This document shows positions 1 through 27,702 of a DNA stretch of 27,702 nucleotides, piece after piece. Below the pieces are notes generated by a model that made no database searches, was not told where the DNA came from, and saw nothing but the letters and a program-made list of their open reading frames with translations. Origin of the DNA: a virus; IMG/VR virus record IMGVR_UViG_3300047457_000346, positions 1 to 27,702 of that record; one strand, 5' to 3'. The stretch's first letter is position 1, and each line of letters starts with the position of its first letter. A program made the position numbers and the translations under genes.

Positions 1-1397
1 ATACCAATCGGCGCCGCCAGCAGCACAAACACGGTGCCCAGGCCGGCGATGATCGGCGACGCAGCGGTGATGGCTCCGCCGATCGTGGTGATGGCGCTGA
101 TCACACCAGCGATGATCGGCAGCGCAACCACCAGGCCCGCCAGCGCGCCGCCCACCAGCACGATGCCGGTCATCAGCCACTGGTTCTTGCTGCCGAAATC
201 AGCGATGCCCTCCACCACCGGCGTGATGATCTCCGCCAGGCGGGTGAGCGGCGGCAGCAGGGCATTGCCAACCGCGATCCCGAGCCGCTGCGCGCTGTTC
301 TGGAAGCTGCTCAGCGTGCCCTGGAACGTGGCCAGGCTGCGCTGGTAGTCCTTGTCCACGGTGCCGGCCGCGGCCTTGCCACCCGATTCCGCCTTGAGCT
401 TCTCGTACTCCTTGCGGTACTTCATCAGCGACATCAGGGCCAGCTTGGCTTCCTTGTCGCCGAAGATCCGCGCCAGCTTGAAGGTGTCGCCGCCGGTGAC
501 GCGCTGCAGCTGGTCCAGCGCTGCCTCCATCGGGTTCACGCCCTTCGCCTTGGCGTTCTTCAGCACCTGCTCGATGTTGACGCCGAACTTCTTGAAGTTC
601 TTCACCGCGTCCGGTGCAGTCATCTTCAGCATCGCGTCAGTCAGGCGCGTTGCTGCCTGGCCTGCATCCGGTGCGTCCTTGCGCACCATCTGCATCATGC
701 TCGCCAGGGCCACGGCCCCGTCCTTGCCCTTGATGCCGAGGCTGCCAGCCGCCGCCGCGATCGTCGGCATGAACTGCGCCATGTCCTTCAGCTCAAAGGC
801 GCCCTGCTTGCCGGCATAGGCCAGTGCATCGAAGGTCGCCTTGAGCTCCGTCGGCCGGATCTTCAGCGCGTTCTGCAGCTGGAAGCCGGTCTTGGTGACA
901 TCCAGCAGGCTGGAATTGGTGGCGGTCGCCACCCGGCCGAGCGACTCGATCGAGGCCACCGCATCCTTCAGCTCGAGGCCCTGGGCCACCAGGTCCTGCA
1001 CACCCTCCGCCAGGATCTTCGGCCCGAGGTTCGTGCGGTTGCGGCCGGACAGCGCCAGCAGCTCTTTGCTGATGCCCTTCAGCTGATCGCCGCTGACGTT
1101 GGCGGTCTTGCCGATCTCGCTCAGCGTTTGCTCGAATTGCGCAGCGACGCGCACGCTGGCCATCATCCCCACGCCGATGCTCGCGGCACCAGCAGCTGCG
1201 CCCTGCCACAGCGCATTGTCGAAGATGCCCTTGAAGCCCTTGCGGCCGGCCGTCGCCGCATCGTTCATCGTGCGCGAGACGTTCCGCCCGAAGCTGCTGA
1301 CCTGCATCTGCGCAGCTTTCAGCGAGCGGCCCAGCGACGCGGCGATCTTGCCGCCGATCTCAACCGTGATCTTCTGGGGTCCGCCGCCGATCGTCAT
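1..1397 (-). CDS. Phage tail tape measure protein, N-terminal part (cut by left window edge)
   Basis: The frame starting with ATG at 1397 stays open to base 1, giving 465 codons with no stop. It begins MTIGGGPQKITVEI and is rich in Ala, Lys and Leu. The middle has motifs usual in tape measure proteins, such as GAVALASMMQ and KLARIFGDKEAKLALMSLMK (about residues 240-330). From about residue 407 to the edge the protein is strongly hydrophobic (for example IVLVGGALAGLVVAL), as expected for the membrane-inserting part. The family sets tail length and is ejected ahead of the DNA. The start overlaps the stop of the E' frame by 4 nt (ATGA), with AGGGG just upstream. Its place directly after E/E' matches P2 gene T and lambda gene H. 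The C-terminal part lies outside the window, so total length is unknown. Confidence 0.93.
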   Translation of the reverse strand, partial: MTIGGGPQKITVEIGGKIAASLGRSLKAAQMQVSSFGRNVSRTMNDAATAGRKGFKGIFDNALWQGAAAGAASIGVGMMASVRVAAQFEQTLSEIGKTANVSGDQLKGISKELLALSGRNRTNLGPKILAEGVQDLVAQGLELKDAVASIESLGRVATATNSSLLDVTKTGFQLQNALKIRPTELKATFDALAYAGKQGAFELKDMAQFMPTIAAAAGSLGIKGKDGAVALASMMQMVRKDAPDAGQAATRLTDAMLKMTAPDAVKNFKKFGVNIEQVLKNAKAKGVNPMEAALDQLQRVTGGDTFKLARIFGDKEAKLALMSLMKYRKEYEKLKAESGGKAAAGTVDKDYQRSLATFQGTLSSFQNSAQRLGIAVGNALLPPLTRLAEIITPVVEGIADFGSKNQWLMTGIVLVGGALAGLVVALPIIAGVISAITTIGGAITAASPIIAGLGTVFVLLAAPIG

Positions 1398-1585
1398 GTG
1401 CCCCTCAGCTGTTTGCCGATCTCAGTCTCAACGATCTGGGCCTGCTTGAACCAGGCCCAGAACTCATCCACCTCCAGCTCCAGCACTTCGGCCAGGCCCC
1501 AGCCGGTCAGCTTCGACAGGACGATGATCGCCTGCCTCAGCTGCTCTTCTGAGACCTGGCCGACTTGAAAGCCTGGACCTGCGCC
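1394..1585 (-). CDS. Tail assembly chaperone extension E' reached by -1 frameshift from gpE
   Basis: Between an in-frame TGA at 1588-1586 and a TGA at 1396-1394 lies a 63-codon open frame that is -1 relative to gpE. It reads VSEEQLRQAIIVLSKL, then TGWGLAEVLELEVDEFWAWF and ends KQLRGT. It has no ATG, and none of the usual start codons lies in its first part, so it is best explained as the C-terminal extension of gpE made by ribosomal slippage, as in P2 E+E' and lambda G-GT. The fusion would be about 142 residues if slippage occurs near 1567. The Trp-rich segment EFWAWFKQA fits GpE'-type extensions. Its stop overlaps the tape measure start by 4 nt. The frame and its position are seen directly; the frameshift is inferred. 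Confidence 0.82.
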   Translation of the reverse strand, partial: GAGPGFQVGQVSEEQLRQAIIVLSKLTGWGLAEVLELEVDEFWAWFKQAQIVETEIGKQLRGT

Positions 1586-1821
1586 TCACACTTGTCCCAG
1601 TCGATGCTGTCCAGTTCGAACACATCTTCCTGGGTGATCTCGCACAGGTTCGCCACCAGTGCGACGCCCATCTCGGCTTCAGTGCCGCCCTGCTTCTGCG
1701 CTGCCATCAGGTCGCGGACCTTCGGACGGCGCATGATCAGATGCGACACCTCGACGCCCGACACGGTGATCGGGAAGTCGAGGACGATCTTCGCGGTGTT
1801 GGGGTGTGGATCCCTGGCCAT
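1537..1821 (-). CDS. Phage tail assembly chaperone, P2 gpE-like
   Basis: This 94-aa protein begins MARDPHPNTAKIVLDFPITV and continues with GVEVSHLIMRRPKVRDLMAA, the usual opening of P2 gpE/gp41-type tail assembly proteins (short beta segments followed by an R-P-K-V-x-D-L helix). It is soluble and non-structural in the family and is thought to hold the tape measure protein while the tube polymerises around it. Its start overlaps the tail tube stop by one base (TGATG). The final 15 codons or so lie inside the window where the -1 frame E' opens, so gpE is the unshifted product and gpE-E' the shifted one. The order tube, E, E', tape measure is the conserved P2 order. Confidence 0.87.
   Translation of the reverse strand: MARDPHPNTAKIVLDFPITVSGVEVSHLIMRRPKVRDLMAAQKQGGTEAEMGVALVANLCEITQEDVFELDSIDWDKCEAQVQAFKSARSQKSS
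1564..1570 (-). other. Candidate -1 ribosomal frameshift site T-TTC-AAG
   Basis: Slippage into E' must occur between the -1 frame stop at 1588-1586 and the gpE stop at 1539-1537. No ideal X-XXY-YYZ heptamer is present there. The best candidate is T TTC AAG, read in the gpE frame: a tRNA-Phe on TTC can re-pair with TTT after slipping back one base, though the following AAG to CAA is a poor match. The exact site is therefore uncertain. Confidence 0.4.
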
Positions 1822-2327
1822 CAGACGCCGATTGCAGTGCGGATGGATTCAAGCTGATCCACACCGCTGATGCGGCGGATCATGTTCACCTTGTCGATCT
1901 CGACCAGCTCGCGGCCGCCGACGGTGAGCTTGAAGTAGCGCAGGGTGTAGCCGAACGTGCCGGTCGCCATGTCGCCGGCGGTCCAGTCGCCTGGATCCAG
2001 CTCCTTGATCACGCCGGTCATGTTCACGATCACCGGCACCGCAGCCTCACCATCGCGACGGATGGCGCCGCGAGCGGTGAGCTGGGTGTTGGCTGATGCC
2101 AGGCCGAACAGGGCGATGATGTCCGGGTTGTACTCAGCAAGCTCGAAGGTGCCTTCGAGCTTCTCCATGCCCATGTCGAGTTCGACGGGGGCATCCATGC
2201 CGCCGCCGCGGAACTCCTCCATCTTGGTGGTGAGCGTGGGCAGGGTCAGCGTCTGGATGGTGCCAGCGAGGCCGCGGCCATCAACGAAGAGGCTGAAGTT
2301 CTTCAGTACGCGGGGGATTTGAGCCAT
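1821..2327 (-). CDS. Major tail tube protein, P2 FII-like
   Basis: The 168-aa product begins MAQIPRVLKNFSLFVDGRGL and contains TLPTLTTKMEEFRGGGMDAP followed by LDMGMEKLEG, all typical of the P2 FII tail tube family. The length matches the family (about 170 aa). The protein forms the inner tube of a contractile tail, through which DNA passes. The start is supported by TGAGGA 8 nt upstream, in which the TGA is also the stop of the sheath gene. It is followed with a one-base overlap by gpE. Sheath then tube is the standard FI-FII pair. Confidence 0.94.
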   Translation of the reverse strand: MAQIPRVLKNFSLFVDGRGLAGTIQTLTLPTLTTKMEEFRGGGMDAPVELDMGMEKLEGTFELAEYNPDIIALFGLASANTQLTARGAIRRDGEAAVPVIVNMTGVIKELDPGDWTAGDMATGTFGYTLRYFKLTVGGRELVEIDKVNMIRRISGVDQLESIRTAIGV

Positions 2328-2338
2328 GGTTCAGGTCC

Positions 2339-3754
2339 TCAGGCGAAGAGATCGACGACGTAGCTGTTGACCAGGTGCGAGCGGAAGGTCACGCGCTCGG
2401 CCGGATAGGGAGGCGTGAACTCGAAGTCGAAGAACACCTGCCCGTTGGCGATGCTGGTGGGGCTGTTGAGCTCAGGATCCACCCAGACGTCACCGCCGAG
2501 GATGGCGCCCCGGGCCTTGAGGCTGCGGAGGTACTCGCGCACCGACTCCTGCACCTCCTCGAGGTAGGTGGCGGTGATGCAGCGATCGACGGCCCAGAGG
2601 TGACCGCGAAGGATCGACTCGTTGATCATGTCCGCGGTGCGGCGCACCGACAGGAAGGCGTAGAGGGGTTCGGCCGACAGGGTGCGGTTGCCCCAGAGGC
2701 GGAAACCCTGCTCACGGATGATCGTCGCGATGCGCTGCTCGTTGAGCAGGTTCGCCCGGGAGGTGTAATCACCCAGGGCGAAGTCGATAGCGCGGGCGGT
2801 GCCTTCGATGCCGGCGATCTCGTTGTTCGAGGGGGACCACCAGAAGCCGCGCTCGTTGTCGACCTTGTTGATGATGCCGGCCACAGCAGGCGATGCGGGT
2901 GTGGCGACACCGGCGACCACCACCCAAGGATCGACGACGTAGATGCGGTCAGAGCCGAAGTCGTTCTTCAGCTGGATCGCGTCGGCATCGGTGGTGTTGG
3001 GCCCGTCGGCGATCACCACGGCGCGGAGGCGCGAGGCAATGCCCATCAGCTCAGCCAGCACGCGGTTGCGCACGGTGCCGCGGGTGGCGGTGCCGGCCAC
3101 AGCCTGAACGCCGCTGGTGGGCGCTGCGATCGTGACGGTCGGGTTGCTGGTGTAGTTGGTGCCGGGGTTGGTGATCGTGATGCTGACCACCTTGCCAGCG
3201 TTGACGCCGGTGCCGAGCACTGCAGTGGCAGTCGCCTGGACGCCGCCGGCAGCGGGGGCGGAGATCGTCACGGCGGGAGCGGTGGTGTAACCGCTGCCCT
3301 GGGTGGTGACGGGGATGGTCAGGATGCCGTTGCTGTGCCGCTGATGGGTGAAGCCAGGGGCGATCAGCACACGGGGCGCGAAGCCCACAGCGTTCTCAGC
3401 CGCCAGGAAGTCGTAGACGCCTTCATAGGCGCCGGTGGTGGCATTGACGCCGCCGACCACGTTGGTGATGGTCGCTTCATCGGATGCGCCAGCAGCGACG
3501 CGGATCACGACGACCACGGCGCCGGCCTGGGCGTAGATCAGATCGAGTGCAGCCTTGATGGTGCCGGTCGAACCGATGGCGGCATACTCACTCTTGCTCG
3601 TCACCAACACCGGAGTGTTGAGCGGGAACTGAATGGCGTCAGCGTCGGGTGCAGTACCGATCAGGCCGATGACACTGGAGCGCACGGTCTGAATCGGCCG
3701 CGCTCCAGTGTCGATCTGGAGCACCTCCACACCATGGAGGAAGGTTGTCGTCAT
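2339..3754 (-). CDS. Contractile tail sheath protein, P2 FI-like, with an inserted repeat domain
   Basis: The 471-aa product begins MTTTFLHGVEVLQIDTGARP, the usual sheath opening, and contains SVIGLIGTAP, VLIAPGFTHQ, LRAVVIADGP and a C-terminal region (FRLWGNRTLS, RRTADMINES, PAERVTFRSHLVNSYV) typical of the P2 FI sheath family. The sheath surrounds the tube and contracts to drive it through the host envelope. Residues about 140-226 interrupt the sheath fold between APGFTHQ and RNRVLAELMG; they hold two Gly/Thr-rich repeats (GSGYTTAPAVTI and GTNYTSNPTVTI). The core is otherwise of normal length, so this looks like a surface-exposed domain insertion. AGGAGG lies 9 nt before the ATG. Confidence 0.95.
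   Translation of the reverse strand: MTTTFLHGVEVLQIDTGARPIQTVRSSVIGLIGTAPDADAIQFPLNTPVLVTSKSEYAAIGSTGTIKAALDLIYAQAGAVVVVIRVAAGASDEATITNVVGGVNATTGAYEGVYDFLAAENAVGFAPRVLIAPGFTHQRHSNGILTIPVTTQGSGYTTAPAVTISAPAAGGVQATATAVLGTGVNAGKVVSITITNPGTNYTSNPTVTIAAPTSGVQAVAGTATRGTVRNRVLAELMGIASRLRAVVIADGPNTTDADAIQLKNDFGSDRIYVVDPWVVVAGVATPASPAVAGIINKVDNERGFWWSPSNNEIAGIEGTARAIDFALGDYTSRANLLNEQRIATIIREQGFRLWGNRTLSAEPLYAFLSVRRTADMINESILRGHLWAVDRCITATYLEEVQESVREYLRSLKARGAILGGDVWVDPELNSPTSIANGQVFFDFEFTPPYPAERVTFRSHLVNSYVVDLFA
3073..3340 (-). repeat. Inserted GxGYTxxPxVTI repeat domain within the tail sheath
   Basis: Codons for sheath residues of about 139-228 encode two similar units. The first contains GSGYTTAPAVTISAP and ATATAV; the second contains GTNYTSNPTVTIAAP and AVAGTA. 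They are separated by VNAGKVVSITITNP. Repeats of this kind occur as surface modules in many phage structural proteins. The edges are estimated from where P2-type sheath sequence stops and resumes. Confidence 0.75.
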
Positions 3755-3790
3755 GGGCGGAAGCCTCCTGTCGTGTCGATTCTAGGCGGG

Positions 3791-3928
3791 TCAGCGGCCC
3801 TGCCCCCGCAGCTTCTTGCGGCCGCGGCGACGGGGGCGTGAGTGCTGGCCCTGGCCTTGAGATGTGGTCTTGGGTGGACCGGGTTGATGCTCAATGCGGG
3901 CGGCGCCCTGCTTGCTACGAACGGCCAT
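3791..3928 (-). CDS. Small Arg/Lys-rich basic protein of unknown function, 45 aa
   Basis: A short open frame fits exactly between the tail-fibre gene and the sheath gene. It begins MAVRSKQGAARIEHQPGP and ends RPRRRGRKKLRGQGR, so the last 15 residues are almost all basic or Gly. Its ATG overlaps the stop of the tail-fibre gene by one base (TGATG), the same coupling used at seven other junctions here, which is the main reason to call it real. I do not recognise a family. The basic tail suggests binding to nucleic acid or to an acidic partner, but nothing in the sequence proves it. The gap to the sheath start is 36 nt and carries the sheath ribosome site. Confidence 0.65.
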   Translation of the reverse strand: MAVRSKQGAARIEHQPGPPKTTSQGQGQHSRPRRRGRKKLRGQGR

Positions 3929-5376
3929 CAGAGTTCAGCGTCGAGCCAGGAGCGGTAGCCAGTGACGTAGGCAGTGCTGCCGCCCACAGTGGCTTGCAAG
4001 ATGCAGGAGCCACCGTATGGCGTAAGCCTGGCGATGAAGTTCGATGTGTTGTTTGTAGCAGCCTGAGTGGTGTTCGGATCAGAAGTCAATGCTGCAGCCG
4101 ATGGTGTCTTTCTCATCTCGGGCCATGTGATCGACGACTCCATGTACTGGCTTGCGACTGACGCATAGAACAGCATGTTGAATGGCACATACTGGCCATA
4201 CCGCTTGCAGAGGTTCAGCTCAGTGCTCGGCGGCCGACGCTCAAACGGCGTCGCCACAGAGCCTGGTTCAACCTGCACCTGCGCGATTTCGAATGTCCCC
4301 GACTGCTGGCCCAGAGTGTTGGTGCGTGCGTTGAAGCTGCTGCCAGCGTTGAACCAGATCGTCAGTGCCAGGTAGTCGTCGTTGTTGGTGCCGAGCGTCT
4401 TGCCGCTGATCGAGGGCAGCGTTGTGGTCACCGTGATCTTCTGCCAGCTGGTGCTCAGCGTGGTCTTGGTGACACCCAGGGCAGTGACCTGGGCGCTTGG
4501 CGTGCCGCCGGTGCCGAAGAACTGGCTCAGCTCAACAGAGATCGGTTTTGCAGCATCAGCCTTCGCCCAGAAGCTGACCGTGATGGTCTGACCGGCGAAG
4601 GTGCGGACGCCTTCGATGTACTGCGACAGGCTGGTGAAGTTCGACGCACCAGCGACCGACGTGATGATGTTGCGGTAGAAGTATGTGGGCTCATTCGGCA
4701 CACTGGTCTGGCCCAGAGTGAAGGACTCGCGGCTGATCGTGCCGGTGTTGCCGGAGCGGTTGGTGGTCCAGCGATCTGCCAGGTAGCCAGCGCCGGTTTG
4801 CGCCTGGCCCCTCTGCCAGATGTCGAAGTTGCCGTTGATGATCGCGTTGCGGAATCCCGCCAGCGGGCCGCTGTTGATGCTGGGCACCGCCACGTTGCCC
4901 GTGAAGGTGGCGCCGGCCAGTGCCGCATAGGTGCTCGCTGCAGTGGCGGCCTTCAGGTACGCCTGCGCGATCACGAAGGCGCAGGTCGCCAGCTGGGTGG
5001 TGCTCGTGTCGACCGCAGCAGTGGGTGCCGCGGGTGTCCCGGTGAAGGTAGGGCTGGCCAGTGGCGCCTTGGGCGCCAGCAGCGCATTGGCCTCGGCCTT
5101 GGTGTAGCGGTTGGCCAAGGCGTTCGTGATCGTCGCCGCAAAGTTGGGATCGTTCCCCATCGCAGCGGCCAGCTCGTTCAACGTGTCGAGCGCACCAGGT
5201 GACCCGTTGATCAGATCAGCGACCTTCTGATCGACTTCGGCCTTGGTGTAGCGCGCGAACACATCAGCGTCGATCGCCTGCAGCGCAGCCCTCAGCCGCG
5301 CCACATCGTCCATCAGCTGGTTGGCAGCGTTCGGCAGCTGATAGCTGCGATTCGTTGTCCGATCGTCAATGGGCAT
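3928..5376 (-). CDS. Tail fibre protein, probable receptor-binding
   Basis: The 482-aa product has an N-terminal helical region (NAANQLMDDVARLRAALQAI), then typical tail-fibre repeats: RYTKAEVDQKVADLI, GALDTLNELAAAMGNDPNFA, RYTKAEANALL and LASPTFTGTP (about residues 42-115). The C-terminal half starts with GFRNAIINGNFDIWQRG, a motif often found at the start of carbohydrate-binding-like fibre domains, and includes FEIAQVQVEPGSVATPFERR followed by LNLCKRYGQYV. The N-terminus should attach to the baseplate or a partner fibre and the C-terminus should bind the host surface. It starts 4 nt after the preceding gene. Base composition becomes less GC-rich towards the C-terminal coding end (3.95-4.16 kb), in keeping with exchange of the tip. 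Confidence 0.88.
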   Translation of the reverse strand: MPIDDRTTNRSYQLPNAANQLMDDVARLRAALQAIDADVFARYTKAEVDQKVADLINGSPGALDTLNELAAAMGNDPNFAATITNALANRYTKAEANALLAPKAPLASPTFTGTPAAPTAAVDTSTTQLATCAFVIAQAYLKAATAASTYAALAGATFTGNVAVPSINSGPLAGFRNAIINGNFDIWQRGQAQTGAGYLADRWTTNRSGNTGTISRESFTLGQTSVPNEPTYFYRNIITSVAGASNFTSLSQYIEGVRTFAGQTITVSFWAKADAAKPISVELSQFFGTGGTPSAQVTALGVTKTTLSTSWQKITVTTTLPSISGKTLGTNNDDYLALTIWFNAGSSFNARTNTLGQQSGTFEIAQVQVEPGSVATPFERRPPSTELNLCKRYGQYVPFNMLFYASVASQYMESSITWPEMRKTPSAAALTSDPNTTQAATNNTSNFIARLTPYGGSCILQATVGGSTAYVTGYRSWLDAEL

Positions 5377-5380
5377 GGCG

Positions 5381-6808
5381 TCAGATCACCACGAGACGAA
5401 GTTGACGGAGCTGCGGTCTGGCGGCAGCAGCGCCGGTGAGGGTGAGCCGCACCCGCGTGGTGGTGCCGCCAGCCGCGAAACTCGCCACCGTGAACACCTG
5501 CTCCACCCAGCCGTCGCCCACCGCGCTGCTGCTGGTCAGACTCACAGCCTGCCATGTGCCGCTGCTGGTCTGGAACTCAACGGTCGCGCTGGATGCACCA
5601 GGCAGCAGCGCCTCAAAGGTGCAGCTCACCTTGGCGTTGGCGGCGCATGGAATCGCCCGGCTCACGTAGGTGCCGGTCTCGCCCAGGTTGCCGAGCACCG
5701 CCTGGCTGCCGGCGAACAGATAGGGGCTGGCGGTCGTGGTGCCCTTCAGCAGCGCCTTCATGGTCAGCGCCACGTTCAGATCCTCGGCCAGCTGGATGCG
5801 GGCGTTGTCGGCCCCGCGGATCTGGCTGGTGTCGGGCCGCTCGAAGATGAACTCCACATCGGTGGCGGAGTTGATGCGCTCCACACCGGCGAGCGCCACC
5901 AGGTCGGTGGTGTCGCCCACCTGCATGCGGATCGTGCCGGTGGCGGGTGTCGCCGGCGCGCCGGGCACCGTGTAGGTGAACACCGTGGAGCTGGTGACGG
6001 TGACCGGGAAGAAGCCGTTGTACTCGCTCTGCGCTGCACCGGAGATCACCACGTCCTGGCCGGTGACAAGGCCATGGGCGGTGCTGGTGGTCACCGTTGC
6101 GGTGCTGCCCGAGCGGGTGATGCTGGCGACTGCTGCGCCCCGCAGCTGGCCCAGGTTGACGGTGCGGGTGGTGCTGGTGAAGCTCGCCCCGTACATGCGG
6201 AAGGTAAGGTCCGACTCCTGCACCGGTGTCCAGGTGCTGGCGTTGGAGCTCTTCAGCATCGTGCCGATGGTGTACGGCTGCGAGGTGACGAAGGCGCCGG
6301 CCGCTGCGTCGAGCTTGCCCAGCTCCGCCAGGCCCACCGCATGGGTGGCGTCATCGGTCAGCAGCACCATGGCGTACTCAACGCCTGGCTCCAGGTAGAC
6401 CGGCCGGGTCAGCGTGATCTTGTTCCATGCACCCACCGTGATGGCGCTGCCCAGGATCACACCCTCGGCCAGGGTGGTGGCATTCGGCAGACCCACCTCC
6501 GTCTCTCGGATCTCCAGGTAGACGTTGTTGCTGCTGCTGCCCTTCGCCGTGAACCAGAACTCGATGCTGGTCACATGGCGTCCGCCATCCAGGCGGAAGG
6601 TCTGCGCCAGCGGATCCCAGAACCGCGTCTCGATCGTCGTCAGCTCCCGCTGTGTGCGGGTGAGGATCGTGCCGCTGCCGACGAACCGCGCAGCACCGAA
6701 GCTGCCCTGGTTGCCGAGGAAGGTCACCCGCTTGGTGCCGACTGGCACGTTCGCCGGAATCGAGATGTTGCCGGTGATCTGGCCGGCGCCGTTCGCTACA
6801 AGGGGCAT
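5381..6808 (-). CDS. Tail fibre or tail-tip structural protein following the DUF4815-type protein
   Basis: The 475-aa product is rich in Ser, Thr, Gly and Val and is predicted all-beta. Around residues 65-130 it has FWDPLAQTFRLDGGRHVTSI and WNKITLTRPVYLEPGVEYAM, the kind of jelly-roll segment found in large phage structural proteins. Around residues 235-290 it has STAHGLVTGQDVVISG and YNGFFPVTV, a repeat module common in virion proteins. It begins 3 nt after the DUF4815-type gene and 4 nt before the tail fibre gene. In some phages these two halves belong to one long protein, so this may be the partner subunit of the preceding gene. I infer a role in the baseplate-fibre apparatus; no enzyme motif is seen. 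Confidence 0.75.
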   Translation of the reverse strand: MPLVANGAGQITGNISIPANVPVGTKRVTFLGNQGSFGAARFVGSGTILTRTQRELTTIETRFWDPLAQTFRLDGGRHVTSIEFWFTAKGSSSNNVYLEIRETEVGLPNATTLAEGVILGSAITVGAWNKITLTRPVYLEPGVEYAMVLLTDDATHAVGLAELGKLDAAAGAFVTSQPYTIGTMLKSSNASTWTPVQESDLTFRMYGASFTSTTRTVNLGQLRGAAVASITRSGSTATVTTSTAHGLVTGQDVVISGAAQSEYNGFFPVTVTSSTVFTYTVPGAPATPATGTIRMQVGDTTDLVALAGVERINSATDVEFIFERPDTSQIRGADNARIQLAEDLNVALTMKALLKGTTTASPYLFAGSQAVLGNLGETGTYVSRAIPCAANAKVSCTFEALLPGASSATVEFQTSSGTWQAVSLTSSSAVGDGWVEQVFTVASFAAGGTTTRVRLTLTGAAAARPQLRQLRLVVI

Positions 6809-6811
6809 GGC

Positions 6812-8782
6812 TCAGGCTGGGGTGACGTTGATCCCGTCGAACAGGACCTGGGTGAGGGTTTCGCCGGGGTCGAACCCAGCCAGGGTGAAGTTGATCTGAA
6901 TCTGCCGGAGGAACTCCGCCGGCCGCTGGCTTTCGCTCAGCAGCTCCGTCCGGGTGGTGGCCGTGACGCTCTGGATCGAGAACCGGCCGGTGGTGCCCAG
7001 CCAGGTGTTGATCTGCTGCGTCACACCAGACGTCCAGATCGTGTCGATCGTGGTGAAGCGATCCACCGCCGGGCTGAGTGTGATGGCGGCAGGGATCGGG
7101 TCGAACGCCTGGTAGGGGTTGATCGGGCTGCTGCCAGTCCGCTGGGTCTGTTGCAGGATGATCTCCTCCGTGTAGGGGAGCATCCAGTCCTGAGTGTTGT
7201 TCTCCGGCGCCTGGTAGACGGTCAGCGCGATCGGCAGCTGCAGGGTGCCGTTCACGATCGCTGCGGTCTGCGTGATGCCCTGATCGCGCAGGTCGTCATC
7301 GAGGAACGGATCGACGAACACACCGCGCTTGCTGCTGGGTTCGCGCGAGCTGATGTCGTTCCGCAGGCGCTCCAGCGCCACCAGGTCGAACAGGTCCACC
7401 ACCAGCGAGCGGATGCGCTCCAGCTGATCGAACGGGATCGCGCGGATGCCGTCGTTCGTGACGCCAGGCGTGAGGCCCCAGCGCTGCTCGATCGTCGCCA
7501 GCGCCAGCAGGTTGCCAGGCACTGCAGGCGGCAGTGGGGTGAAGCGCGAGCTGATGCCCTTCACGCGGGAGAAGTTGCCCTCGCGGTCGATGCAGATCCG
7601 GTCGTACCGGGGCAGCTTCCACCGGTAGTCGGTCAGCACCAGGGTGCCGTTGACGGCACCGGTCACCGTGAAGGTGCCAGCCTGCAGGTCAACGGAGGTG
7701 GGTGTCACCAGGCCGAGATAGCGGTAAGTGACCGTGTAGGTGGAACCAGGAGCGGGCTCGATCGCGCCGCCGCCGGTGGGGCTCCAGTCCACCTTGTCGC
7801 CGTTCAGGAAGTAGTCCCGCGGCGACTGGTAGGTGGTTGCACCCTGGGTGATGCTCTGGATGCTGAGCACCGACACATCCGGGAGGGCGTCCTGGCCGCC
7901 GGCTGCACCACCGCGGGTGAGGGTGACGGTCTTCTCCCGGGTGATCACCACACTCAGGACCGACTCGAGGGGGAACCGGTTCATCTGGATGGTGGCGCTG
8001 CCACCAGTGGTGCCGGTGAAGGTGTCGGGCTCCGCCGATACCAGCTCCAGATCGGGGTCCTCGGCGTAGTTGAGGCGGGTGCTGGCCAGCTTGTCGATCT
8101 TGTAGCCGAAGATGTTGCCGGTGCCTTCGCGGACGCTGAAGGTGTTGACGCCAGCAGCGAGGCCAAGGGCGGTGACGCTGAGGCCGGTGACGATGTAGGA
8201 GCCGTTGCTCTCGCGGTCGTAGCGGGCCAGGGCCTCGGTGAAGGCGTCGCCGGTGGTGCTGCCGGACTGGCTGATCACCTGCCCGTCGATGACGGTCCAG
8301 ACGGGGTAGAACACACCGCTGCTGCCGTCGCCTTCACGGCCCCAGGTGGGGGTGACGCGCAGGCGGCCGGCGCCAGGCTCGTTGTAGTTGCGGGTGCCGA
8401 CGGCTGGACAGCGCAAGGTCGCGTCCTGCACTTCGGTGATCACCTCCTCGAGGAGGTAGACCCCGACGCGAGCCAGGCCGGTGGCCGGAATTGTGAAGGT
8501 GCGGGCCGGCACCTCACGCACTGCACCGCGGATGTAGATCAGGCTGAGCGGGCAGTTGATCGTGGTGCTGCTGATCGTCGGCGGCGTGCCGGAGATCACG
8601 GCGCCATCCTTGAACACCGCATCAGCGATGCGCTTGAGGCGGTCGATCAGGCCGCTCTGCACCTCGTTGATTTCAGCACCCTGCACGCCCTTGCCGGCGC
8701 GAACCAGGATCTCGTCATACCGGGACGAGGGCTCAAAGCGGTTGTAGTAACCGTCGAGCGCAGTCGGGAGAGTGATAGGCAT
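6812..8782 (-). CDS. DUF4815-type phage tail protein
   Basis: The 656-aa product has, near its N-terminus, YYNRFEPSSRYDEILVRAGK followed by GAEINEVQS, which I recognise as the opening of the DUF4815 family of large phage tail proteins. Further segments include GTRNYNEPGAGRLRVTPTW, FSVREGTGNIFGYKI and, near the C-terminus, EFLRQIQINFTLAGFDPGET followed by FDGINVTPA. No catalytic motif is visible. The gene starts with a one-base overlap with the gene before it. Its position after the baseplate genes and next to fibres suggests a baseplate periphery or fibre-network role; that role is inferred from context. Confidence 0.8.
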   Translation of the reverse strand: MPITLPTALDGYYNRFEPSSRYDEILVRAGKGVQGAEINEVQSGLIDRLKRIADAVFKDGAVISGTPPTISSTTINCPLSLIYIRGAVREVPARTFTIPATGLARVGVYLLEEVITEVQDATLRCPAVGTRNYNEPGAGRLRVTPTWGREGDGSSGVFYPVWTVIDGQVISQSGSTTGDAFTEALARYDRESNGSYIVTGLSVTALGLAAGVNTFSVREGTGNIFGYKIDKLASTRLNYAEDPDLELVSAEPDTFTGTTGGSATIQMNRFPLESVLSVVITREKTVTLTRGGAAGGQDALPDVSVLSIQSITQGATTYQSPRDYFLNGDKVDWSPTGGGAIEPAPGSTYTVTYRYLGLVTPTSVDLQAGTFTVTGAVNGTLVLTDYRWKLPRYDRICIDREGNFSRVKGISSRFTPLPPAVPGNLLALATIEQRWGLTPGVTNDGIRAIPFDQLERIRSLVVDLFDLVALERLRNDISSREPSSKRGVFVDPFLDDDLRDQGITQTAAIVNGTLQLPIALTVYQAPENNTQDWMLPYTEEIILQQTQRTGSSPINPYQAFDPIPAAITLSPAVDRFTTIDTIWTSGVTQQINTWLGTTGRFSIQSVTATTRTELLSESQRPAEFLRQIQINFTLAGFDPGETLTQVLFDGINVTPA

Positions 8783-9267
8783 CAGAAGGTCACCACGAAC
8801 TCGAACAGCTGACGGGTTGTGATCTCACGGATGATCGGTGCGGTGCGCTGAATCACGAGCAGGGTTCCAGGCGCGCTCACCTCCGCTGGCAGCAGGTAGA
8901 ACTGCCCTGACGGGACTCCAGCGGCAGCCACGGTGTCAAGAAAGATCGCTTGCTCGCGGATGGTGGAGCCGACGGCATCCTCGAACTCGAAGTGGAAACG
9001 GAAGTAGAGGTTGTTGGTCGGCGTCGCTGTGATGTCGAAGCGACCTTCAGGCACGCTGATCGCGCCATTGGTGGCCGGCATGCAGTATTCGACCTGGTTG
9101 GCCTTGCGTCGCGCGATCTCAGCCAGCAGGGCGGTGGTGTTCGCCGGTGGTGCGGGCGGCGTGTTGCCCCAGGCAGCATCGCCTGACCCCCAGGCCAGGT
9201 GCGCAGTGCGCGCCTTGATCGCCGTAGCGATGGCGGTGCGCCCGGATGTGGTCAGGACTGCGGCCAT
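8782..9267 (-). CDS. Tail-collar/fibre-type protein, 161 aa
   Basis: The product begins MAAVLTTSGRTAIATAIKAR with AHLAWGSGDAAW shortly after, then has FEFEDAVGSTIREQAIFLDT. A TIRE-x-AIF-type segment after an N-terminal LT..G..A...A start is the pattern of small phage tail-fibre/collar proteins with an IREIGLF-like strand. It ends in beta strands (LLVIQRTAPIIREITTRQLF). It lies between the S74 fibre and the DUF4815-type protein and overlaps the latter by one base, which supports a role in the tail tip. GGAG lies a few bases before the ATG. The exact function is not shown by the sequence. Confidence 0.7.
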   Translation of the reverse strand: MAAVLTTSGRTAIATAIKARTAHLAWGSGDAAWGNTPPAPPANTTALLAEIARRKANQVEYCMPATNGAISVPEGRFDITATPTNNLYFRFHFEFEDAVGSTIREQAIFLDTVAAAGVPSGQFYLLPAEVSAPGTLLVIQRTAPIIREITTRQLFEFVVTF

Positions 9268-9297
9268 GCTGTCACTCCGTCAGTTTCAGGCTACCAG

Positions 9298-10038
9298 TCA
9301 CGAACCCTCAAGGGCGGCGACGCGATCCTCCAGCGCTTCGATGCGCTCCATCGCTTCCTGCAGCGCCTTGACCGCCTTCATGTAGAGAACGGAGTAGTTG
9401 ACGCTCTTGGTTGTGGTGCTGAGCAGATTGCCGTCGCCATCGCGATCAACGTTCTCAGAGACCAGACCAGGCGAGACCAGCTCAACTTCCTGGGCGATCA
9501 CACCAAGCTGTGTGTGCGTCTCGCCTTGCTTGAAGTTGTACTTGCGAATCCGCAGCGCCTTGATGTCAGACCACTGTGAACCAGAGTCGACGATGTTTTC
9601 TTTCAGCTTGAGGTCAGAGAGACCGGAGTATGAGTTGTTGGTGTTAAATACGTTGCCGTTGTTGGCGACTGTAAACGTATTGATAGGGGTGCTTCCCTGA
9701 CTAGCAACACAGTACAAAAAAGAGCAGCTCACGCCAGGGGCGCGAGATGTGGCCAGCACGGAACACGCAGATGTGAAATTAGGGTTTGAAGATGAGAACC
9801 ATGTTACTTGTTGGTTCGGTTCATTGTGACCAACAGCAGTGATCGCGTCGAACGCAGTGCCAACCCCACCCAGCTCAGATGCCCTGGGCCGCATTGCACC
9901 CAGGATCCGGTCCAGCAGAATCCGCTTGTTCCTGTTGACGAGCAGCGGCTCGCTCACGTCGACAATCGGCAGGAAGTCATCAAGCGCCGGTGCGCTCAGC
10001 ACGGGATCCGCTGAAATCGGCCGCGGGGTGTCGGTCAT
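9298..10038 (-). CDS. Tail fibre/spike with C-terminal S74 intramolecular chaperone domain
   Basis: The 246-aa protein has an N-terminal attachment region (LPIVDVSEPLLVNRNKRILL), a short variable middle and a C-terminal S74 (endosialidase-type) chaperone domain. Seen there are SDLKLKENI at residues 141-149, LGVIAQEVELVSPGLV at about 178-193, and a terminal coiled coil (ALQEAMERIEALEDRVAALE). S141 and K146 match the Ser and Lys of the self-cleavage dyad in spacing. In the family the domain trimerises the fibre and then cuts itself off. The start overlaps the gpI-like stop by 4 nt. The middle coding part (about 9600-9720) drops to about 45% GC, while 9301-9360 is about 67%, which suggests the variable part was acquired separately. 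Confidence 0.9.
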   Translation of the reverse strand: MTDTPRPISADPVLSAPALDDFLPIVDVSEPLLVNRNKRILLDRILGAMRPRASELGGVGTAFDAITAVGHNEPNQQVTWFSSSNPNFTSACSVLATSRAPGVSCSFLYCVASQGSTPINTFTVANNGNVFNTNNSYSGLSDLKLKENIVDSGSQWSDIKALRIRKYNFKQGETHTQLGVIAQEVELVSPGLVSENVDRDGDGNLLSTTTKSVNYSVLYMKAVKALQEAMERIEALEDRVAALEGS

Positions 10039-11384
10039 GTCAGGTACTCCTCTCGCGCAATCACGCGATTGTCTTCAGACAGGATAGCCCCGCCCGACTC
10101 TCGGCAGAACACGCTGTCAAAGGTGCCGCTCTGCACCGCTCCACTCACAACCACGTTCACATCCGCCCAGCCTTCATAGGCCGGGGGGTATTCCTCCTGC
10201 GCAATCCCAGTCCCGGTCCACACGGTGCCCACTAGAACTGGATACTGCTCCTGGGCCATCGGGCTGCCGTCCTCGCGCAGCATCGCAGGGCCGTCCTCAC
10301 GGGCAAAGATCCACGGCAGCCCGTAGCTTTCATGCGCCAGGACATTGCCGTCCTCACGGCTCACCAGGTCGCCATCCTCTCGACCCACAACCAGTGGCTG
10401 GAATGGCGTCAAACTGACCGCTGAGACCGCATCTTCACGCAGCACTGCGAAGCCATCCTCACGGCCCATCACCACTTCATCAGTGGCAAACACCCGCGGG
10501 CCCCACGTGAACGGCCCCCACGACTGGCCCTGATACCGGCAGCTGTACCCGATCGTTTCAGTGATCGAGCCTGTGTTGTTGAGGGTGTGCCACCCTTCGT
10601 CCCATTGGTTTTGGTCGTAGCAGAACAGCTCTGACAGCAGTACCAGGACGCTGATGATTGATGTCAAACCGCTGGCGACGGTTGAATCTGCGCTGACGCC
10701 AGCGGCGGTGATCTGCCCATAGCTGATCTGTGGCCAGTCCGGTCGTGGGCGCACGCCGGAGTGGTCGTCGTAAATGCTGCCGTCGTCCCACGAGCACTGA
10801 TCGTAGACCGCCCGGCGGAAGTCATAGACCGCGTAGATCCGCTGCAGCCTGCTCCGCACCGGGCTGCTGATCCGCGCAATCGCCATCACCTGGTCGATCA
10901 CCGCTTCGCCGCTCGTCGCAGCTGCCAGCCCCAGCTGGTACTCAGCCCATCGGTTCGTGCCGCATTCGGTTTCCTCGATCAGGCCGGTGACACCAATCCA
11001 GCCCAGAGCGATCCGCACTGAGTCCGGTGTCCCGCGGATCCGCTGCCACAGCACACCCTCCGCCAGGGCACGCCGCTGGTCGTTTCCCAGGTACGGCAGA
11101 ATCTCGCCCAACCCGTACTCATAGATCAGCCACGGCACCACGCTGTCGGGGACGTTGACCCGCTTCGCCGTGCGGATGATCGGCACCACGCCGCCTGGCT
11201 TCTTGAACGGCACTGAGCTCTCGCGAAGCATCAGCCGGCCGCTCTCCGCCGCCACCAGGTCGCCATCCTCCGTCAGGATGGGCCATTCAACCAGCGGGCC
11301 AAGCGCAGGGAGCGGGCTGATCGCCCGGGAGAAATCACGCTCAAGCTGCGTCGCGTTCGGCGGCAGCAGGTCGTACCGGCTCAT
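10035..11384 (-). CDS. Phage tail protein I (P2 gpI-like) with REDG-repeat C-terminal extension
   Basis: The product is 449 aa from the ATG at 11384, which overlaps the gpJ-like stop by 4 nt. Residues 1-200 match the gpI family: MSRYDLLPPNATQLERDFSR, then VPDSVVPWLIYEYGLGEILP and LALGW-type segments, and RIYAVYDFRRAVYDQCSWDD. P2 gpI is about 175 aa, so the C-terminal half is an extension. That extension carries GREDG at 307 and 334 and REDG at 343, 362 and 370, with degenerate copies in the N-terminal part (LTEDGDLVAAESG) and at the C-terminal end. gpI is a baseplate wedge component with J, and often links to the fibre; the extension may be the fibre-binding or surface part. Spacing and order with V, W and J are as in P2. 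Confidence 0.9.
   Translation of the reverse strand: MSRYDLLPPNATQLERDFSRAISPLPALGPLVEWPILTEDGDLVAAESGRLMLRESSVPFKKPGGVVPIIRTAKRVNVPDSVVPWLIYEYGLGEILPYLGNDQRRALAEGVLWQRIRGTPDSVRIALGWIGVTGLIEETECGTNRWAEYQLGLAAATSGEAVIDQVMAIARISSPVRSRLQRIYAVYDFRRAVYDQCSWDDGSIYDDHSGVRPRPDWPQISYGQITAAGVSADSTVASGLTSIISVLVLLSELFCYDQNQWDEGWHTLNNTGSITETIGYSCRYQGQSWGPFTWGPRVFATDEVVMGREDGFAVLREDAVSAVSLTPFQPLVVGREDGDLVSREDGNVLAHESYGLPWIFAREDGPAMLREDGSPMAQEQYPVLVGTVWTGTGIAQEEYPPAYEGWADVNVVVSGAVQSGTFDSVFCRESGGAILSEDNRVIAREEYLT
10266..10466 (-). repeat. Acidic REDG repeats in the gpI-like protein
   Basis: Three paired units of the form (G/A)REDGxxxxREDx occupy residues about 307-373: GREDGFAVLRED, GREDGDLVSREDG and AREDGPAMLREDG. 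Degenerate relatives occur at about residues 37-55 (LTEDGDLVAAESG) and in the final 30 residues (FCRESGGAILSEDNRVIARE). They look like a beta-hairpin or beta-roll repeat, but no such fold has been shown from the sequence. Confidence 0.75.
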
Positions 11385-12220
11385 CGGTCGCGCCCTGCCA
11401 TCGTCAGGCTGATCGCGCCCAACGCCGGGGCCTGGGTGGCGCTGCACACTACATCAGCAGCAGGGGCAGTCAACACCACCCGCTGCACACCAGCTGGGTG
11501 CAGCTGCGCAATCAGCCAGCTGCGCGTCACGTCCCACCCCAGACCAGACGCCTCGGCAAATGCTGCCGTCAGCCGGGCCTGCAGGCCGCTGAACACCTCG
11601 ATCGGGGTCTCTGGGTAGAGCCACACCTGCGCCGTCACTGGCACCGTGTTGATCGTCGCCCCGGCCACCGTCACAGTGTCGGTGATCACCCGCACGTCAT
11701 CGGCCTGCATCGCTGCAGTCACACTGGCCAGCAGGGTGCTGCTGGGTGTGCCGTTCCCCTCGCTCGACAGGATGCTGATCAACACCTCGCCGGGGCCCGG
11801 TGAGCTCACCGCTGCGTCCTTCACCAGCGGGTTGGAGCTCAGCGCCGCGAAGCGATACCACGCAGCCCCGCCCGCAGCAGAGCTGCCCATGATCCGCTCG
11901 ATCGTGCGCACACGCACCGCTTCGTCCGCTTCATCCTCCAGCCGGATCACGCCATAGAACGCCGCCAGGTTGTCCAGGTCCGCGCCCGCGGCATAGCGCA
12001 GCAGCGTTGCCTGCAGGGCGTCGTTGACCCGCTGCCGCAGGATCAGCTCACGCGCCGCTGCAACCTCCAGGATCTTGATGCCTGGATCCGATTCCAGAAT
12101 CTCGGTGTAGGACGGATCACGCGCCTGCAGGTCCGTGACCATCTCGCCGAGGATCGTCTCGAAGTCCAGCGGCTCGATGATCTCCGGTGCTGGCAGTGAG
12201 CTGAAGTCGATCGTCGCCAT
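11381..12220 (-). CDS. Baseplate assembly protein J, P2 gpJ-like
   Basis: The 279-aa protein begins MATIDFSSLPAPEIIEPLDF and contains YTEILESDPGIKILEVAAAR and RYAAGADLDNLAAFYGVIRL, which are characteristic of the gpJ/Mu gp47 baseplate family. A central SNPLVKDAAVSSPGPGEVLI segment and C-terminal ITDTVTVAGATINTVPVTAQ also fit. The length is close to P2 gpJ (about 300 aa). J and W form the wedge of a contractile-tail baseplate. The start overlaps the gpW-like stop by one base and the stop overlaps the gpI-like start by 4 nt, so the order W-J-I is conserved. Confidence 0.95.
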   Translation of the reverse strand: MATIDFSSLPAPEIIEPLDFETILGEMVTDLQARDPSYTEILESDPGIKILEVAAARELILRQRVNDALQATLLRYAAGADLDNLAAFYGVIRLEDEADEAVRVRTIERIMGSSAAGGAAWYRFAALSSNPLVKDAAVSSPGPGEVLISILSSEGNGTPSSTLLASVTAAMQADDVRVITDTVTVAGATINTVPVTAQVWLYPETPIEVFSGLQARLTAAFAEASGLGWDVTRSWLIAQLHPAGVQRVVLTAPAADVVCSATQAPALGAISLTMAGRDR

Positions 12221-12558
12221 CAGATCACCAGCCCCTCGATCTCGATCTTCTGCCCGTTGAGCAGGTAGTACCCGATCAGGCTAAGGGTGACCTGGCCATC
12301 GGCCGTCACGTTGTCGACCTTGATCTGCTCCAGCCGCAGGCGAGGCTCCCAGCGGTCCAGCGCTTCAGCGCAGGCAGCAACCATCTCAGCTACCAGGGAC
12401 TGGTTGATCGGGCGGTCCACCAGCCGCGGCAGCCGGCTGCCGTAGTCCCGCCGGTGCACCCTCGTGCCGAGCGGTGTGGAGAGGATGTCGGCAATCGACT
12501 GGCGCAGATGATCGAACCCGCCAATGGCGTCGCCGGTTGTGCGGCTCATGCCGGCCAT
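12220..12558 (-). CDS. Baseplate wedge protein, P2 gpW/T4 gp25-like
   Basis: The 112-aa product has the gp25 family signature: LRQSIADILSTPLGTRVHRR with DYGSRLPRLVDRPIN close behind, then ALDRWEPRLRLEQIKV including the conserved E-P-R. The C-terminal part (LIGYYLLNGQKIEIEGLVI) also fits. The protein is a core wedge subunit of the baseplate, structurally like a T6SS TssE. The first ATG, at 12558, is preferred over the one nine bases later because GGAGG lies 6 nt upstream of it. It lies between V and J as in P2. Confidence 0.94.
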   Translation of the reverse strand: MAGMSRTTGDAIGGFDHLRQSIADILSTPLGTRVHRRDYGSRLPRLVDRPINQSLVAEMVAACAEALDRWEPRLRLEQIKVDNVTADGQVTLSLIGYYLLNGQKIEIEGLVI

Positions 12559-12568
12559 GGTCTGCCTC

Positions 12569-13063
12569 CTACGGGTTCAGGTCGATTCTCGCGCCGATGA
12601 TCTTCACGTTGCCGGTGGCGCGGATCTCGATGTCGCCCTTCACGTCGAGCAGCATCTTGTGCGCCTGCCGGTCGTACTCCACCACCGTGCCATCGTCGAA
12701 GGTGCGGCGCTGCAGACCGGCGCGGTTGCCGTTGGCGTTGCCGTTGCTGAACAGGCCAGGGATCGCGACGCCATTTGCCAGATCACCTGACGGGGCCAGC
12801 AGCATCACCACCTCACCCACCTCCGGCGGATCCCACACGCGATCCTTCCCGGCCCGGGGCGTGAACCACGGCACCCAGTCGGACAGGATCTCACCGTCCT
12901 GGAGCTGCACGCGGATCGCGGGGAAGCCAGCGGTGGCCCCGGTGTAATCGGCCTCAGCCACGGTGCCGTAACGGGCCACGTTGCTCAGTCGCCTGGCGTG
13001 ATCGGTCGCTTCCGCTGATCCAACTCCAGCGGTCTGCTGATCGGAGCGGTTGACGCCCAGCAT
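12569..13063 (-). CDS. Baseplate spike protein V, P2 gpV-like
   Basis: The 164-aa protein has an OB-fold N-terminal part (SNVARYGTVAEADYTGATAG, PAIRVQLQDGEILSDWVPWF, WDPPEVGEVVMLLAPSGDLA) and a beta-helical tip (FDDGTVVEYDRQAHKMLLDV, GDIEIRATGNVKIIG). This is the organisation of P2 gpV and Mu gp45, trimeric spikes that pierce the outer membrane. Its C-terminus stops soon after the first beta-helical turns, so it is shorter than P2 gpV (about 211 aa), and the metal-binding HxH of some spike tips is not seen. The start overlaps the preceding stop by one base. Confidence 0.92.
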   Translation of the reverse strand: MLGVNRSDQQTAGVGSAEATDHARRLSNVARYGTVAEADYTGATAGFPAIRVQLQDGEILSDWVPWFTPRAGKDRVWDPPEVGEVVMLLAPSGDLANGVAIPGLFSNGNANGNRAGLQRRTFDDGTVVEYDRQAHKMLLDVKGDIEIRATGNVKIIGARIDLNP

Positions 13064-13437
13064 CAGCCCGCCTGCTTCCAGAACGCGCGCACCACCGCCG
13101 GGATCTCAGCGGCATCAGGCACAGCCGCCAGCGCATCCTTCAGCAGCAGCTCCGCCGCCAGCATGTGCACGCCGTGGCGGATGGCGTGAGGCTCCGCCTC
13201 GAGCAGCGGCCGGCCGATCGTGGCAGCAGCCGCAGCAGCGGCCAGCTCCAGCGCCTTGCCCAGTCGCTCGTGGTCTGGGTGCTCCACCTCCATGAATGCC
13301 GCCAGGCTGGCCACGTTCAGAGGCAGTGCTGGGACTGCAGGCTCATAGGCCTCGTTGACGGCAGGCGTCGCCGGATCGTCCGGCTTGAACTCGCCATCGT
13401 CGTTGCGGGCGCGCTTGCGGGTGCGGGTCGTGGCCAT
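13063..13437 (-). CDS. Probable head-tail connector (gp6-like), 124 aa
   Basis: The N-terminal 35 residues are basic and low-complexity (ATTRTRKRARNDDGEFKPDD). The rest is helical: HPDHERLGKALELAAAAAAA, TIGRPL, AIRHGVHMLAAELLLKDALA and PAVVRAFWKQAG. A helical small protein with a TIGRPL-type turn after an Ala-rich helix and a C-terminal basic/aromatic helix resembles gp6-type connector proteins. It overlaps both neighbours by one base and sits between a probable tail terminator and the spike gene. The family call rests on pattern only and could be wrong; the alternative is another small neck protein. Confidence 0.6.
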   Translation of the reverse strand: MATTRTRKRARNDDGEFKPDDPATPAVNEAYEPAVPALPLNVASLAAFMEVEHPDHERLGKALELAAAAAAATIGRPLLEAEPHAIRHGVHMLAAELLLKDALAAVPDAAEIPAVVRAFWKQAG

Positions 13438-14030
13438 CAGTTGATCGGGTCTCCTTGAGCGAACAGCTCAGCATCCCCGATCGGACATGCCTCGCCGGTG
13501 TTGCCGACCGGACAGCCGGCTGTGACTCGACCACCAGGGTAGGCGCCGCTGCGCTCCAGGGGCTCGTCCGCGGCCTGCACATAGGGGTTGCTGCAGTCGC
13601 GATAAGGCCGCCGGTAGACGACGCCATAGCGCAGTGTGGTGGCGCCGGTGGTCAGGCTGCCATCGAACTCAGGGTCATCGCTGCGGGTGTCGAGGTAGTG
13701 CGCGTCACTGGACTCGAAGCCAGGGATCGTCCATGCCTGCAGCACGGCCTCCACCTGGCCAGCCATGTCGTCCAGCTCTGCATCGATGTCGCCGAAGCTC
13801 TGCGCCACGATGACGACGTGAACGATGCAGCGGCGCTGCTCATACCCACCCCAGCCAGATGGGCTGCGCTCCTGCAGCTCATCGGACTCGCGGGTGTGAA
13901 TGATGATCGCCGGCAGCTCCGGCTCCTCGATCGGCATCAGCCGGCCGCTGTAGACGCGCGCGCCTGCAGCGGTGGCGTTGGTGAGCTGCTGAATGAACGC
14001 AGCACGCAGCTGGGTGCGGGGGTGCGTCAT
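13437..14030 (-). CDS. Probable tail terminator/completion protein, gpU-like
   Basis: The 197-aa product starts MTHPRTQLRAAFIQQLTNAT and continues GARVYSGRLMPIEEPELPAI, the usual opening of the lambda gpU/minor tail protein U group, where the protein caps the tail tube and connects it to the head. It continues with ERRC-type beta strands (RRCIVHVVIVAQSF) and a helix (IDAELDDMAGQVEAVLQAWT). The C-terminal 45 residues have four Cys (DCSNP, AGCPVGNTGEACPIG), an oddity that might bind a metal. The start overlaps the preceding stop by 4 nt. Confidence 0.72.
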   Translation of the reverse strand: MTHPRTQLRAAFIQQLTNATAAGARVYSGRLMPIEEPELPAIIIHTRESDELQERSPSGWGGYEQRRCIVHVVIVAQSFGDIDAELDDMAGQVEAVLQAWTIPGFESSDAHYLDTRSDDPEFDGSLTTGATTLRYGVVYRRPYRDCSNPYVQAADEPLERSGAYPGGRVTAGCPVGNTGEACPIGDAELFAQGDPIN

Positions 14031-14437
14031 CCGCCCAGGGCCTGCAGGAAGTCAGGCGGCAGGTTGCACTCCTGCGCCTTGGCCAACATCGCCGCGATCA
14101 CCATGTCGCTCAGCAGGCCTTGGCGGCGCAGCAGCAGCAGAGCGGTGCGGAGATGCTTCGTCTCGCCACCGGCCGCGGCAAGCACCGCCGACGGCAGTGT
14201 GCAGCTGGTGAGCTTCGCTTGATCGAACGCCAGATCGTAGGCAACGGCCACGTCTGGGTTGGTGAGCAGCCACAGGCCGAAGCCGTCGAAGTTCGGCTGT
14301 GGTGGCAGGTCTAGGTATGCCGCAGCAGCAGCTTCAACCTCAAACGATGTAGCACCAAACGGCAGCACCAGAGGCGCTCGGTCGGGGTTGCGATCATCGG
14401 TGATGATGATGCCGGATTGCTGATACGAGATGGCCAT
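14027..14437 (-). CDS. Phage protein of unknown function, 136 aa
   Basis: The product begins MAISYQQSGIIITDDRNPDR and is mixed alpha/beta. The middle holds YLDLPPQPNFDGFGLWLLTN, and the C-terminal half is helical (TALLLLRRQGLLSDMVIAAM, LAKAQECNLPPDFLQALGG). I do not recognise a family. It lies 3 nt after a fibre-like gene and overlaps the tail terminator-like gene by 4 nt, so it belongs to the neck/fibre section. Possible roles are a fibre assembly chaperone (many fibre genes are followed by one) or a neck component. No motif decides between them. Confidence 0.6.
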   Translation of the reverse strand: MAISYQQSGIIITDDRNPDRAPLVLPFGATSFEVEAAAAAYLDLPPQPNFDGFGLWLLTNPDVAVAYDLAFDQAKLTSCTLPSAVLAAAGGETKHLRTALLLLRRQGLLSDMVIAAMLAKAQECNLPPDFLQALGG

Positions 14438-14440
14438 GGG

Positions 14441-15232
14441 TTACGGCAGCGCGCTGATCTTGAACATGGGCAGCGCGCCTTTCTGCGCACCGGCTCCAGT
14501 AACGACCGTGATCGTTGCACCTGTCAGGCTCGGCCATGTGCCGTAGGTCTGCGCCACGGTGCGCAGCTGCAGCTGTGACGTAGCGGATGACGTGATGTCT
14601 GCCAGGTTCGCTGCACCCAGGATGCTGCTGTAGTAGGTGTTAGCGGTTGCGACTGTTAGCAATGTTGGCGCAGCGTCGGAGTTGACAGCAAACCAGTAGA
14701 TCTGCCCCGGTTGAATTGTGAATGGCGTTACTGCGCCAGATACTGGTGCACCTATTGCGGCAGAGATACCTGTGGCATTGAAGCCCAGCGGCGTGCCGGC
14801 TGGGTTGTTGCTGCTGTCGGAACCGTAGATGGCACCTTGAATTGAACTGCCCGCAACGGTTGTCGTGACCCTGAACCCCAGATCACTGATCGTGCAAGCA
14901 CGCTCCACCTTGAACGGATGCAACGCGATTGTGTTTGCCGTTAGCGCAGATCCTGCGGCTGCTGTTGCAACAACCGGGCAGATCCAGTTGCCAACGGCAT
15001 AACCGGCAAACGCAGCAGCAGCGCCGATGTTGTTTCGCGCTGCTGAGATGTCGGTCAGGTTAGCAAGGTTGCCAGCAGAGTTGAGCAGCGTTCGCTCACC
15101 GTTCACGCTGTCGCGATAGCGCACAGTGTCGCCAACCGCGTAGAGGTCAGCGACAGCAGGTGTTGCCGGCGCACCGATCGGGATACCCAGGCGCGCGCGC
15201 GCAATAAGGCCAGCCAGAAACTCGCGTGCCAT
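14441..15232 (-). CDS. Fibre-like structural protein, third of a three-gene cluster
   Basis: The 263-aa product begins MAREFLAGLIARARLGIPIG, an opening similar to the MARRFLTDI start of the gene before it. Residues about 55-75 read NLANLTDISAARNNIGAAAA, the LSDI.ARxNIG-type motif of tail fibres. The rest is a beta-rich Ser/Thr/Ala domain (PFTIQPGQIYWFAVNSDAAP), typical of phage appendage tips. It overlaps the previous gene by one base. It lies in the head/neck section, not next to the tail fibres, so it could form a head or neck appendage; that location-based role is inferred. Confidence 0.7.
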   Translation of the reverse strand: MAREFLAGLIARARLGIPIGAPATPAVADLYAVGDTVRYRDSVNGERTLLNSAGNLANLTDISAARNNIGAAAAFAGYAVGNWICPVVATAAAGSALTANTIALHPFKVERACTISDLGFRVTTTVAGSSIQGAIYGSDSSNNPAGTPLGFNATGISAAIGAPVSGAVTPFTIQPGQIYWFAVNSDAAPTLLTVATANTYYSSILGAANLADITSSATSQLQLRTVAQTYGTWPSLTGATITVVTGAGAQKGALPMFKISALP

Positions 15233-16023
15233 CAGCCGATCACCACGGCGCGGAATGCGTTAGCAGCTGGCGCTGTAGCGAACACCAGCGCCACTGTGTT
15301 CACGCCAGTGCGCTGCACATCCACTTCCACGTCGTCATACTGCCCCGAGTTGGGGAACACTCGCACGATCACATCACGAGTGTTCAGGTTGTGCGTCAAC
15401 GTGTAGCTCGTCGCTGAACCGTCGCCGACATTCGCGGAGAACTTCTTCAGTCGGCCGCTGTAGCTGGCGAGCGTCTGCGGCGTCACCACCAGGTCCGCAG
15501 CAGTGCCGGCATCCACCTCGGCCTGAGTTGCCAGGCGGCTGATGCCAGACTGCGTGGTACTGGCCGCCGGGGCGCTGGTGCCCATCACCGTCCAGCTCAC
15601 TGCCGTGGTGCCCAGCGTGCCGTTCACCGCTGTCTGCCGGTAGGTCACGCCAGCGCCGGTGCCCTCTTCCACCGTTGTGGTGGCCTGCTCCAGCTCAGCG
15701 AAGGTGCTCGCATCCAGCGAACGGGTCATCGCTGTCGCGGCGCCGTTCCACACATAGATGCCGTTCTCAGCTCCAGCGGTCTGCGCGCGCACCAGCACAC
15801 GGTCGCCGGTCGCCATCGTGATTCCGTCGATCGTCGCGCCCGGGCTCGCCAGGTTCAGGTTCGCTTGCGTCGCGACACGAGAGCTGTCCTTCCATGCCAG
15901 ACCCTCAATCGCTGAATCGACATAGCCCTTGTTGGCGGCATCACCATCAGCGGTCGGGGCCGGCAGGTTGGTGATCTTCGACACCGACGCCATGTCGATG
16001 TCGGTCAGAAAGCGGCGGGCCAT
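15232..16023 (-). CDS. Fibre-like structural protein, second of a three-gene cluster
   Basis: The 263-aa product contains KITNLPAPTADGDAANKGYV followed by DSAIEGL at the N-terminus, a classic fibre attachment segment, then ENGIYVWNGAATAMTRSLDA and the common fibre motif LATQAEVDAGTAADLVVTPQ followed by TLA at about residues 180-205. The C-terminal 65 residues (YTLTHNLNTRDVIVRVFPNS to AFRAVVIG) resemble those of the gene before it. GAGGA lies 7 nt before the ATG, inside a TGAGGAC that also carries the previous stop. These proteins normally form trimeric fibres that bind the cell surface. The location after head completion genes suggests a head or neck fibre. Confidence 0.78.
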   Translation of the reverse strand: MARRFLTDIDMASVSKITNLPAPTADGDAANKGYVDSAIEGLAWKDSSRVATQANLNLASPGATIDGITMATGDRVLVRAQTAGAENGIYVWNGAATAMTRSLDASTFAELEQATTTVEEGTGAGVTYRQTAVNGTLGTTAVSWTVMGTSAPAASTTQSGISRLATQAEVDAGTAADLVVTPQTLASYSGRLKKFSANVGDGSATSYTLTHNLNTRDVIVRVFPNSGQYDDVEVDVQRTGVNTVALVFATAPAANAFRAVVIG

Positions 16024-16033
16024 GGTGAAGTCC

Positions 16034-16996
16034 TCAGATCAAGCGGGCGAGGCCGGCAGTAGCCGACTTCAGTGTAACGACAGTCTGATTGACGCTTGGA
16101 TGCGACACGTCCGCATCAATCTCCTGGCTGCCGGAATCCAGCAGCTCAACGCTGGGGCGGAATCCCAGGTTGTGGTTGATTGTCCACGTCGTCGATGGCG
16201 TGGATTGTGTGTGCACGTAGGGAGAGATGGCGCCAACATCTGCGGCAGTCAGAGTTGCATTCCGCCACAGCCCGTCGACGCCGCGTCGCAACACCTCCAG
16301 GCCAGTCGCGGCGCCAGTGATCAGCACATCATGCAGCTCGTCGAGCTCAAGGCCGTTGTCGACCTTGACGTAGAGGATGCCGCTGGTGCCGGCGCCCTGC
16401 TTGACGCAGTAGCCGATCACCACACCATGCGCTGGCTGCGTCGGCCTCGTCGTGGTCAACGCACCGGTGGTCTCGCTCAGCCACACCAGAGCGCCTTCGG
16501 TCAGGGCTGAGGTGTTCAGCCCGCCAAGCTCACCAACAGCCACCACGTAGCCGGTGCTGTTGCTTAAGATCTCATCCTGCGTCAGGCCCAGGGTGCCAGC
16601 AGCTGTTGCCTCCACAGAGGCATCTGCAGGCGCAATGCTGACCGTCGTGCCATTGCTGCCCAGCACATAAACCGGTGTGCCCTTCGCGATCGCTGCACCA
16701 GTTGCGTTCCGCACCGTCACCAGCACCGTCATGGCGCGGTCTGGCACCACCTGGTCGAGCTTGGTTTTGTCAGCAGCGCTCAGCAGACCTGCTGCGCTCG
16801 TGGTCGCCACAGGCAAGGTGGCATCAGCGCCGGTGCTGCTGCTCAGCTGCCGCGTCGCCGGATCGTAGGCGAGATCAGTTCCCGGGGTTGGAACGATCTC
16901 CTCGATCGCTGTCTCCAGCTTGTCCAGATTGCTGTCGTGGTCAGTGGCCGTCAGCGGCGCATTCTTGACCTGCCGCCGGACCAGATTGAGGCTCAT
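16034..16996 (-). CDS. Fibre-like structural protein, first of a three-gene cluster
   Basis: The start at 16996 is chosen because it overlaps the previous stop by 4 nt; the 320-aa product then begins MSLNLVRRQVKNAPLTATDH. The phrase APLTATDHDSNLDKLETAIE is the K-x-PLT..E-D-N...L attachment motif of phage fibres. A middle beta domain (AIAKGTPVYVLGSNGTTVSI, GLTQDEILSNSTGYVVAVGE, GILYVKVDNGLELDELHDVL) is found in many virion structural proteins. The C-terminal part (TWTINHNLGFRPSVELLDSG to GLARLI) resembles the next gene's C-terminus. The location suggests a head-associated or neck appendage. Confidence 0.75.
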   Translation of the reverse strand: MSLNLVRRQVKNAPLTATDHDSNLDKLETAIEEIVPTPGTDLAYDPATRQLSSSTGADATLPVATTSAAGLLSAADKTKLDQVVPDRAMTVLVTVRNATGAAIAKGTPVYVLGSNGTTVSIAPADASVEATAAGTLGLTQDEILSNSTGYVVAVGELGGLNTSALTEGALVWLSETTGALTTTRPTQPAHGVVIGYCVKQGAGTSGILYVKVDNGLELDELHDVLITGAATGLEVLRRGVDGLWRNATLTAADVGAISPYVHTQSTPSTTWTINHNLGFRPSVELLDSGSQEIDADVSHPSVNQTVVTLKSATAGLARLI

Positions 16997-17355
16997 GCGA
17001 AGACTCCCGGCTCGAAGACGCCATCGACAAACACACTGCCGCTCGCAATCCGATGCAGCAGCAGCAGCCACCCTCGGTGGCCATCAGGCTGCGGATCACG
17101 CACCTGGAACACTCCCTCGTTCACCACCTCCACCAGGTCGCCCTGGCGTGGCGCAAACGGCAACTCGTCTCGATTCACCAGCAACACAGGGTGCGTGCTG
17201 TTCACACGCACCCCAGTCTCTGGATCCAGCGCCACATGGCTGGCCTGATACACGCCCTTGGCGGACGTTGCTGCACCAGCCCTGGTGTAGGTGATGGGTT
17301 GCCCCATCACCCCAACCACGGCCCGGAGAGCAATGCTCGCCAGGTCGTTTCTCAT
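16993..17355 (-). CDS. Head-tail attachment protein, lambda FII-like
   Basis: The 120-aa product has a helical N-terminus (MRNDLASIALRAVVGVMGQP), a beta strand with Tyr-Thr (ITYTRAG), GVYQASHVALDPETGVRVNS and LVNRDELPFAPRQGDLVEVV followed by VFQVRDPQPDG. The pattern and length (lambda FII is 117 aa) fit the FII-type attachment protein, which joins the head to the tail after packaging. It overlaps the cement gene stop by one base and the first fibre-like gene by 4 nt. The family call is by pattern and position. Confidence 0.75.
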   Translation of the reverse strand: MRNDLASIALRAVVGVMGQPITYTRAGAATSAKGVYQASHVALDPETGVRVNSTHPVLLVNRDELPFAPRQGDLVEVVNEGVFQVRDPQPDGHRGWLLLLHRIASGSVFVDGVFEPGVFA

Positions 17356-17717
17356 CAGACCACGAACTCGTTCAGGCGCACGGTGGCAAACGCCTGCGCC
17401 GTGGTCTTCGCTGCCAGGAACACACCCACGTAGCTGTTGCTGGTGGCAACCGGGGTGATCCGCCGGTTCGTGTTGTCCCAGTAGGCCTTCGCACCAGCGA
17501 CAGCATCAGTGCTGGCACCGGTCGCGGCCTCCAGGCCGTAGACACCGCAGGTGTGCACGTTCACCACATCGCCGAGTGCGCCAGTAACGACACACACGCC
17601 GAACAGCGAACCCACCAGCACACCCTGCCCGCCGGTGCGGGCATAGGGCAGCGTCACCTCGACATAGTCACCGTTCTGGATGAACCCCAGACCGGTGCTC
17701 GGATCGTAACCCTTCAT
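17355..17717 (-). CDS. Capsid cement/decoration protein, DUF2190-type
   Basis: The 120-aa product begins MKGYDPSTGLGFIQNGDYVE and contains VLVGSLFGVCVVTGALGDVV, VYGLEAATGASTDAVAGAKA, YWDNTNRRITPV, SNSYVGVFLAA and a final ATVRLNEFVV. This is the DUF2190 pattern (early Q-x-GD, GxLFGV, YWD, V-RLN). The family is often found just before or after the major capsid gene and stabilises the expanded shell. GAGGA lies 7 nt upstream of the ATG. Its place directly downstream of the capsid gene is the usual one. Confidence 0.9.
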   Translation of the reverse strand: MKGYDPSTGLGFIQNGDYVEVTLPYARTGGQGVLVGSLFGVCVVTGALGDVVNVHTCGVYGLEAATGASTDAVAGAKAYWDNTNRRITPVATSNSYVGVFLAAKTTAQAFATVRLNEFVV

Positions 17718-17752
17718 TGTTCAGTCCTCAGGATGGATGGAAAGAGATCAGA

Positions 17753-19687
17753 TCAGGCGCCGGTGGAGCGGTAGATCCACTGGTGCTGAGGCACCGTGCA
17801 GCCGAAGGAATGACGCAGGTAGACGGTCACGCCATCGGGATCACGGCCAGACACCGACTCGATGCTCGGGCCGCCCTCGCCGTCCAGGTAGCCGTAGACC
17901 AGCTTGTCCACACCGGGGTAGTCGCCCACCACATAGAACTGGGTGGTGCTCTTCGCGTCCAGACGGGGCTCAACGATCTTCTGCAGGTAGCCCGAGAAGA
18001 TGTTGACGTTGCTAATCTGGTTCGGAACGATCGTGGTGTTGAACTTGTCGAACGCAGTCTCCAGCGTGGTCGGGATCAGGATGTACTGCGGGGTCACATA
18101 CAGCGGGGTGCCGTCGAAGCTCTTCTGGTTGCGCATCTTCTGACGCGCGTCCGAGATGCTGGCCTCGCCGATCACACCGGTGCCGGTGTTGGCGTGATCC
18201 GCATGGAACAGCGCTTTGCTGTCCATCATGCAGGTGGCGCCCAGGCTGCCGGTGGTGATCAGACCCCACATCTGGTTGGCCTCGAACACCGCAACACCAC
18301 GACCCAGCACCTGGATGGCGCGGGTGATGTAACCCAGGTTGTCGTTGATGATCAGGCGACGGCCCACCACCAGCTTCTTGCCGTACTCCGACAGCTTCCA
18401 GGAGCCCTTGGTCTCGCTGATCGTGCCGGCTTTGTACTCGCCGCCTTCGCGCAGCTCCTCAGGCAGGATCTGGCCGCCGACTTCCATCACGCTCATGTCG
18501 CGGAAGTCAGGCAGGTTGTCCTGACGGGCCAGGGGCTGCCAGGTCTGGCGCTCCTCGGCATAGGCAGCCTTCAGCGTCACACGCTGGATGCTGGTCAGCA
18601 GCAGCGGGAAGTCTGTGGTCGAGTGCATGGCACGACCGGCCAGCTCGTCCTTGGTCATCCCCTTGGTGCTCACGCCCGAGCGCTCCACGCACTCGCGCGC
18701 CATGTCCAGCAGGGTGGTGCCCAGGTACTCGCGGGCGCCGCCTTCATCCCACTTGCGGAAGCCGCTGCGGGCCTCCAGGGCATGCAGCATCGCCTCGGCG
18801 CGCTTCTCGCCGTGGTCGGCGGTCACGTCGATGCGGGCCTGGGTCTGGGGCTGCGATTGCTGCCGCTGATACATGGCGTCGATGATCGCGGCGCGGGCGC
18901 CATCGATCGGGGTGCCATCAGCAATCAGCTTCTCGGCGAAGTCACCAGTGAAGCCAGCCTTGCGGCAGGCGTCCATGATGTCGGTCACGCGGCGGCGCTC
19001 ACCGGCGCGCACAGCTTCCACATCCACCGCAGGAGCGGCGGCGCGGGTGTCGACCTGGGTCTCGGTGGTCACCGCTGCCTCAGCCCCACGGGCTTCAGCA
19101 GGGGCTTCCTGCATACGGGTTTCGTCCATGGGGCTGTCCTGTGTTAGAGCAGTCTCGGGGTTCATGTTAGGCGACTCTTCCGAGCGCACCTGGGCTGCGG
19201 CATCAGCCGGGATCGGCACGAGCGATAGCTCGTACGGCTCCCAGTCAACGGCGCGCTCCACCGGCGTGGTGCCGGATTCATCGCGCTCCGTCTTGTGCTT
19301 CCGGTATCCCACGCTGATGTTGCGCAGGATCCCATCGCGCACGTCCTGGAAGATCGGTTCCACCTCAGCGCGCTTGCTGAACCTCACCGTCGCGCGGCCT
19401 TCGTTGCCGTTGAGCCATGCACGCTCAACGACTCCCAGCACACTGCGCAGGCTGAAGTTCTCGTGCGAATCGAGCAGCGGTGCGCCTCTGTTCAAACGAT
19501 CCAGCCGCACTGCATCAGGCGACAGGCTCAGCTCTTCGATGTAGTCGCCACGCGCCCAGTCCGAGCGCTTCACCTGCGCACCCGTCGTCCACACCACATC
19601 CACGGTGCGCTCATCCACGTTCACCGTGTCGGGCGCAAACATCGCCCGCGTCTGCAGCAGATCAGTGCTCATCGTTTGTTCACGCAT
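17753..19687 (-). CDS. Prohead protease fused to major capsid protein
   Basis: This 644-aa protein combines two functions. Residues about 20-165 form a HK97-type prohead protease: LLDSHENFSLRSVLG holds the catalytic His (H75), LRNISVGYRK the catalytic Ser (S125), followed by DWEPYELSLVPIPADA. A charged, Ala/Glu-rich linker (about 166-285) fits a scaffold or delta domain. Residues about 290-644 form a HK97-fold major capsid protein (LHALEARSGFRKWDEGG, LPDFRDMSVMEVGGQI, GSWKLSEYGKKLVVGRRLIIN shape, LGRGVAVFEANQMWGLI). In the family the protease frees the capsid domain during maturation. The start 19687 lacks a clear ribosome site; ATG at 19672 is the alternative. It follows the portal gene after 9 nt. 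Confidence 0.92.
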   Translation of the reverse strand: MREQTMSTDLLQTRAMFAPDTVNVDERTVDVVWTTGAQVKRSDWARGDYIEELSLSPDAVRLDRLNRGAPLLDSHENFSLRSVLGVVERAWLNGNEGRATVRFSKRAEVEPIFQDVRDGILRNISVGYRKHKTERDESGTTPVERAVDWEPYELSLVPIPADAAAQVRSEESPNMNPETALTQDSPMDETRMQEAPAEARGAEAAVTTETQVDTRAAAPAVDVEAVRAGERRRVTDIMDACRKAGFTGDFAEKLIADGTPIDGARAAIIDAMYQRQQSQPQTQARIDVTADHGEKRAEAMLHALEARSGFRKWDEGGAREYLGTTLLDMARECVERSGVSTKGMTKDELAGRAMHSTTDFPLLLTSIQRVTLKAAYAEERQTWQPLARQDNLPDFRDMSVMEVGGQILPEELREGGEYKAGTISETKGSWKLSEYGKKLVVGRRLIINDNLGYITRAIQVLGRGVAVFEANQMWGLITTGSLGATCMMDSKALFHADHANTGTGVIGEASISDARQKMRNQKSFDGTPLYVTPQYILIPTTLETAFDKFNTTIVPNQISNVNIFSGYLQKIVEPRLDAKSTTQFYVVGDYPGVDKLVYGYLDGEGGPSIESVSGRDPDGVTVYLRHSFGCTVPQHQWIYRSTGA

Positions 19688-19696
19688 GAATTGAGT

Positions 19697-21250
19697 CTAT
19701 GGCTGGCCAGCTGCTGGAGCTGGTGTCGGCACTGGCGTTGGTTCAGTCGGCGGCTCTCCAGTTGGGGGCAGTTCGGTGCCAGCAGGCCGGCCCTGCGTCA
19801 GACCCGCAGCGCTCACCTTCCGCGGGTCGGTGTCGAGCACGATGCCGGCTCGATCCAGCATCTGATTCCACTCGCGGTACTGCTCGATCACGTCCTCAGG
19901 TTCGAGGCCCTCTTCCCGGATCGCTTCCTGCGGTGGCTTCAGGCCGCCTCGCACCTTGCTGATCGTCGCCTTCGTGTCGGCTGCTGGGTCGTAGGCCTGA
20001 GGCGGTGGCGGTGTCCAGTCAGCGGTCAGGCCATCAGTCGGAATCCCGGCGATGCTCGCTGCACGAGCCCACCACTCCCACACCCGGTTGAACACGGTCG
20101 GGGCCAGCAGCTGCCATTGATCGCAGACGGTCTGCTTGTTGAACGACTGCCAGCCCAGGCGGCCGGCGCTGAAGTTCGTGCCCTGGAAATCACCCGTCAG
20201 CAACTCATAGGGCACGTTGCAGCCCATGGCAATCCGCAGCAGGTAGATCCTCATGATCTGGTCGATCTCACCCACGCTCGGCGGCGAGCTGAACCGGATG
20301 TCCTGGCCGGGGCCCAGCCGCACCATCGCGCCGGGTTCCAGCCGATCGCTCACATCAGACTTCTGATCGCCGGCGCCGTCCACGTCGACGATCACGCCGG
20401 TCATGCACGCGCTGATCTTCTGCTTCAGCAGCTGCGCGTCCATGTAGTCGTCCAGGTCGCGCAGGGTGATCACCACCGGCGCCAGGCTCGTGACACCGCG
20501 CGTCTGCTGCGGACGCTGCGACGTGAACAGGTGGATGATCTCATCCGCCGGCACACGGTTGCTCTCAGGCGTGATGACGCGCACCTGCGCTTCGCCTGGG
20601 TGGTAGTTGTACAACCAGTAGCTGACGCGCTTGCCGTCGGCGTCGTACTCAATCCCGCGGGAGATCCAGCCGTCGACACCAGCCAGGTTGATCCCGTCGT
20701 GATCCTCGGCGATCCAGTCCGGCTCCAGCACATGGAGCTGCAACGGGATCTTCAGGCCCAGGCGCTGCATCGATGCCGGTGATGGCCGGCGCAGGCGGAT
20801 CAGCACCTCGCCGCTCTCCTTCCAGCAGCGCACCGCCTTCGCTATCAGCCCGGCGAAGTCCAGCAATCCTTCGTAGTCGCACTGCCATGGGTCCATCGCC
20901 CACGCGCGAAACTCGTCGGTTGTGCGCTGCCCTCGCGCACCACCGTTCCGCCGGCCGGCCTTCGCCTTGAAGCTCCAGCCAGGTCCGATCAGGGCCGACA
21001 CCCACAGCGACACCGCGCGCTGCGCATAGGGGTTGTTGCGCACCAGGTCGCGCGCGCGGTCGCGCATGTCCGCGAACCCAACTGCTGACGCTGCATCAGC
21101 GCTGGTGCGTCGCGTTGACCAGTTCTCAACACGCCGGCCGCGGGCCGCCGCGTCATACCGGCGCAGCTGATCGAGCTGCAGCCGCGCTGCCTGGCGCTTC
21201 ACTGCAGCGCGCGGCGCAAAGACGGAGATCAGCTGATCGAAGGCATTCAT
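19697..21250 (-). CDS. Portal protein, lambda family (gpB-like)
   Basis: The 517-aa product matches the lambda portal family: RARDLVRNNPYAQRAVSLWV followed by IGPGW near the N-terminus, KESGEVLIRLRR, VLEPDWI at about 175, GIEYDADGKRVSYWLY, RVPADEIIHLFTSQRPQQTR and MGCNVPYELLTGDFQGTNFS followed by GRLGWQSF. The protein forms the dodecameric ring at one vertex through which DNA is packed and released. The C-terminus is Pro/Thr-rich low-complexity (PTGEPPTEPTPVPTPAPAAG), probably disordered. The start overlaps the gpW-like stop by 4 nt. Length is close to lambda gpB (533 aa). Confidence 0.95.
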   Translation of the reverse strand: MNAFDQLISVFAPRAAVKRQAARLQLDQLRRYDAAARGRRVENWSTRRTSADAASAVGFADMRDRARDLVRNNPYAQRAVSLWVSALIGPGWSFKAKAGRRNGGARGQRTTDEFRAWAMDPWQCDYEGLLDFAGLIAKAVRCWKESGEVLIRLRRPSPASMQRLGLKIPLQLHVLEPDWIAEDHDGINLAGVDGWISRGIEYDADGKRVSYWLYNYHPGEAQVRVITPESNRVPADEIIHLFTSQRPQQTRGVTSLAPVVITLRDLDDYMDAQLLKQKISACMTGVIVDVDGAGDQKSDVSDRLEPGAMVRLGPGQDIRFSSPPSVGEIDQIMRIYLLRIAMGCNVPYELLTGDFQGTNFSAGRLGWQSFNKQTVCDQWQLLAPTVFNRVWEWWARAASIAGIPTDGLTADWTPPPPQAYDPAADTKATISKVRGGLKPPQEAIREEGLEPEDVIEQYREWNQMLDRAGIVLDTDPRKVSAAGLTQGRPAGTELPPTGEPPTEPTPVPTPAPAAGQP

Positions 21251-21450
21251 TCGTAGTCGCGCGCCGTGGTGATGTAGACCTTCCGCATCGGTGACGCCTG
21301 GTTCACCTGAGCGGCGATCAGCGCGCGCGCCTTCAGCAGATCACCCATGCTCTGATAGGTGACCTCCTTGTCGTCATACCTGACCTTCAGGTAACCGCCG
21401 GCGATCGCTTCCTCGATGGCGGTCAGATGTGCCTGCGTGAATGTGCTCAT
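21247..21450 (-). CDS. Head-tail joining protein, lambda gpW-like
   Basis: From the ATG at 21450 the product is 67 aa; the GTG at 21459 is rejected because GGAGG lies 8 nt before the ATG. Sequence such as HLTAIEEAIAGGYLKVRYDD followed by KEVTYQSMGDLLKARALI follows the lambda gpW plan: a helix, a short beta hairpin around K-x-V-x-Y-D-x-K-x-V-x-Y, a second helix starting S-x-x-D-L. gpW (68 aa in lambda) stabilises packed DNA and prepares the portal for FII and the tail. It lies between the large terminase and the portal as in lambda and overlaps the portal start by 4 nt. Confidence 0.9.
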   Translation of the reverse strand: MSTFTQAHLTAIEEAIAGGYLKVRYDDKEVTYQSMGDLLKARALIAAQVNQASPMRKVYITTARDYE

Positions 21451-21478
21451 CCGGGCCACCTCCTCGCGGCCATGCTAC

Positions 21479-23404
21479 TCAGTCCCAGAACGAGGACCTC
21501 CGGCGCGCTGGCTGCTCCGATTGCTCCGGCTGCTCCTGGCGCACAGGTGCTGCAGGTGCATCGCTCACACCGCCACCTTCTGCTTCCCATCGTTCGTCGC
21601 TCCAACGGTCTGCACCGACCAGGGCCGCGGCCGCCCTGGCGTAGACCCTGCAGTCCAGCGCCTCGTTGCGAGGCCTGGTCTTGACCCACTCGAACTTCGG
21701 GTACCCTCGCCGGTCGATCGTGTTCTCCAGCCGCTCCGCCGTCAGCTGCTGGAAATACTCCTGCCCGTACTGCGGGAAGTGGCACCAGCCATGCGGCAGG
21801 CCCTCGGCCTCATCCTCCGGCGGCCGGCGCCGCAGCCAGCCGTAGAGCTCCGACTTCGCCGTGCTCGTGCCCACCGGCCAGATCTTCACGCCGCCGCGCA
21901 GCGGCTTGCCGTTTCGCAGCACATCCACCCTTGAGGGGGTGCCGATCACGCTCACCTGGCTCTCGACGCCCTTGATCCCGATCACTCGGTTCTGCGGCTG
22001 CGTCCGCACCCACCGCTTCACCTCCTCGGTGCGGTAACCCGTGTCGATCGCTGTCATCCGGATCGGCAGTCGCTGGCCATCGCCGCGGCCGAACTCGCTC
22101 CGCACGAACTTCGACAGTTCGCGCCACACAGCCGGCTCCGCCGTGTCGCCAGCCAGCACCTGGTAGTCGAGGCTCCAACTCTCCAGCCCAGGGCCCCAGC
22201 CCACCACCTCCAGCTCCAGGCGGTCGCCCTGCACGTCCACACCGCAGGTGATGAACACCACCCCGTCCGGCACCGAGCCGATTTCATAGAGCTCTCGCCG
22301 GTTGTAGAGCGCCTCCCAGTCCGGCGCCTCGCCGTCGTTGTTGTACGGCAGCGCCAGCACCGTGTTGATGAACGGCTGCATCAACGCTGGGTTGTCCTCC
22401 GCCTTCACGAACTTCACCACCGCGTCATCCCAGCTGAACCAGCCGAGCGGCGCATAGAGCGCGTTGCAGTGGTAGCCCTGGTGCTGCACTCGCTCCGGGA
22501 ACTCAGCTTCCCACCAGTCGTCGCTCCACACCTCCGGGTCGTACCACCAGGCCTTCGTGTCCTCGCTGATCCCGACGCCGCATTCCTCGCACATCAGCAC
22601 CGGCGGCACGGTCAGCTTCACCGGCAGGCCCGGATCCTTCTCGTCCCATCGCATCCGCTCCCACTCCAGCGTCTGCCGATGGCCGCAATGCGGGCATGGC
22701 AGCTTCAGGTGGTTCTGGCTGCTGTCGCCCCACTTCCGCCAGATCGCGCTCGTGCCCGCACGGCCCGGTGTGCTCGTCCAGCCGTGCTTCTTCCGGCTGC
22801 CGAACGTCCGCGTCCTGGCCTCCACGATCTCCAGCGGGTTGCCCTCCTCATCCACGTCCGACGGCCAGCGGTCGATCTCGTCGCCGCCCAGGTTCTGGAT
22901 CGGCATGGACGCCAGGCCGCTCGCTGCATTGGCACCGCCCAGAATCAGCTGCCCGCCCGGAAAGTCCTTCATCAGCATCGTGTTGCCCGAGTCCCGTGAC
23001 TTCGGGTCCGCCACCTTCTCCCGCAGGCTTGGCGTCGCGTCGATCATCGGCTGGATGCGCGTCCTCGAGTACCGCTTCGCCAGATCGATCGTCGGCTGCA
23101 CGAACAGGCTCGGGCCCGGCGCGATGTCCATGACATAGCCCTGCCAGTTGTTCAGGGCCTCCGATTTCCCCATCTGGCTGCCGAACACCAGCGTCACCTC
23201 CCGCACCCGCGTCGTCGCGCTCAGGTCGTCCATCGCCCGCCGGAGATAGGGGGTCCTCGCCGTTTTCCACGGCCCGTGCTCTGCTGACGCCTTCGGGCTC
23301 AGCATCCGCCGCTGATCCGCCCACTGGCTCACCGTCAGCAGCGGGTCAGGCCTCAGGCCTTCCCAGAACGCCTGTTCAACCGCATCAGCCCTGGCCAGCG
23401 CCAT
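21479..23404 (-). CDS. Terminase large subunit, GpA family
   Basis: Start 23404 is chosen because GGAGG lies 9 nt upstream; the ATG seven codons earlier has none. The 641-aa product has a Walker A-like GSQMGKSE at about residues 75-82, a Walker B-like NLGGDEIDRW (D175, E176), and two Cys pairs CPHC (237-240) and CEEC (272-275) that likely bind zinc. The nuclease part has CGVDVQGDRLELEVVGWG (D390, D394). This is the lambda gpA/GpA family, the packaging ATPase and DNA-cutting nuclease. The C-terminus is rich in Gln, Glu and Pro. It overlaps the small terminase gene by 20 nt. Confidence 0.96.
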   Translation of the reverse strand: MALARADAVEQAFWEGLRPDPLLTVSQWADQRRMLSPKASAEHGPWKTARTPYLRRAMDDLSATTRVREVTLVFGSQMGKSEALNNWQGYVMDIAPGPSLFVQPTIDLAKRYSRTRIQPMIDATPSLREKVADPKSRDSGNTMLMKDFPGGQLILGGANAASGLASMPIQNLGGDEIDRWPSDVDEEGNPLEIVEARTRTFGSRKKHGWTSTPGRAGTSAIWRKWGDSSQNHLKLPCPHCGHRQTLEWERMRWDEKDPGLPVKLTVPPVLMCEECGVGISEDTKAWWYDPEVWSDDWWEAEFPERVQHQGYHCNALYAPLGWFSWDDAVVKFVKAEDNPALMQPFINTVLALPYNNDGEAPDWEALYNRRELYEIGSVPDGVVFITCGVDVQGDRLELEVVGWGPGLESWSLDYQVLAGDTAEPAVWRELSKFVRSEFGRGDGQRLPIRMTAIDTGYRTEEVKRWVRTQPQNRVIGIKGVESQVSVIGTPSRVDVLRNGKPLRGGVKIWPVGTSTAKSELYGWLRRRPPEDEAEGLPHGWCHFPQYGQEYFQQLTAERLENTIDRRGYPKFEWVKTRPRNEALDCRVYARAAAALVGADRWSDERWEAEGGGVSDAPAAPVRQEQPEQSEQPARRRSSFWD

Positions 23405-23939
23405 CTGCCAAAGCCTCCAACGCATTGACCAGGTGCCGCTGGATCACCAGCAGCACCTCAGCACGCTCATCCGGGTTCAGGCCCCCGGCCGCCTTCGCGA
23501 TCTCGCCAATCATCTGCGGACCGATCCGCAGCACCGCATCACGCACCTGCCGGCCAGACTCGAACCGCTTCCGCGTCATCTCCTCGACGCTCACCAGCTT
23601 GCCGCTGCGCTCCTCGTACTCGAGCGCCAGCAGCTTCGCCTGGTAGCCCGCCTTGATCGTCTGCGCCTGGTTCATCGACGGGCCGCGATGCCCGCCGCTG
23701 GAGTCGCTCTCACCGCCGCCGTTCAGCTGCCGCTGCCGTCCCGCCTTGATCTCCGCCGAGTGCCGGCGCTGGGGCATCGTGTTCTTGCCCCACTCGCGAT
23801 CCGCAACCTCAGGGTCGATCAGCCAGCTGCGGCCCTCACGTGTCGCGCCATCCTTGATCCGCCCCTCGGCGATCGCCTTTCTCACCGCCTGAGGCACCAC
23901 CCCCAGCTGCGACGCATACTCGGCGAGCTTGATCAGCAC
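23385..23939 (-). CDS. Terminase small subunit, Nu1-like
   Basis: The 184-aa product starts with GTG (coded as Met) and overlaps the preceding stop by 7 nt. Residues 3-50 form a winged helix-turn-helix of MerR/Nu1 type: IKLAEYASQLGVVPQAVRKA followed by RSWLIDPEVADREW. A linker leads to helices with AKLLALEYEERSGKLVSVEE and VRDAVLRIGPQMIGEIAKAA, the pattern of Nu1-type small terminases. The protein binds the packaging site on phage DNA and recruits the large subunit. The order small then large subunit is standard. Confidence 0.9.
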   Translation of the reverse strand: MLIKLAEYASQLGVVPQAVRKAIAEGRIKDGATREGRSWLIDPEVADREWGKNTMPQRRHSAEIKAGRQRQLNGGGESDSSGGHRGPSMNQAQTIKAGYQAKLLALEYEERSGKLVSVEEMTRKRFESGRQVRDAVLRIGPQMIGEIAKAAGGLNPDERAEVLLVIQRHLVNALEALADGAGQG

Positions 23940-24220
23940 TGATCTTGCAGCAGCTCCACGTAGTAGCCGGCAGCCACCAGTTTGCGCGCCAGCCCCGGCG
24001 GTGAGCTCACCAGCTGGATCGGTGTCTCCTGCGGCGTCATCCCCTCCACCAGCGCCACCACCTGGTCGATCAGCATCATCGTGTGGCCGCGGCCTTCCAG
24101 CATCTCGTCCACCGTCACCTCAGGCCCCTGCGCGCCAAATGCGATCCGCATCGGCCACGCCTGCACGTGACCGTTGGCGTCCCACTGGCAGCCATAGGTG
24201 ATGCTCGCCACTTCAATCAT
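23933..24220 (-). CDS. Phage protein of unknown function, 95 aa
   Basis: The preferred start is the ATG at 24220, with GGGG 4 nt upstream; it overlaps the previous stop by 8 nt. An upstream ATG at 24262 would add 14 residues but has less support. The product begins MIEVASITYGCQWDANGHVQ and includes EMLEGRGHTMMLIDQVVALV followed by TPQETPIQLVSSPPGLARKL. It looks like a small alpha/beta protein. No family is recognised. It is translationally coupled to the small terminase gene, so an accessory role in packaging is possible but unproven. Confidence 0.7.
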   Translation of the reverse strand: MIEVASITYGCQWDANGHVQAWPMRIAFGAQGPEVTVDEMLEGRGHTMMLIDQVVALVEGMTPQETPIQLVSSPPGLARKLVAAGYYVELLQDQC

Positions 24221-24608
24221 CGAACCCCGCGACGAACGGCCGCCTCGTGTTGGCTGCTGCATCCTGCCAAGGCATGAGCACCAGGGTCCCTGGCGTCACC
24301 TTCATCACCGATTGCACGCGCTGCTCCGGCGTCGCATCAGCCCATGCCCAGACCTCAACATCAGGCCATGCCCAGTCGCTGGCCGGTGCACGCCGCACCA
24401 GGCCATGCACTTCGACCATGCCCGGGCCTGCCAGTGGCAGCACGTTCAGGCCCAACCGTTCGCCGAGCGCTGCGGCCAGCAGCTGTCCTGCAGTATCAGC
24501 GCCATGCACACCGGCGCGATCACGCCAGCAGCACTGCGCCGCGATCAGATCCACAGCCGCCTCGAAGCCGGCCCAGGTGAGCTGCAGCAGCGGGGGGCGG
24601 GCCGCCAT
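24213..24608 (-). CDS. Phosphoribosyltransferase-like protein, tentative
   Basis: The 131-aa product begins MAARPPLLQLTWAGFEAAVD, resembling the LSWEEF..ID.LA opening of small phosphoribosyltransferases. It then has AGVHGADTAGQLLAAALGER LGL-type sequence, like the G-x-x-x-GG-x-x-LA-x-x-LS-x-x-LGL segment, and MVEVHGLVRRA where the family has its D-D-x-x-D-T-G phosphoribosyl loop. The acidic residues of that loop are absent, so the protein is either divergent, inactive or not a member. AGGAGG lies 9 nt before the ATG. It sits between small proteins ahead of the terminase genes and may act on nucleotides; that is a guess. Confidence 0.6.
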   Translation of the reverse strand: MAARPPLLQLTWAGFEAAVDLIAAQCCWRDRAGVHGADTAGQLLAAALGERLGLNVLPLAGPGMVEVHGLVRRAPASDWAWPDVEVWAWADATPEQRVQSVMKVTPGTLVLMPWQDAAANTRRPFVAGFDD

Positions 24609-24631
24609 CTCAGGCGGCCTCCTGGGTCAGA

Positions 24632-24796
24632 TCACTTGCGGGTGACCTTCGGGGCGTAGGTGTAGGGGAGGGATGTCTTCTTGAAGCGCTTGTTGGCCTG
24701 CTGCATCTTGTAGCGCGCCTGGGCCTTGCGGCCAGCCGCCACGCTCGAACCACCAGATCCGCGGCCGCCGCCGCCTCGTCCACCTGCTCCAGCCAT
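24632..24796 (-). CDS. Small Gly-rich basic protein of unknown function, 54 aa
   Basis: Start 24796 is preferred to the ATG at 24817 because GGAG lies 5 nt before it. The first 20 residues are Gly-rich (MAGAGGRGGGGRGSGGSSVA), and the rest is basic (AAGRKAQARYKMQQANKRFK, then YAPKVTRK). It has about 13 Lys/Arg and no Asp or Glu that I can see, so it is strongly positively charged. No family is recognised. It lies 27 nt after the radical SAM gene and 23 nt before the PRT-like gene. A nucleic-acid-binding role is possible from charge only. Confidence 0.65.
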   Translation of the reverse strand: MAGAGGRGGGGRGSGGSSVAAGRKAQARYKMQQANKRFKKTSLPYTYAPKVTRK

Positions 24797-24823
24797 GGTT
24801 GCTCCATAGATCTGCACGTCATT

Positions 24824-26086
24824 TTAGGCCAGCTCTGGTGTCTCAGCGAACGTGTACGGCCAGCCCTGTCTTCGATACACAATCAGTCGATCTCCGTTCT
24901 CATCAAGCAAGGGGATGATCGTGTCGTCTTCAACAATCGAAGCGTGCGCGAATCTGCGGAAGCTGGTTGGCCCCAGGCTCTTGCAGAACAGATCATCGTT
25001 CCACATGATGTCCCAGAAGCTGCTCACGCTCTGCTTCGGCAGACGGCCATCAGGCAGTGGCTTCACGATCGCCCGGTAGTGCTTCGCCCGCTTGTGCCGT
25101 AGCGGCTCCGACCAGTCCAACTCCGGCAACGGCGCCAGCGCTTCCATCGCCATCTCGCGCGTCACCAGCACGTAGCCGTCATCCGCCACATCCGCATCAT
25201 CCATCAGCGGGTCGATCAGGTTTACCAGCTGATGCCAGTACGGCATCGGCCTCTCGTAGACCTCGTGCCACGGATCGAAGAACCGCGTTGGCTCCTCGTA
25301 CTCGGTCGAGAACACCTCCAGCCCGATGCCTTTGGCGTAGGCCATGGCCGCTTCAGCGTGCGCCTTGTCCGCCTTGCTGCCCTTCTCGCCGCAGGTGCGG
25401 ATGAACTGCTCACCCAGCCGGCTGCGCGCCTTGTCGTCCAGGTTGCCCTTGAAGCTCTTGCTGAAGTACGGCACCTGGATCCACACGCCCCACACGCCAG
25501 CCGCCTTCAGCTGATCGAGCAGCGGCTCGAACTTCGGCAGCCAGTCCACCGTCAGCGGGTTCACGCCCACCGTCACGACATGCCCGGCCTCAATCAGCTG
25601 CTCCACCAACTCCAGCCTGCTGCCAATCGACGGCGCGTGCGGTTCCACCCGGCGACGCACCTCGTCATCCAGCATTGGAACGCTCACGTACCAGACGGCC
25701 CGCGGCGTCTCGCGCACCACACGTTCCAGGATCGGACGGTGCGCCTTGTGCGCTCCCCTCGTCTGCCATGCCAGCGGGATGCTCAGCTCCACGCACATCT
25801 CCCAGATCGGCTCGAACTGCACCGCATTGGTGCCGGCGAACGGGTCCACATGGTTGCTCACCAGCATCGGCACCCGCGCCTGCAGCAGTCGCGCCTCACG
25901 GCTCCGCCGCTTGTGATGCTCAGCCAGCAGGCCCACGATCCCGCGAATGTCCGCGCGACGGTCGGGCTTGAACCAGTTTGCGAAGCAGTAGGTGCAGGCA
26001 TGCCCGCACCAGTTCATGCTCAGCTCCAGGCCAGCAGGACTGACCAGGAACTCCCCTGCGTAGGGGCGGATGCCGTCGCCGCTCAT
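24824..26086 (-). CDS. Radical SAM protein, spore photoproduct lyase-like/Rv2578c-like
   Basis: The 420-aa product has CGHACTYC at residues 27-34, a CX3CX2C motif (C27, C31, C34) that binds the [4Fe-4S] cluster and S-adenosylmethionine. Downstream are segments that follow the SplB-like plan: PMLVSNHVDPFAGTN, LAWQTRGAHKAHRPILERVV, VWYVSVPMLDDEVRRRVEPH, then RLELVEQLIEAGHVVTVGVN, which is the S-x-x-x-x-D-x-x-x-R-x-x-E-P-x-A pattern. The C-terminal part is unlike SplB. Members cut SAM to a radical and act on diverse targets; SplB itself repairs a thymine dimer. The substrate here is unknown. It overlaps the ParB-like gene before it by 4 nt, so they are probably co-translated. Confidence 0.88.
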   Translation of the reverse strand: MSGDGIRPYAGEFLVSPAGLELSMNWCGHACTYCFANWFKPDRRADIRGIVGLLAEHHKRRSREARLLQARVPMLVSNHVDPFAGTNAVQFEPIWEMCVELSIPLAWQTRGAHKAHRPILERVVRETPRAVWYVSVPMLDDEVRRRVEPHAPSIGSRLELVEQLIEAGHVVTVGVNPLTVDWLPKFEPLLDQLKAAGVWGVWIQVPYFSKSFKGNLDDKARSRLGEQFIRTCGEKGSKADKAHAEAAMAYAKGIGLEVFSTEYEEPTRFFDPWHEVYERPMPYWHQLVNLIDPLMDDADVADDGYVLVTREMAMEALAPLPELDWSEPLRHKRAKHYRAIVKPLPDGRLPKQSVSSFWDIMWNDDLFCKSLGPTSFRRFAHASIVEDDTIIPLLDENGDRLIVYRRQGWPYTFAETPELA

Positions 26087-26679
26087 GCGTCAGTCTCCTG
26101 CAGCAGGTCTTCAACCAGCTTCCAGAATGCCGCCTTGTCGGTGCTGTAGCCCAGCTCCGCCTTCGCGCGGCGCCACGTCGTCAACTCCTGCGGACTCAGC
26201 ACGATCGCCAGTGCAACGCCGCGGTTGATCCCCTCGTCTTCCTCCTCCGGCTCATCCTCACCCTCGAACTCTCCGCCGAGCAGCTTCGTCAGCTCGTCAC
26301 CGTCGAACCCCAACAAGTCGAGGTCGAAGTCGCTGGCCTGCAGCATGTCGAGCTCCTGCGCCAGCAGCTCCTCATCCCAGCCCGCCTGCAGCGCCAGCTG
26401 GTTGTCGGCGATCACGTAGGCGCGCCGTTGCTCAGGCGTCAGGTGCCCCAGCACGATCACCGGCACCTCCGTCAGCCCCAGCTGCTGCGCTGCTGCCAGG
26501 CGGCCATGGCCGGCCACCAGCACATCGTCCGCATCCACCAGCAGCGGACTGGTGAACCCGAACTCAGTCATGCTCGCCGCAATGCGGGCTACCTGGCTGG
26601 CGCTATGCGTGCGGCTGTTCCGCTCGTACTCCCTCACCCGCTCGATCGGCCATTGCTCGATCGTCTCAGGGATCTGCAT
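26083..26679 (-). CDS. ParB/Srx-like domain protein, second of a tandem pair
   Basis: Start 26679 is chosen because GGAAGG lies 4 nt upstream and the paralogue's homology begins right there; an ATG 21 bases earlier is possible. The 198-aa product has the ParB-like core: EQWPIERVREYERNSRTHSA, FGFTSPLLVDADDVLVAGHG followed by RLAAAQQLG (the ParB box at about 57-66), HLTPEQRRAYVIADNQLALQ followed by AGWD. An acidic stretch (EGEDEPEEEDEG, about 139-150) links to a C-terminal helical part (LSPQELTTWRRAKAELGYST). ParB family members are CTPases or nucleases that act on DNA. It lies 92 nt after its paralogue and overlaps the radical SAM gene by 4 nt. Confidence 0.87.
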   Translation of the reverse strand: MQIPETIEQWPIERVREYERNSRTHSASQVARIAASMTEFGFTSPLLVDADDVLVAGHGRLAAAQQLGLTEVPVIVLGHLTPEQRRAYVIADNQLALQAGWDEELLAQELDMLQASDFDLDLLGFDGDELTKLLGGEFEGEDEPEEEDEGINRGVALAIVLSPQELTTWRRAKAELGYSTDKAAFWKLVEDLLQETDA

Positions 26680-26771
26680 CAACCCTTCCCGGGAACCCAT
26701 GCCTGGTTCAATACTGGCGCAACGCGGCTTCCATGCCGAACCGCTTGCGGATCTGCCGATCCGGCATGCCG

Positions 26772-27482
26772 TCATCCATCCATCCACTCCCGGCACACCT
26801 GGACCAACGCCTCCGGCGTTCCCTCCAGGCCGTGCTTCTCCTTCGCCAGCCGCACCGCAGCCAGCACCACCTCTCGGTCGTCCCACAGCAGGTTGCACGA
26901 GAACACGTGCCGCTCCTCCACCTCGCCGCTCTCGGCGGTGGCGTCCTCCGGCCCGTCGTCCTCACCAGCGCCCGGCATCATGCCCAGCCCCGGCTGCTGC
27001 TCCGGCTCCGCCCGCTCATACCCCTGCGACAGCTGCTCGAACTGCCCCAGCTCCAGGCCGTCCTCCAGCCGCCGCAGCTCGTCGTCGCTGAAGCCCATGC
27101 TCGACAGATCGAAGTCGGCCGCCATCAGCCCGCGCAGCTCCGCATCCAGCTTGCTCAGGTCCCACCCGGCGTTCTCCGCCAGCTTGTTGTCCGCGATCAC
27201 ATAGGCCCGCCGCTGCTCCGGGCTCAGGTGGTCGAGCACCACCACCGGCACCTCAGCCATGCCGAGCGCCCGGGCCGCCGCCAGCCGCCCATGGCCAGCC
27301 AGGATCCCTGACTCGCCATCCACCAGCAGCGGCGACGTGAACCCGAACTGCTCGATGCTGGCCTGGATCTGGGCCAGCTGCTCAGCGCTGTGCACCCTGG
27401 CGTTGTTCTCGAACGGCACCAGCCGCTCCACCGGCCACAGCTCGATGCGCTGCGCCATCTGCGGCGAAAACCCTGCCCCCAT
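26772..27482 (-). CDS. ParB/Srx-like domain protein, first of a tandem pair
   Basis: The 236-aa product starts after GGGAGGGCAG, a good ribosome site. Residues 10-120 carry the ParB/Srx core: IELWPVERLVPFENNARVHS, FGFTSPLLVDGESGILAGHG followed by RLAAARALG (the ParB box, about 63-73), HLSPEQRRAYVIADNKLAEN followed by AGWD. This closely parallels the second gene. The C-terminus has a Glu/Asp-rich stretch and ends in helices (REVVLAAVRLAKEKHGLEGT, ALVQVCREWMDG). There is no fused methyltransferase, unlike some phage ParB-like proteins. As first gene of the operon it may regulate it, act in genome modification or in packaging; these are inferences. Confidence 0.87.
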   Translation of the reverse strand: MGAGFSPQMAQRIELWPVERLVPFENNARVHSAEQLAQIQASIEQFGFTSPLLVDGESGILAGHGRLAAARALGMAEVPVVVLDHLSPEQRRAYVIADNKLAENAGWDLSKLDAELRGLMAADFDLSSMGFSDDELRRLEDGLELGQFEQLSQGYERAEPEQQPGLGMMPGAGEDDGPEDATAESGEVEERHVFSCNLLWDDREVVLAAVRLAKEKHGLEGTPEALVQVCREWMDG

Positions 27483-27519
27483 CTGCCCTCCCGCGGATCA
27501 CCAGAGCCTACGGGAGCCA

Positions 27520-27548
27520 TTGCGCCACGTTGCGCAACCGTTGCGCAA
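27520..27548. repeat. Three TTGCGC(A/C)A octamers at one-helical-turn spacing
   Basis: TTGCGCCA starts at 27520, TTGCGCAA at 27530 and TTGCGCAA at 27541. The two perfect copies are palindromes, and the starts are 10 and 11 bp apart, so a protein bound to each would lie on one face of the helix. They lie 38-66 bases upstream of the first leftward start codon, a position fit for an operator or a terminase/ParB binding site. Confidence 0.75.
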
Positions 27549-27552
27549 CCGG

Positions 27553-27568
27553 GCCGGGAGGTCCCGGC
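27553..27568. repeat. Perfect GC-rich inverted repeat next to the octamers
   Basis: GCCGGG AGGT CCCGGC forms a 6-bp perfect stem with a 4-base loop. It lies only 4 bases from the last octamer. It is not followed by a T-run on either strand, so it is unlikely to be a terminator; an operator or a leader RNA hairpin fits better. Confidence 0.55.
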
Positions 27569-27628
27569 GGCTCCTTCCTCTCCAGCAGAAAAACGGTCAG
27601 GACTGCCCCGGAACCCCCTCAGATGCCG

Positions 27629-27680
27629 TTCTCATTTGGTAAGTGCTATTGAGAAACCCTGTGGTGCCAAGGGCTTTGGC
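27629..27680. repeat. Two dyads at the right edge
   Basis: TTCTCA at 27629-27634 pairs with TGAGAA at 27650-27655 (6-bp arms, 15-base gap). GCCAA at 27666-27670 pairs with TTGGC at 27676-27680 (5-bp arms). Both are short and could be chance; together with the octamers they suggest a regulatory region. The DNA to the right is not available. Confidence 0.35.
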
Positions 27681-27702
27681 CACTCATGTCGGGATCTGTC
27701 TC

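Follow-up and report, generated by a model that had tools for sequence, protein, structure and literature searches.

The window, that is, the whole stretch of DNA that was analysed, is a 27.7-kb phage fragment from IMG/VR. In the order of transcription, its minus strand carries two ParB genes (ParB1 and ParB2), a radical SAM (rSAM) gene, a glycine-rich small gene, two further small genes, and the genes of the small and large terminase subunits:

26772..27482 (minus): ParB1, ParB-fold protein of 236 aa (PHROG profiles)
26682..26779 (minus): probable remnant of a lost IbrB-like ParB gene, 17 + 9 residues recognisable (tblastn)
26083..26679 (minus): ParB2, 198 aa, ParB/Srx nucleotide-binding fold and C-terminal tail (PHROG, AF2, Foldseek)
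26086..26214 (minus): C-terminal tail of ParB2, matched by a profile specific to rSAM-linked ParBs; two helices in the AF2 model
24824..26086 (minus): rSAM enzyme, 420 aa, without an auxiliary-cluster motif
25985..26008 (minus): CX3CX2C [4Fe-4S]/SAM motif CGHACTYC, rSAM residues 27-34, invariant cysteines
24632..24796 (minus): glycine-rich basic small protein, 54 aa, MAGAGGRGGGGRGSGGSSVAAGRK..., putative rSAM substrate or co-substrate
23933..24608 (minus): two small genes, 131 aa and 109 aa, occurring in close relatives only
23385..23939 (minus): terminase small subunit (phrog_57, 1.8e-22), downstream neighbour
21479..23425 (minus): terminase large subunit, GpA type (PF20454, PF05876), downstream neighbour

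The ParB2 and rSAM genes are joined by a 4-nt ATGA overlap (ParB2 starts with ATG, and a TTG is also present one codon upstream), and the glycine-rich gene starts 27 nt past the rSAM stop, with GGAG directly before its ATG as read from the sequence. The Pfam matches are weak and lie slightly below the gathering scores (ParB_N, 2.6e-5 and 3.6e-5; Radical_SAM, 1e-5); PHROG ParB profiles match in the window with values as low as 1e-55. Pfam and PHROG profile searches gave no family matches for the two small genes. A previous sequence-only reading had described the two ParB genes and the rSAM gene as a group ahead of the terminase genes with a 4-nt overlap between ParB2 and rSAM; the genes are genuine, lie on the minus strand and are arranged as claimed. 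The composition given for the cassette was incomplete, as a third component, the glycine-rich gene at 24632-24796, had been omitted.

The AF2 model of ParB2 (pLDDT 90.0) comprises a confident N-terminal domain, a weak linker and a confident short C-terminal tail. Foldseek placed the model nearest to ParB, Noc and KorB (7bm8, 6sdk, 7ng0, 8qa8), with sulfiredoxin and serine kinase lower, showing that the ParB nucleotide-binding fold is present. The final ~45 residues are ribbon-helix-helix-like by inspection, the strand being guessed from the sequence and the two helices being seen in the model. When a profile was built from this tail in 15 rSAM-linked ParBs close to the window, it matched (E<0.01) 12 of 17 distant rSAM-linked ParBs and 0 of the 87 ParBs that have other partners; as judged with this profile, the tail is specific to rSAM-linked ParBs.

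Relatives of the rSAM gene were collected by scans of IMG/VR, which yielded 20 and then 75 sequences, and later with divergent seeds, which yielded 13 and 57 (overlapping sets). By table count, 52 of the 71 IMG/VR loci with enough upstream DNA have a ParB gene in the same orientation at most 400 nt upstream of the rSAM start, mostly overlapping rSAM by a few bases. An upstream alternative rSAM start overlaps ParB in L062 and L087; ParB lies farther upstream in L067, L068 and L070 (the last with an N6/N4 methyltransferase gene between) and downstream of rSAM in L077 and L083. The rSAM enzyme is 71-83% identical to that of the window in phages whose TerL is only 28-37% identical, and pairwise identities gave a Spearman correlation of 0.79 for rSAM-ParB versus 0.64 for rSAM-TerL, values that are descriptive since the sequences are non-independent. 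An accident of the terminase locus was considered as the source of the ParB link and is unlikely, given the specificity of the tail and the conservation of rSAM over divergent TerL.

The coupled trio of two ParBs and rSAM that had been proposed, together with a neighbourhood search for it, holds in part: the ParB2-rSAM pair before the terminase genes recurs widely (the 52 of 71 loci above), whereas the two-ParB trio was found in close relatives only (L022-L025) and ParB1 is not part of the unit. On these sequence comparisons, the rSAM enzyme has ParB2 as its cognate partner. An independent ParB-rSAM neighbourhood was observed in Dulem virus 36 (L121:2968-4908), in which ParB is followed by a small protein with a weak methyltransferase-like match and then by a PA0069-type radical SAM protein; no obvious glycine tag is seen there.

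Relatives place ParB1 with a PAPS reductase and an IbrB-like ParB, a pair resembling IbrA/IbrB. In L024 and L025, ParB1 is followed by a PAPS reductase with DUF3440, then by the IbrB-like ParB, and then by ParB2-rSAM; in L145, the same PAPS reductase and IbrB-like ParB genes lie ahead of its ParB-DUF4417 gene. When the L145 IbrB-like protein was used as query, tblastn detected remnants of 17 and 9 residues at positions 26779-26682 of the window. ParB1 does not carry the rSAM-specific tail. Rather than a member of the unit, as first read, ParB1 is probably an orphan left from a different module, of the PAPS-reductase/IbrB-like kind, which lacks its enzyme gene in the window. Because relatives carry the extra genes and the window keeps remnants, the ParB-ParB-rSAM order most likely arose by deletion. 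Tandem ParB-containing genes that parallel those of the window are also found in Acidithiobacillus phage AcaML1 (L115:3971-6786), where the first is a ParB-methyltransferase fusion and the pair adjoins a terminase-small-subunit-like ORF.

The rSAM enzyme was modelled by AF2 with a pLDDT of 95.2. An alignment of 43 family sequences contains C27, C31 and C34 as the only invariant cysteines; with no further one among these 43 sequences, SPASM/Twitch auxiliary-cluster cysteines are absent from the family, as they are from some RiPP rSAM enzymes. The closest curated families are Rv2578c (NF038135) and PA0069 (NF033668), both matched by 41 of the 43 members, far under the cut-offs. PHROG 13321 (unknown function) matches 42 of the 43 members, and phrog_9252 ('DNA repair photolyase') matches 13. 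A PDB sequence search with the rSAM profile returned no convincing match, and Foldseek with the model returned generic similarity to SkfB, SuiB, HydE, viperin, spore photoproduct lyase (SPL) and PFL-activating enzyme. By reading, the rSAM gene of L020 (1708-5738), and also that of L042, is interrupted in frame by an intein-like insertion, located at the third cysteine of the cluster motif (…ACTYC/IEENS…SRN/CFAN…, slashes marking the junctions) and is split further by a transposase-like gene.

The enzyme had been likened to SPL, with thymine in DNA as its target, and this link did not survive. Nothing in the window matches the SPL-type model TIGR03886, which is touched weakly by 4 of the 43 family members (best, 1.2e-4). 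SPL requires a catalytic cysteine; an extra conserved cysteine, beyond those of CX3CX2C, is absent among the 43 aligned rSAM sequences. The CX3CX2C motif that SPL membership calls for is present (residues 27-34), the weak TIGR03886 contacts and the 13 phrog_9252 matches are consistent with a distant SplB-type superfamily, and SPL is among the fold matches (TM about 0.47-0.52 by target), but other rSAM folds match equally. SPL-like repair of phage DNA is, in our estimate, very improbable.

The ParB of the window belongs to the phrog_620/15396/498 group and adjoins its enzyme gene. Many of the isolate-phage matches of ParB2 are N-terminal domains of DNA methyltransferase fusions. In Psychrobacter phage Y8A, an unfused ParB is followed by a Mom gene, and in Moraxella phage Mcat8 by genes for a C5 methylase and then a class I methyltransferase. 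The gene after ParB encodes a TAGT glycosyltransferase in three isolate phages; in Pelagibacter phage HTVC112P it encodes Tet_JBP, and in NatCom_43819, whose ParB gene is longer, a C5 methylase. In IMG/VR, the 22 genes after unfused ParBs, from loci retrieved with ParB2 as query and in part near-identical, encode Mom (7), N6/N4 methyltransferases (3), TAGT (3), FkbM methyltransferases (3), C5 methyltransferases (2), Tet_JBP (1) and a terminase-like protein (1), the remainder being without assignment. The ParB fusions in IMG/VR loci are with N6/N4 methyltransferases in 39 of 43 cases and with DUF4417 in 2. By eye, a ParB partner outside the Pfam tally (L149:3813-4709) resembles transglycosylase-type TIM-barrel proteins, and two ParB-adjacent genes without assignment (L158:754-1515 and L194:3158-3751) are candidate modification enzymes.

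ParBc has been described adjacent to CmoX and in methyltransferase fusions, with unknown role (PMC12783734, PMC12704722); the word 'radical' is absent from the text of the ParB-fold survey PMC12704722. In gene order, the rSAM occupies the ParB-partner slot that is held elsewhere by DNA-modifying enzymes, which is an association and not proof. Because this slot otherwise holds such enzymes, a role in phage-DNA modification may be proposed. Of the modification suggested in the sequence-only reading, this much is retained through guilt by association (homologous ParBs are fused to or precede Mom, N6/N4 and C5 methyltransferases, TAGT and TET/JBP), and the thymine chemistry is dropped.

In most relatives, the rSAM gene is followed by a short ORF whose start is rich in glycine. 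With tag criteria and controls that were picked after the pattern had been noticed, two tests gave the following counts: (i) when glycines were scored per 15-residue window in the first 40 residues, at least 5 were found in 36 of 57 genes after rSAM, versus 2 of 71 that follow another ParB partner (p 1e-14; both positives are ParB-DUF4417 fusions) and 1 of 37 downstream of TerL or portal (p 4e-10); (ii) a strict test on dereplicated loci, which asked for ATG, an SD-like sequence and GG within the first 20 residues, was positive in 21 of 51 genes after rSAM versus 0 of 47 controls, from which the two ParB-DUF4417 loci were excluded (p 9e-8), and at 21 of 369 other gene ends of the same contigs, several of these being themselves second tagged genes. 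The strict test found no tag in 30 of the 51 rSAM loci, some of which fail only the SD or the GG criterion; L065-L070 are apparently without any tag.

Tags vary widely and form no single alignable family. The form in the window's clade is MAGxGGRxGG…; others are MAYYYGNANPGGGG… and MASxGGx[WF]… (34-42 aa), and micro-ORFs of 10-24 aa encode MKTLWGGGWY, MKAIREWGGNWY, MRNVREWGGDWF, MENHQVEWGGDWEG and, in two loci, YSGGSSFAEDVGG. These last two (L063 versus L071) differ by 10 synonymous and 0 nonsynonymous codons; the corresponding counts are 19 versus 6 for L004/L009 and 8 versus 5 for L297/L298. The micro-ORF tags are under purifying selection. In two phages of 76-92 kb, the N-terminal tags searched for were found only in genes flanking rSAM. 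GC-rich noise as the source of the glycine-rich ORFs was rejected on the strength of the controls, the codon comparison and phages of higher AT content (L045, L077). A conserved short peptide gene adjoins rSAM, as in RiPP systems. From its location and the selection on it, the tag is best taken as a substrate or co-substrate of rSAM.

Tags also front larger proteins. Three proteins of L265 (1337-1933, 3204-3854 and 3867-4454) start with MASKGGSWKSG[KT]F, and one of these tagged proteins has an ADP-ribosyltransferase domain (PF03496, 1.4e-14). In L053, a tagged NUDIX protein (1288-2811) is followed by a tagged 751-aa protein (2816-5068) with an ADP-ribosyltransferase domain (PF03496, 3e-9). Six paralogous tagged starts with differing C-termini occur in L020/L042, and two tagged proteins in the one phage L049. 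Such tagged larger proteins would be consistent with the marking of virion proteins or effectors. MGRxxGGGG… proteins are found after DUF4417 in L210 and L216-L219; L209 (= L145) and L210 are close relatives of the window phage in which ParB-DUF4417 replaces ParB2-rSAM. DUF4417 was considered as a degenerate rSAM, and profile comparison gave a probability of 0.3%, that is, no relation. The two enzymes, rSAM and DUF4417, have ParB and a glycine tag in common yet are apparently unrelated.

A tblastn search of 50,697 isolate-phage records with four rSAM members found nothing except one 23% match; at this sensitivity, the family is nearly absent from isolate phages. In GTDB, one contig carries the family, from a Synechococcaceae MAG, and among 386 genomes sampled from its phylum this one alone gave a full-length match. 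Because the sole GTDB contig is from a Synechococcaceae MAG, a cyanobacterial host is likely for the window phage. No description of the ParB-rSAM pair was found in the literature searched, and the cassette of ParB, rSAM and glycine tag is real, widespread and apparently undescribed.

Taken together, we favour, with a probability of about 0.4, a reading in which ParB2 recruits the rSAM enzyme to phage DNA, with the glycine tag as substrate or co-substrate of the enzyme. ParB2 and rSAM would form one phage modification unit, in the slot of Mom, DNA methyltransferases, TAGT and TET/JBP. ParB2, as a nucleotide-binding adaptor with an rSAM-specific tail, would position the complex on the phage genome just ahead of packaging; rSAM would generate a radical from SAM with its one [4Fe-4S] cluster; and its direct substrate or co-substrate would be the neighbouring glycine-rich tag protein, most plausibly at glycine. 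The product on phage DNA might be a modified peptide or a peptide-assisted DNA change. That DNA is involved is what we best infer from ParB, the ParB association being its only basis.

A pure modification of DNA bases after replication, Mom-like and evading restriction, with the glycine-rich protein as an accessory DNA-binding subunit, seems doubtful. It would agree with the DNA-modifying enzymes in the partner slot, with the ties of ParBc to CmoX and methyltransferase fusions (PMC12783734, PMC12704722) and with the place of the cassette before the terminase genes; however, it leaves unexplained the occurrence of the tag after rSAM and DUF4417 and its absence after Mom, TAGT and methyltransferases, tags as short as 10-24 aa, and tags that front ADP-ribosyltransferase and NUDIX proteins. 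Because a glycine-rich partner is present, a peptide or protein target is a serious rival: in a RiPP-like maturase, the target of rSAM would be the glycine or GGx[WF] tag carried by effectors or small proteins that may be destined for the virion, and ParB would be a nucleotide-dependent adaptor, DNA not being a substrate. The adjacency and selection of the tag, the number of tagged proteins per phage (three in L265, two in L049, two in L053, six in L020/L042) and the presence of SkfB, SuiB and PFL-activating enzyme among the top PDB fold matches argue for this maturase; we nevertheless hold it to be unlikely, as the ParB partner slot indicates DNA, the SPASM/auxiliary-cluster cysteines are lacking, DUF4417, which has no detectable relation to rSAM, precedes a similar tag, and the fold matches are generic. 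It is improbable that rSAM covalently links the glycine tag to phage DNA under positioning by ParB, and that effectors or small proteins with a tag (ADP-ribosyltransferase, NUDIX/kinase-like) are thereby carried along with the genome into the capsid and on to the next host; if true, this would be a radical-based DNA-protein conjugation system.

With the favoured reading, in which ParB2 directs the enzyme to DNA and the tag takes part in the reaction, the cassette points to a radical SAM enzyme that modifies on or at phage DNA with a conserved peptide partner. Should DNA be the substrate, the result would be a base modification new to phages; should it be the tag, the packaging locus would house a phage-borne precursor-peptide system; should it be both, the system would be something new. 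We offer the rule that a gene coupled to this ParB encodes a modification enzyme, by which other partners, e.g., DUF4417, become testable.

The nearest known systems are related to the cassette in different parts. The nucleotide-binding fold of ParB2 is that of ParABS partition ParB; ParB2 has 198 aa and a short rSAM-specific tail. Relatives of the window carry the PAPS reductase (DUF3440) and IbrB-like ParB of an IbrA/IbrB-type module after ParB1; this module is absent from the window and distinct from the ParB2-rSAM pair. The Rv2578c, PA0069 and SplB-type rSAM families have CX3CX2C and the SplB-type N-terminal half in common with the window enzyme, whose family of ~400 aa differs by its own C-terminal half and by its ParB and tag partners. 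As in rSAM precursor-peptide systems (SkfB, SuiB; the PqqA/PqqE logic), a short conserved peptide gene lies beside rSAM and the fold likeness is generic; in contrast to them, the window enzyme is without SPASM/Twitch cysteines, has a ParB partner and lies at a packaging locus, and the tag fronts large proteins too. Finally, the ParB-DNA methyltransferase, ParB-CmoX and ParB-Mom neighbourhoods (phrog_498, phrog_620; PMC12783734, PMC12704722) contain the same ParB subfamily as the window, with gene overlap or fusion between ParB and the enzyme and often adjoining terminase genes, as here; what sets the window apart is that the enzyme is a radical SAM protein, that ParB has an rSAM-specific tail and that a glycine-rich tag protein follows.
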